From: Bacteriovoracaceae bacterium
GTDB taxonomy: Bacteria > Bdellovibrionota > Bacteriovoracia > Bacteriovoracales > Bacteriovoracaceae
Direction of reading: 5' to 3'
DNA length: 64,000 nt
Assembly: GCA_016784965.1 (NCBI GenBank)
Contig: JADHTQ010000016.1
Span: 1-64,000 of the forward strand
Shown here: piece by piece, positions 1-64,000 of the stretch
Numbering within the stretch: the first letter of the stretch is position 1
Layout: the number at the start of each line of letters is the position of its first letter
Position numbers and translations under genes: made by a program
Notes under the pieces: generated by a model
Seen by the model: the letters and a program-made list of their open reading frames with translations, nothing else
Told to the model about the DNA's origin: nothing
Databases searched by the model: none

Positions 1-162
1 GAATAATCGTTACTGTCATCTTACGGTATCAAGAAAAGAGTCAAAAAATCAAAACTGGGGTTACTCTCGAAGGTGCGGTAAGGCGGGCCTCCCCAAACAA
101 ATGGAGAGCTAGATGGATAGTCTTAACTTAGTAGCATTCTCTGCTGGCACGTATCTACGTAT

Positions 163-3123
163 CTATTGTAAAGAACACTGAACATATTTTTCAATAGTAT
201 AGTACTTGGCGCTTACCATTCTTCTACTTGTGCCTGTTCCTCTATAGACAGGAGGATGGTAAATTTGTTTTGCTTTCCACTCACACTTCCCATTCCTGTT
301 TGTAACATAGTGATTATAGTTTCGCCTTTGTGCAGATGTTAATCCTTCTGTACTTGTAACTTGACAATTAGAAACACATTTTGCATATTTTGCACCATCA
401 ACTACCTCAAAGTTACTGCCCCCAGATGCAGCTAATTGTCTTCTTTGCACAGAAGCACTATCTAATTGAGTTCCTCCAATACCATCACTATCATCGTAAA
501 TATCTGCTTGATCTACACAGATTCCTGCATCACTTCTGGCCTGCCCTGCTGGACAAGCTCTCGGTGTAGCAGTAACACCTTGTGATGGAACATTTCGTGG
601 CAGAGGCTCTGATGGGCCACCATCATCGTAAATATCTGCTTGGTCTACACAGGTTCCTGCATCACTTCTGGCTTGTCCTGCTGGGCAATGCGCTTGAGTA
701 GTTATTGTTTGTTGTCTTTGCTCTTCTACGGCTCGAACAGACTCCTCATTTTTTTGTGGAAGACCACCTGCACCTGGTACTACCGTCTGCTGGGCACTCT
801 CTGCATGCCGCGAAGCCTCAGTGACGGGCACATCTCCTGCCATTTGTTTGTCAGCTACAGGTAGGTCTGCCGTGGTATGAACGGCTGTATCTCCGTCTGA
901 GCCTTTTGATACACCCCCAGTTTCTGTTGAGCTACCACTAGCTGTTTTAATCGCTGGTGCAACACCCCCTGCCCCATCAAAACAAGCCCCAGTAGAACTA
1001 TTACAATCACTACTTCCAGCAGCTTGGCTTAAGTACATATTGTCAGGGTCAGAGGCATCTTGAAAACTGTCTGAATCTCGATCCCATTCTTGCCTGACCC
1101 AATCTTTTTGTGATTCATCATATGCATAGAGCCCAGTTTGACCGTCTGGTGTTTTGATATATGTTCGCACTCCATCTGTTGGCCCTGCATGCTGGAATAC
1201 AGCTTTATCCTGAGCTTGGGCCTTATTACTAATTCCTATCCAACGTTGAGCTTGATCAGCGGGCATAGGACTATGAACAGATCTACCTATCATATCTTTC
1301 CACTTACCACCGCTATATTTCCACATATGGGGTGAGCCATCAGCGGCGTTTTGCCACTTAATCTGTCCTTCTTTGCCACTACCATCTTGCAAAGAACCAG
1401 CAGGTAAAGCCTGCTCGGCGTTTGCGCCACTACAATTACCACCACTACAATTTGCAGACGCAGTAGCATTAGATTGTGCCATCGATACTGTGTTAGCTTC
1501 TGCCGTTTCTACAACGTTAGCCACTTCGTGAACCTTTCCCAGTGCTCCCGCAATACGGACAGCTTGACTGTTTAGTTGGCCGACGACTGCTTCACCTTGC
1601 TGCTTTATAGTGTCCCACACGCTCTGGCGATTAACTGGATGAGAAAATTCAGCATCAAACCTTGCTAGTATCTTCTTTGAAGCAGCATCTACTGTACCTT
1701 CTAATGATTTATCAAAACCATACAGATTTCCGGAGTAATTGGTATTAGAAGCAGCGCCGGCAGTTGAGGCATCTGGTGCGACTGATAGAAACTCCATACT
1801 TGTGCTTTTTGGGGCACATTTAGCGATCGTCTGTTTGGTGCTGTTTTTTAGCTTCTTGTCATAGATCATTCTGAATTCTTTCATGAAGCCTTCCATGTTT
1901 CTCACATACTGGAAGCAGTTACCATACTTTTTCTTTGTAAAAAACTTATGCGTACCAACGTGTATATTACCTCCACCAAATGAGCTTGATTCAGTTACAT
2001 ATCCTTTAAGTTGATGAATCTCTTTTTGAGTAAGGATAATATTTTGTTTTACTCTTTTAAATATTTTTGCGTAATCTTTGTATTTATCCACAGTAATATC
2101 GGGGAACGCATCTTCTTGTTTTTCCTCACTGCCCTCTTCTTTCTTTTTCTCTTTTTTCTTGGAATCACAAAACTTATTTATTTTAAGAGTTACATGCCCA
2201 GGTTTTTTGAGCATTTTCTCTCCTTTAAATATTCTATTGATACACTTATATTTACTAGTGGCTTCGTTTTGAAATAGAGTTTGTATCTTCTCTCTAATTG
2301 GCCCCGCAATAGCATTGTACGAGCTATGCCATTCCATTTTTACCTCGTCGAGATATCTTTTGTCGCCCCTCTCCCCTTCACCAGTAAGCGAAGACACACA
2401 ACTTCCACCACCAGCACTTCTCCAACATGCATCAACATCAGCTCCTGCCTTAGCAATTTCTGCCTTAATTTTAGTATTCATATTAATGTTGCAAAAAAGC
2501 AGTTTCTCAACGGTAGCATCCATTTGTCTTATAGTAGACTCCAGCGCTAAAACAATCTCTTCTCTTTTTCCCTCTCTTGGGGCACGACGTTTAACTTTGT
2601 TTTTATCAAAGCTCATCTGCTGTGCTGCCTTAGTGATGGCCTGTCCAAATACTCGATTAATGTTATTGGTAACTTGGATAGCGTGCTTAGTTGTTGTAAG
2701 TTGGGCCTCTAAATCATGTGTCATTGTAGTTGTGGCGGCTGCAAGGTTATCTCCCCCTCTCATCCTGGCTTGAGCATCTGCTTGATTTCTATCTGTAAAT
2801 TCACTTAGCTTGGCAAAAGTATTTGCCTGGTTGTCCATGACCATTTGAGCAGCTCTTTTGGCAATCTCATAATCCTCTGGTAGCTTATCACATACTGTGT
2901 AGCCCTGAACCGCCATGCTTTGTCCTATCAATGTCATTATCGCTTGATGAGTCGTTTGCCAAGTATCTGTACTTGTGCCACTTCCTCCTAAGCCTGCACT
3001 TGCTGAATGCAACGTAATACTAACTTTGGGGAGATAATTCTGGGTTAGCTGAAAGTTGCTTATCTGGGTTATATATAATGAACAAATGAGCATAAAATAA
3101 AGTGGAGTTTTTAAAGTTTTCAT
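163..3123 (-). CDS. large secreted protein of unknown function with duplicated Cys motif
   Basis: I do not recognise a family. The 986-aa product opens with a Sec-type signal peptide (basic start, hydrophobic stretch to about residue 25). The start is supported by AAGGA six bases upstream of the ATG. The N-terminal half is charged and helical; around residues 320-340 there is a very Lys/Glu-rich stretch. The middle has Cys-Ser-Gly-Gly-Asn-Cys patches and aspartate/serine-rich low-complexity sequence. Near the C-terminus a unit reading CPAGQARSDAG-x-CVDQ is present twice, about 44 residues apart. The protein is probably exported to the periplasm or cell surface, where the cysteines could form disulfides. 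It stands alone: the next upstream gene on this strand begins 197 bases away and is also secreted. No enzymatic motif is visible. Confidence 0.8.
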   Translation of the reverse strand: MKTLKTPLYFMLICSLYITQISNFQLTQNYLPKVSITLHSASAGLGGSGTSTDTWQTTHQAIMTLIGQSMAVQGYTVCDKLPEDYEIAKRAAQMVMDNQANTFAKLSEFTDRNQADAQARMRGGDNLAAATTTMTHDLEAQLTTTKHAIQVTNNINRVFGQAITKAAQQMSFDKNKVKRRAPREGKREEIVLALESTIRQMDATVEKLLFCNINMNTKIKAEIAKAGADVDACWRSAGGGSCVSSLTGEGERGDKRYLDEVKMEWHSSYNAIAGPIREKIQTLFQNEATSKYKCINRIFKGEKMLKKPGHVTLKINKFCDSKKKEKKKEEGSEEKQEDAFPDITVDKYKDYAKIFKRVKQNIILTQKEIHQLKGYVTESSSFGGGNIHVGTHKFFTKKKYGNCFQYVRNMEGFMKEFRMIYDKKLKNSTKQTIAKCAPKSTSMEFLSVAPDASTAGAASNTNYSGNLYGFDKSLEGTVDAASKKILARFDAEFSHPVNRQSVWDTIKQQGEAVVGQLNSQAVRIAGALGKVHEVANVVETAEANTVSMAQSNATASANCSGGNCSGANAEQALPAGSLQDGSGKEGQIKWQNAADGSPHMWKYSGGKWKDMIGRSVHSPMPADQAQRWIGISNKAQAQDKAVFQHAGPTDGVRTYIKTPDGQTGLYAYDESQKDWVRQEWDRDSDSFQDASDPDNMYLSQAAGSSDCNSSTGACFDGAGGVAPAIKTASGSSTETGGVSKGSDGDTAVHTTADLPVADKQMAGDVPVTEASRHAESAQQTVVPGAGGLPQKNEESVRAVEEQRQQTITTQAHCPAGQARSDAGTCVDQADIYDDGGPSEPLPRNVPSQGVTATPRACPAGQARSDAGICVDQADIYDDSDGIGGTQLDSASVQRRQLAASGGSNFEVVDGAKYAKCVSNCQVTSTEGLTSAQRRNYNHYVTNRNGKCEWKAKQIYHPPVYRGTGTSRRMVSAKYYTIEKYVQCSLQ
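490..556. repeat. direct repeat copy 1 within the large secreted gene
   Basis: About 67 bases are nearly identical to 622-688, offset by 132 bases. Both encode the CPAGQARSDAG-x-CVDQADIYDD unit in the same frame, so this is a recent intragenic duplication of a small Cys-containing module. Confidence 0.85.
622..688. repeat. direct repeat copy 2 within the large secreted gene
   Basis: Partner of 490-556, with a few substitutions (GTC versus GIC at the second cysteine). The reading frame is preserved between the copies. Confidence 0.85.
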
Positions 3124-3319
3124 AAACGATCCTTGTGCTAAGATTGTTTTTTAACAAGTCACTAAATTAATTTTACCACACCAGCTAATCGGCACTTTTA
3201 TTTTAGAGTTTATCACTTGAGTAATAAAAATAACTAAATAATTTAAAGTAATTAGCGGACTCTCTAAAATTGCAAGTTACAAGAAACTGGTGCCCATAAA
3301 AGTTGGCAAAAAAGTAAGT

Positions 3320-4033
3320 TTACTTGTAATCGAGGTTGCCATCATACATTTTTCTAATATATTTTGAAGAAATTATGGCCCAAATGCTACGAGAGGAGTT
3401 TTTTACAATATCTGCATCACTAAATTCAAACCCATCATCTCTTCTGCGCTCATCTTTTTGGATACTTGGCCTAATTGCGGCCTTATTTTTTTTGGCCACT
3501 TTGAGCATTTTTGCTTGCACATCAAAAGATTCTAGCTCTGGATAAACTATTTCTGACCCACCTTCTGACTCATCCATATTGCGAGTTGGCCCTTGGTACT
3601 GTTGCCTAGAAGAACTACTCTTTGTTGGTGTCCCCTTAACAACATTATTAACATCCCGTCTTATGGAGGCCAAGAGGTTTTTTGCTTTTTGCTCAAAATT
3701 AATGGGTCGCCTTTGGGTTCTATTATATTGCTTCCTGAGGCGAGCGTTGTATTTGTCTCTAAGCTTATCCAGTTTATCACTGTATTTGGGGTCCATGATA
3801 TTACCACGCTTAATCCCCATTTTATCAGCAAACTCATTCGCACTACGCTGAGCAAAGTCCAAATTCTTATTGAGTCTCTGACACTGCTTCCTCACACTGG
3901 CAATATCACAAACATACCTATCATTTTTCATCAGATTAAACTTCAAATCCGCCTGAGCAAACACCGCCGAGCATATCAAAAGGTGCCAGCAGACTTGTGG
4001 GACTAGGTGCATCATTCTATATTTATGTGACAT
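3320..4033 (-). CDS. secreted basic protein of unknown function
   Basis: The 237-aa product has a probable signal peptide ending near Ala-Gln-Ala (about residues 26-28). The mature part is rich in Lys, Arg, Gln and Asn, with likely coiled or extended helices (residues 40-120) and two cysteines early in the mature region (CDIASVRKQC). No known domain is recognised. An internal ATG pair at residues 7-8 is a possible alternative start; the first ATG has only a distant AAGG. It lies upstream of the large secreted gene on the same strand, but the 196-base gap argues against tight coupling. It is divergent from the AbiEii-type module. Confidence 0.7.
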   Translation of the reverse strand: MSHKYRMMHLVPQVCWHLLICSAVFAQADLKFNLMKNDRYVCDIASVRKQCQRLNKNLDFAQRSANEFADKMGIKRGNIMDPKYSDKLDKLRDKYNARLRKQYNRTQRRPINFEQKAKNLLASIRRDVNNVVKGTPTKSSSSRQQYQGPTRNMDESEGGSEIVYPELESFDVQAKMLKVAKKNKAAIRPSIQKDERRRDDGFEFSDADIVKNSSRSIWAIISSKYIRKMYDGNLDYK

Positions 4034-4115
4034 CTAATTAAGGTACCTTACAACTTCCATCAGTGTCAACACTCACTCACTTGACAAAAACTGTCTTATT
4101 TCATACGCCTTTTGA

Positions 4116-4146
4116 TTGACTTTTTATCATAAGCCGGTTATGATAA
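4116..4146 (+). promoter_or_regulatory. sigma-70 promoter overlaid by perfect palindrome (autoregulatory operator candidate)
   Basis: A -35 TTGACT (4116-4121) is followed after exactly 17 bases by a -10 TATGAT (4139-4144). A perfect 9-bp inverted repeat, TTATCATAA (4124-4132) / TTATGATAA (4138-4146) with spacer GCCGG, covers most of the spacer and all of the -10. A dimeric repressor bound here would block the promoter. The predicted transcription start coincides with the ATG at 4150 and there is no Shine-Dalgarno, so the mRNA is probably leaderless. Confidence 0.75.
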
Positions 4147-4149
4147 AAT

Positions 4150-4416
4150 ATGGACAATCAAATACATCAATATCTATCTAGAATCGGACAAGTTGGCGGC
4201 AAAAAAAGTCGAAGGACATTAAGTTCCGAGACTGCCAAGCAAATGGTACAGGTTCGTGAAGCTCGTAGGATGTTTAAAAAATACCATTCTCAGTGCTTTT
4301 GGTCGTACGATCCCAAATATATTATCACACTCAAAGATGTTCCGTGGGTTGCCAAGCAATTAATGAAAAATGGTAATGCAACTTTGTGGAAATTAGGTGC
4401 AAAACTATGCCACTAA
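4150..4416 (+). CDS. small basic protein, putative partner/antitoxin of AbiEii-type module
   Basis: The 88-aa protein has a basic N-terminal stretch (IGQVGGKKSRR) and an aromatic segment (FKKYHSQCFWSYDP); no named Pfam domain is obvious. Its ATG sits about 5 bases after a consensus -10, so translation is probably leaderless. The gene overlaps the following nucleotidyltransferase gene by 10 bases, as in two-gene toxin-antitoxin operons. By position it is the likely antitoxin or repressor of the module, and the promoter palindrome is its candidate operator. It does not resemble the usual AbiEi winged-helix antitoxin, so the role is inferred from context only. Confidence 0.7.
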   Translation: MDNQIHQYLSRIGQVGGKKSRRTLSSETAKQMVQVREARRMFKKYHSQCFWSYDPKYIITLKDVPWVAKQLMKNGNATLWKLGAKLCH

Positions 4417-5195
4417 CTAAATTTCAGGCAAAGATAGCGCTTCTACTTTCATCCAACAAAACAATTGATAACCACTTGGCCGGAGGAGCAGCGTTACACC
4501 TTGAAGCAAATTCCATTCGCTACAGTCAAGATCTCGATTATTTCAACGATTCAGTAGAGCGGGTAGCCACTGCCTACAAGGATGACTATGACTTATTAAT
4601 TACAAATGGGTATACATGTAAAAACGAAGTACAGCTAGTTGGATATATTAGAGCACTTGTGAGCAAAGGGAGCAATCATACCAAAATTGAATGGGCCCAT
4701 GATTCTTCTTGGAGGTTTATGCCTCCAGAGTACATCAAAGAGATTGGTTATCGCTTACATCCCATCGATCTTGCAATCAACAAAGTGCTGGCTTTGGCCG
4801 GTCGAGACGAACCTAGAGACTACCTCGATGTTCTTATTATTCACAAAACAATCCTCCCCCTTGGACCACTTTGCTGGGCAGCTTGTGGTAAAGATCCAGG
4901 ATTTAATCCACTATCTCTTTTAGAACTTTTAAAAAGACGGGGAAAATATAGGCCAGAGGATTTTACGAGACTTCAGCTGAGCAAAACTGTTGATATAGTT
5001 GATTTAAAAACAAATTGGCTTGAGGCCCTCGGTGAAGCTGAAAACTTTATAACTTCAGCAAATCCTACTGAAATTGGTTGTCTGTATTACTCTAAAAAGG
5101 AAAAAAAATTTATCACTCCAGACGTGACGAAACTATCTAAAGACACAGTTGTTCACTATGGGAAGCTTGGTGGGTCAATTCCAAGTATTAAATAA
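4407..5195 (+). CDS. AbiEii/AbiGii-type nucleotidyltransferase (toxin-like)
   Basis: The product resembles the AbiEii/AbiGii family of DNA polymerase beta-like nucleotidyltransferases. The signature GGAALHLE is followed by a serine and an acidic triad (YSQDLDYF), the expected metal-binding site, and later by a conserved segment with ALAGRDEPRDYLD. In type IV toxin-antitoxin systems such enzymes modify tRNA or nucleotides and arrest growth; some family members are not toxins. I chose the ATG at 4407 (262 aa) because it has AGGTG seven bases upstream and overlaps the preceding stop; a GTG at 4386 is also open. It is transcribed with the 88-aa gene from the palindromic promoter. Confidence 0.8.
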   Translation: MPLTKFQAKIALLLSSNKTIDNHLAGGAALHLEANSIRYSQDLDYFNDSVERVATAYKDDYDLLITNGYTCKNEVQLVGYIRALVSKGSNHTKIEWAHDSSWRFMPPEYIKEIGYRLHPIDLAINKVLALAGRDEPRDYLDVLIIHKTILPLGPLCWAACGKDPGFNPLSLLELLKRRGKYRPEDFTRLQLSKTVDIVDLKTNWLEALGEAENFITSANPTEIGCLYYSKKEKKFITPDVTKLSKDTVVHYGKLGGSIPSIK

Positions 5196-5227
5196 AAGTA
5201 GATCATCTGATATCTTTTTAGCACCTA

Positions 5228-6310
5228 CTATAAAAGATGGGCATATTGCTTGTTGGCCTTCAAGTGTTCAACAATTGATTTAACCTTCTGAGCATCTTTT
5301 TTGGGCAGTACCATCAAAACTTTATCATTTGAGACGATTATCAGATCAGAAACATTTACAAGAGAAACAAATTGCTCATTAGCGCTAATAATATTTCCAG
5401 AAGAGTTGTCAAAATAATGGTCTTTATCACTTACAACAACGTTGTCATCACTATTTTCAACTACACCCTCCAAAGCATCCCAAGAGCCAAGATCATTCCA
5501 ATCAAATCTAGCACTAATTACCATTACTCTGTTTGATTTTTCTATAATAGAGTAGTCAATTGAATCTGCCGCAATTTTGTCATATATCAAAGAAGTTTCC
5601 TTAAACTTTCCGACGTTGTCTTTTAGTGGCCCAAAGTGCTGATATATTTCACCTGCATGCTTTTTAAACTCCTCTAACAACGTGCCAATGCACGTGACAA
5701 ACATACCGGCATTCCAAAAATATTCTCCACTTTTTACATATGCGCAAGCAGTCTCAAGATCAGGCTTTTCTTTAAATGCCTCAACTTCATAGACTCCATT
5801 GCTTCTTTCTTGGAATTTTCCGCGTTTGATATAGCCATATCCGGTATGTGGAAAGTTTGTCGGAATACCTATGGTAATTATTTTTTGCTCATAGCAGGCA
5901 AGCTTGGTGGCATCCTTCACTACATCCTGAAATCCTTGTTGATTTAAAATGACGTGGTCTGAGGCAACTATTACCACCACATCGTCCATAGATGCACCCT
6001 TTGCAAGCAGAGTTGCCAAAGAAAGCAAGATACAAGGAGCAGTATTTCTACCAGAAGGTTCAAAGATTAAACCATTTTTACCAATTTTGCCCTTTGAATA
6101 CTTAAGTGCTAGCTCTTCTTGCTGCTTAACCGTCACAATATAACGATCCTGCTTCTCAATGAGACCATCAAAACGATTAAGGGTCTGAGTAAGCAGAGAA
6201 CTTTCCCCCACCAAGCTTAGAAATTGTTTGGGCCGACTCGAATTGGACTCCGGCCAAAAACGAGTCCCCTGACCACCGGCCATGACCAAGCAAAATAGTT
6301 TTGTTTTCAT
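5228..6310 (-). CDS. manC: mannose-1-phosphate guanylyltransferase
   Basis: It makes GDP-mannose from mannose-1-phosphate and GTP in the cytoplasm, for polysaccharide or glycan synthesis. The nucleotide-binding signature GGQGTRFWP and the RPKQF motif lie in the first 30 residues. EPSGRNTAP (about 84-92), FKEKPD, WNAGMF and DWNDLGSW follow in the expected order. At 360 aa it is the short form, without the C-terminal phosphomannose isomerase domain of bifunctional ManC. It starts 32 bases after the SPOR-domain gene on the same strand, so the two may be co-transcribed. Confidence 0.93.
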   Translation of the reverse strand: MKTKLFCLVMAGGQGTRFWPESNSSRPKQFLSLVGESSLLTQTLNRFDGLIEKQDRYIVTVKQQEELALKYSKGKIGKNGLIFEPSGRNTAPCILLSLATLLAKGASMDDVVVIVASDHVILNQQGFQDVVKDATKLACYEQKIITIGIPTNFPHTGYGYIKRGKFQERSNGVYEVEAFKEKPDLETACAYVKSGEYFWNAGMFVTCIGTLLEEFKKHAGEIYQHFGPLKDNVGKFKETSLIYDKIAADSIDYSIIEKSNRVMVISARFDWNDLGSWDALEGVVENSDDNVVVSDKDHYFDNSSGNIISANEQFVSLVNVSDLIIVSNDKVLMVLPKKDAQKVKSIVEHLKANKQYAHLL

Positions 6311-6342
6311 AGTATTTGTTCTTTTGTTAATTTCAAGTGACC

Positions 6343-7155
6343 CTAATCAAACTTGCGAAAGTTATAATCAGTGCCCCGAAATAGTGATTTTTCCTTCAAC
6401 ACGTAATCTTTTGCCTCAGAAATTGTACCAAAGACACCAAGACTAACCCTAAACCATACTCCCCTACTAGGAATATCAACCTCATTAATGATTGGATTAT
6501 AGCCTCTTACCCTGAATCCGTCAGCAAATCTTTCGGCATCAGTAATTGATTGATAGGCCGCTAGTTGGACTGTATATTTACCTGAAAGTTCATCGCGTTT
6601 AGGAGCTGATGGATTTTGAGGTGTTGTTTCTGCCTGTTCTTCTATGTGGTCTACAGAAACCTGCTCTCCCACTGTGTTTTCTTCATTTAGAGCATTGTCT
6701 TGTTCAATTTGTTCTGCCTGATCACTTTGCCTTAATTTTGCAACCTCAGATAAATTATCATATTTTTCTTTGAGTTTTTTATGAATCGCTTCAGGATCTA
6801 ATCCCTCTTTTTTGACTCCCTCAACTTTTGTCTTTTCTTCACTTTCTTTGACAATTTTTTTCACCGCTTCTTCTTGGACTGAATACAGCTCAACCTTTTT
6901 TTGATCCTCAGCAGATAGACCTGCTGATTGAAAAGAAAAGCTCTTACCAATTTTTACCCCGAGCATAAAAGAAGTTATCCCAACTAATAGCATGAACATA
7001 AAGATTAAGAAAATCTCTTTTTTATCAAATATATATAGCTTTTTATCCTCCATATATTTAATAGTAATATCTGAACTGATTTCATGCAACAAATCTGTGA
7101 TAAAAGTATAGAAATTGTGCCCGAGTATACTTGTCAGACTTTTTACTAACTTCAC
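6343..7155 (-). CDS. SPOR-domain membrane protein
   Basis: The product is a single-pass inner-membrane protein. It has a cytoplasmic N-terminus, one transmembrane segment (about residues 48-68), a long Glu/Lys-rich linker and a C-terminal SPOR domain (about 194-265, beginning YTVQLAAYQS and containing the second-half GVWFRVSLGVF). SPOR domains bind denuded peptidoglycan at division sites, so a role in septation or wall remodelling is likely. Start is uncertain: a GTG at 7155 gives 270 aa, and an ATG at 7053 (residue 35) puts the membrane segment closer to the N-terminus; neither has a good ribosome site. manC follows on the same strand. Confidence 0.85.
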   Translation of the reverse strand: MKLVKSLTSILGHNFYTFITDLLHEISSDITIKYMEDKKLYIFDKKEIFLIFMFMLLVGITSFMLGVKIGKSFSFQSAGLSAEDQKKVELYSVQEEAVKKIVKESEEKTKVEGVKKEGLDPEAIHKKLKEKYDNLSEVAKLRQSDQAEQIEQDNALNEENTVGEQVSVDHIEEQAETTPQNPSAPKRDELSGKYTVQLAAYQSITDAERFADGFRVRGYNPIINEVDIPSRGVWFRVSLGVFGTISEAKDYVLKEKSLFRGTDYNFRKFD

Positions 7156-7203
7156 TCAAACACCATTTTTAAAATTTTTAACAACTTAACTAACTAAGCA
7201 GAG

Positions 7204-7220
7204 TTGGCATGATTGCTGCA
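7204..7220 (+). promoter_or_regulatory. sigma-54-type -24/-12 promoter for the Flp pilin operon
   Basis: TTGGCATGATTGCTGCA matches the consensus TTGGCACG-N4-TTGCA at all but two defined positions and keeps the essential GG-N10-GC spacing. It lies 50 bases before the pilin ATG, in the right orientation. Confidence 0.7.
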
Positions 7221-7270
7221 GTATTAGCTTTCAAGCTTGCTTTTATAAAGATGAAAAATGGGAGATAAAA

Positions 7271-7438
7271 ATGCAAATACAACTTAAAAATCAAAAAGGG
7301 CAAGGGGTGATGGAGTATATGATACTGTCGGCCCTTATTGGAATTTTTTGCTTAGCAGGAATTAAAACATTTGGAGATACGATTAATAAAAAAATAAAGA
7401 AAATGAAAGTTGAAATTAATCGAAACATTAAGATCTAA
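7271..7438 (+). CDS. flp: Flp-type major pilin (55 aa)
   Basis: This short gene encodes a pilin precursor. A basic leader ends in KG, followed directly by QGVMEYMILSALIGIF, i.e. glycine, then a mature N-terminus with glutamate at position 5 and tyrosine at position 6, then a hydrophobic helix. That is the class III signal pattern of Flp pilins, cleaved by a prepilin peptidase, whose gene is not in the window. GGGAG lies six bases upstream of the ATG. The C-terminal half is unusually basic (Lys/Ile/Asn). It is the first gene after the sigma-54-like promoter and is followed by TadE-like, secretin and TadA genes. Confidence 0.88.
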   Translation: MQIQLKNQKGQGVMEYMILSALIGIFCLAGIKTFGDTINKKIKKMKVEINRNIKI

Positions 7439-7458
7439 ATAATTTTCAAGCTGTTTCA

Positions 7459-7752
7459 ATGATTGCACAACTTACTGCCATATCAATTATATTGTTGCTT
7501 GTACATCAAGTGTACTTGTTGCAAACAAATGCGCTTTGTGAACTGGAATTTGACCGCACATCGTTTGAGTTAATTACTGCTGCCATTTTTTACGACAAAC
7601 AGGCCAAAAGGTTAAGACATTTTTCATTTTGTACTAATCAGCAAGGATCTCTATATTTTGATAAAAAAAAATCAGAATTTAGCTCTTTTTGGATTAAAAA
7701 CAATCGCCACATCAAGCTACGTGTGACTAGAGGTTCAGGTCATGAACTATAA
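7459..7752 (+). CDS. small membrane-anchored protein in the Tad operon
   Basis: The 97-aa product has an N-terminal hydrophobic segment (about residues 3-22) and a soluble remainder with two cysteines. The pattern (short N-terminal helix then a globular domain) suits a minor pseudopilin or TadE-like protein, but no motif is decisive. It begins 20 bases after flp and overlaps the next gene by 11 bases. No clear ribosome site is seen, so translational coupling is likely. Confidence 0.65.
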   Translation: MIAQLTAISIILLLVHQVYLLQTNALCELEFDRTSFELITAAIFYDKQAKRLRHFSFCTNQQGSLYFDKKKSEFSSFWIKNNRHIKLRVTRGSGHEL

Positions 7753-8296
7753 TCGTTATTGCCATGAACATGGAAATGTTACTTTTTTATCTCTTCTTTG
7801 CATTTTTTCCATCTCATCGCTTTTTTTACTTCTAGTTTTAAAAATGCAAAAAACTAGTGATGCACTCATTCTAAGGGCCAAAACCTATCTTTGTTTCAAA
7901 TATTACTTAAATCAAACCCGCTCCTACATCCAAAACATAGCTGCACAAAATCTTATTCTAAGTCAACCTATTGACCAACTAAAAAAAATAGGCCTTGAGA
8001 ATGCTCAAATGGCCCAAAACAAAACTCATGCAACATATCTGAAAAGATTGCAAACAAACCGCTATTGCCCATCAACACAGTCGACTTCATTTATGAGCAC
8101 TCTCCCCTATAAGACCAATAGCTTATTGCAACTGGTGAGAGATAAAGCAGATAGCACTACTATTTTAAGGAAAAGCAAATGGAACATATTCCTACCTTCA
8201 AGCCACTTTACACTACAAGCTACCTTCTTTTTACAAAACAGGTTTCACACTGTGCCCTCTTTAAAAGTTGTCGAAACAAAAACCAAGGCATGGTGA
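7742..8296 (+). CDS. TadE/TadG-like pseudopilin candidate
   Basis: The 184-aa product starts with a short basic/His-rich leader, then HGNVTFLSLLCIFSISSLFLL, a single hydrophobic helix directly after a Gly as in Tad-type minor pilins, then a 140-residue extracytoplasmic region. The canonical glutamate at mature position 5 is absent, which makes the assignment tentative. Its 3' end overlaps the next gene in another frame by 7 or 118 bases depending on that gene's start. Confidence 0.6.
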   Translation: MNYNRYCHEHGNVTFLSLLCIFSISSLFLLLVLKMQKTSDALILRAKTYLCFKYYLNQTRSYIQNIAAQNLILSQPIDQLKKIGLENAQMAQNKTHATYLKRLQTNRYCPSTQSTSFMSTLPYKTNSLLQLVRDKADSTTILRKSKWNIFLPSSHFTLQATFFLQNRFHTVPSLKVVETKTKAW

Positions 8297-8433
8297 TCTT
8301 AGAAGCAGCTCTTTGGCTCAGTATTTTGGCCACCTTTGCCCTTTCGACTTTTTCAATACACAAAGTTTACAAAAAAAATAGAGCTCAAATATTTAATAAT
8401 TTTCAAAATGAGTGGAGAGAGATCAATAAATGA
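8179..8433 (+). CDS. TadE-like minor pilin candidate with long out-of-frame overlap
   Basis: The diagnostic part is NQGMVILEAALWLSILATF, a Gly followed by a hydrophobic helix with a glutamate near mature position 5, the TadE/TadF-like processing pattern. Starting at 8179 (84 aa, with AGGAAA a few bases upstream) supplies the basic leader such proteins normally need but overlaps the preceding gene by 118 bases. Starting at the ATG at 8290 (47 aa) would overlap by 7 bases but leave no leader and a poor ribosome site. I favour 8179. Confidence 0.6.
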   Translation: MEHIPTFKPLYTTSYLLFTKQVSHCALFKSCRNKNQGMVILEAALWLSILATFALSTFSIHKVYKKNRAQIFNNFQNEWREINK

Positions 8434-8663
8434 AGATGGATAATAAAGATAAACTAATTTTACCCCATGAAAAACAAAAACTTCAAAAAAGAATAGAAAA
8501 GTTTAAGCTAATCATCTCTATACTGCTTACCAATATTTTTGTCTTTTTTGTAGCGAGTGATTTTAGTGAACCAACAAAAAACTGCCAACGAGCAGCACTG
8601 CAAACCCCAACACCACACAAGACGAAAGTAAAAAAGGAGCTCCATTATGAAATCATTTTCTAA
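8430..8663 (+). CDS. small single-pass membrane protein in the Tad operon
   Basis: The 77-aa product has a charged N-terminus (about 28 residues), one transmembrane helix (about 29-45) and a short periplasmic tail. It overlaps its neighbours by 4 bases upstream and 17 bases downstream, so it is clearly part of the operon. No family is recognised. By position it could be a small assembly factor standing in for CpaB/RcpC or RcpB, but nothing in the sequence proves this. Confidence 0.6.
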   Translation: MKMDNKDKLILPHEKQKLQKRIEKFKLIISILLTNIFVFFVASDFSEPTKNCQRAALQTPTPHKTKVKKELHYEIIF

Positions 8664-8982
8664 GCTGATTTTCATTTTTTGTTGCCTAAGCTATATACCC
8701 AATTTATGTGCCCGTGACATTATACTGGTTACTTATAAAACCAAGCTCAACAAAGCAAAACTTGTTAAAAAAATTTTAGAGCAAACTATTCACATCCCTG
8801 ACCGCTTAATTAACTTACGGGCCACAAAAAAACCATGCCTTAAAAAAAATGAAGTTATCCTGCAGATCTGCATTCAAGAAAACGACTCAGTCCACTTTCC
8901 GGTAATTCAAAAAGCAACAATACTTAACTCATTTAAAATCTTTCAAAAGGTAGGTGAAGAAAAAAAAGAGGAGATTCTATGA
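8647..8982 (+). CDS. small secreted protein of the Tad operon
   Basis: The 111-aa product has a signal peptide ending near Cys-Ala (about residue 22) and a basic soluble domain of about 85 residues with two cysteines. It overlaps the previous gene by 17 bases and the secretin gene by 4 bases (ATGA). A periplasmic partner of the secretin is plausible from position alone; no domain is recognised. Confidence 0.6.
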   Translation: MKSFSKLIFIFCCLSYIPNLCARDIILVTYKTKLNKAKLVKKILEQTIHIPDRLINLRATKKPCLKKNEVILQICIQENDSVHFPVIQKATILNSFKIFQKVGEEKKEEIL

Positions 8983-10499
8983 AATTAAATCTATTTAGCA
9001 ATTACTTTGTTTCTTTATTCTCATGGATGGCAAACTTTGGGGTAGTACCTTTGTTTTTATTTTCATGTTTTCTTTTCTTACCCATTTTCTTTAATTTATT
9101 TGCTCTTCTAGTTTTTGTAACATTTGTCCTTGAAACCATTATGCAACTCCCATCTCTTTCTAGTACGAAGGTCTTCATTGAAACAAGATTTGTACCTAAG
9201 CATGCGCAATCTGTCAAAGCATTATTTCTGCTCGCTTGGATACCTTGCCTAAATGCTCATTTGCCACCTCCTCAAGTGCACAATCGACATAATTTAATAA
9301 TTGCAAGGGGGGAGCACCGCGAGATTTCCGTAAAAAATCTGCTCAAATACACCATTGGCAACCCGCAAATTATTGGTCACAAGCTGTTAAAAGCAAAACA
9401 GGTAATTCTTTTAAAGGGAAAAAAGATTGGTTTTTCAGAGCTAGTTGTTTGGAAAAAAGGTGCTCCAAAAGAGGTTTATCGCATATATGTTTTGGCCAAA
9501 AATAAACATTTAAAAGTGCTTCATCTGGCAGATGTATTTAAAACGATAGGGCTGAAAGTGGTCCTTGCAGGTCCCTTAATTGTAGTTAACGGCAAGCTGG
9601 ATGATTTTAATAATTACCGCCTACTAAAAAAAGTGTACTTGCAAAATAAGGAGTACCTACACTTAAAAGGTAGCTTGGATGACTCGCTGCGCAACCAGAT
9701 CATTGGAAATATTTATCATCACCTATTCAATGAATACATAGATAATATTCGCTGTGAAGCAAAAGCATTTAACATAATTTGTCAGTATCCCAAAACAAAT
9801 CCCCCAAGTAATGAAACCAAAGAATTTATTGAAAACTACTACTTTGCCACATTGGTTGCCATCGATGATCAAGAGCTTACCAGTAACTACCTAGTGAAAC
9901 TTAAAATTTTACAACTTGAACAACTAGATGGTGAAGAACTCTCTTTAGGCATTGATCAACTCGATGCGTCCTTAAATGATTTTTTTGAGCAAAATCTACA
10001 GGCCATTACTGAAAATAACGTTATCTTGCTAAGACATAAAAAAGTCGACCTTTCTTCACTGGCCGATCCGGAAGCCATTATTCAAATAAATCGTGACGCC
10101 ATCTTACAAATTGGGGCACAAACTCCCTTTAAAACCCAACACACGCAAAATGGCAATAAAGTTGTAACCACTATCTGGAAGTTTGCAGGACTTAAGATCA
10201 AATTGAAACTTACCGCCAAGGGTAAAAAGCTCTCCATAAGTTATTCTATTGAATTTAGTCGCATTGGCGATCAAGGAGGGTCGATCATTGGTAGCAAAGA
10301 ATCGGGGGCCTTGACCATAGAACCAAATAGACCTATCCAAATGTTTCAAATCGGACTAAAAACCAATGGGGAACTCACTACGGGAATGCCTTATCTCGAA
10401 AACATACCCATCTTAGGTAGCCTATTTAAGTCAAAGTCCAATCAAACTAACTATAAAAAAATAACAGGAATCATCAAGCTGGTAAAACATGAACTTTAA
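8979..10499 (+). CDS. secretin of Tad pilus system (RcpA/CpaC-like)
   Basis: The C-terminal region carries the secretin beta-domain: GAQTPFKTQ, conserved glycines around residue 430, and the terminal signature IPILGSLFKS shared by RcpA/CpaC and PilQ. An N-terminal domain (about residues 105-200, beginning RGEHREISVKN) resembles the BON/pilus-secretin N-domain of CpaC. It should form the outer-membrane pore for the Flp pilus. Odd feature: about 70 very hydrophobic residues precede a second signal-like segment (about 76-93), much longer than a normal signal peptide, so the true start or topology is uncertain. It overlaps the genes on both sides. Confidence 0.85.
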   Translation: MKLNLFSNYFVSLFSWMANFGVVPLFLFSCFLFLPIFFNLFALLVFVTFVLETIMQLPSLSSTKVFIETRFVPKHAQSVKALFLLAWIPCLNAHLPPPQVHNRHNLIIARGEHREISVKNLLKYTIGNPQIIGHKLLKAKQVILLKGKKIGFSELVVWKKGAPKEVYRIYVLAKNKHLKVLHLADVFKTIGLKVVLAGPLIVVNGKLDDFNNYRLLKKVYLQNKEYLHLKGSLDDSLRNQIIGNIYHHLFNEYIDNIRCEAKAFNIICQYPKTNPPSNETKEFIENYYFATLVAIDDQELTSNYLVKLKILQLEQLDGEELSLGIDQLDASLNDFFEQNLQAITENNVILLRHKKVDLSSLADPEAIIQINRDAILQIGAQTPFKTQHTQNGNKVVTTIWKFAGLKIKLKLTAKGKKLSISYSIEFSRIGDQGGSIIGSKESGALTIEPNRPIQMFQIGLKTNGELTTGMPYLENIPILGSLFKSKSNQTNYKKITGIIKLVKHEL

Positions 10500-11664
10500 A
10501 ATAATCAAGCAAACTAATGCAGAGCAAACAATACAAGATGATGTCGATAAAATTTCACAATACTACTTGCAAGTACATACATATTTTAAGCAGCAGTTCA
10601 GCGAATCTCTCTGCCGAGGTAAAATCATAGAATTTGAAAACCTCATCAATGCAACGCTGCTTGAGCTTGGTTTTAGTGCACAAGATCAACAGGACCTAGA
10701 GTTTTTTAGAACTTGGTATGAGCAAATTGTTAATCTTGCCTACATTCAACAGTTTGTACAACAACTAGATATAAATGAAATAATTTTACATGGACCAAAC
10801 TCCATCCAATTAGATCTTGGAGGCAAGCTTGTCTCTTCCAATCTCGCTGACTTTACATTAGAAGACTATCAACTATCTCTTGAAGTTTTAGCGATTAAAA
10901 ATAGGGCCACTTGGAACTTTGCCACTCCCTTTGCCAGTTTTTTTGTACTACTTTGTGGTCACCAGTTTCGAGCAAGCCTAATTCATCAGTCGACTTCTCC
11001 AAAACAAATGTCCAAACTATATCTAAGAAGAATTGCACACAGACCATTTGGTCTGTCTGATTATAAAATTCAAAGCAGCGTCCAGTGTATTTTAAAGCAG
11101 GCCATAGATACCAAACAAAATATTATTATTACAGGACCTGCCGGTTCTGGTAAAACGTCGATGCTTTCGACACTACTTGGACATATTGATAAAAGAGAAC
11201 ACATTATAATTTTAGAGGATACTCATGAAATACAATCAGATTCAAAATCTCACACCTTTCTTCTAGCAAACTCCAAGCTAGAAAACAAAGGACTAAAAGA
11301 TTACTGTGCCTACGCACTGCGCATGCGACCGGACAGAATTCTTCTTGGGGAGATGAGGTCCTCTGAAATCGTTCCTTTTATTTTAGCAATGAATAATGGA
11401 CACAAAGGACTAATGAGTACAATTCATGCCAACTCTGCTAGTGATGCTATAAGTCGTCTAGCACTCCTTTTTTCAATTTATGCTCAAGGCCATAATATAT
11501 CTTACGAAACGATTATCAAACTTATTTGTATCAACATTGACATCATTATTTATATGACAAATAAGCAAGTATTTGAGATGATAAGGGTTTTAGGATCTGA
11601 GGGAAAGCACCCATACTTTGAATATATTATCAATAAAGGCGCATATGAAATCACTTCTAATTAA
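10489..11664 (+). CDS. tadA: Tad/Flp pilus assembly ATPase (CpaF/TadA family)
   Basis: This is a cytoplasmic type II/IV secretion ATPase powering pilin polymerisation. It has Walker A GPAGSGKT (residues 216-223), an Asp box ILEDTHE, a Walker B-type RILLGEMR with catalytic Glu288, and a His box GHKGLMSTIHANS (304-316). The N-terminal half binds the platform protein in relatives. It overlaps the secretin gene by 11 bases and the following dihydropyrimidinase gene by 20. No TadB/TadC platform, TadV peptidase or TadZ gene accompanies it here; they must lie elsewhere if the system works. Confidence 0.92.
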   Translation: MNFKIIKQTNAEQTIQDDVDKISQYYLQVHTYFKQQFSESLCRGKIIEFENLINATLLELGFSAQDQQDLEFFRTWYEQIVNLAYIQQFVQQLDINEIILHGPNSIQLDLGGKLVSSNLADFTLEDYQLSLEVLAIKNRATWNFATPFASFFVLLCGHQFRASLIHQSTSPKQMSKLYLRRIAHRPFGLSDYKIQSSVQCILKQAIDTKQNIIITGPAGSGKTSMLSTLLGHIDKREHIIILEDTHEIQSDSKSHTFLLANSKLENKGLKDYCAYALRMRPDRILLGEMRSSEIVPFILAMNNGHKGLMSTIHANSASDAISRLALLFSIYAQGHNISYETIIKLICINIDIIIYMTNKQVFEMIRVLGSEGKHPYFEYIINKGAYEITSN

Positions 11665-13030
11665 AAATGGTACGATCGTTGGCCCCCAAAAAAACTATCA
11701 GGCAGATATTTATATCCAAGATGGTAAAATTCACCAAATTGGTACTCAGTTAGATACCGATTTTTCAACTCAAAAAATTGATGCCAGCAACCTCTATGTT
11801 TTGCCGGGTTCAATTGATGTTCACACCCACATGGACATGCCCGTCATGGATGTTACATCCTGTGATAGCTTTGAGACTGGAAGTCTCGCTGCTATCCAAG
11901 CAGGTGTGACAACAATTATTGACTTTGCCAACCAAACCAAAGGTCACTCCCTAAAGGAAGCCATTAAAGATTGGCAACAAAAGGCATTTGGTAAGTCTTT
12001 TTGTGACTATGGATTTCACGTTTCTGTCAATGATGTCAATCAATCCGTTATAAATGAGCTTGATGATTGTATCGAAAATGAAGGGGTAACATCTTTTAAA
12101 ACATTCTTGGCGTATGATTCTATGAAGCTCGATGATCAGCAACTGACAACCCTTGCTGAAGAAGTCGGGGTCAGAGCAGGCTTGATAGCCGCCCACGCTG
12201 AAGATGGTGATGAAATCAATAAACTCATCGACACTCAACTACGACTTTTTAATACTCACCCTCGGTTTTACCCAAGTACAAGGCCTACAAATACTGAGGC
12301 CAACGCTGTTTCTAAGTTGATTGATATTTCAAGAAACTGCAATGTCCCCATTTACTTCGTTCACATTAGTTCAAAAGAGGCCCTGGCCGAAATTATTAGT
12401 GCAAAAGCGCAGGGTGTGAAAATTTTTGCAGAAACTTGCCCCCAGTATCTCATGTTAAATGATTCATCTTATGACCAAGATGAGTTTGGGGAGTCGGCCA
12501 AATATGTAATGGCCCCACCACTAAGAGACTCTGCAAGCATTGATGCTCTTTGGGAAGGACTTGCAAGTGGTGCTGTTGATGTAGTAGCAACGGATCATTG
12601 CCCTTTTTTGCTTGCACAAAAAACTGGTGATCAAGTAGATTTTACTAAAATCCCAGGAGGTGTGGCAGGAATTGAAAACCGTTTTGAACTACTCTTTAGT
12701 GAAGGGGTGAAAAAGGATAAGATTACCTTAAATAAATTAGTCGAGGTAACTGCGACTAACCCGGCTAAGATCTTTGGTTTATACCCACAAAAAGGGACCA
12801 TCGAAGTTGGTAGTGATGCCGATATTATGCTGTTTAACCCCACTTACGAACACGTTATTTCAGCAAGCACCCAGATCACGAAGTGTGATTACTCCATTTA
12901 TGAAGGGATGAATGTTACCGGAAGATGTGTGATGACAATTTTGCGCGGCAAGATTGCTATGCATCGTGGAAAGGTATCTATTCAAAAAGGATTTGGACAA
13001 TTTGTAAAAAGGGGTCGCCCTACCTGCTAG
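11645..13030 (+). CDS. dihydropyrimidinase / hydantoinase family amidohydrolase
   Basis: This cytoplasmic cyclic-amidase of the urease superfamily has a binuclear metal site. Visible ligands are His60 and His62 (IDVHTHMD), the carbamylated Lys152 (SFKTFLAY), His184 (AAHAEDG), His240 (VHISSKEA) and Asp317 (ATDHCPF). Length (461 aa) is normal. D-hydantoinase or dihydropyrimidine hydrolysis is likely, though substrates vary and a CRMP-like non-catalytic role is unlikely with all ligands present. The ATG at 11645 has AAAGG upstream and gives the usual N-terminus. It overlaps tadA by 20 bases, but a functional link to pili is not obvious. Confidence 0.88.
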   Translation: MKSLLIKNGTIVGPQKNYQADIYIQDGKIHQIGTQLDTDFSTQKIDASNLYVLPGSIDVHTHMDMPVMDVTSCDSFETGSLAAIQAGVTTIIDFANQTKGHSLKEAIKDWQQKAFGKSFCDYGFHVSVNDVNQSVINELDDCIENEGVTSFKTFLAYDSMKLDDQQLTTLAEEVGVRAGLIAAHAEDGDEINKLIDTQLRLFNTHPRFYPSTRPTNTEANAVSKLIDISRNCNVPIYFVHISSKEALAEIISAKAQGVKIFAETCPQYLMLNDSSYDQDEFGESAKYVMAPPLRDSASIDALWEGLASGAVDVVATDHCPFLLAQKTGDQVDFTKIPGGVAGIENRFELLFSEGVKKDKITLNKLVEVTATNPAKIFGLYPQKGTIEVGSDADIMLFNPTYEHVISASTQITKCDYSIYEGMNVTGRCVMTILRGKIAMHRGKVSIQKGFGQFVKRGRPTC

Positions 13031-13490
13031 GCACCGATGCAGGACCTCGCTTCTTTGCATGCCCCATACTTGCTTCATCACTGTACATCAACTTTAAATT
13101 ATTAAAAAACTTCTGATGCTTGCGGCTTTCTAGCGATGACCATGAAAACATATCTCTATTTATACTTTTTGCAGTTTTAAACTCTGGGGCCAAAGATCTT
13201 TGGTATTTTTTTGCCTTACTTTGCTCATGCCAATAAAGCTGTGCCTTTTTGGCCCTAATGGATTCTTCCATCCAAACCTCTAATGTCACAGCACGATCTA
13301 CTGCCAATCCATATAGGTCGCCTAAGTTGCCTCTTACAAACATTTTTGCCGCAGCAATTTCTTCATCAACATACCGGTCACCCTCACTATTAAATTCATG
13401 GGCAATAAGTAAATTAGGTGAAAATAAAAAACAAATTATAATGAATGAATGACAAAGCAAAAGTGTATTTTTGGATGCTCTACTATTCAT
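13020..13490 (-). CDS. secreted protein of unknown function
   Basis: The 156-aa product has a signal peptide ending near residue 30 (LLIAHE). The mature part is charged and helical (Lys/Glu/Ala), with several Trp and Tyr. No domain is recognised. Its 3' end overlaps the convergent dihydropyrimidinase gene by 11 bases. It is divergent from lexA, with about 160 bases of shared upstream region. Confidence 0.65.
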   Translation of the reverse strand: MNSRASKNTLLLCHSFIIICFLFSPNLLIAHEFNSEGDRYVDEEIAAAKMFVRGNLGDLYGLAVDRAVTLEVWMEESIRAKKAQLYWHEQSKAKKYQRSLAPEFKTAKSINRDMFSWSSLESRKHQKFFNNLKLMYSDEASMGHAKKRGPASVPSR

Positions 13491-13614
13491 TTACTCCTCC
13501 CATCAAAGTAATAATTAAAAGATTCATGGCTGACGTATCGGTATCGCAAACCCATACCTGAGTAATTTGTTTTACTATTTTCACATTCTAAGTCTTTTCA
13601 AACAATTATAGATC

Positions 13615-13641
13615 TTGACTTACGCATCACTTGCGTATAGT
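13615..13641 (+). promoter_or_regulatory. lexA promoter with inverted repeat (operator candidate)
   Basis: TTGACT (13615-13620) and TATAGT (13636-13641), 15 bases apart, flank a perfect 6-bp inverted repeat TACGCA-TCACT-TGCGTA (13621-13637). Position between -35 and -10 of lexA suggests autoregulation. The expected transcription start lies only about 4 bases from the lexA ATG and no Shine-Dalgarno is present, so the message may be almost leaderless. Confidence 0.55.
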
Positions 13642-13651
13642 GTGATAACTA

Positions 13652-14275
13652 ATGGCAATTACAAAAAAACAAAAAGAAGTTTACGACTATATTTACCAAT
13701 ATCTTCAAGAGTTTGGTTATGCTCCCACTCAAAAAGAGATTAAAGATCATTTTGGTTTAAAGTCATTTGGTTCAGTACAACGCTACATAAAATACTTAAT
13801 AAGTGCAGGCTACCTAGAAGATAGTGCATGGAATGCAAGGCGAGGGCTTGCTGTTAAGCAAGATCCAACTAAAAGCCCCCAAGATGGCCTCGTTTCAATT
13901 CCTCTTCTTGGTGCTGTAGCCGCCGGTAATCCCATTTTGGCCATAGAGCAAGCAGATGAAATGATTTCCATTCCTCAATATTTTATCAAGGCATCTAATC
14001 GCTACTTTGCCTTAAATGTAACAGGTAATTCCATGATAGAAGATGGGATTCTTGATGGAGATGTCATCGTTTGCAAGAGCAGTCCTACTGCAAAAAATGG
14101 AGAAACCATTGTTGCCATTTTAGATGGAGAGGCCACTGTAAAGAAATTTTTCCACAAAGATCACAAAGTTGAGCTACATCCTGCAAACAAAACCATGTCT
14201 CCAATTATTGTTTCAGCAGGAGATTTTAAGATTGCAGGTCTAGTCGTTGGTTTATTTCGTACTTTCCAACACTAA
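13652..14275 (+). CDS. lexA: SOS repressor LexA
   Basis: The N-terminal winged helix (residues 1-65, with PTQKEIKDHFGLKSFGSVQRY) binds the SOS operator. The C-terminal S24 autopeptidase domain has the Ala91-Gly92 cleavage site (GAVAAGNP), nucleophile Ser127 (TGNSMIEDGI) and Lys164 (ATVKKF). After DNA damage RecA filaments would stimulate self-cleavage. Length (207 aa) is typical. It heads a gene set with the membrane-anchored protein (2-base gap) and the MenE-like gene; whether those belong to the SOS regulon is unknown. Confidence 0.96.
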   Translation: MAITKKQKEVYDYIYQYLQEFGYAPTQKEIKDHFGLKSFGSVQRYIKYLISAGYLEDSAWNARRGLAVKQDPTKSPQDGLVSIPLLGAVAAGNPILAIEQADEMISIPQYFIKASNRYFALNVTGNSMIEDGILDGDVIVCKSSPTAKNGETIVAILDGEATVKKFFHKDHKVELHPANKTMSPIIVSAGDFKIAGLVVGLFRTFQH

Positions 14276-14277
14276 TT

Positions 14278-15189
14278 ATGCAAAAAATAATTATCTATAC
14301 TTCTGTTATCATAATTGGGTTTTTTGCTCTGTTAACTATCTACTTGATGAATTACAGCTCACCTATACCAACACATTTAATAAACAAACAAGTTGAACTC
14401 CAAAAAAATATTCAAGCAACACCCAGACAGCTACTAAAAACTCTCCTTAAAAAGGAGACGCTCAAAAGCCCCATATTTAATGAAATTGTAGATTTAAATC
14501 ACATAGATATGAACTCACTTATTGATGACAACCAATTAGATATCTATGAATACTTTGAGATTGCTACCGACATTATCTATGCGTTATCGGATTGCCTCAA
14601 TACAAAACAAATGTGTGGGCAAACGGTAGGTGATGTTGGGCCTCACACAAGTGATACTTCTTTGCACAAAATTTTAAACCGCTCTCTCCAGATCGTTAAA
14701 TTGGCCCTTGAAATTGATGAAACTAAATTTCAAGATTTAAATAGAGCACAGCTTCTCAAACTTCTTAAACTAAATTATAGGTTCACCCAAGTTCTCACCC
14801 TAGAAGTAATGTTGTTTGACACCATCAATGATAAAGAATTTTATGATTTGCTCTTAAATGATCGCTTTTTAAAAAGTGAAGTTAAAGGTTTTTTCTATGA
14901 ACTAATGTCCATTGCCATAAGTGGCCCAAACGCTAAAGCACGCAAGTCAAAACTGCTTGAAACAATCAAACTCGCCATTCAAAAAAAAGATCACATGGCC
15001 ATAATGCAAATTTTTAGAAGTCTCAATCTGCTGGGGCTATCCAAAGATGAGTTTGTTGATATTGTGGAATCATCATGCTATTTACTAAATCACCAAGGCC
15101 TTGATCATTCATGGGAGCAGTTTTTAAAGCACTTTATAAAAAAGAGGTTTGATATTAAGACTAACAGTATATGTAGCCAAGGAGAGTGA
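14278..15189 (+). CDS. membrane-anchored helical protein downstream of lexA
   Basis: The 303-aa product has one N-terminal hydrophobic segment (about residues 3-25) and a mainly helical, Leu/Lys-rich extracytoplasmic domain with three cysteines in the middle and near the end. No family is recognised. It starts 2 bases after the lexA stop without a clear ribosome site, implying translational coupling, and ends 4 bases before the next start. Co-transcription with lexA is likely. Confidence 0.7.
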   Translation: MQKIIIYTSVIIIGFFALLTIYLMNYSSPIPTHLINKQVELQKNIQATPRQLLKTLLKKETLKSPIFNEIVDLNHIDMNSLIDDNQLDIYEYFEIATDIIYALSDCLNTKQMCGQTVGDVGPHTSDTSLHKILNRSLQIVKLALEIDETKFQDLNRAQLLKLLKLNYRFTQVLTLEVMLFDTINDKEFYDLLLNDRFLKSEVKGFFYELMSIAISGPNAKARKSKLLETIKLAIQKKDHMAIMQIFRSLNLLGLSKDEFVDIVESSCYLLNHQGLDHSWEQFLKHFIKKRFDIKTNSICSQGE

Positions 15190-15193
15190 GCTA

Positions 15194-16627
15194 GTGGGTG
15201 AAGTCAACTTAATCGATATATTGTCTAGTCACAAAACAAGTGTTGCCTACACCACTTTCAATAAAACTATAACGTATGAACAATTGACCCAAAAAGTCTT
15301 GCAAACTTGCAGTTATCTAATTGATAATTTCAAGATTTCTGAAAATGATCGCATTGCTTTGGTCTTACATGATAAGGAGAACTTTTTAATTACCTTGCTG
15401 TCACTTTGGCATTTAAAGGCCTCTGTAGTACCTCTATCACCTTACACCCCGACTTTGGCAATTGAAGATTATAAAAATCACGCTCCTTTTTTAAAGCTTC
15501 TAACTGACTATACACTCCCTTGTGACTCTTATCCAGTATCGACTTTAAGACATAACATCGATGACTCCTGTGAATCTTTAATAATTTTCACCTCAGGCAG
15601 CTCTGGTGATCCCAAAGGAGTAAGGCTTTCGCTAAATAACTTAATAAGTTCCGCCCAAGGAACAATTGATTTCTATCAACTATCGTCTAACGATTCTTGG
15701 GCACTATCACTTCCTCTAAATCATATTGGAGGAATTATGATAATTGTGCGCTCAATATTAATTGGGGGCCAAGTTATAATTGATGACTCTAAAGATTCAT
15801 CACTTGAGCATTTAATTAATGGGCTTCATCCAACATGTCTCTCAGTTGTTCCCACGATGCTTATCCGCTTAATTAAAAATCCACAAACTGTTGAGCAATT
15901 AAAAAAAATGAAGGCCATTCTATTAGGTGGAGCACCTGCCCCTAGTTGGTTAGTAGAGTTTTGCTATAGAGAACAAATACCTGTCTGCCTCACTTATGGA
16001 CTCTCAGAGATGGCATCTCAGGTAACTTCTACTTATCCCATTCCTAAGTATGACGATCTCACAGAAGTTGTAAATACCTCAGGAGCTGTACTGCCAAATC
16101 GACTTTTAAAAATCGACTCCAATGGTAGAATTTTAACAAGTGGTCCAACACTTTTTTTAGGTTATATCACGGGTGGAAAAAATACCTTTCCTTTCTTGAA
16201 AGATGGCCTTTTTCAAACTTCAGACATTGGAGCACTAACCTCAAAGGGCACCTTAGAGATATTGGGGCGAGGTGATTTACAGTTTATGTGTGGAGGTGAA
16301 AACATCTCTCCCATCGAAATCGAGCAAGCCATTTCATCACTGACCTACATTGAAGAAAGTACAGTGGTTCCAGTAAATGATCCAGAGTTTGGCGAGGTCC
16401 CATTTGTATTTTTGAAAGCAACTTCTGCTTTTAATCTACAACATTTTAGTGAGGATATTAAAAAGCTACTTCCTCCATATAAAATACCAAAATATTTCTA
16501 TCATCAAGAAATAGATCCAAATATAAATTTTTTTGATAAAATTAAAACCGACCGACAGGCCCAAAGCAAGCAGGCCTATAAAATTGTTAGAGAAAACGAA
16601 TCAAAGCGCCTCTTTAAGCTTCTCTGA
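15194..16627 (+). CDS. menE: AMP-forming acyl-CoA synthetase, O-succinylbenzoate-CoA ligase-like
   Basis: The protein belongs to the ANL adenylating family. It has the P-loop FTSGSSGDPKG, the adenylate motif YGLSEMASQ, and FQTSDIG followed by GRGDLQFMCGGENISP; this last form resembles proteobacterial MenE more than long-chain acyl-CoA ligases. A terminal Lys in DKIKTDRQ fits the A10 catalytic lysine. MenE activates o-succinylbenzoate in menaquinone synthesis; no other men gene is nearby, so specificity is uncertain. The GTG at 15194 is preferred over the upstream TTG at 15149 because AAGGAG precedes it and it follows the previous stop. The 3' end overlaps the convergent IHF/HU gene by 14 bases. 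Confidence 0.78.
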   Translation: MGEVNLIDILSSHKTSVAYTTFNKTITYEQLTQKVLQTCSYLIDNFKISENDRIALVLHDKENFLITLLSLWHLKASVVPLSPYTPTLAIEDYKNHAPFLKLLTDYTLPCDSYPVSTLRHNIDDSCESLIIFTSGSSGDPKGVRLSLNNLISSAQGTIDFYQLSSNDSWALSLPLNHIGGIMIIVRSILIGGQVIIDDSKDSSLEHLINGLHPTCLSVVPTMLIRLIKNPQTVEQLKKMKAILLGGAPAPSWLVEFCYREQIPVCLTYGLSEMASQVTSTYPIPKYDDLTEVVNTSGAVLPNRLLKIDSNGRILTSGPTLFLGYITGGKNTFPFLKDGLFQTSDIGALTSKGTLEILGRGDLQFMCGGENISPIEIEQAISSLTYIEESTVVPVNDPEFGEVPFVFLKATSAFNLQHFSEDIKKLLPPYKIPKYFYHQEIDPNINFFDKIKTDRQAQSKQAYKIVRENESKRLFKLL

Positions 16628-16919
16628 TCACATACTTTTCTTTGCCGTTATCCACCATCTCTTTTAAGTCTTTTCCGACCTTAAAAAATGGCACCTTTTT
16701 GGATGCAACTTTGACCACATTACCCGTTTTAGGGTTTCTGCCTTCATATGCTTTATAATTGCGATTTGCAAATGACCCAAATCCTCTGATTTCCACTCGA
16801 TCATCATCATAGAGTGACTGAATCATGCTTTCAAGGCAAATATTAATAATTGACTCTGCCTGTTTGTGCGTTAGATTGGCTTGCTTTTCTAAAGCAATAA
16901 TTAAATCTGCCTTTGTCAT
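16614..16919 (-). CDS. integration host factor/HU family DNA-bending protein
   Basis: This is a nucleoid protein of the HU/IHF family. The helical dimerisation part (residues 1-45) is followed by VEIRGFGSF, the beta-arm with GRNPKTGN (DNA-intercalating Pro), and KKVPFFKVGKDLKE. The EIRGFGSF form is closer to IHF-beta than to HU, but only one subunit gene is present. The second ATG (16919, 101 aa) is the likely start since AGGGAG lies six bases before it and directly abuts the first ATG at 16925. Confidence 0.93.
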   Translation of the reverse strand: MTKADLIIALEKQANLTHKQAESIINICLESMIQSLYDDDRVEIRGFGSFANRNYKAYEGRNPKTGNVVKVASKKVPFFKVGKDLKEMVDNGKEKYVIREA

Positions 16920-17066
16920 GTTCATCTCCCTTAAAAAGAACGTAATCTAACTAATCCTCATGAAGGATTAACAATATTCAATATATACAGTGCTAACTTC
17001 TCGACATAAATTATAAAACATTAAGCAAAAAAAGGTAAAAACTATTGATTTTATATTGAAATGTTT

Positions 17067-17102
17067 AAAAAATGGGGCAAGCAATTTCTATCAACCCGCC
17101 CC
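17067..17102 (-). terminator. rho-independent terminator
   Basis: On the minus strand GGGGCGGG pairs with CTTGCCCC (two G-U pairs), then A and six T. It lies 18 bases after the stop of the lipoprotein gene ending at 17120. Confidence 0.75.
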
Positions 17103-17119
17103 GAGCCAAGTTTAGTTTT

Positions 17120-18982
17120 TTATTCTTTGTACTCTCTAATACCACTCACATTTGGATTATAAATTACCTCTTTTGCATCAATTGCAGTTCCAACTGGGGT
17201 AATCTGAATATATTTGTTATATGGGTGCAGTCCATTTATCACTCTATGAACTATGGCCGGAGGAGAGTAAAACTGAACATACTTATCCCACTCCTGATCA
17301 TCAACCGCGACTTTAATTTTTTCTGCCCTGGCCTTTTTGATATTATTTTTAATCGCTATTCTAAATAAATTATAGGCAACATTTTTTTCTAATTTTTTCC
17401 TCAAAGTCATTTTCATAGCATTTTGGTTCTCTAGGGGACCAATCATTTGAGCAATGAATTGTTGCTGGGCAAGAGGAGGTAAGTCTTTTAGAACCTTCGC
17501 TAGTCCCTTTTTACTCATGGCAAGATAGCCAAAGTAACTTTTATTATCAGAAATATCTCCCTTCCCCGAAAGATAGTAGCCGTGATGCCTAAATACTTCC
17601 GTAATTATCGGAATTGCGTGTTTTAAATATGTCCTGGTCGTAACTCCCATTCTCTTTAGGACCTCATCTTTAAACCCCATAATGGCAGCCGTTGTTAATA
17701 CTGGGCCCACGTCCACAAACCTGGTGTATTGAGAAATAAAGTTAGCAACCAAATCAGCAGTCGTCTCTGGAGGCCAAGCCAAAGAGGTGCCGGTTTTTCT
17801 TGCACTGGTAGGTTTAACATAACCTAACCTTTTCCAAAGTGGCTTAAAATACTCAACCTTTGGTATTTCTCCAAACATTTTTTCATATGACATTTTGGCC
17901 TTCTTCCAAAGCTTTGGCCCATTAGTGCGGCCATAGGTTTCAGTGTACCCCTGCTCATTTTGGGGAAGATTTAGGGCAATATTTAAAATAATAGTCATAT
18001 GTTCAGCACAGTAGGTATAATAGCTTTCATTATCTTGCAAACTCTCAAAATGTGCTTTGTCATCATCACTGCGTCTTTTCCAATTATTGTCGACCCATGC
18101 TCTAAGAACGGCCAACGTCTCACCCAGATTAACTGTTCTAAAATGGTCAAACTTATAGTCACCGGGAAAAATTGGGCCCCCATTAATTTCATTCATCATT
18201 CTGATTGTAACTAGCATGTTGGTATTAAACACTTTAGGCGGTACATCCTTAAATTTTACAGAATAAATATTTGCTGGATACCCTGGACCATAGCTTGCAG
18301 CAACTTCCCACTTATTGTCATGATAGTTTTGAGGGGAGTTTCGCGTTTGCCCATTGCCGATATAAACTCCTAAGTGAGTCATTCCATTTTCTGTTTTAAG
18401 ATTGCTATTACTGGCCATATACTTAAAGTCCCCTTTATGCTTTTCTGGGTGATAATAGGCAATCAGTCCAAAAATTGGAGCATCTTTATTGGTCTCATTT
18501 ACAGTTCCACCGTAGTATTCTTTTCTTAAGTGCTCATCAACAATTTCAGATCCTCTAATTTCTTTACCATCAGAAGTTTTACCAATGGGAGGATATGGAT
18601 CTCTACGATTTTCTATATCAACTACGGGCAACAGTCGCATACCCACCTTATTTCCATCGCCCAACTTGTAGTGGGCCTCTCGAATCCATACTGAGTCAGT
18701 AGGAGATCCCATAGAGCGATCCACCGAGAGTGTAAATGTCCCAAACTTATATGGTGACAGTCCTCCGTAGATTCGACCGACAACCTCTTTGTCTAACTCA
18801 TAGGGCCCGTCGAGATAAAATGTTGGATCACTGGAGTGAGCTGCATTAAAAAACTTCTGCCTAAAAGCATTGTAATCAATGGAACTAGCCGGTGTTCGAT
18901 CTGTTTGTGTAACTTCTTTTATAACAGTCGAACAGGACATGGATAAAATTAAAATGGAAAAAATTGTTAAGATGGCTTTCAT
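17120..18982 (-). CDS. lipoprotein with permuted papain-like (NlpC/YiiX-type) motifs
   Basis: The 620-aa protein has a lipoprotein signal (ILSMSC, lipidated Cys17). In the mature part, THLGVYIGNG (His203) resembles the histidine motif of NlpC/P60-like enzymes, and YYTYCAEH (Cys325) lies downstream of it. This His-before-Cys order is that of circularly permuted YiiX/LRAT-like members. If real, it would be a peptidase or amidase acting in the periplasm, tethered to the outer membrane. The C-terminal 250 residues are helical and unassigned. The gene is monocistronic, with its own terminator at 17067-17102. Confidence 0.6.
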   Translation of the reverse strand: MKAILTIFSILILSMSCSTVIKEVTQTDRTPASSIDYNAFRQKFFNAAHSSDPTFYLDGPYELDKEVVGRIYGGLSPYKFGTFTLSVDRSMGSPTDSVWIREAHYKLGDGNKVGMRLLPVVDIENRRDPYPPIGKTSDGKEIRGSEIVDEHLRKEYYGGTVNETNKDAPIFGLIAYYHPEKHKGDFKYMASNSNLKTENGMTHLGVYIGNGQTRNSPQNYHDNKWEVAASYGPGYPANIYSVKFKDVPPKVFNTNMLVTIRMMNEINGGPIFPGDYKFDHFRTVNLGETLAVLRAWVDNNWKRRSDDDKAHFESLQDNESYYTYCAEHMTIILNIALNLPQNEQGYTETYGRTNGPKLWKKAKMSYEKMFGEIPKVEYFKPLWKRLGYVKPTSARKTGTSLAWPPETTADLVANFISQYTRFVDVGPVLTTAAIMGFKDEVLKRMGVTTRTYLKHAIPIITEVFRHHGYYLSGKGDISDNKSYFGYLAMSKKGLAKVLKDLPPLAQQQFIAQMIGPLENQNAMKMTLRKKLEKNVAYNLFRIAIKNNIKKARAEKIKVAVDDQEWDKYVQFYSPPAIVHRVINGLHPYNKYIQITPVGTAIDAKEVIYNPNVSGIREYKE

Positions 18983-19208
18983 AACACATACTCCTTCATG
19001 GTCAAATATATTGCCTAATTTTGAACTTATTTTAAAAAATGGTCCCTTTAGTTATTTAACAAGTTTATTAATCGGTAATCCATAGTAATTTATTATAACT
19101 TAAGCAAGTTTTTTTATCCTAGAAATATATACCCACAAAAGGTGTCTATCGCAGCCTTTTTAAATACCCAATTTTTATCACTTTAGTTGTTTATTTACCC
19201 ACATTTAC
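18983..19208. other. AT-rich intergenic region without recognised gene
   Basis: This stretch lies between the divergent lipoprotein and Fic genes. It contains only short AT-rich sequence and must hold the minus-strand lipoprotein promoter; I see no gene or structured RNA in it. The palindromes beyond 19208 are listed separately. Confidence 0.5.
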
Positions 19209-19258
19209 ACATAATAGCATATTATTTGCCCATTTTTGCACATAATGTGCTATTATGT
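19209..19258 (+). promoter_or_regulatory. nested inverted repeats upstream of the Fic gene (operator candidate)
   Basis: ACATAATAGCA (19209-19219) is exactly complementary to TGCTATTATGT (19248-19258). The right arm also forms a shorter palindrome with ACATAA just before it (19240-19245 / 19253-19258). The site lies about 50-95 bases before the Fic ATG and is suitable for binding by the winged-helix N-terminus of that protein. Confidence 0.55.
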
Positions 19259-19304
19259 ACCCATAATACAACATTCAACAAACTATACGCCCAAGGTTTA
19301 CAAA

Positions 19305-20753
19305 ATGAAGACTGCCGCATTTTATTACTCAACCTCAGATAGAACAAAACAGAAACAAATGAGTATACTGAAAAAACAAAAACTTATTAGAAAAATTGGC
19401 CCTCGATTGTATACTTCACTTCCAAAAAAAGAAGTGGCCAAGGCGACAAGAAAGCATTGGAGTGAAATTCTTTCCAACTTGTTTCCAAATGCATTTTTAA
19501 CCCATAGAAGTGCATTGGAGTATAAACCTAGTCAAAAGGGCGTTATCTACCTCACGGCCAATACCCAACGAGACGTAAACTACCCAGGTCTCATCTTTAA
19601 ATTTATGAAAGGGCCCAAAGTTCTAGAAAGTGATGTCGACTTTATAAAAAATTTGAAAGTATCCTCTTTTGAGCGGGCCCTTCTTGAAAATCTATCAATT
19701 GTTAAAAGTCGAAAGGAAGTTAAAACTCTTCCTCGAAAATTTATTGAAGACAAACTGGAACTCTATTTGCACCACAAAGGGGAAAAAGAACTTAATTTGA
19801 TTCGAGATAAGGCACTAACTATTTCTAAAAAAATTGGCCTTAAAAAAGAATTCGATCGTTTAAACTCTATTATAGGAGCATTATTAAACACACATGATAT
19901 CAATATATTAAAAAGTGCCAAATCTAAGGCCCGCGCATTAAGTGTACCCTATGATGCAGACTCTATTGTCCGCTTAGAAGTCTTATTTTCAGAATTAAAA
20001 ACATATCCATTAAACCCATTACCAAAAAGCTGGAAAAATCCAGAGCACTGGAGAAATAAAGCATTTATCGAGAGCTATTTTTCCAACTATATTGAAGGGA
20101 CAACATTTGAAATTGAGGAAGCGGAAGAAATTATTTTTGATAAAATCATTTCAAAACAAAGACCAAAGGATGCTCATGATATCTATGGCACCTTTGAAAT
20201 AGTTAGTGACCCCAATCAAATGCTTATAACACCTGTTAATGCCGATAACTTGATAAGCATTTTAAAAAACAGACATAAAACTCTTATGGCAAAAAGGCCC
20301 GAAGCACTTCCAGGGAAATTTAAACTAAAACCCAACCGTGCAGGTAACACTCATTTTGTTCATCCAGACCTACTGACTGGTACCTTATTAAAAGGATTTG
20401 ATTACTATAAAGTTTTAGATAAAGGCCTTGCCCGCTCAATATTTATGATGTTTTTAATTACTGAAATACATCCCTTTGCTGATGGTAATGGAAGAGTTGC
20501 CAGAATAATGATGAATGCTGAATTGGTATCACAAAATCTATCAACAATTATCATTCCCAACGTGTACCGTGAAGATTACCTCGGTACATTACGTGCCATG
20601 ACACGAAGAGAGAGACCTGGTCCCCTAATTAAAATGTTGATTTTAGCTCAAAAATTCTCTCATCTAGATTTTTCTAACTATCCTAAAATTTTAAAATATA
20701 TAGAGGAACATAACTGGTTTGCTGAATCTAAGGAAGCAAAGATAGTTTTATAA
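19305..20753 (+). CDS. Fic-domain protein with AbiEi-like N-terminal domain
   Basis: The C-terminal Fic domain has the full catalytic motif HPFADGNGRVAR with His389, used to transfer AMP or another nucleotide moiety onto a target hydroxyl. An inhibitory-helix motif of the S/T-x3-E-G/N type (SNYIEG, Ser260-Glu264-Gly265) lies before the catalytic core, as in auto-inhibited class II Fic proteins. The first 170 residues resemble AbiEi antitoxins: a winged helix, FLTHRSALEY, and SSFERALLENL. So an antitoxin-like DNA-binding module seems fused to the enzyme. ATG 19305 (482 aa) has AAGG at good distance; a TTG at 19236 falls inside the palindrome and is unlikely. Confidence 0.88.
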   Translation: MKTAAFYYSTSDRTKQKQMSILKKQKLIRKIGPRLYTSLPKKEVAKATRKHWSEILSNLFPNAFLTHRSALEYKPSQKGVIYLTANTQRDVNYPGLIFKFMKGPKVLESDVDFIKNLKVSSFERALLENLSIVKSRKEVKTLPRKFIEDKLELYLHHKGEKELNLIRDKALTISKKIGLKKEFDRLNSIIGALLNTHDINILKSAKSKARALSVPYDADSIVRLEVLFSELKTYPLNPLPKSWKNPEHWRNKAFIESYFSNYIEGTTFEIEEAEEIIFDKIISKQRPKDAHDIYGTFEIVSDPNQMLITPVNADNLISILKNRHKTLMAKRPEALPGKFKLKPNRAGNTHFVHPDLLTGTLLKGFDYYKVLDKGLARSIFMMFLITEIHPFADGNGRVARIMMNAELVSQNLSTIIIPNVYREDYLGTLRAMTRRERPGPLIKMLILAQKFSHLDFSNYPKILKYIEEHNWFAESKEAKIVL

Positions 20754-20766
20754 TTGGTCTATTTTT

Positions 20767-21519
20767 TTAGTGCTCACTCACAATTCTGTGATAATTGTCC
20801 AAGTGTTTTAAAAAGGCATTGCCAATCTTTTCTCTAAGTCCATCTGTATGCGGCAACCTTATACCAAAAAACAAAAATGGTATCGCTAATATATGGGCCG
20901 AATGAAAGGTCACTTGAGTACTATAGTCATCTAATTTTTTAAATTCCAGATTTCCGATATCTGCCATTGTAGTATGATTTTTTGAATCTATAACTCTCCA
21001 GTAAACAACAGTTCGATCTTTTTCATAAATAATTACTTCCACCTTTGTCATATCTAGATTAAAAAGTGTACCACCTAATATCATCCTTTCTACTTGTCGA
21101 ACTACTTTGCCCGAGCTCTCATCATAAGTGCGCAGGCCCACTCCTCGCCCTACTAAATCAAAGAGATATCTTCCCCATTTTGCTGCAGGAATTGTTGATA
21201 AAAACTTCTCATATGGTTTATTGATAATTCTGGTAGTGTATTCAACATCCATCCATTTTTTTTGACCTCCTACAACTTCCACAACCTGCTGGGGATAAGT
21301 CACAGAAACTCCTTTCATCTTATCTTGGAGGGATTTTGCTTTTAATTCACTTAGCAACTCATCTGGGATGCTACTGTTAATTGTCTCTATCACAGGTATG
21401 ATATTCCATACCTGCTCATCGACTTTTTTTATATCAATGGGAACTTCGTAGAGCTTATTAGTATTAGCACATGCCATGAAATTGAATAAAAGGATGATTA
21501 CAATTGAGTGGACAAACAT
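20767..21519 (-). CDS. lipoprotein trailing the rnf operon (SRPBCC-like?)
   Basis: From the ATG at 21519 the 250-aa product has a lipoprotein signal (LFNFMAC). The mature part has alternating beta-rich segments including VYWRVIDS and STQVTFHSAH, somewhat like the START/polyketide-cyclase (SRPBCC) ligand-binding fold; this is a weak resemblance. It begins 7 bases after the rnfA stop and is co-oriented, so it is probably co-transcribed and could be an accessory of Rnf. It is convergent with the Fic gene, with a 13-base gap. Confidence 0.7.
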   Translation of the reverse strand: MFVHSIVIILLFNFMACANTNKLYEVPIDIKKVDEQVWNIIPVIETINSSIPDELLSELKAKSLQDKMKGVSVTYPQQVVEVVGGQKKWMDVEYTTRIINKPYEKFLSTIPAAKWGRYLFDLVGRGVGLRTYDESSGKVVRQVERMILGGTLFNLDMTKVEVIIYEKDRTVVYWRVIDSKNHTTMADIGNLEFKKLDDYSTQVTFHSAHILAIPFLFFGIRLPHTDGLREKIGNAFLKHLDNYHRIVSEH

Positions 21520-21526
21520 TGCTTGC

Positions 21527-22099
21527 TTACACAATTCCTGTAAACCCCATAAAGGCCAAAGAAAGGAGTCCTGCAACAACTAAAGAGATAGGCACACCCT
21601 TCATTCCCTTGGGAATACTCATCAACTCCATATGTTCGCGCAGACCTGCAAACAACAACAGGGCCAAGGTAAATCCAACCGCATTGGCAAAGGCAAAGAC
21701 AACGCCTTGAATTAGTGAGTATTCTTTTTGGATCACTAAAATAGAAACACCCAAAACTGCACAATTGGTGGTAATTAGCGGCAGAAAAATTCCAAGGGCC
21801 TGATAAAGAGGAGGCGCTATCTTTTTTAGGATAATCTCTACCATCTGTACTAAAGCAGCAATGACTAAGATAAACACTACGGTTTGCATAAAGCCAATCC
21901 CCAGAGGGATCAGTAAAAAAGTTCTTAGCAAATAGGTAACAATTGTGGCCAAAACCATGACAAAAATTACTGCTCCACCCATACCAACAGCAGTCGAAAT
22001 CTTGTTAGAAACACCGAGGAAGGGGCAAATTCCCAAAAATTGGGTAAGCACAATATTGTTAACAAAAATGGAACCAATTATAATGAGGATATATTCCAT
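21527..22099 (-). CDS. rnfA: Rnf complex subunit RnfA (RsxA)
   Basis: This integral inner-membrane subunit has about six helices and the paired NNIVLTQFLGICPFLGVS and LITTNCAVLG motifs, whose Cys residues bind the intramembrane iron-sulfur cluster shared with RnfE. Length (190 aa) matches the family. The complex couples ferredoxin:NAD+ electron flow to Na+ or H+ movement. It is last in the canonical order B-C-D-G-E-A, 2 bases after rnfE, with AAGGAC ahead of the ATG. Confidence 0.97.
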   Translation of the reverse strand: MEYILIIIGSIFVNNIVLTQFLGICPFLGVSNKISTAVGMGGAVIFVMVLATIVTYLLRTFLLIPLGIGFMQTVVFILVIAALVQMVEIILKKIAPPLYQALGIFLPLITTNCAVLGVSILVIQKEYSLIQGVVFAFANAVGFTLALLLFAGLREHMELMSIPKGMKGVPISLVVAGLLSLAFMGFTGIV

Positions 22100-22101
22100 A
22101 C

Positions 22102-22692
22102 TTAAGCTGTCCTTTTAAATTTATTAATCAAAGCAATTAAGTATCCCAGCGCCAAGAATGCTCCGGGGGGCATTACAAAAAGTAAAAGTGTATTGGAATC
22201 TTCACCAACAAAACTAAAATCAAATAATGAACCACTACCTAAAACTTCGCGAGTGCTGCCAAGAAGAGTTAAGGCCAAAGTAAAACCAAATCCCATCCCC
22301 AATCCATCAATAAGTGAGGAGAACACTCCATTTTTTGAAGCAAATGCTTCGGCCCGCCCCAAAATAACACAGTTGACAACAATTAGAGGAATAAAGAGTC
22401 CCAGCTTTTCATGAAGAGGCTGTAAATAAGCGGCCATCAAGAGGTCCACCATCGTTACAAAAGAAGCAATAACTACAATGAAACATGGAATTCTTACTTT
22501 GTCGGGAATGATATTTTTTACAAGGGCAATAACCAGATTAGAGCAAGTCAGTACAAATAAGGTAGCAAGCCCCATTCCCATTCCATTGATCGCAGAAGTT
22601 GTAACACCCAAAACAGGGCACATCCCAAGCAGCATGACAAAAACGGGATTGTCTTTGAAAAGTCCTTTGGTAAAATTCTGCCAGTTATTCAT
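22102..22692 (-). CDS. rnfE: Rnf complex subunit RnfE (RsxE)
   Basis: This six-helix membrane protein is paralogous to RnfA and inserted in opposite orientation. It shows [17 protein letters not shown] near the N-terminus and [17 protein letters not shown] in the middle, including the two cluster-binding cysteines. Length is 196 aa. It starts 17 bases after rnfG and ends 2 bases before rnfA. Confidence 0.97.
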
Positions 22693-22709
22693 GGTAACTA
22701 TCCCTTAAA

Positions 22710-23294
22710 TTAAAGTTTACTGTGTGTCGCATAGGATTTATAAGCGCGGTCTACGGCATCACAAAATGCTCTGGAACTAATCGTTGCAGCAGTAATGGCA
22801 TCAATGTCTCCACCATCTTGTTTAACTTTTAAGATCAAATCCTTTGGATTTTGTCCCTTAAACTGGGCCAAAAACCTCTTGCCTGTAATTTTGGTTCCAA
22901 GCCCTGGGGTTTCTTTTTGCTCCAATACAGAAATATTGTGAATGGTACCATCTCTTAAAAACCCAACCATCAACGCAATATTTCCACTAAACCCCATTTT
23001 AGTATATGTCTTGACAGCGACTGAGGTAATGTTGCCATTTGTTCTGGCCGGAAAACATTCCAGCTCATCTCCTTTGGGGGTTTGGATTTTAAACATGTCA
23101 TTTCCTGGCGAGTTATCAAAGCCCTCTAGAACAACCTCTTGTATTGCCTTTAATTTTTTGGCCTCTTTAGCGGCAGCAATGCGATCTTTGGTCAAATTAA
23201 AAATTGACCCCAATGCAGCTGCAGAGATAAGGGTTACCAGGGTTAAAATTCCAACCATATTGATAAATGTTGACTCAAGTTTTTTCTTACTCAT
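22710..23294 (-). CDS. rnfG: Rnf complex subunit RnfG
   Basis: RnfG is anchored by one N-terminal helix (about 12-33) with a periplasmic FMN-binding domain. The covalent flavin site normally reads SGATxxS; here it is TAATISS with Thr171 as attachment residue, so the first two positions deviate while the Thr is kept. Upstream are KETPGLGTKI and DAITAA, typical of the family. Length is 194 aa. It sits 2 bases after rnfD. Confidence 0.95.
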   Translation of the reverse strand: MSKKKLESTFINMVGILTLVTLISAAALGSIFNLTKDRIAAAKEAKKLKAIQEVVLEGFDNSPGNDMFKIQTPKGDELECFPARTNGNITSVAVKTYTKMGFSGNIALMVGFLRDGTIHNISVLEQKETPGLGTKITGKRFLAQFKGQNPKDLILKVKQDGGDIDAITAATISSRAFCDAVDRAYKSYATHSKL

Positions 23295-23296
23295 TA

Positions 23297-24289
23297 TTAA
23301 TTAGTCCCAAAAGGTTTAGGTTTACTTAAAATATTAATTAGAGGTACCACTGCATTCATGAGCAAAATTGCAAATGACACACCCTCGGGATATGCCCCAA
23401 AAATCCTGATTATAACTGTAAGAAGCCCACAGCCAACTCCAAAAATAAGCTGACCTTTTTTAGTCATTGGAGAAGTCACCATATCAGTTGCCATAAAAAT
23501 GGCCCCTAACATCAGTCCCCCAGTCAAAAGGTGAAATAGAGGACTCATATATTGTTCACAATTTATGGCCCACAAAATTCCTGTAAAGATTATCACTGTC
23601 CCTATGAAACTTACGGGTATATGCCAAGTAATAATCTTTTTATAAAGCATATATAGCCCACCCAATATGAGGGCCAAGGCAGATACTTCTCCAAGAGATC
23701 CTCCAGCTTGTCCTAAAAACAGATCGAGGTTACCAGGGATGAGTGTTTTTATATGGGCGATGCTCTGTCCTTGTTTGATTGCTTCCTTTGCAACACCTAA
23801 AGCGGTTGCACCTGTTACTGAATCAAGTGAACTAAAACTAAAGAGCTTTGGTAGAGGCCAACTGGTCATCTGCACTGGAAAACAAATCAATAGAAATACT
23901 CGTCCCACTAGCGCTGGATTGAAAGGATTATTTCCAAGTCCACCAAAAGATAACTTCCCAATGGCCATAGCGGCTAAGGCCCCAATTAAAAGCATCCAAA
24001 TGGGAAAATTGCTGGGAAGATTAAATGCCAATAAGAGGCCCGTAATAAGTGCTGAACCATCACCAATAGAGGATTCAACCTTCATTATAAATTTTTGGAT
24101 TAAAAACTCAAATAAAAGGCAAAACGCCACGGCAAACAGAGTTACCTTAATCGCTCCAAGGCCAAAAAAGATAATTGAAACGATTAATGCTGGTAGTAGA
24201 GCAATGGCCACACCATACATTATCTGAGGTGTAGTTTCCTCTCCTTTAATATGGGGAGAAAGTGAAATTGTTAACAGTTCTTTACTCAA
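23297..24289 (-). CDS. rnfD: Rnf complex subunit RnfD
   Basis: The product has about ten membrane helices and is homologous to NqrB. The covalent FMN motif TGAT (159-162, Thr162) follows a DSV segment, and GNNPFNPALVGR (119-130) is the conserved loop. Length (330 aa) is normal. It is separated from rnfC by 3 bases. Confidence 0.97.
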   Translation of the reverse strand: MSKELLTISLSPHIKGEETTPQIMYGVAIALLPALIVSIIFFGLGAIKVTLFAVAFCLLFEFLIQKFIMKVESSIGDGSALITGLLLAFNLPSNFPIWMLLIGALAAMAIGKLSFGGLGNNPFNPALVGRVFLLICFPVQMTSWPLPKLFSFSSLDSVTGATALGVAKEAIKQGQSIAHIKTLIPGNLDLFLGQAGGSLGEVSALALILGGLYMLYKKIITWHIPVSFIGTVIIFTGILWAINCEQYMSPLFHLLTGGLMLGAIFMATDMVTSPMTKKGQLIFGVGCGLLTVIIRIFGAYPEGVSFAILLMNAVVPLINILSKPKPFGTN

Positions 24290-24292
24290 TTT

Positions 24293-25624
24293 TTATTTCC
24301 TTGATCGTATTATCCTACCTACTTCAGTTTTTCCTACTCTAATATAATCTAGTAAGGGGATATTGGCCGGACATGTAAAGCTACATGAACCGCATTCAAA
24401 ACAGTTCATCCCTTTTTCTACTTCAAACCTCTCCCACAAATACTTCCTACCCAACCTACTCAACAGATAAGGCTCAAGCACCATGGGGCATACAGTTACA
24501 CACTTGGCACAACGAATACAGGGAGACTCTTTTTTTCTAGTCGCTAACTCTTTGGGCATTACCAATATACCAGAAGTCCCCTTAGTAATCGGAACATCCG
24601 GTGTAACTAAAGCTTTCCCCATCATCGGACCGCCGTTAATAATTTTGCCCGCGTTCTCTAGTGAGCCTCCGGCTTGCTCTAGGAGGTTTGCAACTGGTGT
24701 ACCAATTCTGCACAAAAGATTACTTGGCTTTGGTATAGCTTTTCCTGTGACTGTTACCACCCTTTCAACTAGTGGCTTCTTTTTTTGGACCGCTTCATAA
24801 ATTGCAAAAGCAGTGCCTACATTGAAAATAACTGCTCCTACATCAATCGGTAAGCCCCCAGCGGGAACTTCCTTGCCTGTTACAGCTTGTATGAGTTGTT
24901 TTTCTGCACCTTGAGGGTACATAACCTTAAGCGGCAAAATCTCAATCCCCTCAAAATTTTTGGCTTTGGTGCGCATTATAGAAATTGCGTCTGGCTTGTT
25001 ATTTTCAATTCCAATGATGGCCTTTTTTAAATTTGTGGCCTTCATAATGAGAGAGACTCCAACTAATATTTCATCAGTTTTTTCAAGCATTATGCGATGA
25101 TCTGAAGTTAAATATGGTTCGCACTCCACACCGTTTATAACTACAGCAAAGGCCTTTTTGCCCTTGGGAACCATCAACTTAACATACGATGGAAAAGTAG
25201 CGCCACCCAATCCCACAATACCTGCTTTTTTTACCTTCTCAATTATTTCTGAGGCATCCAAAGTAAAATTTTTTTTAAGCTCAGGGGATCGATCAATGGA
25301 CTTTTCCCATGTATCTCCATCGGTTTTAATAATGATGGCTTGCTTGCGAAGACCACTGCTGTCAACAACATCATCAATTTTTGAAACTGTGCCAGATACT
25401 GATGAGTGGATAAAAGCAGAGATAAAGCTGGACATCTCGGCAATCGGAGTGCCGACTTTTACTTCATCACCTTTTTTAACAAGTGGTTTTGAAGGTGCAC
25501 CTATATGTTGCGAAATGGGAATGGATACAATAGCGGGTGGAGCAAGCGACTCAATTGGTGCTGAAACCGATAACTTGTTTTCCTCGGGATGAATTCCGCC
25601 CTTTTTAAACGTTTTAAGTTCCAT
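24293..25624 (-). CDS. rnfC: Rnf complex subunit RnfC
   Basis: RnfC is the peripheral subunit that binds NADH and FMN. The FKKGGIHPEENK start, GLGGATFPSYVK and GVECEPYLTSDH segments are characteristic. Two C-terminal 4Fe-4S motifs are complete: Cys369/372/375/379 and Cys408/411/414/418. It has 443 aa and no long Ala/Lys tail as in enterobacterial RsxC. It begins immediately after rnfB. Confidence 0.97.
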   Translation of the reverse strand: MELKTFKKGGIHPEENKLSVSAPIESLAPPAIVSIPISQHIGAPSKPLVKKGDEVKVGTPIAEMSSFISAFIHSSVSGTVSKIDDVVDSSGLRKQAIIIKTDGDTWEKSIDRSPELKKNFTLDASEIIEKVKKAGIVGLGGATFPSYVKLMVPKGKKAFAVVINGVECEPYLTSDHRIMLEKTDEILVGVSLIMKATNLKKAIIGIENNKPDAISIMRTKAKNFEGIEILPLKVMYPQGAEKQLIQAVTGKEVPAGGLPIDVGAVIFNVGTAFAIYEAVQKKKPLVERVVTVTGKAIPKPSNLLCRIGTPVANLLEQAGGSLENAGKIINGGPMMGKALVTPDVPITKGTSGILVMPKELATRKKESPCIRCAKCVTVCPMVLEPYLLSRLGRKYLWERFEVEKGMNCFECGSCSFTCPANIPLLDYIRVGKTEVGRIIRSRK

Positions 25625-26512
25625 CTATGACTCTTTCTCTTTTGGTTTACTCGGTTTTTTCTTTGGTGGAAGTTTCTTGGCCTCAACGTTAATACCCATT
25701 ATGGCATTGGTGGGACAACTCCCCACGAGGTATCCGCCCTGATTTTCAACGTCAACTTGGGGACTAATATAAGATAATAGTCCCTTCATTACTACAGCGC
25801 CTCCACTATCGTAAACTTTGACGCATTTGTTACAGCCAATACAAGCCACAGCACAATTCTTCTTAGCGATAGCACCTTTTTCTGTGTTAAGACACGCAAC
25901 ATATACTCTTTTGCTCTGCTTACCTATAGGCCTTAATTCGTAAATATTGCGTGGACAAATGTCAACGCAAGCGCCACAAGCAGTACATTTTTTCTCATCA
26001 ACAACGGGTAATCCCGTTTTAGCATCCATTTTGAGGGCATCAAAATCACAAACGCGCACGCAATCGTCCAGTTTTAAGCAACCAAAAGGACAACCACCTT
26101 CTCCGGCGTACATGCTGTGGGCAGAAAGACAACTAGATACTCCGTCGTAATTAATCTTCTTCGGAGAATTCTCATTACTACCATTGCAGCGCAAGACTGC
26201 AACCATAGGCCCTTTTTCTACCACCTCAAGCCCCAAAATTTTTGCCACAGCTTTCATGGTTTCATTGCCGCCCACGGGGCAAAACAACTCCTCCAAGTCT
26301 GTCGCACCCACTGTTGCTTCAGCAAACGCTCGACAACCGGGGAACCCGCAGCCCCCACAGTTAGCAGATGGCAAGACGTCATCAACCTCATCAATTTTGG
26401 GATTCTCGTAGACATAAAACTTTTTTGCCACGAAAAACAAAACACTTGCGGCTACCAAGCCCACACTTCCAAGTAATAGTATCGAATTTAGTAATAAACT
26501 ACCCATCTTCAC
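25625..26512 (-). CDS. rnfB: Rnf complex subunit RnfB with eroded third ferredoxin unit
   Basis: This is the first gene of the operon. An N-terminal membrane anchor (about 7-28) is followed by the 4Fe-4S domain NCGGCGFPGC (Cys52, 55, 60, 78), then ferredoxin-type clusters. Cys141/145/151/155 and Cys176/179/182/186 look complete. The following CIGCNKCVKVY has Tyr234 where long RnfB proteins have Cys, and the last CxxCxxC is missing, leaving only SCPTNAI (Cys266). One or two clusters of the usual long form are therefore probably lost. The Lys/Pro tail is short. Confidence 0.95.
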   Translation of the reverse strand: MKMGSLLLNSILLLGSVGLVAASVLFFVAKKFYVYENPKIDEVDDVLPSANCGGCGFPGCRAFAEATVGATDLEELFCPVGGNETMKAVAKILGLEVVEKGPMVAVLRCNGSNENSPKKINYDGVSSCLSAHSMYAGEGGCPFGCLKLDDCVRVCDFDALKMDAKTGLPVVDEKKCTACGACVDICPRNIYELRPIGKQSKRVYVACLNTEKGAIAKKNCAVACIGCNKCVKVYDSGGAVVMKGLLSYISPQVDVENQGGYLVGSCPTNAIMGINVEAKKLPPKKKPSKPKEKES

Positions 26513-26660
26513 TTCTACAGTTTATGAGTTAATAGTATCTGAATAAATTTAAGGTGATTGTGTCAAATTTCATGTTAAAAGCAAAGAATTTTATTCAAGA
26601 ATCTGCACTCAATTTAAGAAATTAACAGCAATACCGATAAGAAAAAATTAGGGATCATGA

Positions 26661-27083
26661 ATGATAATTAGAATCGTATTATTTTTGTTATTGCTTACAC
26701 ACTTAGCTGCATGTGGGAAACCACAGAGTGATCAATTTGGTAGCGCGGTACAAAATCAACAATCTCCTAGCACAGATCAAAATTCGGGTTCTGCTTGCGC
26801 TGTAGGTAGCGATGTCTCTAGTCAGGTTGCATCAATAGAGAGCCCGTTGGTAGGAGGTCCTTGCATTACCAGAGTATGGTTTTCAACCTGTATGACCAGA
26901 CAAACATCCTCTTGCCTATTTTATGAAGGTGGTAAACAAAATGTTATTCAGTTCATAAACAACATTCAGGGCATAAAGAAAGCAAGAGTAAGTGGAAAAT
27001 TTGAAAATAGAACCCTCAGGTCTGGTACTTACCCTGGAGCAGCAACTTTTGTAGAAAAAGTCTTTATATTGACGTCCATGTAA
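26661..27083 (+). CDS. small lipoprotein of unknown function
   Basis: The 140-aa product has a clear lipobox (THLAACG; Cys18), a Ser/Gln/Asn-rich linker and a small C-terminal domain with four further cysteines (SACAV, GGPCI, STC, SCLF), perhaps disulfide-bonded in the periplasm. No family is recognised. It is divergent from rnfB with 148 bases between starts. AGGGA lies about 8 bases before the ATG. Confidence 0.7.
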   Translation: MIIRIVLFLLLLTHLAACGKPQSDQFGSAVQNQQSPSTDQNSGSACAVGSDVSSQVASIESPLVGGPCITRVWFSTCMTRQTSSCLFYEGGKQNVIQFINNIQGIKKARVSGKFENRTLRSGTYPGAATFVEKVFILTSM

Positions 27084-27276
27084 GCAAAAATCTTATCAAT
27101 CCCTCAAAATCATAAAGATGCTATTAATATCATTAGTCTGCTTATCAAGTGGGTTTTGGGAGTATGGTCCAGTGGCCTTATGAACTCATACAAATATATT
27201 GGCATGCTTCTTGAAACAATATAAGCAAAGTTGCCCGTCAGTTGTAGTAATACATAATAATTCTAGGGAGTTAACG

Positions 27277-28089
27277 ATGAAGATGCTTAAAGTATTTACA
27301 CTTACTATTTGTCAACTGTTTACTTTTTGGACAGTTTTCATGCCCCTAGGACTCGCTAGTACTAAAAAAGCTAAAATTAATCTTAAGCGCTTTAAAAAAC
27401 CATTTTGTATGATCGGAAATGGTAGATATAACGTATCGTTTAGGAAAAAATTAAAAACTATGAGGCGATATCAACGAAAGATCAGTCGTAGATATCGAAA
27501 ATTTAGACACAATCGACGCCTTGAAGATAAGGCGACATTACATGGCTCACCAAAATGGGTAGCAATCAAGTATCTTCGCAGTAGAGGTTTATCTTGGCAA
27601 GAAGTAGACTTTGCTTTTTTTGCTCTTACCCTCTTTGCAGAGGCCCGAAACCTTAATGAGAAAGATGCGACCATGGTTGCAAAGGTGATAAACAATCGCA
27701 AAAAGAACAAGTCCTATCGGCAAGCCGTTTCACAACTTGGGCAATTTTCGTCTTGGTACTATCGCAACCAGTTAGACAACACCATTATGCTTTGTCCTTC
27801 TAAAAAATATCACAAACATTGGAAGAAAATATTAAAGGTTGCTAGTGAAAACTTCAATAAAGCAGACTCAACATTTCAGTCTACACATTACTTTGCACCT
27901 TACAATATGGTTCCTCGTTACAGAATTCCAAATTGGGCAAAGGGATCTTATGCTGTTGGTTTTGGTGGACATATCTTCCTGGTAGATAAAGACTATAAGC
28001 GCAATAATAAAAATGCTGATGTCATTTATATTCCAAAAAAATCCAGAAGGATCAAGATCGTTAAGGGAAAAATTAAAATTATTTCTTAA
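27277..28089 (+). CDS. SleB-like cell-wall hydrolase (Hydrolase_2 family)
   Basis: After a signal peptide the protein has a basic linker and a C-terminal domain of the SleB/CwlJ lysozyme-like family: TLFAEARNLNEKDATMVAKVINNRKK with catalytic Glu, then QFSSWY and a Cys-containing loop. It should cleave peptidoglycan glycan strands in the periplasm. The ATG at 27277 (270 aa) has GGGAG six bases upstream and gives a normal signal peptide; an ATG at 27199 lacks both. No spore genes are present, so a growth or lytic role is likelier than germination. Confidence 0.85.
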   Translation: MKMLKVFTLTICQLFTFWTVFMPLGLASTKKAKINLKRFKKPFCMIGNGRYNVSFRKKLKTMRRYQRKISRRYRKFRHNRRLEDKATLHGSPKWVAIKYLRSRGLSWQEVDFAFFALTLFAEARNLNEKDATMVAKVINNRKKNKSYRQAVSQLGQFSSWYYRNQLDNTIMLCPSKKYHKHWKKILKVASENFNKADSTFQSTHYFAPYNMVPRYRIPNWAKGSYAVGFGGHIFLVDKDYKRNNKNADVIYIPKKSRRIKIVKGKIKIIS

Positions 28090-28090
28090 A

Positions 28091-30748
28091 CTACTTGCTT
28101 ACTTTAGAGTGAATCTTGTTTTTTAAATGATAGTAAATCCTTATCAAAAAGATAGTGGATTTATTTAAGAACTCTTCACTAAAGATATAGTACGCCTTAA
28201 ACACTTGCCCAGATGCCAACAAAGACACTAAGGCCAACCCAAAAGTAGTAAGCAGCATTTCATAACAAAGTTGACTACCATCATTTAACAAATATCTATC
28301 CACAACGCCCAACATGGCAAAAGATATTATAATAAACAACATATTATACTTGATGACACTGAAAAAATTCCCCTCTAGCTCTTGAATAATTTCCCGCTTA
28401 TCATTGCCTCTTAATCTTTCAATATCGACACTTCTTGAGAGTAAAATAATTACTGACATCCCTAACCATAAAGGCAACCAACTAAGCCAAATTGAATCTA
28501 GGTGAAAGATACTACCTGTAGCAATTTTGTAAAGGCCAATAAATCCAGACATAGAAATACCGATATACACAAGAAGTATGCCCCTATAGAAAGAATTAAA
28601 AAATAGTGAAAGTATCACCATAATAAACAACATTGCAATCCAGCAATTGTGTAAAAAAGATTTATATTCTGCAAACCAGTGTTTGGTAATGGGCGCTCTT
28701 TTTGCAGGACCTTTAACTTGATATAAAAAGTTGCTGCCCGTTATCGCTTTAGGTATCTTAAACTGGGCCATACGTTTTAGTTGCACCCTGAAGATATGCT
28801 CTGGTACCTTCTGTATTGTTTTTTTTAATAAAACTCCTAACTTCATAGGCGGCATTTGTGGATCTTTTGAAGACACAAGTATATTTGCAAAGTTCAAAGG
28901 ATTAAAAGAGACTCTATCATAGCTCAACACTTCATCAAACCTGTCAGACTTAAAAACTGCCCAACTGGCCTGTTGTGAAATATCATTAATTGCCATTTTA
29001 AAAGATTGAACATCTAAATAGGGCAAAAAACGCATACCTGAAGGGGTAACCTCCCAATTATTAATCCAGTTTTCGCTTAAGAATCTATTTTTAAGGTAAA
29101 CAGGAGAAAAGCTTTCAATACTGGACTTTAGATCTTCACTTACCTGATAGGGTAAAAAATCCTTGTAACTTCTAAAGGAATTAATCTCATTCTGTAGATA
29201 TTTTTCTGCATTTTTTGGAGGAGCTTTTACCCCATACGGTACATAGTACCAGCTTATGGGAGTAATAATAAAAAACACAAAAATAAAAACAGCAATAAAA
29301 ACATTGCTTTCACCAAACATTTTGTCACTGCCTGTAAGGCGTGTTTTTTTGTTATCCTTAATCCAAGCAAGTGGTGTAAACATCGGAAGAACAGTTAGTA
29401 AAACCAATAAGACTGGTACCCCAAATAAAAAACTTTTTAAAATTTCTTGTGAGGGAAGATTTATCTCACTTAACAATATTGGTGTAGATAAAATGGCACT
29501 AATGGCAAAAATTGTAATGTATGCCGGTAAATACTCCATCAATGAAAAGTAAATAGATTGTGATAAAGTCCTTTGAATAAATGTAGAGAAACTAGATGGG
29601 AGAAAGTACACTCTTATTCTTCCAAGTAACACACTCAAGCAAATGGTGCCAAATATCAACAGTAGGACAAGGGCCATAAAGTCTAATAAAGTGATTTCTC
29701 CTTTATAAAGTGATAACCAGTAAAGAAAATGGCTGGATAGAATCACATCAAAAAAAAGTATCGGGGTAAGTGATGACATTCGTCTAAACATAATTAGAAA
29801 AAAGATTATTTGCAGTACAACTATTATGAGAATCATTGTCATTGGTTTAAGTAAAATTTTTAGATTTGAGTTAAATTTTGCAGTAGTAAATGATGTTTTT
29901 GGTAGTTCCTTTTGAATCCATGCCTTTAAAGCGGCCCTTGTAGTTTTATCTTTGTTAAACCATATTTTAAAATTATCTATCCTCTCTATGGCAGTGGGGA
30001 AAATAGTTGCTACATCTTTAAGGCGAACAATTCTTTGTCCCCTGGCGCCAACAATGATTGCTTGCACTTTTTCTATGGCGTCAAATTCACTATCTAGAAA
30101 ATAGCTGACATCATCTTTGGCCCCCAACCTATGAGCAAGTCCTGAAAGTGTTAGTGTCTTCCAAATTTGATCAATTGGTATTTGGGCCTGTGCCATTTTT
30201 TTAGGTAAAAGCCTTATTTTGATATGTTGATGTTTATCAAATTCTGGTTCAACCCTCTTGATCACATTTTTGATTTCATGAAGTTTGTCTTTTAGCTCCA
30301 AGTAAGTATATTCCCCGGCCCCTTCAATTACAAAATCTGGCAACATGCTCCTTTTTATTTGATTAGTAGTAATTTGCTTTACACTAGGTGGAAGCATAAC
30401 CTTAAGGCGATCCATTTTCTCCTGGATAAACAGTTGTATCTCATTAGGCCTTGTTCCTTTTTTAAAAGTCAATACAACTTTTGCACTTTCATGATCAACA
30501 AACGACTCCAGATTTAAAAGTGAAGGCAAACCATTAAATACTTTTTCCGATACCTTAACCACTTTTCGCTCTATTTCTCTAGAAATAGTACCGGGTACTT
30601 GAAATGAAACTTCAAACTGTATATATTTATAACTCGGTAGCGGATTAAAAACAAAGTCGGCAGATAGGATGAGGCCAAACATCGGAAGGCATAAAAGAAT
30701 GATAACTATGGATTTATTTTTGTACAAATATTGTAAAAAATTTTGCAT
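28091..30748 (-). CDS. degenerate RND-family membrane protein (second RND subunit)
   Basis: The length (885 aa) and layout (helix 1, periplasmic loop, helix bundle, second loop, second bundle) are those of RND pumps, with FEVSFQVPGTISREIERKVV matching the family's N-terminal periplasmic start. The helix-4 region, where active pumps carry the proton-relay Asp, reads FGTICLSVLLGRIR with no acidic residue. It is thus probably a non-translocating partner of the canonical RND protein encoded two genes upstream, as in heteromeric pumps. ATG 30748 has GAGGTG upstream and overlaps the PII-like stop by one base (TAATG). Confidence 0.8.
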   Translation of the reverse strand: MQNFLQYLYKNKSIVIILLCLPMFGLILSADFVFNPLPSYKYIQFEVSFQVPGTISREIERKVVKVSEKVFNGLPSLLNLESFVDHESAKVVLTFKKGTRPNEIQLFIQEKMDRLKVMLPPSVKQITTNQIKRSMLPDFVIEGAGEYTYLELKDKLHEIKNVIKRVEPEFDKHQHIKIRLLPKKMAQAQIPIDQIWKTLTLSGLAHRLGAKDDVSYFLDSEFDAIEKVQAIIVGARGQRIVRLKDVATIFPTAIERIDNFKIWFNKDKTTRAALKAWIQKELPKTSFTTAKFNSNLKILLKPMTMILIIVVLQIIFFLIMFRRMSSLTPILFFDVILSSHFLYWLSLYKGEITLLDFMALVLLLIFGTICLSVLLGRIRVYFLPSSFSTFIQRTLSQSIYFSLMEYLPAYITIFAISAILSTPILLSEINLPSQEILKSFLFGVPVLLVLLTVLPMFTPLAWIKDNKKTRLTGSDKMFGESNVFIAVFIFVFFIITPISWYYVPYGVKAPPKNAEKYLQNEINSFRSYKDFLPYQVSEDLKSSIESFSPVYLKNRFLSENWINNWEVTPSGMRFLPYLDVQSFKMAINDISQQASWAVFKSDRFDEVLSYDRVSFNPLNFANILVSSKDPQMPPMKLGVLLKKTIQKVPEHIFRVQLKRMAQFKIPKAITGSNFLYQVKGPAKRAPITKHWFAEYKSFLHNCWIAMLFIMVILSLFFNSFYRGILLVYIGISMSGFIGLYKIATGSIFHLDSIWLSWLPLWLGMSVIILLSRSVDIERLRGNDKREIIQELEGNFFSVIKYNMLFIIISFAMLGVVDRYLLNDGSQLCYEMLLTTFGLALVSLLASGQVFKAYYIFSEEFLNKSTIFLIRIYYHLKNKIHSKVSK

Positions 30749-31041
30749 TAAATAATCACCTCGGTTAATGGCCAATAAAACAGTATCAGTGCCTTATTAT
30801 CTGTTTTGTTCTGCTTATACTCTCTTACGACCTCTTTAAATTTTGTCAATTGCTCATCATTTACAATCAGCATGATCAACTCATTAGTTCCAGGCCAAGT
30901 TATACTACCTTGCTTTTTACCTTGCTTTCCTGAGCCATGAAGTGCTTTAAAGTGGGTATAGTTGACCAATTTTGCAAAATCCATTAATAGAAAAATTTCA
31001 TCTACCAACTCTGAGTCAAATAGTGCCATACATACAAACAT
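30748..31041 (-). CDS. small PII-like (GlnB-fold) protein within the RND operon
   Basis: The 97-aa protein has SITWPGTNELIMLIVNDEQ and a final LFYWPLTEVI strand, reminiscent of PII-like proteins and of small regulators next to metal RND pumps. No ATP-binding T-loop tyrosine is evident. It begins 3 bases after the canonical RND gene (GGAG upstream) and ends overlapping the second RND gene, so stoichiometric co-expression is expected. A role in modulating the pump is inferred only. Confidence 0.55.
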   Translation of the reverse strand: MFVCMALFDSELVDEIFLLMDFAKLVNYTHFKALHGSGKQGKKQGSITWPGTNELIMLIVNDEQLTKFKEVVREYKQNKTDNKALILFYWPLTEVII

Positions 31042-31044
31042 AAC

Positions 31045-34011
31045 TTATGCTCCAATGCTTTTTTTGCGGGTAAACATCTCAATTATAAGAGGTGTTATAA
31101 CAATAGATAATATAGTGCCAGAAACCATCCCAAATACATTAACAATGGCCATACCTCTATATAGTTCTGAGCCCTCTCCCCCAATCAGAATTGTTGGCAA
31201 CATTCCAAAAATTGTTGAAAAAGAGGTCATCAGTATTGGGCGCGTTCGTTCTGAAACGGCCAAAGAGATCGCTTCACTTAAGTTATGTCCATCTGCCAAT
31301 TTAAAATTGGTGGCCTCTATGAGAAAAATGCCATTATTTACCACAATTCCGATTAGGAGAATAAAGCCAACCATTACACTGGCATTTACTGTTTCACCGA
31401 GCAGTATAAGTCCCACAATTGCCCCGCCCAAAGTTAGGGGTATTGTGCCCATTATAATCAAAGCCTGGGTGATTGATTTAAACTGTATAACCAGAATAAA
31501 AAAGATAATAAAAGATGAAATTGTTAATGCCATTATCATATTCTCAAAACTTTCATCCATTGTTTTTATACTTCCCATACCTTGAATTAAGTTGAGTGCC
31601 ACACCCAACTTTTGCCCTAGCATTTTAATTACATTATCAACTTCACCAAGTGTTGAATCCTTCATTCTAAAATATAACGGAAGGTAGTTTTTAGAATTAA
31701 AACGATTTATACTAGAGTCAAAAAAAGATAACTTATGTTTAAACAAACTGCCAATATTGGTGTTTTGTCCTTTTGCGATGCCCATTGGTAGATCTAAAAT
31801 TGTTTTCTCAGGCGGGAATTTCATAATGAAAGGTAGTTTGTATGGTAGGTTGGAAAGATCAGCTAAGTCAACGTTATGCAGAGGAAGGGTAATTTGGGAA
31901 ATAGATTCAAGGCCACTACTGCCCATTCTTAGTGAAGTGAGAGCTTTTGGTACAATAGAGTATTGAAACATTTTGCTAAAATTTTGACTTGAACACTTAT
32001 CAATTATTGGTAAATTGCAAAACAAGTCTAGAAGTTTGTTTTTTTTATTTTGCTTTAAGTTCTTATCGATAAAATATAGGCCATCATACCCCATCGCTTC
32101 TCCCACTGGAGCAGGGCCTACTGGCAAGATATTAATATTATCAAGGGCCAGTGAAGAATCAAAAAACATCTCTTTTACTTTGCTTATCGGCAGGGCCTTT
32201 TGTAGTTGAAAAAGACTTTCAACACTTTCATGTGCCAAAGATGTAACTGACCATAAAACATCTTTTCTATCACCTAAAATGCTAGATAATTTATTTTGTA
32301 CCTTGCGCTTATTATTTACACGACTAACCTTTTCAAGCGGAAAGTTGAGAGAGTAAACACTTGAACTTACCATGGGCAGAAATTCAGTTTTGGGTAGAAA
32401 TAAAATTGAAGACAAGCTCAAACACACCACACTTGTTGGTATCAAAACTTTGTAGCCCACATTACTTTTAGTTAATCTGCGAACGAAACCAGCAAACACC
32501 ACCATCTGACCGACAAGAAATGTTGAAAGTCTAAAGAGCTGCAGAATAATACCTTTAGGTTTTTCTTCCTCCTGGAACATATGAAAACACAACCATGGAA
32601 CTAAACTAAAAACGGCTATTAAACAAATGACTTGAGTCGAGATAACCGTAAATGCTAAATCAGAAAAAAGCTTACTAGAAATATTTTTTTGCATCGCAAT
32701 TGGTAGCAACACTCCTGCCGTTGTCAAAGTTGAAGCGATCACACCAATTGTTACTTCTTTGGCACCTTTAAAGCACGCTTGAAAGATCTGCTCACCGTTT
32801 TGAATTTTGCGAGTAATCGATTCTAGCACTACTGTTGAACTATCAGTAATCATTCCTACAGCAAGAGAAAAACCATTTAGGCTAAAGAGGTTTATCGAGA
32901 TACCCATGCTTTTTAATATAAACAATGTGCCAAGCAGTGCTGTAGGAAAAACAATTGAGGCGACCAATACGCCAATTTTAGATCCTAAAAAAATTATCAA
33001 AATAATGGAATTTAAGACCACCCCTATAAAAAAATTTCGAAACACTGCATTTTGCGATTCTTTGATTTTCAAAGCTTCATTGTAGATAATTTTCATCTTA
33101 GTTCTCAAAGTACTTTGTTTTTTATCAAAACCACTGAGAAGCTCTTTTGCATTTTCAATAATAGATATCGTATCAGCACCGGGAGATTTGATAACCTCCA
33201 TTATCACAGCTTTTTTTTTCTTACCAAAAACTACATCTGGAGCAACTTTTTCTTGGGATATATCTCCTAGCCAGCGCAAGTTGATTATCGACCTATTGTA
33301 CTTAGAAGTCAGAGGTAAAAGCCCCAAGTCTGACTCACTTTTGGCCTTAATTGTTACATAGTGGTCCAGTTGGTTGCTTTTTATATATTTACGTAGAGAC
33401 CAAGATTCTTTAGAAAACTTTACAATATCACTAGAGTTTATCTTATACTTCATAAGCTTTAGCGGATCTACCTTTATTACTGTTTTGCGCGAAGAAGCTC
33501 CTTTTAGTGCAACGGCTGCAATCCCTTCAATCCTTTCAATTTGTGCCGCAAGCGCTCTGGCATCAGTTGAGACGGCATCCAAGTTACTACCATGAAAAAC
33601 AACTCGCAAAATTGAGCCATTACTTGGTCTGTGCAATACAAAGATTGGTTTTAAGGCATCTCTTGGCAACTTTATATTATTTACAACTTGCCTGGCATTG
33701 CGCAAACACCTCTCTGGTGAAAATGACCATTTGTAAAACAACACGATAATGGCCTTATTGTCCTCAATTTTTGTTTCAACTGACTCTAACTCTCCTGTTT
33801 GCAAAAAAGCATTCTCGATAGGAGTTACAACTTCATGTACAACTTTACCCTCAGGCATAAGTGGCACAGGCACAACGATCGCCACTGCAGGTATTTTTAT
33901 TGAAGGGATGAATTCATTAGATAAATAAGGTAGTGAAAAAAAACCCAGTAGCAATATTAGTAAATTTAGGCAAATAGTGAAAGTGCCCTTTCTAATAAAT
34001 ATTTTTACCAT
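31045..34011 (-). CDS. RND-family efflux pump, inner-membrane transporter
   Basis: The 988-aa protein is a complete RND transporter with 12 predicted helices and two large periplasmic loops. Helix 4 carries GMITDSSTVVLESI with the proton-relay Asp in the usual place; helix 10 has GIVVNNGIFLIEATN and RTRPILMTSFSTIFGMLP. It is proton-driven and exports drugs, metals or lipids across the envelope through TolC. Nearest by pattern is the AcrB/CusA/MdtB-like group; the substrate cannot be told. It lies 6 bases after the adaptor gene. Confidence 0.92.
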   Translation of the reverse strand: MVKIFIRKGTFTICLNLLILLLGFFSLPYLSNEFIPSIKIPAVAIVVPVPLMPEGKVVHEVVTPIENAFLQTGELESVETKIEDNKAIIVLFYKWSFSPERCLRNARQVVNNIKLPRDALKPIFVLHRPSNGSILRVVFHGSNLDAVSTDARALAAQIERIEGIAAVALKGASSRKTVIKVDPLKLMKYKINSSDIVKFSKESWSLRKYIKSNQLDHYVTIKAKSESDLGLLPLTSKYNRSIINLRWLGDISQEKVAPDVVFGKKKKAVIMEVIKSPGADTISIIENAKELLSGFDKKQSTLRTKMKIIYNEALKIKESQNAVFRNFFIGVVLNSIILIIFLGSKIGVLVASIVFPTALLGTLFILKSMGISINLFSLNGFSLAVGMITDSSTVVLESITRKIQNGEQIFQACFKGAKEVTIGVIASTLTTAGVLLPIAMQKNISSKLFSDLAFTVISTQVICLIAVFSLVPWLCFHMFQEEEKPKGIILQLFRLSTFLVGQMVVFAGFVRRLTKSNVGYKVLIPTSVVCLSLSSILFLPKTEFLPMVSSSVYSLNFPLEKVSRVNNKRKVQNKLSSILGDRKDVLWSVTSLAHESVESLFQLQKALPISKVKEMFFDSSLALDNINILPVGPAPVGEAMGYDGLYFIDKNLKQNKKNKLLDLFCNLPIIDKCSSQNFSKMFQYSIVPKALTSLRMGSSGLESISQITLPLHNVDLADLSNLPYKLPFIMKFPPEKTILDLPMGIAKGQNTNIGSLFKHKLSFFDSSINRFNSKNYLPLYFRMKDSTLGEVDNVIKMLGQKLGVALNLIQGMGSIKTMDESFENMIMALTISSFIIFFILVIQFKSITQALIIMGTIPLTLGGAIVGLILLGETVNASVMVGFILLIGIVVNNGIFLIEATNFKLADGHNLSEAISLAVSERTRPILMTSFSTIFGMLPTILIGGEGSELYRGMAIVNVFGMVSGTILSIVITPLIIEMFTRKKSIGA

Positions 34012-34017
34012 TATCTT

Positions 34018-34695
34018 TTACTTTTTCTTTAAAAGACAAACTTTATTTTCAGCAATAAACTCTGCTGTGTATCCATCAGTATAGTTACTTATAAGATCAA
34101 GCGTGACCACTTGGTCGCAAAATAAACTTCCCACATTAATGTATAGAGAAATGATTTCTCCGATACGGAAATCAACCTTGTCTTGGGCCAAAGATATAAT
34201 CATCGAAACAGCACCAGTATCAGGGTCAACTATTGGAGATATTTTTTTCACTTTGGCCCAAACAGACTTTTGCCCTTCTAAGGATATTTCCATCCCAGGT
34301 TTTACACTTCTGGCTTCCTCAGGCGACAATGAAACCTCGATATATTTTTTACTCGGATTCACAACGGTAACAAGTGGCATTCCATGGGTTATTGCTGCAC
34401 CTTTTGTGACATGAATCTTGGCGATTGTACCTTTTATGGTACTTTGATAATTTCTAATGGTTTGACGTTCAAAAACCTTTAACAGTAACTGACCTGGTCT
34501 GACATTATCCCCCACCTCCCTGGTTATATTATTTAAGATACCATTTCCAATGGCCACTAAGGTAGACACCACTTTTGGCTTTACCACACCATATACCGGT
34601 AACCTTTTTGTGAGTGTCGCACAAAGCAAGTCATTTTGATAAATCACACATATTAGATAGACCAGTAATGCTATTTTAGATTTTAGTTTCATCAA
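34018..34695 (-). CDS. short periplasmic adaptor (membrane fusion protein) of RND pump
   Basis: The product is secreted and has a split lipoyl-like domain: VVSTLVAIGNGILNNITREVGDNVRPGQLLLKV and then GTIAKIHVTKGAAITHGMPLVTV. A beta-barrel part follows (YIEVSLSPEEARSVKPGMEI, SPIVDPDTGAVS). At 225 aa it lacks the alpha-hairpin that normally reaches TolC, so contact may be made differently or by a shortened form. It overlaps the TolC gene by 20 bases and precedes the RND gene by 6. Confidence 0.82.
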   Translation of the reverse strand: MMKLKSKIALLVYLICVIYQNDLLCATLTKRLPVYGVVKPKVVSTLVAIGNGILNNITREVGDNVRPGQLLLKVFERQTIRNYQSTIKGTIAKIHVTKGAAITHGMPLVTVVNPSKKYIEVSLSPEEARSVKPGMEISLEGQKSVWAKVKKISPIVDPDTGAVSMIISLAQDKVDFRIGEIISLYINVGSLFCDQVVTLDLISNYTDGYTAEFIAENKVCLLKKK

Positions 34696-36079
34696 TTTTA
34701 ACCTTGTTAAATTCTTGTAAGCTACTCGCTATCTTGATTAATCCCTGCTGATATCTTCTACGTGCAGTAAAAGCTTCAAATTGGGCATGAGCATGGTCTA
34801 GCAGCATAATTGATTGCTCAAAGCTTGTCGATGAGCCGGCCTTGGCCACCTCTTTAAGGGTATCAACTTTATGCATCTTTTGCCGGGCCAAGGCGCGCTT
34901 AAATTGATACTTGGCCTTTGCGTTACTGCACTCCATTTGATCTTTAGCAAGAGAAACTAGGGCCTTTGAAATTTCTAGTTTTTTTCTAACCTTAGTCATT
35001 TGCAAAGAAGCTTGTGCCTGACCAATTCTTGCACTACTGTAAAAGCCATCAAAAATATTAAATGTCAAAATTGCAGCAACACTCCAACTATCGGATACAT
35101 TTGACTTACCTTCATACTTTCCAGATTTAGAAAAAGAACTGGTTAAGCCAATAGCTGGTATCCAAGGCCGCTCCCACCTGGTGCTATTGTAGATGTTTGA
35201 AAATGAATCAATAGTTAGATCATACTGCTTGATTTTAGGAGAATTTTGTAAAAACTTGACCTTAATCATTTCAAGTGTTGGAAGAGGATAATCAACTGTG
35301 AGTTTTGGTAATGAGTCACTCCACTTATCAACATAAGTCGGTATTATATCTTTCAATGCTTGATACGCTAAGTTTAAGGCCCCTTGCGCCCTAGTCTTTT
35401 GGAAAACCACCTCGTGATATCTCGTTTCTAGTTTTAAACTTTCATCTTTAGAATATAAGTAATTATTTCGACCTCGTATGGATTTTTTTTTCAACTTAGA
35501 AAGTATCCTATTGGCCCTATTAAGAGTTTTAATAATGTCTTTTAAAGCGTTAATTTCTAAAACAAGTTGTACTACTTGTGATTTTTTATTTTCTCTTATC
35601 ATCTGTAAGTCTATCGTGTCGCTCATGAGGCTATTTTTTGAGTTTTTGATATTGGTACTAATGCTATATTTTGCAAAAAGCACATAGCTCATACCCAAAT
35701 CTACACTCCAAGCATCAGGCCTTAGGCTTGCTGTGTCGCCTGGACTATTATCAGAGGCAACTGGATCAAGCCCCCCGCTTCCACCGCCTGAAGATGATAC
35801 TTGTGAACTTGAAGCAGAGCTTAGGCTTTGATTATCAATTTCTTTGCCCTTGTTTATCCCAGCATTGAGCTTAAAGCTTGGATAAAGGGGAGATTTGGAA
35901 GCATCAACTCCGAATCGTCTAAACTCCACTCTCTTTTTTGCCAGCTTTATTTCTCTATTAGATTGCTCTAGTTGCTCATACAAGCTCTCAAGCGTCATGG
36001 ATAAAACACACTTAGGAGCAGATAAAATAAAAATAGTCATAACACAAACAAAAGTGGCCATATTAGTTAACTTTTTCAT
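34676..36079 (-). CDS. TolC-family outer-membrane efflux protein
   Basis: Two repeats of long helices rich in Gln/Lys/Ala (about residues 30-260 and 270-465) match the OEP family trimeric channel. The signal peptide ends near CVLSMT. A Ser/Gly-rich insertion (about residues 85-120) is unusual. The ATG at 36079 (467 aa) overlaps the STAS stop as ATGA; an upstream alternative would run into the STAS gene. It is the exit duct for the RND pump downstream. Confidence 0.88.
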   Translation of the reverse strand: MKKLTNMATFVCVMTIFILSAPKCVLSMTLESLYEQLEQSNREIKLAKKRVEFRRFGVDASKSPLYPSFKLNAGINKGKEIDNQSLSSASSSQVSSSGGGSGGLDPVASDNSPGDTASLRPDAWSVDLGMSYVLFAKYSISTNIKNSKNSLMSDTIDLQMIRENKKSQVVQLVLEINALKDIIKTLNRANRILSKLKKKSIRGRNNYLYSKDESLKLETRYHEVVFQKTRAQGALNLAYQALKDIIPTYVDKWSDSLPKLTVDYPLPTLEMIKVKFLQNSPKIKQYDLTIDSFSNIYNSTRWERPWIPAIGLTSSFSKSGKYEGKSNVSDSWSVAAILTFNIFDGFYSSARIGQAQASLQMTKVRKKLEISKALVSLAKDQMECSNAKAKYQFKRALARQKMHKVDTLKEVAKAGSSTSFEQSIMLLDHAHAQFEAFTARRRYQQGLIKIASSLQEFNKVKIDETKI

Positions 36080-36402
36080 GCAGCAACAATTTCTCCCATC
36101 GATTTTGCGATTGTAATTTCTTGGCAACACATCATATTTAACAACTCAATTAATTCTTGGTCTTCAACAATGAACGTAAGCAGGCCACCTAAAGCATATA
36201 ATTTTTGATGACACTTACTGATGTATCTCAAAGTGGAGATATTAAGAAAACTACATTGTTGTAGATCCAATGAAACCTTCCTATACCCTGCACGGATAAC
36301 ATTATCCAATTCCTTGGAAAACAATGGGTAAGTATAACTGTCAATGGCACCAGTGACAGTTAGTATGACCCACTGTTGATGTGAGATACAACTGATTTTC
36401 AT
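36076..36402 (-). CDS. STAS-domain protein heading the efflux operon
   Basis: The 108-aa protein is a single STAS fold: GAIDSYTYPLF, VSLDLQQCSFLNISTLRYI, and a C-terminal helix. In anti-anti-sigma factors the middle motif is DSSGL with a phosphorylated Ser; here it reads NIS, so the first Asp is lost while Ser is retained. It could be a partner-switch regulator or a lipid-transport-type accessory (as MlaB). It is translationally coupled to tolC by ATGA. Confidence 0.8.
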   Translation of the reverse strand: MKISCISHQQWVILTVTGAIDSYTYPLFSKELDNVIRAGYRKVSLDLQQCSFLNISTLRYISKCHQKLYALGGLLTFIVEDQELIELLNMMCCQEITIAKSMGEIVAA

Positions 36403-36489
36403 GGTAAATCTCTAAGTAATGCACAAGTTGTATTACTATTTTACCTGTAAAATCTGCTCATGAAATCTAGGGGAGTATTTTTCCTAACT

Positions 36490-37431
36490 TTAAACTTGCT
36501 TTAAAACGGCAGGAGATATCTTTCTTTCAACTACATTACTTTTTTGGCAGCTACACATATGCTCTTTGCAGCAAGCTTGTGCCAAAGTCGTAGGAAGATC
36601 TCTGGTTGCTTTCATTTTGTGATCCTGTAGTTGCTTATTATGCCAATTGAAGTATTGGGTTATTATTGGAGCTTCAATATTTACACTTTTTAACATCGAG
36701 ACATCTGTTAGGACATCAGAAGTCAGCCCGTCTACACAAATCTCACCGTTATTCATTATGATTATCCGCTTAGCAAATTCCGCAATTAAATCCGTATCGT
36801 GAGTAACAACAACCAGAGTATAGCCATGATCATTATTTAGGTGACGGAAAGTTTTTATTAACTCTTTTGAAGTTGGGCGATCAAGTCCTCCAGTGGGCTC
36901 ATCAAGAACAATTACTTCTGGTCTCATCACTAACAAACCAGCGAGGGCAACGCGTTTTTTTTCACCCCCCGATAAATGATGAATTGGACGATTTTCGAGA
37001 TGCTTTATTTTCATAAGCTTCAGGGCATCTTGGGTTCTTTTTTCAATTACCTCTTTTTCTAAGTTGATATTAGTTGGGCCATAGGCAATATCTTCTTTGA
37101 CTGTGGGACAAAAAAGTTGATCTTCAGAGCTTTGAAACAAGAAGCCAATTTTTTTAAAGGCATCTTTGCGTTTTTTCTTATCTATATTCTCACCACCAAG
37201 ATAAACACTTCCAGAAGATGGAAGTAAAATCCCTGAGGCCAATTTTAATAATGTTGTTTTACCGGAGCCATTTGGGCCGCATATTGCAACGGATTCTCCT
37301 GAGGTCACAGTCAGGCTCATCTTCTTTATCGCCCTCATCCCTTTTCCGTACTGGAAAGATACACGATCATATCTAAGAACTTCTTCTCCGGCAGCACACC
37401 GTTTTATTTTCTCACAACTAGATCTATGCAT
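36490..37431 (-). CDS. cbiO: cobalt/nickel ECF transporter ATPase CbiO with Cys-rich tail
   Basis: The ABC ATPase has Walker A GPNGSGKTT, Q-loop FLFQSSEDQLF, signature LSGGEKKR and Walker B VIVLDEPTGGLD, all matching CbiO. It drives uptake of Co2+ or Ni2+ with CbiM and CbiQ. The C-terminal 30 residues contain CCKEHMCSC, a Cys/His cluster not needed for the ATPase and potentially metal-binding. Start: ATG 37431 (313 aa), preceded by a strong GGGGAGG, overlapping the cbiQ end by 8 bases; an upstream ATG would give 49 unlikely residues. Confidence 0.92.
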   Translation of the reverse strand: MHRSSCEKIKRCAAGEEVLRYDRVSFQYGKGMRAIKKMSLTVTSGESVAICGPNGSGKTTLLKLASGILLPSSGSVYLGGENIDKKKRKDAFKKIGFLFQSSEDQLFCPTVKEDIAYGPTNINLEKEVIEKRTQDALKLMKIKHLENRPIHHLSGGEKKRVALAGLLVMRPEVIVLDEPTGGLDRPTSKELIKTFRHLNNDHGYTLVVVTHDTDLIAEFAKRIIIMNNGEICVDGLTSDVLTDVSMLKSVNIEAPIITQYFNWHNKQLQDHKMKATRDLPTTLAQACCKEHMCSCQKSNVVERKISPAVLKQV

Positions 37432-38110
37432 CCTTTTGTCCTCCCCTGGCAAATTGTGCCCAATAAATTCTCTCCGAACGATCAAATACTCGCAAAAATA
37501 TTTGTGCACCGATTCTTGAAACTGATTGGATTGACTTCCATGTTGTCGTTCTACCACCTCTTGTGGTAGCGGCAACATGCATTCTTAAAAACTCCTCATA
37601 AAGCAAAAATGAATATCGATACATGATCCCCAACGTATCTACTAAAATGTCAGGGACCTTATACCAGCGTAGAGCTGATAAAATTTGGGCAAAAGGTGTG
37701 GTGATAAAAGTGAGTGCCAGCCACGTAACATCACAGTAAACTCGCAAGGCAACTCCCCCACCTTGAATCAACCCCTCCTTATAAACTGAAACTCCCCATA
37801 ATTCAAATATCGGTGTAACACCAAAGCCTATAGAGAACCCAATTACAGTAATGATTACAGTCAACAGAGGAGCTAGTAAAAAAAATGTCGTCCTACCAAG
37901 CGGAGGTCTGGTCCATAAAAAAGTTAGCAGGCCCAAACAGAGCAAAATGCCACTTATTACGTTTATGGCCAAACCAATATTTAAGAAAATAACAAGAAAT
38001 AACAAAAATAGTTTTAAGCGCGGATCTAAAAGAAACATTCCACGCTTCGGAGCGCGCTCTAATTCGCGCTCCGAGGCAATAACTTGATTTAAATTGAATT
38101 CTTCTGACAT
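37424..38110 (-). CDS. cbiQ: cobalt/nickel ECF transporter T-component CbiQ
   Basis: This transmembrane EcfT-type protein has about five helices. The coupling motifs AATTRGG and FARGG (Ala/Arg-Gly boxes that contact the ATPase) are both present. It starts within the end of cbiM (22-base overlap) and overlaps cbiO. Length is 228 aa. Confidence 0.93.
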   Translation of the reverse strand: MSEEFNLNQVIASERELERAPKRGMFLLDPRLKLFLLFLVIFLNIGLAINVISGILLCLGLLTFLWTRPPLGRTTFFLLAPLLTVIITVIGFSIGFGVTPIFELWGVSVYKEGLIQGGGVALRVYCDVTWLALTFITTPFAQILSALRWYKVPDILVDTLGIMYRYSFLLYEEFLRMHVAATTRGGRTTTWKSIQSVSRIGAQIFLRVFDRSERIYWAQFARGGQKDA

Positions 38111-39096
38111 TTTTGGTTACCTACAAAAAGTAAATCCCACCAACGTCCAATTATAAAGCCGCAAATTCCACCCGCCAGCAGTATTATTGTATTCCAAACA
38201 TCTCCTAGGGCCTCTATATTGATGTATGGGTCTCTGGGAGGCATTCCTGCTTTTTCTGCTAGACTTTCATTTATAGCTTCATCCATCCCCATCATTCCTG
38301 TTTCTTCGCCTTCTGGTTCAGCTGCTTGGTGTTGTTGGTTGTTTACAGTGTTATCCATATTTTGTGCTACTGCAGTTTGTATCGGCAAAAATAATAAAAA
38401 CCCAACTAAAAAAATGATACTTACTTTAACTGTAACAACTTTTAAACTCTCTAAAATTTCAGGACGCTGCTCATATACGTATTTTATTATAAGGCCGGTC
38501 ATAAACAATTCACCAATGGCAATCGGTCCTTGCGTTGGAAGATAAGCAGTGTATATAACACCCAGGTATTGCATAAACGTATACTGGGGCTGCGGTCCGG
38601 TGGACAAGACAGACGCCAAAGTTAAACCTGCAAAGGTATAGGTCAAAATATTTCCGATAAAGCCTCCAATCGCTGCAGAAACGACTAAGGACAGTCCAAC
38701 TTTCCTGGAAATTTTAAAGGCCGCCCATCCACACATTGCGCCACCTACGCCTAAAATGATTACATTTGCCCCCCATGTAGAAAATCCACCATGGGCAAAA
38801 AATGCAGCTTGTAAAAATAACGACAATCCGGTCAAAGCAATCCCTATCCACGGCCCAAGCAAAATTGCTGCCATTGGTGCACCACATGGGTGTGAGGTTG
38901 TACCAGTGAACGCTGGTATTGGTATCAGAGATAGAAAAAAGATAAATGCCCCTGCCATGCCCAGCAGTGGTTTTTTTTCTGGAAATTCCTTAGCGAATTT
39001 AGTCATTTCTTTAGCGCCCACTCCTACAAGTCCAAGAGAAACAACTGTAAAAACTGCTGCGGGAATACCCGTAATAATACCCTCCGAGATGTGCAT
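38089..39096 (-). CDS. cbiM: cobalt/nickel ECF transporter substrate component CbiM with fused C-terminal membrane domain
   Basis: The N-terminus MHISEGI corresponds to the MHI metal-binding start of CbiM/NikM (Met1-His2), followed by the second metal region TGTTSHPCGAPMAA (His70-like). Seven helices are predicted. The last 110 residues form a linker and a CbiN-like helix (DPYINIEALGDVWNTIILLAGG), as in fused deltaproteobacterial forms. Ni2+ or Co2+ cannot be told apart. AGGAGT is visible upstream of the start. Confidence 0.93.
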   Translation of the reverse strand: MHISEGIITGIPAAVFTVVSLGLVGVGAKEMTKFAKEFPEKKPLLGMAGAFIFFLSLIPIPAFTGTTSHPCGAPMAAILLGPWIGIALTGLSLFLQAAFFAHGGFSTWGANVIILGVGGAMCGWAAFKISRKVGLSLVVSAAIGGFIGNILTYTFAGLTLASVLSTGPQPQYTFMQYLGVIYTAYLPTQGPIAIGELFMTGLIIKYVYEQRPEILESLKVVTVKVSIIFLVGFLLFLPIQTAVAQNMDNTVNNQQHQAAEPEGEETGMMGMDEAINESLAEKAGMPPRDPYINIEALGDVWNTIILLAGGICGFIIGRWWDLLFVGNQKCQKNSI

Positions 39097-39282
39097 ACCT
39101 TACTCCTTTATTGTGAAATTAACTTTTGTTTTCATATAGTTACATTATATCTAGGCAACAGTTACGACTCAAGATAAATATAAATTATCTAGGAAATATA
39201 ATGTCATGGAAAAATACTTCTCTCAAGTTATAGACTTCACTCAAGCAGCAAATTGACGATCAATTAATGAAATTAAACTTTA
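39097..39282. promoter_or_regulatory. upstream region of cbiMQO with a short direct repeat
   Basis: TATCTAGG occurs at 39148-39155 and 39186-39193, 38 bases apart. No cobalamin or NiCo riboswitch fold is recognised. The cbiM promoter must lie here (transcription leftward), and the repeats may bind a metal-responsive regulator; this is weak. Confidence 0.3.
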
Positions 39283-40227
39283 TCAAAGTAGTGAAGTAAA
39301 ATACTCTACGGTACTTTTAATTCCCTGCTCAAATGAAACTTTTGGATAGTAACCTGCAATCTGTTTTAACTTAGTTATGTTTGGTCTTCTTCTTTTTGGA
39401 TCATCAGGCGGTAAGTCTTTAAACACTATTTTAGAAGAGCTTTCCAGCAACTTCACAATAAGTTGTGCTGTTTCTAAAATAGTATACTCATCGGGGCTGC
39501 CGCAATTAACGGGGGTGTGTATACCACTCATACAAACACAATCAATGGCATCAATCAAATCACTCACATAACAATATGAGCGCGTCTGCTTGCCCGTACC
39601 ATACACCGTTACATTTTCACCCTTGATGGCCTGATTGACAAAATTGGGTATCACCCGTCCATCATCAGGGCGCATTCTTGGTCCATAAGTATTAAAAATC
39701 CTCACAATTGCTGTATCAACCTTGTAAAGATTTCGATAAGTCATCGTCAAGGCTTCAGCAAAGCGCTTGGACTCATCATAACAGGATCTGGGCCCAATGG
39801 GATTAACGTGACCAACATACTCCTCCACCTGAGGATGAACTTCTGGATCTCCATAAACTTCAGAAGTAGAGGCTTCTAAAAACCTGGCATTTTTTATACG
39901 GGCCAGCTCTAACAACTTCCTTGTGCCCTCTGAGTTAACTAACATTATCTCTAACGGTATTTTCGAAAAATCTATTGGTGAAGCAGGTGAAGCCATAGAA
40001 AAAATATAATCAATGTTGTCTTCACTTAAATCTGGAAGTTTCTCGTAAACATTTGCCTCATAAAAAACAAAGTTTTTAAATTTTTGCAATATATCTATGT
40101 TGCTTTGGCTGCCAGTTAAAAAATTATCTATGCCAATAACTTTTGCACCTTTTTTCAGATAAAATTCACTCAAGTGAGAAGGGACAAATCCCGCTGCACC
40201 GGAAACTAAAACTGTTTTACCTTTCAT
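39283..40227 (-). CDS. UDP-glucuronate decarboxylase-like NAD-dependent sugar-nucleotide enzyme
   Basis: The extended SDR fold has catalytic YDESK and substrate region EASTSEVYGDPEVHPQ, RSCYDESKR and RIFNTYGPRMRPDDGRV, the full UDP-xylose synthase (UXS) pattern. It likely converts UDP-glucuronate to UDP-xylose or a related sugar. The Rossmann motif reads GAAGFVPSHL; the third Gly of GxxGxxG is Pro. Length is 314 aa. It follows the M28 peptidase gene by 22 bases. Confidence 0.88.
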   Translation of the reverse strand: MKGKTVLVSGAAGFVPSHLSEFYLKKGAKVIGIDNFLTGSQSNIDILQKFKNFVFYEANVYEKLPDLSEDNIDYIFSMASPASPIDFSKIPLEIMLVNSEGTRKLLELARIKNARFLEASTSEVYGDPEVHPQVEEYVGHVNPIGPRSCYDESKRFAEALTMTYRNLYKVDTAIVRIFNTYGPRMRPDDGRVIPNFVNQAIKGENVTVYGTGKQTRSYCYVSDLIDAIDCVCMSGIHTPVNCGSPDEYTILETAQLIVKLLESSSKIVFKDLPPDDPKRRRPNITKLKQIAGYYPKVSFEQGIKSTVEYFTSLL

Positions 40228-40249
40228 TAATCGATCCTATATCCATTTT

Positions 40250-41230
40250 TTAAATTTTCAAAACCATCGCCAGTACGCCTTTGATCACACGTGCCATCTT
40301 GGGGTAGTTTAGAGTATCAGATGTATCATGTTCGGTATGATAATTTTTGTTGCGATAAAAAGAGGTATCAGTAACCATGATTGCAGGGTAGCCAAACTTC
40401 CAATAATTGAGATGATCTGAAAAATCTATCCCTGGAATGGTTGCGGGAGCATTTATGGACTCAACGTTCACAGAACTATGTTGCATAAATAGTGCTTTTA
40501 ACTTCCGCATAATAAACCACTCTTTGATGCCTCCCACCAGCACAATGAAATCACCCACACTTGGATATATCCACTTTAACAAAAATTCTGCAGGGTAATC
40601 TTGAGAATCTGGTGCCTCTGTAAAATAACCAATCATCTCAAGGCAAACCATCAACTTAACTTTTACTTGTTGATCAAAAAGGTCCTTAGCATGGACCCAA
40701 CTCCCCATATTTTCAGATCTAAAAAAGGGCGGCTCTTCTAAAGAATAGGCCACCAATTCAAAATTTTTATCTAACTTGCCATCCAACTTTTTTAGGTGGA
40801 AAGAGAGCTCTAGTAGACCAGACACTGCACTCGCATTGTCATCGGCACCTGGAAAGTCTCCAAATACATCATAATGAGCACCTATAACCATTAGGGGTTT
40901 TGACTTGTCAGTGCCAATTCGAGTAATTACATTAAAATATTCTTTACCCTCAACTTTAAATTTTTGTCGCCGTACGGTCAGCCCTAAACCTGTCCAATAT
41001 TTTTCAATATATCGGGCAGCACGCTCAAGGCTTTTTAAATTGTTGAAGTTTCTTGGTGGTTTTATTTGGGAAAGAAAGTCAACATGCTTTTTTAACTGGA
41101 TCTGATCTATAGTGCGCTGTTGTTGTCTTTGCATTGTATCACTTGTTGTTATGGGGTTTTTTAAAAAAAACAATACACCAGCAATACAAATAATAAAACA
41201 AAGAAAAAAATACAATGTTCTCTTGATCAT
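40250..41230 (-). CDS. membrane-anchored M28 family zinc aminopeptidase
   Basis: The protein has one N-terminal helix and a periplasmic M28 domain. The binuclear zinc ligands are visible in order: His in GAHYDVFG, Asp in GADDNASA (bridging), Glu in LEEPPFF (catalytic and ligand), Glu in CLEMIGY and His in NYHTEHDT. It should remove N-terminal residues from peptides. The ATG at 41230 is chosen over a TTG at 41242. It is co-oriented with the UXS-like gene. Confidence 0.88.
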   Translation of the reverse strand: MIKRTLYFFLCFIICIAGVLFFLKNPITTSDTMQRQQQRTIDQIQLKKHVDFLSQIKPPRNFNNLKSLERAARYIEKYWTGLGLTVRRQKFKVEGKEYFNVITRIGTDKSKPLMVIGAHYDVFGDFPGADDNASAVSGLLELSFHLKKLDGKLDKNFELVAYSLEEPPFFRSENMGSWVHAKDLFDQQVKVKLMVCLEMIGYFTEAPDSQDYPAEFLLKWIYPSVGDFIVLVGGIKEWFIMRKLKALFMQHSSVNVESINAPATIPGIDFSDHLNYWKFGYPAIMVTDTSFYRNKNYHTEHDTSDTLNYPKMARVIKGVLAMVLKI

Positions 41231-41385
41231 AACTACTCTCAATTTTTCTTAAGTTGATTGTTTAAAGTCTATTTTTGCTCCAATACACTATGTCATTTTA
41301 GAGTATTCATTGTCGAACCAATCGTCAAAGGTTGTTTTGATCATAATTATTAAAGTTTCCCACACTTAGCACCGATCTGTTGGTT

Positions 41386-42858
41386 ATGTTATACACCTTT
41401 CATATCTTGCTAATACTCGTTACCGGCCTAATATGGTCACCTTCCATCCGATCATCATCCTTGGCCTATTCGCAGGCAGAAGGTGTTGAAGATAAAACTT
41501 ATTACGGACATGAGCGCAGCTTAATAGATTGGAAAAGGATAAATCCCGAACACTGGGTGGACCTAGTTAGATGGAAAAAACAGAGAAAGTTTCGCGACAA
41601 AACTTCTTCGTGGGCACTTTTAAACAGAGACCGTCTACTTAGAGAACATGTGGGGCGAATCCTTGAATGTTTTGGAAAATGCAAAATCTACAGTGGACAA
41701 CACTACAGTTTAGGCCAATACCGATCTTTAATTAGAGAACGCGACACCGTAATAACTGACGAGAACAGTTACGCATGGATTTATTTAATGGATGGCACCA
41801 TGGTCAGGCTATCCCCCAGGTCAAATGTAGCATTTTTAGAAATCAATTTTGGTAGCAGAGAAACATTTTTATATGTAAGAATTACCTCAGGCGATGTAGT
41901 ATGGCTCTCTCGCCAAAATCACACCTTAACCCCATCGGATAAAAAAGAAACTGACGCTCTATTTTTACCTTTATCACTTGATGCAGCAAACTATAAATTA
42001 CCTAAAGTTGATATTGACGTTGACAATATGGGTCAATCTATATGGAGCATGGATGCCAAAACAAGAAATCAAAACAAGTATCACGTTCTAAATAAGTTTA
42101 TAGCACAAAACAACTATCTAATAGGCGACAGGGTAACTCGCTCACTACTTGTCACCCCAAACGGTACACTATATGGCACAAACCTGTATATGCACCTAGT
42201 AGTCCTGCCTTTTGGAAACCTTTATTACCGCAGCAGACCACCAGGTATCTACAATTTGCAGCACCTTGTTCCAGGACATAGTCAATATAACCAGCAGTCA
42301 ATTTCTTTTTATAAAAGAGGACAAGGCGCCGATGGAAACACTGAAATTATCGATAATAGTTGGCATAAAGTGTTAACTACCGGAGATAGCACTGTCGAGC
42401 TGTCTGAAAATGAAAATAAGCGCCTTGCTCATAGCGAATTTTTAACTCGCAGAATCCCTACTATTTTAACTGGCAGAGAGTTAATGCTTAAAAGATATTC
42501 ACTGGGAATGTTAAAAATAGGTGTTACAACCCAAAGCTTAGCAGAACTTGCCGGTTATCGCATGTGGCAAATAGACCACATAAATAAATTTAACGAGATA
42601 ACCCAAAGAACCAACTTTCTCTTAACTCATACTGATAATGTTGAAACACAAAGGCTTGCCATTTCCCTCAAATTAAGAGAGAAGTGGGGACAAAAAGATG
42701 ATCTATGGCAAACTTATAGCTATGGGCCATGGGCGTATAAGCGGGCAGTAAGTGCATATGCATTGGCCACTGATCCTCTGCAGCCCTTTAATAGCGACAG
42801 AGAGCGATTTAACAGCCATCAAATTAAAGCGTGGAAAATACTCAATGACCTTAAATAA
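41386..42858 (+). CDS. secreted FecR-like-domain protein
   Basis: A signal peptide is followed at about 90-190 by a FecR-like domain: VGRILECFGKCKIY, RDTVITDENSYAWIYLMDGTMVRLSP and VRITSGDVVWLSR. Such domains are found in periplasmic proteins, many without a FecR role. The rest (about 190-490) is unassigned and Tyr/Asn/Leu-rich. ATG 41386 is the third codon of an ORF opening with TTG at 41380; no clear ribosome site. Maf overlaps its end by 14 bases. Confidence 0.72.
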   Translation: MLYTFHILLILVTGLIWSPSIRSSSLAYSQAEGVEDKTYYGHERSLIDWKRINPEHWVDLVRWKKQRKFRDKTSSWALLNRDRLLREHVGRILECFGKCKIYSGQHYSLGQYRSLIRERDTVITDENSYAWIYLMDGTMVRLSPRSNVAFLEINFGSRETFLYVRITSGDVVWLSRQNHTLTPSDKKETDALFLPLSLDAANYKLPKVDIDVDNMGQSIWSMDAKTRNQNKYHVLNKFIAQNNYLIGDRVTRSLLVTPNGTLYGTNLYMHLVVLPFGNLYYRSRPPGIYNLQHLVPGHSQYNQQSISFYKRGQGADGNTEIIDNSWHKVLTTGDSTVELSENENKRLAHSEFLTRRIPTILTGRELMLKRYSLGMLKIGVTTQSLAELAGYRMWQIDHINKFNEITQRTNFLLTHTDNVETQRLAISLKLREKWGQKDDLWQTYSYGPWAYKRAVSAYALATDPLQPFNSDRERFNSHQIKAWKILNDLK

Positions 42859-43525
42859 ATATCACCTAATTTTAGCAAGCAAAAGTCCAAGGCGAAAAGA
42901 ACTCTTAGGCCACCTGCAACTACCTTTTGAAATTATAACTGCACATGTTGAAGAAAAGAGTAAGTTTATGGACCCAGGTTATATTTGCGAAGATATATCC
43001 AAACAAAAGGGGCAAGCTGTTTATGACTTGCTCCAAACCCAGGGAAAAATAAACGGCAACTACTTTCCTCTCATAATTGCCTCAGATACTGTTGTCTCTT
43101 CCGGCAAAAAAATTTATGGAAAACCCAGCAGTCCACAAGCTGCAAAGTCAATGTTAAAAGAACTCTCTGGCAAAACTCATCTCGTTTGTAGCGGTGTATA
43201 CTTGGGGTGCTATGACTTAAAGACAAAAACATATAGGGATATGGTGTTTTCTGGCAAAACTCAGGTAACCTTTACCAACATTTCAGAAGACCTACTATCA
43301 AACTACTTGAGCACAGGCGACTCTTTGGATAAAGCGGGGTCCTATGGTATTCAAGGGCCAGGCTTGACCTTTATCAGTTATCTACAGGGATCGTACTCTA
43401 ATGTCATGGGATTTCCACTAGACTTATTTATCGATAAATTTAAAGAATTTCTAGGCCTTCCCAATGACCTTGAAGGTAAATGGAGAACTTTAATTCATGG
43501 TGCTAACAACCCATCCACTGATTGA
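42845..43525 (+). CDS. maf: Maf-family nucleoside triphosphate pyrophosphatase
   Basis: This is a house-cleaning dTTP/UTP or m7GTP pyrophosphatase. The N-terminus ASKSPRRKELL is the family signature, followed by ASDTVV, a magnesium-binding acidic site, and GSYGIQG. The ATG at 42845 gives the usual start (226 aa) and overlaps the previous stop; the earlier ATG would add 31 unrelated residues. The next gene, YggU-like, overlaps its end by 29 bases; maf and yggU are neighbours in many genomes. Confidence 0.93.
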   Translation: MTLNKYHLILASKSPRRKELLGHLQLPFEIITAHVEEKSKFMDPGYICEDISKQKGQAVYDLLQTQGKINGNYFPLIIASDTVVSSGKKIYGKPSSPQAAKSMLKELSGKTHLVCSGVYLGCYDLKTKTYRDMVFSGKTQVTFTNISEDLLSNYLSTGDSLDKAGSYGIQGPGLTFISYLQGSYSNVMGFPLDLFIDKFKEFLGLPNDLEGKWRTLIHGANNPSTD

Positions 43526-43868
43526 CCAATTTAAAGCAGCCGGTATCAACATTCATCAATACACAACCACAGACAATTATTTAGACTTAGCAATTTGCAT
43601 AAGAGCAAAACCAGGCAGTAAGCTGCAAAAAATGCTTATTGGACAAGGCGGTGAAATAATTATCTCCACAACAAAAAGAGCTGTTGAAGGTGAGGCAAAT
43701 AAGGCAATTAAAAAAATATTAAGTGATACCCTAGGCGTTAGCGGCAGCAATATCTCTCTAGATAAAGGCCACAATTCAAAACATAAAAGATATCTCATCA
43801 GATTCATTTTTACAAAACACAAACAAGTAGAGTACTATATAAAAAAAGTTGCCAATTTGACCAAGTAA
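43497..43868 (+). CDS. YggU/DUF167 family protein
   Basis: The domain reads LAICIRAKPGSKLQK, followed by IISTTKRAVEGEANKA, then LGVSGSNISLDKGHNSKHK and RYLIRF. This is the DUF167 pattern (PGak, PveGkAN, G-x-x-S-x-x-K). Function is unknown. An N-terminal extension of about 25 residues precedes the domain. It overlaps maf by 29 bases. Confidence 0.9.
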   Translation: MVLTTHPLIDQFKAAGINIHQYTTTDNYLDLAICIRAKPGSKLQKMLIGQGGEIIISTTKRAVEGEANKAIKKILSDTLGVSGSNISLDKGHNSKHKRYLIRFIFTKHKQVEYYIKKVANLTK

Positions 43869-43878
43869 TGAGGCCCTC

Positions 43879-44436
43879 ATGAAAATTGCACTCCTTCTTT
43901 TATGCATACAACTGCTAACATTATCTTGGGGGGCCCTCGCCTTAGACTATAAAACAGACCCAAACCAAATAAGCGAAGTCTTTGGAGTATCAACAAAAAT
44001 TGATGATGAACTTGAAATTATAAAACAACTCCCTCCTTCAGAATACTATCAAAAGATTGATAGCTATCGCACATCAGTTGAAAAATATATTGAACACAAA
44101 AAGCGAGTTTGTAATGGGGAGTTCTCTACCCAAATTCTAAAAGATAGTAGAGCATCTGACTCTGATGATGATACAGACAATGATACATTAGAAAAAAGCC
44201 CTACTCAAACCAAGCACAAGCTATCAGCGGCTGAGAGAAAACTTTGCTTTAGAGAAATGAAAACGATTCAAATTACTTTTATCAATAATATTTTCTTAGC
44301 AAGGACTAAATATTTAAATTATCAACACAAGCTAAGACTCCAAAAGCTTGAAAAAGAAAAAGACGAAACAATTAAAAATTTTCGGGCCCGTTTTAAAAAG
44401 AGCACCTCTACAAGAAGTAAAAAATATAAAAGATGA
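43879..44436 (+). CDS. secreted helical protein of unknown function
   Basis: A signal peptide (cleavage near LALDYK) and a charged coiled-coil-like mature part, with an Asp/Ser-rich stretch (about 95-105) and a basic Lys/Arg/Ser-rich C-terminus. Two cysteines. No family is recognised. GAGG lies five bases upstream of the ATG. It is the last gene of the FecR-like-maf-yggU group. Confidence 0.68.
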   Translation: MKIALLLLCIQLLTLSWGALALDYKTDPNQISEVFGVSTKIDDELEIIKQLPPSEYYQKIDSYRTSVEKYIEHKKRVCNGEFSTQILKDSRASDSDDDTDNDTLEKSPTQTKHKLSAAERKLCFREMKTIQITFINNIFLARTKYLNYQHKLRLQKLEKEKDETIKNFRARFKKSTSTRSKKYKR

Positions 44437-44464
44437 GCTTTTTTAAAAGATTCAACTAGAAGAT

Positions 44465-44659
44465 TTAAGAGGTAGGTTTTTTTGGATTATTGTTGATGTA
44501 ATTGCTTCTTTTGATACTTTTTGGCTTATGAATTGACCTTGTTGGCTTAATGCTTTCTTCGTGCATCGTTCCATAGCGATTAATAACGCAATGTCCCTTC
44601 GCTCCGCTCTCTTCGGTGCTCCGCACTGTTTCTTCAGAATGACTCTTATTTTGACTCAT
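44465..44659 (-). CDS. small hypothetical protein (64 aa), tentative
   Basis: A strong ribosome site (GGAGGG) is well placed ahead of the ATG. The product is hydrophilic and basic (Ser, Lys, His), with no signal or domain. The coding strand also contains a GC-rich patch (about 44590-44640) that could form hairpins, so a structured RNA is an alternative. I give it moderate weight. Confidence 0.4.
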   Translation of the reverse strand: MSQNKSHSEETVRSTEESGAKGHCVINRYGTMHEESIKPTRSIHKPKSIKRSNYINNNPKKPTS

Positions 44660-44811
44660 ATCTACCCTCCAGTTTAAAATATGTGGGGAATACTAACACA
44701 TTTTGTTAAAAATGTCTTCCCTATTCCAATTTTATCTAATATATTCGTAAACGGCTGATATTTATTAGTGCTCCAATCAACGCATCTGGCCTAATTGAAG
44801 GAGGGTAACTT

Positions 44812-45819
44812 ATCAACGTAAAAAAAAGTCTCCCAAGTGTCTCTTATCTTCTAACTTTTGTATTTATTTTAAAATTTCTGGTCTCATGTGGCAGTATGCA
44901 ATCAGTGGGTATTAGCTCCATGGCATCCATTTTGTATGATGCTTCATACGAAGTAGAAACTGAATCAAACTGGCAAAACTTTAAAACGGCCATACCTGCC
45001 AATTTAAAATTTGTCGAAGGACTTTTATACTTAGAACCAGAAAACAGAAAACTCCTGGCCACTCTTACTAAGGGGTACTCGGCTTACGCCTTTGTAGTCA
45101 ACGATACTCTTTATCTTCGCGACTACTTCAAAGATGTTGAAAACTCATTTAATAAGCAGCAAAGTATTTACAACTACTCTAAGGCGATAGAACATGGCAT
45201 GCACTTTCTGCAAACCTATGGCATAAACTACATCACCCTTACAAGAAAAATGAAAGAAAATAATGGGATAATGGAACTGTTGTCAGACAAGCTTGGCAGG
45301 GATGATCAATTTGCCATAGAGGGAATGTTTGCTCTGTCACAAGCGTTAATTGGACTTATAAACCATCAACGAAATCGAGTACATTTGGTTGCTCAATTGC
45401 CTATTGCCAAAGGTCTTCTAGACTGGTCATGTAACTTAAGGCCCAACTTGAATTTGGGAGCTTGTAATATGTTATATGGAGCATATGAGTCGAGCAGACC
45501 ACGAATTCTAGGTGGAAATCCCGAAAAGGGAAAACAATATTTTTTAAAATTCATTAACGAGTACCCCAACAACCCCTTGGCCCGCCTGTCCTTCATTCAA
45601 TACTATCTAATACCAATGTCTGATGAACAACAGTACCGACAACAAGCATATTTACTCGAACAAAATTTGCGCGATTTTAAAAAGCGTCTAACCTGGGATC
45701 CAACTCATAAAAACCGCCATAGTAAAGCAAAAATACAAAGCAATAGGACTGAGCTATACGGATCTATAGTGCTAGAACGTTTTGCAATTATAAAAGAATT
45801 TGAAAAACAACTCTTTTAG
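44812..45819 (+). CDS. tatT: TatT-type TRAP-associated lipoprotein, apparent ATC start
   Basis: The sequence matches TatT, the helical, TPR-like periplasmic protein that partners the DctP-type receptor in some TRAP systems (first in Treponema); FKTAIPANLKFVEGLLYLEPENRKLL is typical. From the first ATG (44896, 307 aa) there is no signal peptide. The frame stays open back to 44809, and reading from ATC 44812 gives NVKKSLPSVSYLLTF, then a hydrophobic stretch and LVSCG, a normal lipoprotein signal (Cys26). AAGGAGGG (44798-44805) is perfectly placed for 44812. No ATG, GTG or TTG exists in between, so a non-canonical start or a base error is implied. Confidence 0.8.
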   Translation: MNVKKSLPSVSYLLTFVFILKFLVSCGSMQSVGISSMASILYDASYEVETESNWQNFKTAIPANLKFVEGLLYLEPENRKLLATLTKGYSAYAFVVNDTLYLRDYFKDVENSFNKQQSIYNYSKAIEHGMHFLQTYGINYITLTRKMKENNGIMELLSDKLGRDDQFAIEGMFALSQALIGLINHQRNRVHLVAQLPIAKGLLDWSCNLRPNLNLGACNMLYGAYESSRPRILGGNPEKGKQYFLKFINEYPNNPLARLSFIQYYLIPMSDEQQYRQQAYLLEQNLRDFKKRLTWDPTHKNRHSKAKIQSNRTELYGSIVLERFAIIKEFEKQLF

Positions 45820-45829
45820 GAGAACCAAA

Positions 45830-46804
45830 ATGGCCAAGCTGTTACTTCCGCTATTTTTACTTCTTTGCCCTGACTTGTATGCCGTTAACCTAAAAATAGG
45901 TGTACTAGCTCCAGAGGGTACTAGTTGGGCCCAAAATATAAAAAAAATGGTTAAAGAAATTAAGACCAAAACTGATAATAAAGTCAACTTAAAAATATTC
46001 TATGGTGCCACCGCAGGGGATGAACCAGTTGTTTTGCGCAAAATTAGAATTGGCCAACTTCAAGGCGGCATTTTTACAGGTAAAACACTCGGGGATATAA
46101 ACGGTGATGTACGCGTAATAGAAATCCCTTTTACTTTTGGTCATGATCGAAAAAAAGCATGGAGTATCGTTGAGCACCTCACGCCAAACTTAAACAAAGA
46201 GTTTAAAAAAAGTGGCTTTGAAAACCTTGGATTCTATGAAATTGGACACGTCTATTTAGTCTCCAAGAAAAAAATTCAAAACATCAATTCGCTAAAGGGT
46301 ATAAAAATTTGGTCTTGGGAGGGAGATCCTTTGGTACAAGAACTAATTTCTATTATGAAACTTGTCTCCATACCTTTACCTCTACCAGACGTCTTAACGT
46401 CATTATCAACTGAAATCATTGAGGCAGCATACTCTCCACCCCTGGCAATTATTGCGCTCCAGTGGAACACCAAGGTCAAATATTTGCTAGACTATCCCAT
46501 CACTTACTCAATTGGAGCATTTTTATTAAGCAATAAAGCCTGGAGCAAGATCCCGTCTAGTTATAGGCAAGTAGTAAGAAGTATCACCACCAAGTACCTC
46601 AATAAAATCACAGAAGCCAATGCCCAAGAAAATATTGATGCCCTAAATGTTTTAAAAGGCCAAGAAATTAAATTCATCCAGTTTCCAGAAACAGATTATC
46701 AGCAATTTGGTACATTTCGCTTAAAAATGATTAACAACTTAAAGGGTAAGATTTTTTCAGCTGAAATCTATAACAACTTTCAAAACAAACTTAATACGTT
46801 GTAG
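45830..46804 (+). CDS. dctP: TRAP transporter substrate-binding protein DctP
   Basis: This periplasmic receptor has a signal peptide (cleaved about PDLYA), then LKIGVLAPEGTSWAQNI, LQGGIFTGKTLGDI and LKGIKIWSWEGDP, family patterns for the TatT-linked branch. The ligand is not apparent; an Arg near the pocket would bind a carboxylate in relatives. The ATG at 45830 follows TAGGAG at ideal spacing and lies 10 bases after tatT. It delivers substrate to DctQM. Confidence 0.93.
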   Translation: MAKLLLPLFLLLCPDLYAVNLKIGVLAPEGTSWAQNIKKMVKEIKTKTDNKVNLKIFYGATAGDEPVVLRKIRIGQLQGGIFTGKTLGDINGDVRVIEIPFTFGHDRKKAWSIVEHLTPNLNKEFKKSGFENLGFYEIGHVYLVSKKKIQNINSLKGIKIWSWEGDPLVQELISIMKLVSIPLPLPDVLTSLSTEIIEAAYSPPLAIIALQWNTKVKYLLDYPITYSIGAFLLSNKAWSKIPSSYRQVVRSITTKYLNKITEANAQENIDALNVLKGQEIKFIQFPETDYQQFGTFRLKMINNLKGKIFSAEIYNNFQNKLNTL

Positions 46805-46815
46805 GCAAACACACT

Positions 46816-47313
46816 ATGTCAAAACTTGTTTTCTTTGTTGATAACGCCATAGAAAAAATATCATCATTCCTATTAATTGTATCAGTATTGTTACTCGTTG
46901 ACTTAAGCATCCTGTTTATAGTCTTAAGATGGTTTAATATCACCTATATATGGAGTGACCCGCTTATAAGACACATCGTTTTTATCACAATTTTTCTAGG
47001 TGGAGTAATCGCTACTGGTCGCAAAAGTCATATTAGTATTGATATTTTAGGAAAATATCTTCACGCCAAAAACAACCAATTATTTGTTAAATATTTAGAG
47101 CGTTTTATAGCTTTGGTTTCTTTTTTTGGGATGCTTTGGGCAATTAAGGGCTCTTACGATTTCACTATTTCTGAATTACAATATGGTAAAATTGCTTTTT
47201 TAGGTATTCATTCGGGTTTTTTAACCGCCATTACACCAGTCGGCTTCACCCTAATTTCATATCGCTTTTTGGCCATATTTGTTCGCTCATTTTATGAGGA
47301 GGAAAATACTTGA
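46816..47313 (+). CDS. dctQ: TRAP transporter small permease DctQ
   Basis: Four membrane helices with the family hallmark IWSDPLIRHIVFIT, GVIATGRKSHISID and FTISELQYGK. It forms a complex with DctM in the inner membrane; uptake is Na+ driven. Length (165 aa) is normal. Its stop overlaps the dctM start. Confidence 0.94.
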   Translation: MSKLVFFVDNAIEKISSFLLIVSVLLLVDLSILFIVLRWFNITYIWSDPLIRHIVFITIFLGGVIATGRKSHISIDILGKYLHAKNNQLFVKYLERFIALVSFFGMLWAIKGSYDFTISELQYGKIAFLGIHSGFLTAITPVGFTLISYRFLAIFVRSFYEEENT

Positions 47314-48584
47314 TCGAGTTTTTAGCATTTACCGGTATTTTGTTACTTGCTCTAATGGGAACTCCACTTTTTGTAGTGATGTCGCTATTTTCCCTTGCTG
47401 CTTTTTATTTCGCTGAAATTGAAGTTTCCGCCGTTGCTATAGAAATTTATCGCATAACTTCTGCCCCTACCCTTTTGACTATTCCACTATTTGCACTCGC
47501 TGGCTTTTTACTTGCAAAATCCAACGCACCCAAACGATTGATCCGTCTATTCAATGCGGCCCTTGGACAGCTACCCGGAGGAGTTGCAATTGTAAGCCTT
47601 GTTTGTTGTGCCTTTTTCACAGCATTTACAGGTGCTTCAGGCGTTACAATTATTGCCTTGGGAGGGCTACTTTTTCCAATTTTAACCAATGAAGGATATA
47701 GTGAAAAGTTTAGCTTGGGCTTAATTACTACCTCTGGCTCCCTAGGTTTATTATTTCCTCCAAGTTTGCCAATTATACTTTATGGACTAGTCGGAAAGAT
47801 TGATATTAATCAGTTGTTTAAAGCAGGCATCATTCCTGGCATTTTGCTTATTGTAATCCTATCTGCATGGTCCATTAAAAAAGGCCGTGTGCTACAAAAC
47901 GACCAAAACCTTAAAAAGAAATTCTCATTTTCAGAGTTATTAGCCGCTTTTAAGGCCTGTTTTTTTGAGGCCATTGTACCAGTTCTGGTTTTGCTTGGCA
48001 TTTATGGCGGCTTTACAACTGTAACTGAGGCTGCCGCTTTTACTACCTTTTACCTTTTAATCATCGAGTGCTTCATCTATAAAGATCTAAGCTTAATAGA
48101 TGATGTTCCAAACATTATTATTGAGACAATGAGTTTAGTCGGAGGAATCCTGTTAATCTTATGTGCCGCTTTAGGAGTAACCAACTATTTGGTTGATGCA
48201 GAAATACCAATGCACATACTAGGTTTTATGAAGCAATTTTTGCACAATCGCTATACTTTTTTAATCTTTTTAAATGTATTCCTGCTAATAGTTGGCAGTT
48301 TAATGGATATTTTCAGTGCGATTATCGTAGTAGTCCCCCTAATTACCCCAATTGCTGCAGATTTTGGCATTCACCCCATTCACCTAGCAATTATCTTTTT
48401 AACTAATTTAGAAATTGGTTATATTACTCCACCAGTAGGACTTAATTTGTTTATCAGCAGTTTTCGCTTTAAAAAATCGATTACTGAATTATACTACGCT
48501 TCGTTTCCATTTTTGCTGCTGCTTCTAGTCGCATTAATGATAGTAACCTATATGCCAATTTTAAGTTTGGCCTTAATAAATTAG
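47310..48584 (+). CDS. dctM: TRAP transporter large permease DctM
   Basis: The product has about 12 helices. APTLLTIPLFALAGFLLAKS, FTAFTGASGVTIIALGGLL and LFPPSLPIILYG are classic DctM motifs. The start codon is TTG with AGGAGG at good spacing, overlapping the dctQ stop by four bases. Length is 424 aa. Confidence 0.96.
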   Translation: MIEFLAFTGILLLALMGTPLFVVMSLFSLAAFYFAEIEVSAVAIEIYRITSAPTLLTIPLFALAGFLLAKSNAPKRLIRLFNAALGQLPGGVAIVSLVCCAFFTAFTGASGVTIIALGGLLFPILTNEGYSEKFSLGLITTSGSLGLLFPPSLPIILYGLVGKIDINQLFKAGIIPGILLIVILSAWSIKKGRVLQNDQNLKKKFSFSELLAAFKACFFEAIVPVLVLLGIYGGFTTVTEAAAFTTFYLLIIECFIYKDLSLIDDVPNIIIETMSLVGGILLILCAALGVTNYLVDAEIPMHILGFMKQFLHNRYTFLIFLNVFLLIVGSLMDIFSAIIVVVPLITPIAADFGIHPIHLAIIFLTNLEIGYITPPVGLNLFISSFRFKKSITELYYASFPFLLLLLVALMIVTYMPILSLALIN

Positions 48585-48585
48585 A

Positions 48586-50256
48586 ATGAATAAAAAAATT
48601 TGGTGTATTATTTTTTTCTTATCAGTAACAAGCGCCTATCCCAAGGATCTTGAACCCGATATCAATTACTACAACTCTCTCTACCTGGGACAAATAGACA
48701 CTGAAGATTACTTTGGTCCTATACACCCCGATTATTATATCAATTTAAATACCCGTAAAAAAATTCTAAAGGATGAAAAATTTAAAAATGATTATTTCAT
48801 ACCATACTTAGAATCAGATATCTTTCAAGCTAGCAATTATTGGCATAGTGAGCTCATGCAAAGTTCTACTTGCCCAAACTATTACTTAAATCAAAATATC
48901 CCCTATTTTCGTTACCTATATCGGCTCTTGGCCATTAGCTACCTATTTGAAGCCCTTAAAGAGTATCATATCACCCTTTATCAACTTGGATTTAACAGTA
49001 ACCGTTGTAATCTTTCTTGGAAGAAAACCTTTGCAAAATGTAACGGCAACGGCGACGAAATTAACAAGTTTCTAAAGCGTATTAGATATAGGCATTTAAA
49101 AGGCCTTGCAAAACAAAGGCTAATTAGAAAGTCGAAAAAAGAAGTTAGGCAATGGATCAGACGCTTTAACAAAGTAGCCAAACAAAAAGTAAATGACATT
49201 CTGCCAGTTACTTATTTGGGGCTACTAAGATGGTGCAAGCAAAACAATATAGACTGCTCACAACTTAGTAAAAACCAAATCCAAATTGGACTTAGTATTT
49301 CTTGTAAGGTAGACAAAGTGCTCCTTAAAAACCTATGTAATGGCAATGATAACTTGTATGGTGCTTCTTACATCCCAGAAATGACAGTCATTCTTACAAA
49401 ATCTGATACCTTAAATACAATTAATATTACCGAATTTGGAATTCCATGCCTTAGACGCTTTATTACACAATTTAAAGTTAAAGAGCGTAGATACGACTAT
49501 CTGGGACAACTCTTTCCAGTAATTAGAGCACAACTGATGAAACATAAAGATACTCATAGACATGGCGACTTATTTATTTTAGGGGCATTAAAAAAGTTTG
49601 ACGACTTGGGTATGAGCGACTTTTTGGTTTCTCTTCCACCTCCAGTTTTCACACCACCAAAGCCAAAAGCCAAGCCTATTGTTAAACGCACTACACCTAA
49701 GCCAAAACCGGCACCAGTTGTTATCCATACTCCGCTTCCAAAACCCAAACCAACTCCGCCTCCTCCGCCAAAAGAGGCTCCTAAAGTTGTTGAAAAAATT
49801 TCCCAATTTGAGTTGGCAACCAAAAAAAGGGCCAAAAATAAACTGCCGCGTGTAAAAGTAAACATGTTACTTATGAAAAATGATTTTATCTTTACCTCTT
49901 TAATGACTGAAAAGCTTAAAGAACCTTTACAGGAATATCAAACTCGCAAAGCAATAAAAGAGATGAGGCGCTTTGATGGCCTTGGTACCAAAAAAGAGCC
50001 AGTGCGCCTAATGTTTTTGAAATATCTAATCGACAACTCGCTGCACCAGGCGCTGTATAACATAACGGCAATTCTAGGTAATCAATTTTATGTTCTAAAT
50101 GATATTGATCGCATACAAACGCCTGTATTTATAGAACTTTTAAACAGTAAGTCCACCAATCATAGGTGGCAAATAAACATTTTAGAAGATAAATTAAGCT
50201 CAAAACACAAAAAGAGGTTTATTAAACGTAAAAAAAGTCATAAGAAAAAGAGATAA
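48586..50256 (+). CDS. secreted protein with Pro/Lys-rich linker, TRAP-linked
   Basis: A signal peptide precedes a Tyr/Asn/Arg-rich N-terminal domain (about 20-345, five or more cysteines). A proline/lysine linker (about 350-400, PKPKPAP-like) and a C-terminal basic domain follow. Pro/Lys linkers commonly span the periplasm or the peptidoglycan. No enzyme motif is recognised. It starts 1 base after the dctM stop, so is likely co-transcribed with the TRAP genes, though its role in transport is unknown. Confidence 0.72.
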   Translation: MNKKIWCIIFFLSVTSAYPKDLEPDINYYNSLYLGQIDTEDYFGPIHPDYYINLNTRKKILKDEKFKNDYFIPYLESDIFQASNYWHSELMQSSTCPNYYLNQNIPYFRYLYRLLAISYLFEALKEYHITLYQLGFNSNRCNLSWKKTFAKCNGNGDEINKFLKRIRYRHLKGLAKQRLIRKSKKEVRQWIRRFNKVAKQKVNDILPVTYLGLLRWCKQNNIDCSQLSKNQIQIGLSISCKVDKVLLKNLCNGNDNLYGASYIPEMTVILTKSDTLNTINITEFGIPCLRRFITQFKVKERRYDYLGQLFPVIRAQLMKHKDTHRHGDLFILGALKKFDDLGMSDFLVSLPPPVFTPPKPKAKPIVKRTTPKPKPAPVVIHTPLPKPKPTPPPPPKEAPKVVEKISQFELATKKRAKNKLPRVKVNMLLMKNDFIFTSLMTEKLKEPLQEYQTRKAIKEMRRFDGLGTKKEPVRLMFLKYLIDNSLHQALYNITAILGNQFYVLNDIDRIQTPVFIELLNSKSTNHRWQINILEDKLSSKHKKRFIKRKKSHKKKR

Positions 50257-50280
50257 AATTATTAAACTTGGAGTATGAGC

Positions 50281-51492
50281 ATGATCAACCTAGTTAAAAA
50301 CCTATCAGTGTATAACAGAAGAACAAAATCTTCCGTAATCAGAGAACTTCTCAAGCTTACCAACCAACCTGGTATTATCTCTTTGGCCGGAGGCCTACCT
50401 GCTCCCGATTTGTTTCCAGTGGAAACTATGCGGGAAGTAGTAAATAGTGTATTGGATAAATATTCTGCCGCTGCCCTTCAATACGGGGCGACTGAAGGTA
50501 CACCTGAATTAAAAGCAGAGCTTGTAAAATTGCTAAAAGAAACTGAAGGACTTGATCTAAAGCCCGAAAATATTCTTATTACTACAGCTTCACAACAAGG
50601 ACTAGATCTTATTGGCAAGACCTTTATTGATGCCTCTGATCCCATTCTTGTGGAATTACCAAGCTATATTGGCGGACTTCAGGCATTTAAATCTTATGGC
50701 GCCGAAATGATTGGAGTAAAATGCGACGATGATGGCCTGTTACTTGAAAATCTAGAGCTAAAACTACAAAAACTGCTTGAAGAAGAGGAACATTATAAGT
50801 TTATTTATGTGGTTCCAGATTTCCAAAATCCTTCAGGTGTAACAATGTCTCAAAAACGCAGAGAACAATTGATTAAAATGTCAGAAAAATATGACGTTTT
50901 AATCATTGAAGATTCTCCATATCGTCAAATTCGCTTTGAAGGTAAAGCGCCTGATATGCTCTACAAGTTAGATAAATCCTCTAACGTAATTTCAGTTTTT
51001 ACCTTCTCCAAAATATTTGTTCCAGGGCTTAGATTGGGCTTTATGATTGGACATGAGGAGATAATCAAGAAGCTTTCCAAGATGAAGCAATCCTTGGATT
51101 TGTGTACGTCACCATTTAACCAATTAATTGCTGCAGAATTCCTAAAAGGTGGATACCTGCCTTCCCATATTGAAAAAATAAATGCAAGTTACAAGTCGAA
51201 AAAAGATGCAATGCTGAATGCCTTGCAAGAGTATATGCCAAAAGTTGAGGGGATATCTTGGACAAAACCTGAAGGTGGTCTCTTTTTATGGCTTAGGTTA
51301 CCTGAGCACATAGACACAGAAGTTCTGTTTTATGAAGCGATTAAAAAACAGGTGGCCTTTGTGATTGGTTCGGCATTTTATTGTGATAAAACTGGCAACA
51401 ATACTATGCGACTAAATTTCTCATACCCAAGTGAGGAGCAAATTGATGAAGGAATCAAAAGGCTTGCTTTAGTAGTGAAGAAGTTTTTGTAA
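50281..51492 (+). CDS. PLP-dependent aminotransferase, class I/II (2-aminoadipate transaminase-like)
   Basis: This fold-type I enzyme has SLAGGLPAPDLFP at the N-terminus, LQYGATEGTPELK, QNPSGVTMS (Asn-Pro-Ser-Gly substrate loop), and catalytic Lys244 in FTFSKIFVPGLRLG. This pattern is that of the LysN/MocR-catalytic-domain subgroup that acts on 2-aminoadipate or branched-chain/aromatic 2-oxo acids. The second ATG (50281, 403 aa) is preferred: GGAG sits seven bases before it and touches the first ATG at 50275. Convergent with the AOX-like gene, with a 3-base gap. Confidence 0.9.
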   Translation: MINLVKNLSVYNRRTKSSVIRELLKLTNQPGIISLAGGLPAPDLFPVETMREVVNSVLDKYSAAALQYGATEGTPELKAELVKLLKETEGLDLKPENILITTASQQGLDLIGKTFIDASDPILVELPSYIGGLQAFKSYGAEMIGVKCDDDGLLLENLELKLQKLLEEEEHYKFIYVVPDFQNPSGVTMSQKRREQLIKMSEKYDVLIIEDSPYRQIRFEGKAPDMLYKLDKSSNVISVFTFSKIFVPGLRLGFMIGHEEIIKKLSKMKQSLDLCTSPFNQLIAAEFLKGGYLPSHIEKINASYKSKKDAMLNALQEYMPKVEGISWTKPEGGLFLWLRLPEHIDTEVLFYEAIKKQVAFVIGSAFYCDKTGNNTMRLNFSYPSEEQIDEGIKRLALVVKKFL

Positions 51493-51495
51493 AAA

Positions 51496-52113
51496 TCAAT
51501 ACTTCAAGCACTGCTCTTTGTGGTGACGCTCATCAAGGCCAACTTGCCTTAAAAAGTCTGCGACATTGTCAAAACTGCCATAATACTGAGAGTAATCACT
51601 TACAAATGGTTCGTCTTCAAATTGTGGATTCTCCTGCACAAAATGCATATATTCATGTTCTGCGTGATCCTCGAAGTATGCATTGAGCCTGTAACTAAAT
51701 CTGGGAAATAACATATATATTATTATGGTGGTTATCCTATAGCCAATTAAGGACAGTTGGGGGAAAACTGTGTACATTATGAAATTCTGCTTTAAATTTT
51801 TCTTTGCAATTAACTCCTCCAAAATTAATAAGTGCCACTGCTCATTATCTTGTTGAGTTCTGGACTCATACATAGAATCAATTGCATCCGACATTTTATC
51901 TGGATCTTTAAAACCAAATGATATCTTGCGATAACTGCCACTTTCCCATACTTGATAAGGTACGCGTGCCAGAAGCTCTAGGACCCTAAACTTCAGTAAG
52001 GTTCTATCTTTTTTATAAATGATATCCATAACTAGAAATAGTAATTTTGAGATAAGACTGTATTTTAAACGCTCGGCCTTTAAAGTCTTTTCCTGTTCCT
52101 CTTTTAAGTTCAT
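51496..52113 (-). CDS. alternative-oxidase-like diiron membrane protein
   Basis: The four ligand motifs of alternative oxidase (AOX) appear in order: LEL (Glu46), NEQWH (Glu91, His94), FEDHAEH (Glu148) and DERHH (Glu195, His198). Two hydrophobic stretches (about 112-138) would dip into the membrane. AOX transfers electrons from ubiquinol to oxygen without pumping. It is 205 aa, shorter than plant AOX (about 280 mature). It starts 15 bases after the LysRS gene, so the two are probably co-transcribed. Confidence 0.82.
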   Translation of the reverse strand: MNLKEEQEKTLKAERLKYSLISKLLFLVMDIIYKKDRTLLKFRVLELLARVPYQVWESGSYRKISFGFKDPDKMSDAIDSMYESRTQQDNEQWHLLILEELIAKKNLKQNFIMYTVFPQLSLIGYRITTIIIYMLFPRFSYRLNAYFEDHAEHEYMHFVQENPQFEDEPFVSDYSQYYGSFDNVADFLRQVGLDERHHKEQCLKY

Positions 52114-52128
52114 TTTTTTATATCCTTG

Positions 52129-53754
52129 TTATTGTGCACATAGTCCCATAAGTCTACAGGTACGTTCTTTGCCAATTATTCTAATAAAGCCCGCAAGCTT
52201 TGGTCCTTTTTGTTTGGAAATTAAAAGTTGATAGAGGGTTTCAAATGCAACCTGTGGTGTAAGTTCACTGTCTTCATTGATGAACTCATACATTTTTTGG
52301 TGGAGTTGTTTATCAGTTTCAATCTCTTCCCAGCTAGTTTCTAAATAACTTGAGAGCTTCTTTACAAAGCTCTTTTGGGACTCACTAAGGGTTAAATTGA
52401 CAGCTTCACCATTTAGCTTAAATTTAAACTCTTCGGGAGCATAATTATTTAGCCAAAACAGTGCCCTTTGTGCCCTTTGGGTGAAACGTCGCTCATCTCT
52501 ATCATTGTGCATTTGACCAGCATAAAACGAGGTTGCTTTGCTTATGTCTCCATTATTTATTTGTAGGATATTACATAAGTGTCTAAATGATGGTTGAAAC
52601 GGCATCTGCTCGGGCATGTCGCTGGCATTTAATTGAGATAGTTCATAAACTCTTTTTGCCATGGCAACTTTTTTTGCATTTCCTGCATCCACCCCATAAG
52701 CCAAACGCTCCAGCCTATCAAAGTCCTCATACATTTTTATAACATCTAGATCGAAGCTAACAGAAAAGTCTACATTTGTTTTATAGCTTGCAAAAATCCA
52801 GCGAATCATTTCTGGCTCATAGACATCTAAAACATCGTTCACTGTTACCACTTCACCAGATGAGCTACTCATCTTTCCGCCGCCACCTTTAATACTTACA
52901 AAGTCGTATTGCAAATAAACGGGTGCCTGGCCTTTAAAGACTTTAGAAACCAGTTCTTTTGCGGTTGTAAAACTTCCACCTTCACTAGAGTGGTCTTTAC
53001 CACCAGGTTCAAAGTCAACGCCCTCATAAACCCATCGCATCGGCCAATCTAGTCGCCAAGGTAGCTTTATTCGAGTAGTTGTTGCAAGGTTTTCACTACC
53101 TTTGAAGCCACATAGTTTACACTCGTAATTAATTAACTGTTCTCCATCAAATGCTATGTTCTCTATTTCTTTGTCTCTATTGCACTGCTGACAATAGACT
53201 GAAACAGGCATCCAATTAGCAGCTAGTGGTGCGCTACGATGCTTATTTAAGATCTCCACTATTTCATCTTTTGCTTTTAGGGCAATTTTTATTTGATCAA
53301 CGTATTCAGAGTTTCTGTATTTTTTTGCCTGATAGAGTGCATTGAGCTTAATTCCTACTCTCTCTAGCTGGGCCTCGTACTTTTTTTCTTGATGAGCTGC
53401 ATAGCTTTCTTCTTTGCCGTAGGGATCGGGGGTATCAACAATGGGCTGATACATAAACTCATGCAACTTTTCTTGCATTGGCATATTTTTTGGCACTTTT
53501 CGAAAGGTATCATAATCATCCCAACTAAAGATTTCTCTAACCTTTTTACCTTTCTCGCGAAGAGCTCTTGCTACAAGATTGACCGTAATGGTTTCCCTAA
53601 AATTTCCAAAATGAACTGTTCCAGAAGGTGTAATGCCACTTGCTAAAGTATACTCCTCTTTATCCCCCACCTGTTTTATTATGCGGTCAGCTGTTATATC
53701 AGACCAATGAATAGCTTTTGGAGAGGTAGTGGAAGCATTTAGTTTTACACTCAT
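52129..53754 (-). CDS. lysS: lysyl-tRNA synthetase, class I (archaeal/spirochaete type)
   Basis: This class I enzyme charges tRNA-Lys. It has the HIGH-like motif HFGN (48-51) and the KMSKS-like motif KMSSS (Lys294-Ser298), and a C-terminal anticodon-binding domain with FKLNGEAVNL. A Cys pair region (CQQC ... CKLC) suggests a zinc site. Most bacteria use the unrelated class II enzyme; class I is known in archaea, spirochaetes and some proteobacteria. GAGGA precedes the ATG. Length is 541 aa. Confidence 0.95.
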   Translation of the reverse strand: MSVKLNASTTSPKAIHWSDITADRIIKQVGDKEEYTLASGITPSGTVHFGNFRETITVNLVARALREKGKKVREIFSWDDYDTFRKVPKNMPMQEKLHEFMYQPIVDTPDPYGKEESYAAHQEKKYEAQLERVGIKLNALYQAKKYRNSEYVDQIKIALKAKDEIVEILNKHRSAPLAANWMPVSVYCQQCNRDKEIENIAFDGEQLINYECKLCGFKGSENLATTTRIKLPWRLDWPMRWVYEGVDFEPGGKDHSSEGGSFTTAKELVSKVFKGQAPVYLQYDFVSIKGGGGKMSSSSGEVVTVNDVLDVYEPEMIRWIFASYKTNVDFSVSFDLDVIKMYEDFDRLERLAYGVDAGNAKKVAMAKRVYELSQLNASDMPEQMPFQPSFRHLCNILQINNGDISKATSFYAGQMHNDRDERRFTQRAQRALFWLNNYAPEEFKFKLNGEAVNLTLSESQKSFVKKLSSYLETSWEEIETDKQLHQKMYEFINEDSELTPQVAFETLYQLLISKQKGPKLAGFIRIIGKERTCRLMGLCAQ

Positions 53755-53872
53755 TATTTCCTCAATTTATAAATAAATGATAAATGGATTGACAAACTCT
53801 ACTTCATTACCATCTTATTGACAGATATCCAATAGTTTTACTTTTAAAACTTATCTTTAGGTTATTTTAGTT

Positions 53873-54103
53873 ATGTTAGGAATACTGCTTCGAATTATTT
53901 TGTTTTACCTACTATATGTCTTTGTCAAAGGCACTATCAAGACTTTGTGGTCCGTTTACAAACTCAAGGCCAATATAAATGAAGCAATTAAAGCTGAAAC
54001 GGAAGATATTGACGAGCCGGGTCACACAAGTAGCTCACAAAACTCACAACAAAAGACATTTGAAGCACAATATCGCATTATTTCATCAGACGATGTTAAA
54101 TAA
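53873..54103 (+). CDS. small membrane protein of unknown function
   Basis: The 76-aa product has one N-terminal hydrophobic helix (about 2-25) and a hydrophilic tail rich in Ser/Gln/Glu. No domain is recognised. It is divergent from lysS (118 bases) and lies 79 bases before serC, with which it may be transcribed. Confidence 0.65.
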   Translation: MLGILLRIILFYLLYVFVKGTIKTLWSVYKLKANINEAIKAETEDIDEPGHTSSSQNSQQKTFEAQYRIISSDDVK

Positions 54104-54182
54104 TTCTTAACTTGTTTTAGAAAGTCATGTTAGTATTTTGCCCAAATATATTTACACTTATAATAAAAAGAGGTGGTACGAG

Positions 54183-55301
54183 ATGTTTGAAAATTTTAAA
54201 ACTCCAGAAGAACTTATTCCAAGTGATCCAAGATTTGGGTGTGGACCGTCACTTATCCCTGTAGAATTTGTCGAAAAACTTGTAGCAACTAATATGCACT
54301 TACTGGGCACCAGTCACAGAAAATCTGCTATTAAAAACCTAGTGAAAGAGGTTCAAGAAGGCCTTAGAAGCTACTTTAAAGTTCCTGCTAACTATCAGAT
54401 TGTTTTAGGCAATGGTGGTGCAACATTGTTGTTTGACATGATCGCCTTGGGCATAGTTGACAGAAAAGCTGCCCACTTTACTTGTGGTGAGTTTTCAAAT
54501 AAGTGGTTTAAATCAACTGATCTAGTCCCTTGGATTAGTGCAGTTGAGCATACCGTAGAGTATGGACAAGGAATCGATGGCCAAAATGTCGACGATGCCG
54601 ACTTAATCGCCGTAACCTTAAATGAAACTTCTACTGGTGTGCAACTATCTGCCCTACCTGAAGTTGATGAAGACACATTACTGGCAATTGATGCAACTAG
54701 TGGTGCAGGCCAAATTCCATGTGATGTTTCAAAAACTGATATCTTCTTTTTCTCACCACAAAAGGTTTTTGCCAGTGAAGGAGGACTGTGGGTTGCATTT
54801 TTATCCCCAAAAGCGGTCTATCGGGCCATGAGAATTAGTGAAGATAGTGACCGCTACGTTCCCGGCATCATGAATTGGAAAACAGCACTTACTAACAGTG
54901 AAAAAAATCAAACCTATAATACCCCTTCTGTCAGCACACTTTTTTATTTGAATGAACAAATTAAGTTAATGAATGAGTTGGGATACGACAAGGTTTGTAA
55001 CTTGGCCCAAGAAAAGGCCACATTTTTATATAATTGGGCCAATGAAAAAGATTATCTTAGTCCATATATTGCAGAAGAAAAATATCGCTCAACTGCTGTT
55101 GCCTGCATTGACTTAGACGAAAAATATGACGCAAATGCCTTAATCAAGCTACTCGCTGACGAAAAAGTTGTATATGGTATCGATGCATACAGAAAACTTG
55201 GACGCAACCAGTTTAGAATTTCATTATTTCACAATGTAACTCTGGACAATTTGAAAAAGCTAACTCAAATTATTGACATGGCAATTCAACAGGAGAAGTA
55301 A
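54183..55301 (+). CDS. serC: phosphoserine aminotransferase (class V)
   Basis: SerC makes phosphoserine from 3-phosphohydroxypyruvate for serine, and acts in pyridoxine synthesis. It starts FGCGPSLIP, with GNGGATLLFD for PLP phosphate binding, AIDATSGAG, and Lys194 in FFFSPQKVFASEGG as the PLP lysine. The pattern is the actinobacterial/archaeal-type SerC rather than the enterobacterial one. The ATG at 54183 (372 aa) has GAGGTGG seven bases upstream. Confidence 0.9.
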   Translation: MFENFKTPEELIPSDPRFGCGPSLIPVEFVEKLVATNMHLLGTSHRKSAIKNLVKEVQEGLRSYFKVPANYQIVLGNGGATLLFDMIALGIVDRKAAHFTCGEFSNKWFKSTDLVPWISAVEHTVEYGQGIDGQNVDDADLIAVTLNETSTGVQLSALPEVDEDTLLAIDATSGAGQIPCDVSKTDIFFFSPQKVFASEGGLWVAFLSPKAVYRAMRISEDSDRYVPGIMNWKTALTNSEKNQTYNTPSVSTLFYLNEQIKLMNELGYDKVCNLAQEKATFLYNWANEKDYLSPYIAEEKYRSTAVACIDLDEKYDANALIKLLADEKVVYGIDAYRKLGRNQFRISLFHNVTLDNLKKLTQIIDMAIQQEK

Positions 55302-55303
55302 TC

Positions 55304-55972
55304 ATGTCTGAAAGTTTTTCTCAAGAAATTAAACAGTATTTTGCGAAGCAATTTACTGCTATTAAAACTGATGGGCGGCTTTTTACCAAAGCCTCACAGG
55401 GGCAACTACAAAAGCAACAAATTGGTTTGTATATTTATAACCTATTTACAATCTTGATTAAAACTGCCATCAACATGAAAAGTGCTGAACATTGTTCAAA
55501 AGAGCAAGGACTCACTGAGCTTTCCAACTACTACAATCAGCATCTCAAACTCGACTCCGGCAATGAGCAATGGGCACTAAGTGACCTTGCATCTTTGGAA
55601 TTTTCCAAAAAAGACTTTGACAGCTTTTACCTGACAACATCAATGTCAAAGCTTATTGCTCTTTTAGAACAACTTGCAACCAATGATCCCGAAAGCTATC
55701 TGGGCCACCAAGTAACCTCTGGTTATGTGGCCCATGCTATCGGCTCAGAGCTAATCAATTTAATCCAGGTAAATTGTGGAATATCTACGGCCCAAGTAAA
55801 TATTTTAGAAAAATACAAAGTCGTAGATAACGAGTACAACCTAAGTGACCTCTCAATTATTGACTCCGTCGTAAGGCCTACTTCCAAAGAACGGGTGTTT
55901 GAAAACATCAAAATGGCACTTTCGCTTTTTGTTGAATTTCAAAATGAAGTAGCTGATTCCTCTTTCAATTAA
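55304..55972 (+). CDS. helical protein co-transcribed with serC, function unknown
   Basis: The 222-aa protein is predicted all-helical and starts 2 bases after the serC stop. Elements such as HLKLDSGNEQWALSDL and HQVTSGYVAHAIGSELI recall the helical bundle of heme-oxygenase-like/iron-containing redox proteins, but no metal-ligand set can be fixed. No signal peptide. An AT-rich hairpin (56021-56040) lies after it. Confidence 0.6.
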   Translation: MSESFSQEIKQYFAKQFTAIKTDGRLFTKASQGQLQKQQIGLYIYNLFTILIKTAINMKSAEHCSKEQGLTELSNYYNQHLKLDSGNEQWALSDLASLEFSKKDFDSFYLTTSMSKLIALLEQLATNDPESYLGHQVTSGYVAHAIGSELINLIQVNCGISTAQVNILEKYKVVDNEYNLSDLSIIDSVVRPTSKERVFENIKMALSLFVEFQNEVADSSFN

Positions 55973-56020
55973 GATCAAACCAAGATACCCCTCTTTTAAA
56001 TGTATGTAAAAACTACAATA

Positions 56021-56040
56021 TGAAAAAATAAGTTTTTTCA
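56021..56040 (+). terminator. AT-rich hairpin, weak terminator candidate
   Basis: TGAAAAAA and TTTTTTCA form a perfect 8-bp stem with loop TAAG, 49 bases after the stop at 55972. The run of T is inside the stem and no further T tract follows, so activity is uncertain. Confidence 0.4.
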
Positions 56041-56072
56041 CATTAACAACTTGTGTTACTGAAACTTATTTG

Positions 56073-56115
56073 AAGCACTGAAATACTAAAAAGCACTGAT
56101 TAATACTTGAAGCAC
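56073..56115. repeat. three iterated AAGCAC motifs upstream of the PLD gene
   Basis: AAGCACTGA at 56073-56081 and 56091-56099 and a third AAGCAC at 56110-56115 recur at 18- and 19-base spacing, with a looser AATACT in the first two units. They lie 83-125 bases before the ATG at 56198, where a transcription factor might bind. Confidence 0.5.
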
Positions 56116-56197
56116 GTTAGATAAATAGCCGCCATTAGCATTAGATTAATCTAGTTGCAGTTTTAAACACATGCAACTTGAAAACTTGGAGTAAGTT

Positions 56198-58663
56198 ATG
56201 AAACATATCTATTTTAACATTTTATCAATCCTACTGCTAACTTGTTACAGTACACAAGCTAGTGCAGTAGATCGAAAAATTGCATCAGTTCCAACCAGTG
56301 AGTTGGAAAAGGCCGAGTCGGCACGATTAAAACCTAGTAATGTCAAAGTGATCCTAAACAACAACGAGTCATTTTTAAGTAAACTAGACCTCATTAACAA
56401 AGCTACAACATCTATTAGAATGTCTTATTTTATTTTTGCAGATGATGAGAGTACATCACTACTTTCTGAAGCCTTAATTAAAAAAGCTAACAAAGGTGTA
56501 AAAGTAAAAATTATTGTCGATTATTTTAGCAACTATTCACGTCTGGATTACTTTTCAATGCTAGAGCGTGAAGGGCGAGGAAATATTTCTGTACGCTTTT
56601 ACAATCGACCTACTAGAAACATCATTCGAGATGCCGTTTATTTGACCACCCCATGTCCTTATGACATCGCCCAAAAAAAATGTTGGGAACACAAAAGTGC
56701 TAGAGTAAATGCAGCTTTTAAAAAGCCTAACACCAATTGGACAATGCATGCAATGGCGTCTAACGCCGGCACAGAATATTCAAAGATGTTTTTATCTGGT
56801 CTCTACGGAAAAAATCCAAAACTTATGGCCAAAGCAATTTTAAGTGGTCAACAGATTGATCTAGCTAAACTTCAAAGTGGTGATAGCAAAATGACAGCTG
56901 AAGATAAGAAAAACTTAAAAGAATTGCTTCACATTTACTTTCTTTCAAAGTTTGGTTCACCAGCAGAGAGAGCATTTAACAAAATTAAGCTTTACATGGC
57001 AGCAATATTTCACAGCGACACTGTTCCTGGAGTGCTAAATTCAGTTAATAGTTTACTTCCTGTTAAATTGAGTAAAAAGTATCTAAGTAAAGCAGATCGC
57101 AAACTTGCCAAATATAGAAATAGCGACTGGAGCTTTCTAACTGACTATACTCACCACAAACTACTGCTGGTTGATAATAAATACATCCAACTAGGTGGAA
57201 GAAACCTAGAAAACTCTTACCACATGGATCCAAATCCCTTGACTGATAAATATATCTTTGTAGACACTGATGTCAGAGCAGAAATCATGCCTGGTGGTGG
57301 AGCTTCTAAGATTGCTAAGACTTTTGATGAGCTATATAACTATAAGCGTCTACTTGCCAGCATAAAGGATATTAGGCAACACGCACCAAATGAATTATTG
57401 GCCAACTCAAATCTTTATGAAAAAGCAGAAAAATCATGTCCACAAAACCTTGGCAAAAAACTAGAACTCTGTATTAAAAAGAAATTTGCTGCTCTTTATA
57501 TGAAAGAGGGACAGTTAGGTCAGCGAATGGATAGAGCAAAAAATAAGTTACAAGTTAATGCTAAAAAGGCCTATAAGTATTACTCCAAATTCACGCCCAA
57601 AGGTGGACGTGGATATTATCAAGCAGCACCAGGTAACTACCAAGGTGACAAGGCACAACTTCTTGAGGTCAGCTTTGATTTAAGTGGCCAAGATATGATC
57701 ATGTCCTACTTAGAAAATCTTCCTTACGACCGAAAGTCTATTGAGGGATCTGGCGGAATGGTTGCGTACCCATGGTCAAGAAAAGTACCTGCACACCGAA
57801 GATTAAGAAAGTACGGCGCCATTGATGATGAAGAGCTAAAATATGGCAAAAACATTCATCATATGTTAAGCAAAGGCCCCAAAGCTGTTTGTGAAAGTTC
57901 TGCAAACAAAAGAGAATACAAAAGAATTGTTTTACACAATGCCTATGTTCTGCTTCCTGCTAAGATGTTGGAGGAGCTTAGAAAAATGATAGATGGTACA
58001 TACGACTGTCGTTATGTTAAGGTGCAGTTTTTATCAAACTCACAAGAGACAACTGACCTAGACGTAGTAAATCTCTTTTCTAATCACACTATGCGAGTCT
58101 TTTTTCAATTCTATAAAGAAAGAAAAAATGCAGCTTCTGCCACTTTTGAATACTACGAATACAAAAGACTCACTCAAGATGATAGTCAAAACCTATCTCT
58201 ACATACCAAGCTATACCTCATGGGTGATGATGTATTCATAGGTTCGGCAAACCTCGATCCAAGAAGTTACATGATGGATACAAATAATGGCTTTTACTTT
58301 AAAAATGTTTCTGGATTTGTCAGCAGTTACTTGAAATACTTTGATTCAGTAATTGGCAATAGGGAATTCACACGAGATATTACCAGGCACTACATGGAGC
58401 TTACCCCCGCTGAATTAGCTAGGTCAGACAAAAAATTTCTTGATGATAAAATCATAAAATACAAAGCTGACAAGTGGATTAAGGCCAACAAAAAAGAAGC
58501 CGAAGTTGCTTCGATGAAAAAAGACTTACTGGACTTGTTACAACTTTCAGAAAGTTATGCTGCTAAAATTCTATATGGTGATAATTACCGCAATTCTAAT
58601 TCACCAAGTTTTGGTGGTAAGAAGTACTTAGAAAAATACAATTCAATGTTAAAAGCAATTTAA
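56198..58663 (+). CDS. secreted phospholipase D superfamily protein (two HKD motifs)
   Basis: This 821-aa exported protein (signal peptide ending near TQASA) has both PLD catalytic motifs: HHKLLLVDNKYIQLGGRN (His at about 318) and LHTKLYLMGDDVFIGSANLDPRS (His at about 668). Such enzymes hydrolyse or transfer phosphodiester groups on phospholipids (cardiolipin synthase-like) or nucleic acids. It is larger than the usual 480-aa cardiolipin synthase, with an insertion between the motifs. GGAG (TTGGAGTAAGTTATG) precedes the start. An inverted repeat follows the stop. An envelope or prey-membrane role is possible. Confidence 0.9.
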   Translation: MKHIYFNILSILLLTCYSTQASAVDRKIASVPTSELEKAESARLKPSNVKVILNNNESFLSKLDLINKATTSIRMSYFIFADDESTSLLSEALIKKANKGVKVKIIVDYFSNYSRLDYFSMLEREGRGNISVRFYNRPTRNIIRDAVYLTTPCPYDIAQKKCWEHKSARVNAAFKKPNTNWTMHAMASNAGTEYSKMFLSGLYGKNPKLMAKAILSGQQIDLAKLQSGDSKMTAEDKKNLKELLHIYFLSKFGSPAERAFNKIKLYMAAIFHSDTVPGVLNSVNSLLPVKLSKKYLSKADRKLAKYRNSDWSFLTDYTHHKLLLVDNKYIQLGGRNLENSYHMDPNPLTDKYIFVDTDVRAEIMPGGGASKIAKTFDELYNYKRLLASIKDIRQHAPNELLANSNLYEKAEKSCPQNLGKKLELCIKKKFAALYMKEGQLGQRMDRAKNKLQVNAKKAYKYYSKFTPKGGRGYYQAAPGNYQGDKAQLLEVSFDLSGQDMIMSYLENLPYDRKSIEGSGGMVAYPWSRKVPAHRRLRKYGAIDDEELKYGKNIHHMLSKGPKAVCESSANKREYKRIVLHNAYVLLPAKMLEELRKMIDGTYDCRYVKVQFLSNSQETTDLDVVNLFSNHTMRVFFQFYKERKNAASATFEYYEYKRLTQDDSQNLSLHTKLYLMGDDVFIGSANLDPRSYMMDTNNGFYFKNVSGFVSSYLKYFDSVIGNREFTRDITRHYMELTPAELARSDKKFLDDKIIKYKADKWIKANKKEAEVASMKKDLLDLLQLSESYAAKILYGDNYRNSNSPSFGGKKYLEKYNSMLKAI

Positions 58664-58674
58664 TTTCGGTATAA

Positions 58675-58702
58675 GGGGCATTGTAAAGCATGACAATGCC
58701 CC
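58675..58702 (+). terminator. perfect 10-bp hairpin after the PLD gene
   Basis: GGGGCATTGT (58675-58684) and ACAATGCCCC (58693-58702) pair perfectly around an 8-base loop, 11 bases after the stop. No T tract follows, so it may act with Rho or stabilise the mRNA end. Confidence 0.5.
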
Positions 58703-58954
58703 GCACCAACCACACAAGCCTCGCTTTCACTATGCATCAAAACCACTCTATCACTGATCTTTATTAATATAAATCCATTTCCAAGCAAAAAAACTGCGAT
58801 ATATCGAATTTTTTGTGGCCAAGGTGCATAGAAGTTATTATTATGGGCCCTCTTATGTAAATTGTTTTCCGCAACCCCCCTCGGAACAGGGGTGTCGAGC
58901 CACCTATCTTTTGTGTGCAACCCGTTAAAAAAATAAAAATAAATTTTAAAAAAA
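58703..58954. other. intergenic stretch with no supported gene
   Basis: Between the PLD gene and the small secreted gene. A short GC-rich hairpin (CCCCT/AGGGG at about 58875-58890) is present. Overlapping minus-strand reading frames exist but none is convincing. I see no tRNA. Confidence 0.4.
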
Positions 58955-58984
58955 CACTTGCCAACATTATAATATTATAATACT
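58955..58984 (+). promoter_or_regulatory. conserved AT-rich upstream element, copy 1
   Basis: CACTTGCCAACATTATAAT followed by ATTATAATAC. The same ACTTGC-N3-ATTATAATAT element lies upstream of two paralogous genes at 63145-63176 and 63828-63858 (minus strand). This copy lacks the five-base CAAAA of the others, so the -10 region differs. Confidence 0.6.
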
Positions 58985-59038
58985 TTAATGCACACACAAA
59001 TAGCTTGATTGCTATAAATTTAAATTGGAGGGTTTAAA

Positions 59039-59452
59039 ATGAAAAAATTAACAGTTGCAGTATTTTTGTTGCTACTAACAGGTAGCGCTTTTGCTAACAT
59101 CTCTCAAGAGAGTGTTTCAAGTGATTCAAGTGTCACAAAATCATGGTTTCCTGGTGATTGGGTTTCTGACCGGGACGATGACTATCGTTATGACAGAAAT
59201 GGCAGAAGAGGTTGGCTATGTGTTGCAAGAAGTGAGTACCATGATGACGGTTACACATTCGACAGCTGGATGCCATGGAACTTGGACGAATTTAGTAACA
59301 ATGATTACTACTACGCAAGAGCAAACAATCGTGACGAAGCTCGCAGCCGTGCTCTAAGCAAATGTTCACGTGACTTTTCTGACTGTGAAGTTAAGTGTAA
59401 TCGTCGTCACAACAGAAGACGTGGTTACAGACGTGGTGGATTTTTCTTCTAG
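59039..59452 (+). CDS. small secreted Asp/Trp/Arg-rich protein, paralogue A
   Basis: The 137-aa product has a signal peptide (SAFA/N), then an Asp/Trp/Tyr-rich stretch (KSWFPGDWVSDRDDD). A conserved C-terminal part follows: WLCVAR, YYARANNRDEARSRALSKC, SRDFSDCEVKC and a basic Arg/Gly tail. Four cysteines match those of paralogues B (62683-63090) and C (63361-63771). No Pfam is certain; DUF4189-like is possible. Strong GGAGGG precedes the ATG. It is followed by a perfect bidirectional terminator. Likely exported or surface-associated. Confidence 0.8.
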   Translation: MKKLTVAVFLLLLTGSAFANISQESVSSDSSVTKSWFPGDWVSDRDDDYRYDRNGRRGWLCVARSEYHDDGYTFDSWMPWNLDEFSNNDYYYARANNRDEARSRALSKCSRDFSDCEVKCNRRHNRRRGYRRGGFFF

Positions 59453-59483
59453 AAAAAAACTCGATATATAACAGTACAAAAAG

Positions 59484-59514
59484 GGCCAGAAGTATACTTC
59501 TGGCCTTTTTTTTT
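59484..59514 (+). terminator. bidirectional rho-independent terminator
   Basis: GGCCAGAAGTA-TACTTCTGGCC (59484-59505) is a perfect palindrome, followed by T9 on this strand and preceded by A5. It lies between the convergent genes ending at 59452 (+) and 59513 (-). Confidence 0.92.
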
Positions 59515-60430
59515 ATTTATCAGCACTGTGTTTTGTTAACCCATCAACTATAATAACTCCATATTCTGCAGCTGAATTGGTTTTTTGTATACGACATCCT
59601 TTACTACTAGTTGAAGTAACCAGTGAGTAATATAACCTATTTGGAAGTTTAGGACGCTTATAAACCTTAACTAGATCGACAACAGCTTTTTTCCACTGCT
59701 CATTCCAATCTAGTGAAACATCCTCAACAATCAACTCAATAGGTGAGTAGTCCCTGCTTTTTCTCCTAAACGCTCTCCAAGATATTTTAATTTTCATACA
59801 TGTTACATCATTTTTAAGTAGAAAAATTGGATGTTCTGAGGTCGTTGCCTTAAGTCTCTTTGTAATCATCCCTCTTTTTTTATTTTTTTGATTTTTAAGA
59901 TGTAAGTTCTGATTAAAACTTGGGTTGTTATAATTATTCTCCTGATGAGCAACTGAATAATCAGAAAGACCTTTAACTTCAAATCTAACAAGATTACTTG
60001 GAGGAAATTCAGTGTTTTGTACATCAGTATGATAAGTCGTTACTTGCATATAAATCCAATCATGCCCCTTAATTAAACGGTTATTTTCGGCCAAGCGTTT
60101 AATTGCTTGTTGCCACATTTTTGTCCAATTTTCTGTGTTTTCTGTATTGAAGACATGAAAACCTACATGATTGATTTGATTCATACGACTTTTTGCTTTT
60201 GTTAACAGCAGGTGAACATACAGTCGTCGTGCATTATTACTCACTTTTATTTTGGGAGGAGTCTCCATTGTTGCATAGTAGCGGTGTTTTCCTGTTTCTT
60301 TTTTCAAAACAGTTAACTTTACTTCAAAAAGATCAGATAGATCATATATATCTGAAGATGTCACACCAGAGTTAGCATTTGAAAACATCATCAAAAGCAG
60401 TATTGCAACAATTAACTTATCTACCATCAA
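59513..60430 (-). CDS. secreted protein with two Trp-module copies
   Basis: The 305-aa product has a signal peptide (ANSG) and two copies of a module also found in the protein at 61414-62400. The first: NWTKMWQQAIKRLAENN, then a strand and VRFEVKGLSDYS (about 105-180). The second: DWNEQWKKAVVDL ... YGVIIVDGLTKHS (about 235-303). Between them is an Asn/Lys linker. No known domain or enzyme motif. It is transcribed toward the terminator at 59484-59514. Confidence 0.72.
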   Translation of the reverse strand: MMVDKLIVAILLLMMFSNANSGVTSSDIYDLSDLFEVKLTVLKKETGKHRYYATMETPPKIKVSNNARRLYVHLLLTKAKSRMNQINHVGFHVFNTENTENWTKMWQQAIKRLAENNRLIKGHDWIYMQVTTYHTDVQNTEFPPSNLVRFEVKGLSDYSVAHQENNYNNPSFNQNLHLKNQKNKKRGMITKRLKATTSEHPIFLLKNDVTCMKIKISWRAFRRKSRDYSPIELIVEDVSLDWNEQWKKAVVDLVKVYKRPKLPNRLYYSLVTSTSSKGCRIQKTNSAAEYGVIIVDGLTKHSADK

Positions 60431-60499
60431 AAAAAGCTCCCTGTAACAATTAATCTCGGTATTGTTTTGTATTGTAAAATTTTATTTTACCACGATTTC

Positions 60500-61345
60500 T
60501 TATTGTGCTTGTAGAAATTGCGCTCTAAATATTTTCTTAAAATCCTTGACCATTATACGCTTTGAATTAGATTTAACTTCAAGGTTTTCATGAGCTCCAC
60601 TAACAGGTCCAATTGCAACATGGAGAAGATTGATCCTTATCTTGCGTCTTGCTCTAGAAGTAGCAGTAGCACTTACATTTGCAATTCTATCCATCAATCC
60701 CCATAAACAAAATGTCCACTCATCATTGCCCTCTTCATCATGTACACTATTATTCCATTTTTTAATATTAATTGCTTCACATTTAACAGTAAAGCTAGGA
60801 GCAAACTCTTGGTCAAGAGAGATTAATACATTCACAATCTCAAGGTTTTGAGCATTAGCATTTTTAATATCGATAATTGGAGCGCTTTTTAAGGTCACAT
60901 CGCTCTTATTAGATACCTCTATAAGCATCGTTTTATGTCTTCGATAGTCCCACCTCTTAGTCAAATCTTCTCTCTCAGTCATACCCGCATTCATCGTTTT
61001 TGCATTTTCAATTATTCTCATGGCCGCATGATAAGGAACTCTTTGGTGATACAAAAATCTCTTAGAGTCTACAATGATGTCATCAGGAGTATGACCTTGT
61101 GCTAGTAAATATTTCATTCTTGCAGACAACAGAACCCTCATTTTTGCTTCAGGATTTTCTTGTCTGTCCCTTTTGCCTCTCCCTCTATTTTGACCACCTT
61201 TTTGACCGCCATCCATACCCATCATTTTCATTGGCATTGTCATCCAACTCATAGGCCCCATAGCGTATGCTGATTGTTGCAATAAAGAAAAAATGGCAAT
61301 CACGGCTAATGTCTTAATTATCTTGTTTTGAGCTTTATTTTTCAT
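60500..61345 (-). CDS. secreted protein of the island, Met/Gly-rich N-terminus
   Basis: The 281-aa product has a signal peptide (SAYA/M), then a Met-rich stretch (MSWMTMPMKMMGMDGG), a Gly/Arg/Lys-rich patch and a C-terminal domain with EWTFCLWGLMDRIAN, weakly similar to the W-x3-W part of the neighbours. Met clusters can bind copper, which I mention only as a possibility. No domain is recognised. It lies between two related secreted genes on the same strand (gaps 69 and 68 bases). Confidence 0.68.
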   Translation of the reverse strand: MKNKAQNKIIKTLAVIAIFSLLQQSAYAMGPMSWMTMPMKMMGMDGGQKGGQNRGRGKRDRQENPEAKMRVLLSARMKYLLAQGHTPDDIIVDSKRFLYHQRVPYHAAMRIIENAKTMNAGMTEREDLTKRWDYRRHKTMLIEVSNKSDVTLKSAPIIDIKNANAQNLEIVNVLISLDQEFAPSFTVKCEAINIKKWNNSVHDEEGNDEWTFCLWGLMDRIANVSATATSRARRKIRINLLHVAIGPVSGAHENLEVKSNSKRIMVKDFKKIFRAQFLQAQ

Positions 61346-61413
61346 TGTTTGATCCCTAAGTTAAAATTATTTTACAATTCACATATAGTCTTAATCATCA
61401 CTTCTAGTGGTCT

Positions 61414-62400
61414 TTATTGTCTATCATCCCTTAGTTTTTGATATGCTTCTCGCTCCTTTGCAAATTTCCCAGAAAAACTTATTAAACCTTGAACGCTTAT
61501 CATAATTTCTGTAGATAGTGGAAGTGGAGAAGAGTATGCATCATCTGCAAATGTAATAACTTTTACAGTTAAAATATTTGATCGCAAGGGGTTGTTTCTT
61601 GCAAGAGCAGTAATTGATGTATGCCACATTCCGGCCCAACTCTCTTTAGCATCTAGGAGCATGGCCTTAATATATTGACCTGGAAGAAGATCGCTTTCTT
61701 TATTAAATTGATATGGTGATATAATTACTAGCATCCTGCTGGCATCGTTATCAGTTGCAAGCTGTGGTGATGGGGTAAACTTTGAAGTATCAGTGCTTAA
61801 AGTCATTGTAGTAAATGTCTGCTTAGTTTGACCTTCTTCAGCTAACATATATAGTGCAATTGAAGCGGGTGAATTATCACCTATCCAATTTATATCACCA
61901 TACCCCATGTCCTTGAAATATTTTTCATTTGGTGTCTCAGAAGGCCCTTGTGCAACAAACCCTCTAAGTTGTCCATTGTCTCCAACTGTCATAATTTTTT
62001 GTTGATTTTGTCTTGAACGTCTTTGCCCTTTTGAAAAAGGGATATCATCCCAATTGCAATCTACGCCATGGCTAGCATCGTTAGTGAACGAATCAACGGA
62101 GCCTTCAAGAGATCCCATAAAAACAAGAAAACCTCTTCCCCAATCATTAATTTGATCCGTGGTAGATAAAATTCTATTTGCCATACAGCCAATTTCTTTA
62201 AATCCTAGCTTCATCCCATCAGACATATGGCCCATAGCATTGTTTCCCATGCCTACCATTCCTCCGCCTGGGTCTCCCTCTCTGCCAATCATAACATTTT
62301 CCATTGCTTCCAACATTCTATCCATAAAGGCAAAGCTACTTGAAACCATGTTAAAAGATAAAAACACAACAAATAGACTGTATATAGTTAATTTTTTCAC
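61414..62400 (-). CDS. secreted protein with one Trp-module
   Basis: The product (328 aa from GTG 62400) has a signal peptide ending near SSFAF, a Met/Gly-rich N-terminal region and a C-terminal module SWAGMWHTSITALARNN ... MISVQGLISFS (about 255-315) that matches the first module of the 59513-60430 protein in spacing and hydrophobic pattern. No known domain. The GTG start is preferred since GGAGG precedes it by about 10 bases and it begins KKLTIYSL; an ATG at 62424 adds MWLGGSDL. Confidence 0.7.
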   Translation of the reverse strand: MKKLTIYSLFVVFLSFNMVSSSFAFMDRMLEAMENVMIGREGDPGGGMVGMGNNAMGHMSDGMKLGFKEIGCMANRILSTTDQINDWGRGFLVFMGSLEGSVDSFTNDASHGVDCNWDDIPFSKGQRRSRQNQQKIMTVGDNGQLRGFVAQGPSETPNEKYFKDMGYGDINWIGDNSPASIALYMLAEEGQTKQTFTTMTLSTDTSKFTPSPQLATDNDASRMLVIISPYQFNKESDLLPGQYIKAMLLDAKESWAGMWHTSITALARNNPLRSNILTVKVITFADDAYSSPLPLSTEIMISVQGLISFSGKFAKEREAYQKLRDDRQ

Positions 62401-62620
62401 GAGATCCGATCCTCCTAACCACAATTAAATGCAGTACAATAAATAACGCTTTGCACCACCCTACCCTAAATAGATTTATTTATCTACCACTTTCAGGATC
62501 ATTTTTTTAATTTTCTCTCTCGCTAAAACAAGACGCCTAATTGGCTGAAATTAATGATAAAATTTACACCCTAATATATATTGAAGTGTGAAATAATTAC
62601 AAATTGATGGGCAATAAAAA

Positions 62621-62658
62621 CAAAAAGGCCAGGAAACCGATGTTTTCTGGCCTTTTTT
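62621..62658 (-). terminator. bidirectional hairpin terminator of paralogue B
   Basis: GGCCAGGAAAC (62627-62637) pairs with GTTTTCTGGCC (62642-62652), loop CGAT, flanked by A5 on the left and T6 on the right. On the minus strand it follows the stop at 62683 by about 30 bases. Confidence 0.8.
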
Positions 62659-62682
62659 CAATAAAAGATACTTGCGTTGCTA

Positions 62683-63090
62683 TTAGTATCTTCTATATCT
62701 TCTGTTTTCTCTTCTGTTTTCTCTTCTACACCTAACTTGGCAAGTGTCGAAATCGCGCTGACATCTTTCTAATGCACGGTCTCTAGCATCATCGCGGTAC
62801 CTTGACCTTGCATAGTAGTAACCATCACGATCCCAGTCGCCAGGCCCCCAATCTCCTGGGCCCCAATCTCGATCACGGCCTCTTCCACCTCCATCGTAAT
62901 TAGTATCTCTTGCCTCGCAATACCAACCTCTTCTTCCATAGTCACCATCCCAGTCCCAATCACCAGGTCCCCAATCTCCTGGCCACCAGCCTTTAGTGAC
63001 ATCATTTGAAGAAGCTGACTCTTGAGTTGTTGTCGCAAAAGCACTTCCTGACAATAGTACAAATACTAGCAATACAAATAGTTTTTTCAT
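62683..63090 (-). CDS. small secreted Asp/Trp/Arg-rich protein, paralogue B
   Basis: The 135-aa product shares an identical 20-residue signal region (MKKLFVLLVFVLLSGSAFAT) with paralogue C. Its mature N-terminus has about four GDWGPGDWD-type repeats, then WYCEAR, YYARSRYRDDARDRALERC, QRDFDTCQVRC and an Arg-rich end with duplicated RENR. Four cysteines are conserved in all paralogues. Strong GGAGGG site. The repetitive, highly charged sequence suggests an exported matrix or surface protein; function unknown. Confidence 0.8.
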   Translation of the reverse strand: MKKLFVLLVFVLLSGSAFATTTQESASSNDVTKGWWPGDWGPGDWDWDGDYGRRGWYCEARDTNYDGGGRGRDRDWGPGDWGPGDWDRDGYYYARSRYRDDARDRALERCQRDFDTCQVRCRRENRRENRRYRRY

Positions 63091-63144
63091 CTTTACCCTC
63101 CGTGTGAATAAACTAAGTTTATCAATGTATTAAATCGTAATATT

Positions 63145-63176
63145 ATGATATTTTGATATTATAATACTTGCAAGTA
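63145..63176 (-). promoter_or_regulatory. conserved AT-rich upstream element, copy 2
   Basis: On the minus strand TTGCAA (63173-63168) and TATCAT (63150-63145) are 17 bases apart around ATTATAATATCAAAA. The site is 55 bases before the paralogue B start and nearly identical to the element before paralogue C. Confidence 0.7.
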
Positions 63177-63301
63177 TTTTTTTTAAAAAAAATAAAAAAA
63201 AATTTATAGATTATTGCTCTTCGATCTATACATGAATTGTAAATGCAAATTGTAACCGTAGAGTTTGCATTATACACCGGTGTAAAGTTGTCGGAAAAAA
63301 T

Positions 63302-63338
63302 AAAAAAGCCACAAAGATGCTGCTTTGTGGCCTTTTTT
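63302..63338 (-). terminator. bidirectional hairpin terminator of paralogue C
   Basis: GCCACAAAG (63308-63316) and CTTTGTGGC (63323-63331) pair perfectly with loop ATGCTG, flanked by A6 and T6. On the minus strand it follows the stop at 63361 by about 30 bases. Confidence 0.85.
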
Positions 63339-63360
63339 ATACAAAAAATACAGATATTTT

Positions 63361-63771
63361 TTAGTATCTTCTATATCTTCGGTTGTCTCTTGTACATCTA
63401 ACTATACAAGTATCAAAGTCTCGATGACATTTTTCCAATGCACGGTCTCTGGCATCTTGACGGTACCTCGATCTTGCAGAATAGTAATCATCATAACGAC
63501 GGACTACTCTAAAAAATCCCCAGTCTCCATCTGCTGGTCCCCAATCTCCATCTCTACCTGCGGGTCCCCAATCTCCATCTCTTCTGCGTCCATGCTCAGA
63601 ATCTCTTGCTTCACAAAACCACTCATCTCTTCCATAACGGTAATCATTATCCAAGTCTCCTGGCCACCAACTTTTAGTCACCTCATTTGAAGATGTTGGT
63701 CCATGATCAACGGTTGCAAAGGCACTTCCTGACAACAATACAAATACTAACAATACAAACAGTTTCTTCAT
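63361..63771 (-). CDS. small secreted Asp/Trp/Arg-rich protein, paralogue C
   Basis: The 136-aa product has the same signal region as paralogue B, an Asp/Arg/Gly-rich middle with RDGDWGPA repeated twice (GPAGRDGDWGPADGDWG), then WFCEARD and YYSARSRYRQDARDRALEKC, HRDFDTCIVRC and the end RRYRRY. Four cysteines are conserved with A and B. GGAGGG is well placed. It lies upstream of paralogue B on the same strand, but each has its own promoter and terminator. Confidence 0.8.
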   Translation of the reverse strand: MKKLFVLLVFVLLSGSAFATVDHGPTSSNEVTKSWWPGDLDNDYRYGRDEWFCEARDSEHGRRRDGDWGPAGRDGDWGPADGDWGFFRVVRRYDDYYSARSRYRQDARDRALEKCHRDFDTCIVRCTRDNRRYRRY

Positions 63772-63827
63772 TTTATCCCTCCTTACGAATAAACTCTCTC
63801 TTCCTCAACGCTATAAATTGCAACATC

Positions 63828-63858
63828 ATAATATTTTGATATTATAATATTAGCAAGT
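63828..63858 (-). promoter_or_regulatory. conserved AT-rich upstream element, copy 3
   Basis: On the minus strand TTGCTA (63856-63851) and TATTAT (63833-63828) are 17 bases apart around ATTATAATATCAAAA, followed by a 57-base leader to the ATG at 63771. It is the same organisation as before paralogue B. Confidence 0.7.
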
Positions 63859-64000
63859 GTTTTCCTCTGAAATATAACTATTTTATTTAGATTTCGCTCT
63901 GCGCATGAAACGCTACTCATTATGTTCCCTAGATCGGATAGTACAGTCTTGTACAGGTATACACATCATTATTGTAATCCCTAAAGCCGCATTGTATGCC
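63859..64000. other. window end, no supported gene
   Basis: AT-rich sequence upstream of paralogue C. GTACAG occurs twice ten bases apart (63941-63946 and 63951-63956). No gene can be called. Confidence 0.4.

Follow-up and report, generated by a model that had tools for sequence, protein, structure and literature searches.

The nearest described family to the small proteins analyzed in this study is DUF4189 (PF13827). The structure of its member Rv1813c consists of two duplicate beta/beta/alpha/beta lobes with two disulfides, and the biochemical function of the family is unknown (PMC10269737). Among the papers searched, none of those that mention DUF4189 deals with Bdellovibrionota in its title or abstract. 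Similar to DUF4189 (Rv1813c, PDB 7nhz), the small proteins described here combine predicted export with a predicted beta-beta-alpha-beta lobe made of a C-x-A strand, an A-x3-AL-x2-C helix and then a Cys-containing strand, and they share the order and register of the cysteines with lobe 2. However, they have one lobe instead of two, stay below the Pfam cut-off, lack the C-terminal WACN motif described for DUF4189 (PMC10269737), and insert a long Asp/Trp/Arg stretch between the first two strands.

The window, the whole 64,000-nt stretch of Bacteriovoracaceae DNA that was analyzed, lies on an 86.5-kb contig (C39) of a 4.59-Mb assembly in 126 contigs, and the source genus had no second member among the genomes searched.

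Gene content of the island

Three larger genes are flanked by three small paralogues near the end of the window, with the following features:

58958..58982, plus strand: shared promoter element TTGCCAACATTATAATATTATAATA upstream of 59039, by alignment; exact matches genome-wide only at the four paralogues
59039..59452, plus strand: small Cys4 gene 59039, 137 aa, predicted exported, domain at about residues 57-122
59201..59407, plus strand: predicted single-lobe DUF4189-like domain of 59039, beta-beta-alpha-beta, C61/C109/C116/C120
59478..59511, both strands: predicted bidirectional intrinsic terminator between 59039 and 59513, by folding
59513..60427, minus strand: larger gene 59513, predicted exported, two modules (about 33-165 and 183-305 of the listed ORF)
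60500..61345, minus strand: larger gene 60500, predicted exported, mature N-terminus Met-rich (MGPMSWMTMPMKMMGM), a single module, detected weakly
61414..62400, minus strand: larger gene 61414, predicted exported, Met-rich N-terminus, C-terminal module, homologue of the first gene (C15a) of a pair on contig C15
62615..62668, minus strand: predicted intrinsic terminator of 62683, folding z -4.5
62683..63090, minus strand: small Cys4 gene 62683, 135 aa, predicted exported, GPGDW repeats
63149..63173, minus strand: shared promoter element upstream of 62683, by genome-wide pattern search and alignment
63302..63337, both strands: predicted bidirectional intrinsic terminator of 63361, by folding
63361..63771, minus strand: small Cys4 gene 63361, 136 aa, predicted exported
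63515..63582, minus strand: 2.5 tandem copies of a 27-bp repeat that codes for the Asp/Trp zone of 63361
63832..63856, minus strand: shared promoter element upstream of 63361, by genome-wide pattern search and alignment

The likely start codons of 61414 and 59513 are GTG at 62400 and ATG at 60427, respectively. Adjoining the island, 56198-58663 encodes an 821-aa predicted exported protein with PLD-like domains (PF13091, E 6.6e-20). Elsewhere in the window, 28091-36130 holds an apparent tripartite efflux cluster, named on sequence alone, with two RND-like, one adaptor-like and one TolC-like protein.

The three small proteins are paralogues, as the first-pass annotation had proposed; they share about 36-62% identity in BLASTP, and besides its signal peptide each has the four invariant Cys and the conserved helix motif. 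A fourth paralogue was located on contig C19 (G000:C19:7914-8327), between transglycosylase-like and KAS III-like genes. The copies pair as 59039 with the C19 gene (58%) and as the tandem genes 62683 and 63361 (about 60%). The tail motif that had been described for them was present but inexact, as VAR is preceded by LC in 59039 and YYYAR is replaced by YYSAR in 63361. Likewise, the expanded Asp/Trp repeat zone was real in 62683 (DWGPGDWGPGDW) and 63361 but absent in 59039 and the C19 copy, being confined to the second pair. At the C-termini of all four proteins, an aromatic residue follows an Arg-rich stretch (YRR..GFFF or RRYRRY). None of the six proteins of the island scored above cut-off in Pfam, NCBIfam or PHROGs. 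On their sequences, the four paralogues are duplications within this lineage.

The ribosome sites were found to be strong (GGAGGG-like), and the genes look well expressed from sequence, both in line with earlier expectation. Individual terminators, which had been assigned to all genes, were predicted behind each small gene of the island (folding z -4.5 to -6.0), but not between the larger ones (z 0.3 and -0.1). Because the gaps between the larger genes are about 70 bp and contain no terminators, these genes probably form one operon in the order 61414, 60500, 59513.

A single-lobe domain across the Bdellovibrionota

Searched at whole length against 369 phylum genomes, the small proteins gave only weak matches outside the source genome, and a GTDB genome scan with whole proteins gave no match. 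Four of the weak matches (L033, L034, L037 and L040) pointed to a domain family, and four others (L005, L006, L042 and L043) proved unrelated once their sequences were read. A match to Bd0108, "predatory lifecycle switch", was rejected, as it spans residues 1-35 only, that is, the signal peptide region.

A profile of the core domain matched 79 of the 369 genomes at E<=0.1, a count that includes the profile-building sequences, which match by construction. Reading of the weak matches had revealed small predicted exported proteins with the identical four-Cys pattern, and this pattern was complete in 25 of the 29 loci read out. The domain consensus is roughly [WF]xCxA ... YxGxG-x5-A-x3-A[LM]-x2-C ... 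C-x(3-5)-C, in which the four Cys are invariant. Among named records, the wider domain occurs in MAGs of Bdellovibrionales, Bdellovibrionaceae and "Deltaproteobacteria", and the source genome itself holds two further members, on contigs C69 and C14. The window-type sequences matched the profile, carried the four invariant Cys, and aligned to the members outside the source genome with an hhalign probability of 97.4%. Like the window type, the other single-lobe proteins of the phylum (alignment A6) mostly have a signal peptide followed by the CxA strand, the YxGxG strand, the A-x3-AL-x2-C helix and the C-x(3-5)-C end. Unlike the window type, they carry a short loop or a GWEEHxxGH motif in place of the Asp/Trp zone, and some have extra N-terminal regions or proline-rich tails. 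From these sequences, the tail appears to be a phylum-wide, previously unnamed predicted exported domain that is expanded in this lineage.

One subgroup of the single-lobe proteins (L066, L071, L060, L051 and L075:1680-2156, from Bdellovibrionales MAGs) has a conserved WEEHxxGHxGxG loop with two His and two Glu, often with an additional N-terminal region preceding the domain; the loop is possibly a metal or ligand site.

The relation of this domain to DUF4189 was quantified with PF13827, which scored 15.3 bits on 59039, and lower or not at all on the other small proteins, relative to a gathering cut-off of 25 bits. In the entire source genome PF13827 matched only two proteins, both among the four small genes; among 28 domain members, weak matches were obtained in 12, always below the cut-off (best E 0.0023). 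Of the two tandem lobes (about 97 positions), only positions 61-93 were matched, and one lobe is predicted. As the Pfam cut-off was not reached, the domain is classed as a single-lobe relative, not a member, of DUF4189. The top PDB sequence match was also a DUF4189 protein, Rv1813c (E 0.25).

For a profile comparison, true DUF4189 proteins were collected within the phylum. Against this profile, the 28-member domain aligned by hhalign to lobe 2 with a probability of 93-95% and to lobe 1 with 50%. The lobe-2 score was 37, while the maximum after column shuffling was 17.6 (0 of 200 shuffles reached the score) and the reversed order gave 13. The four window-type sequences alone reached 26% against DUF4189 vs. 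97% against the other members, so it is the wider family that connects them to DUF4189. In the alignment, the Cys of the helix and the next Cys were in register with lobe 2; the outer two lie immediately beyond the aligned columns, and their match to DUF4189 was made by eye on the sequences.

AlphaFold, with three sequences only, predicted strands at residues 59-65, 84-87, 90-95 and 116-122 and a helix at 98-112, so that the beta/beta/alpha/beta topology of a DUF4189 lobe was found by prediction. The mean pLDDT was 55.7 overall; within the domain, most blocks of ten residues averaged 67-82. A Foldseek search of the PDB with this weak model gave no informative match, and 7nhz/Rv1813c was not among the matches listed.

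The first-pass annotation had named assignment of the tail to a well-understood family as the result that would speak against it. The profile searches did not give this result, because the nearest family, DUF4189, has no known biochemical function.

A promoter element shared by the small genes

Apart from the ribosome site and one promoter block, the four regions upstream of the small genes are unalike, with diverged flanks. Their alignment revealed a conserved block, TTGCNNNNATTATAATATNANAATA, at about -85 to -56. Within it, a -35-like hexamer starting with TTGC is followed after 17 bp by a -10-like hexamer (TTGCTA/TATTAT and TTGCAA/TATCAT being listed), and an AT-rich repeat, present as ATTATAATATTATAAT in two of the four promoters, occupies the 17-bp spacer. 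In the whole 4.6-Mb genome the promoter pattern occurred exactly four times, each before a small paralogue; the assembly held no copy with 1-2 mismatches and none of a reversed control pattern, and 124 other genomes of the family had no copy at <=1 mismatch. These results suggest a sigma70-like promoter common to the four small genes, with the AT-rich spacer as the candidate binding site of a regulator.

Silent sites of the four genes have diverged strongly (dS 0.7 to saturated, four-fold sites identical at only 30-64%), and dN was below dS in every pair with computable dS. Because the coding sequences are so diverged, recent duplication alone would not account for how well the promoter block is conserved. 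This bears on the idea of a gene-duplication relic without coherent function, in which the small genes would be rapidly drifting surface proteins. The varying repeat length of the Asp/Trp zone and the lack of whole-protein relatives outside the source genome would fit such drift, but promoter, ribosome site, cysteines and helix motif were all kept while silent sites diverged, which makes a relic very improbable.

The larger proteins and their tie to the small genes

As had been noted before, the three larger exported proteins belong to no known family (none in Pfam, NCBIfam, PHROGs or the PDB) and share a module, which measures about 125-130 residues and links 61414 with 59513 (E 2e-7). The family comprises five proteins, all in the source genome, with seven module copies (one or two each, the copy in 60500 being weak), and no relatives were found in the 369 phylum genomes. 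Its other two members form an adjacent pair on contig C15 (L077:6614-8622; 325 and 332 aa). Four of the five proteins have Met-rich mature N-termini, with 8 to 16 Met in 27-58 residues. Those of the C15 pair are extremely so (MMGMMNMMSNMMGGMMPGMG; FFGMMMNMMKMPMQMMQGM), and a MxDGMKLGFxxIxC block is common to the first C15 protein and 61414. By sequence, the larger proteins seem to be a separate exported family, unrelated to the small proteins and seen only in the source genome.

The module gave no match in a PDB profile search. Its model (mean pLDDT 68.9, pTM 0.67) has a beta-rich fold, and a PDB fold search returned common, mostly Ig/FN3-like matches with Z up to 5.8, where Z 5-6 is the level of unrelated matches. 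Similar to Ig-like or fibronectin-type modules it is predicted to be beta-rich; in contrast to them it has an 18-residue helix starting at a W-x3-W motif and no sequence match, with Z too low to tell relatives from chance. The module may perhaps be an Ig-like beta-sandwich.

Small and large genes are linked only by their shared locus and by an operator-like site (ATTATAATATNANAATA-like) before the C15 pair. This site lies 46-62 bp before the C15a start and is one mismatch from the small-gene core. It was noticed after the fact, on inspecting six upstream regions; none of 1000 shuffles gave such a site, and none of 74 other upstream regions had one within two mismatches. In the 122 kb of the source genome examined, <=1 mismatch to the operator core was found only at the four small genes, at C15a and at an oxidoreductase gene on contig C14. 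The AT-rich C14 site (L076:1513-1529) was set aside as an operator of the Cys4 gene there, because that gene is about 200 bp away and a divergent FAD-dependent oxidoreductase-like gene follows the site after about 60 bp.

The first-pass annotation had proposed one dedicated system. In such an extracellular apparatus, the large module proteins would form a scaffold with which the small Cys4 proteins would be partnered, all under one operator. The adjacency of the genes at 59-64 kb, the predicted export of all products and the C15a site are consistent with this. However, the co-occurrence check that had been suggested, run across the 369 phylum genomes, found the tail domain widespread without the large proteins. 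Further, the C19 small gene has no adjoining large gene, the C15 pair has no adjoining small gene, neither promoter element nor operator site was present upstream of the large operon at this locus, and the C15 site emerged only after six regions had been inspected. The proposal is at most partly supported, and a single apparatus is regarded as unlikely.

The AT-rich element may also resemble AT-rich PerR or Zur boxes (TTATAATNATTATAA; TGTTATANTATAACA). If a metal or peroxide regulator of the FUR family used it as its operator, both protein types might handle metals or oxidants, the small ones being Asp/Cys-rich and the large ones Met-rich; the Met-rich mature N-termini of four large proteins would agree with this. 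However, neither a regulator nor a metal gene could be connected with the site, and the four Cys correspond to disulfide positions that are structural in DUF4189, not to a metal site. This reading is considered improbable.

The reading we prefer, and hold to be reasonably likely, is that the locus encodes commonly controlled binding proteins of the envelope or the extracellular space that are specific to this lineage, the small ones single-lobe DUF4189-like and the large ones a separate family. The small genes would encode predicted exported, probably disulfide-bonded proteins, each combining one compact beta-beta-alpha-beta domain, equivalent to the second DUF4189 lobe, with a flexible region rich in Asp, Trp, Arg and Tyr. 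The four paralogues, keeping their common sigma70-like promoter, could be switched on together by one putative regulator at the AT-rich spacer. Released to the periplasm, surface or medium, their products may act as small binding proteins in which aromatic and charged contacts would come from the Asp/Trp/Arg region. The larger genes, probably as one operon, would supply mostly Met-rich proteins, possibly with Ig-like binding modules. These proteins, too, probably function on the surface of the cell, and one signal may govern both families. The genome-unique promoter signature makes co-regulation directly testable.

The Bdellovibrionota include bacterial predators, and these results offer a fold assignment for a common, unnamed class of their predicted exported proteins, in which the domain is related to, and half the size of, a fold described in a secreted protein of mycobacteria. 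A bolder proposal, to which we give a low probability, is that this single-lobe domain, widespread but undescribed in the Bdellovibrionota secretome, is the unit that gave rise to the two-lobe DUF4189 fold, and that it has here expanded to a private regulon which may also control species-restricted Met-rich, Ig-module surface proteins.
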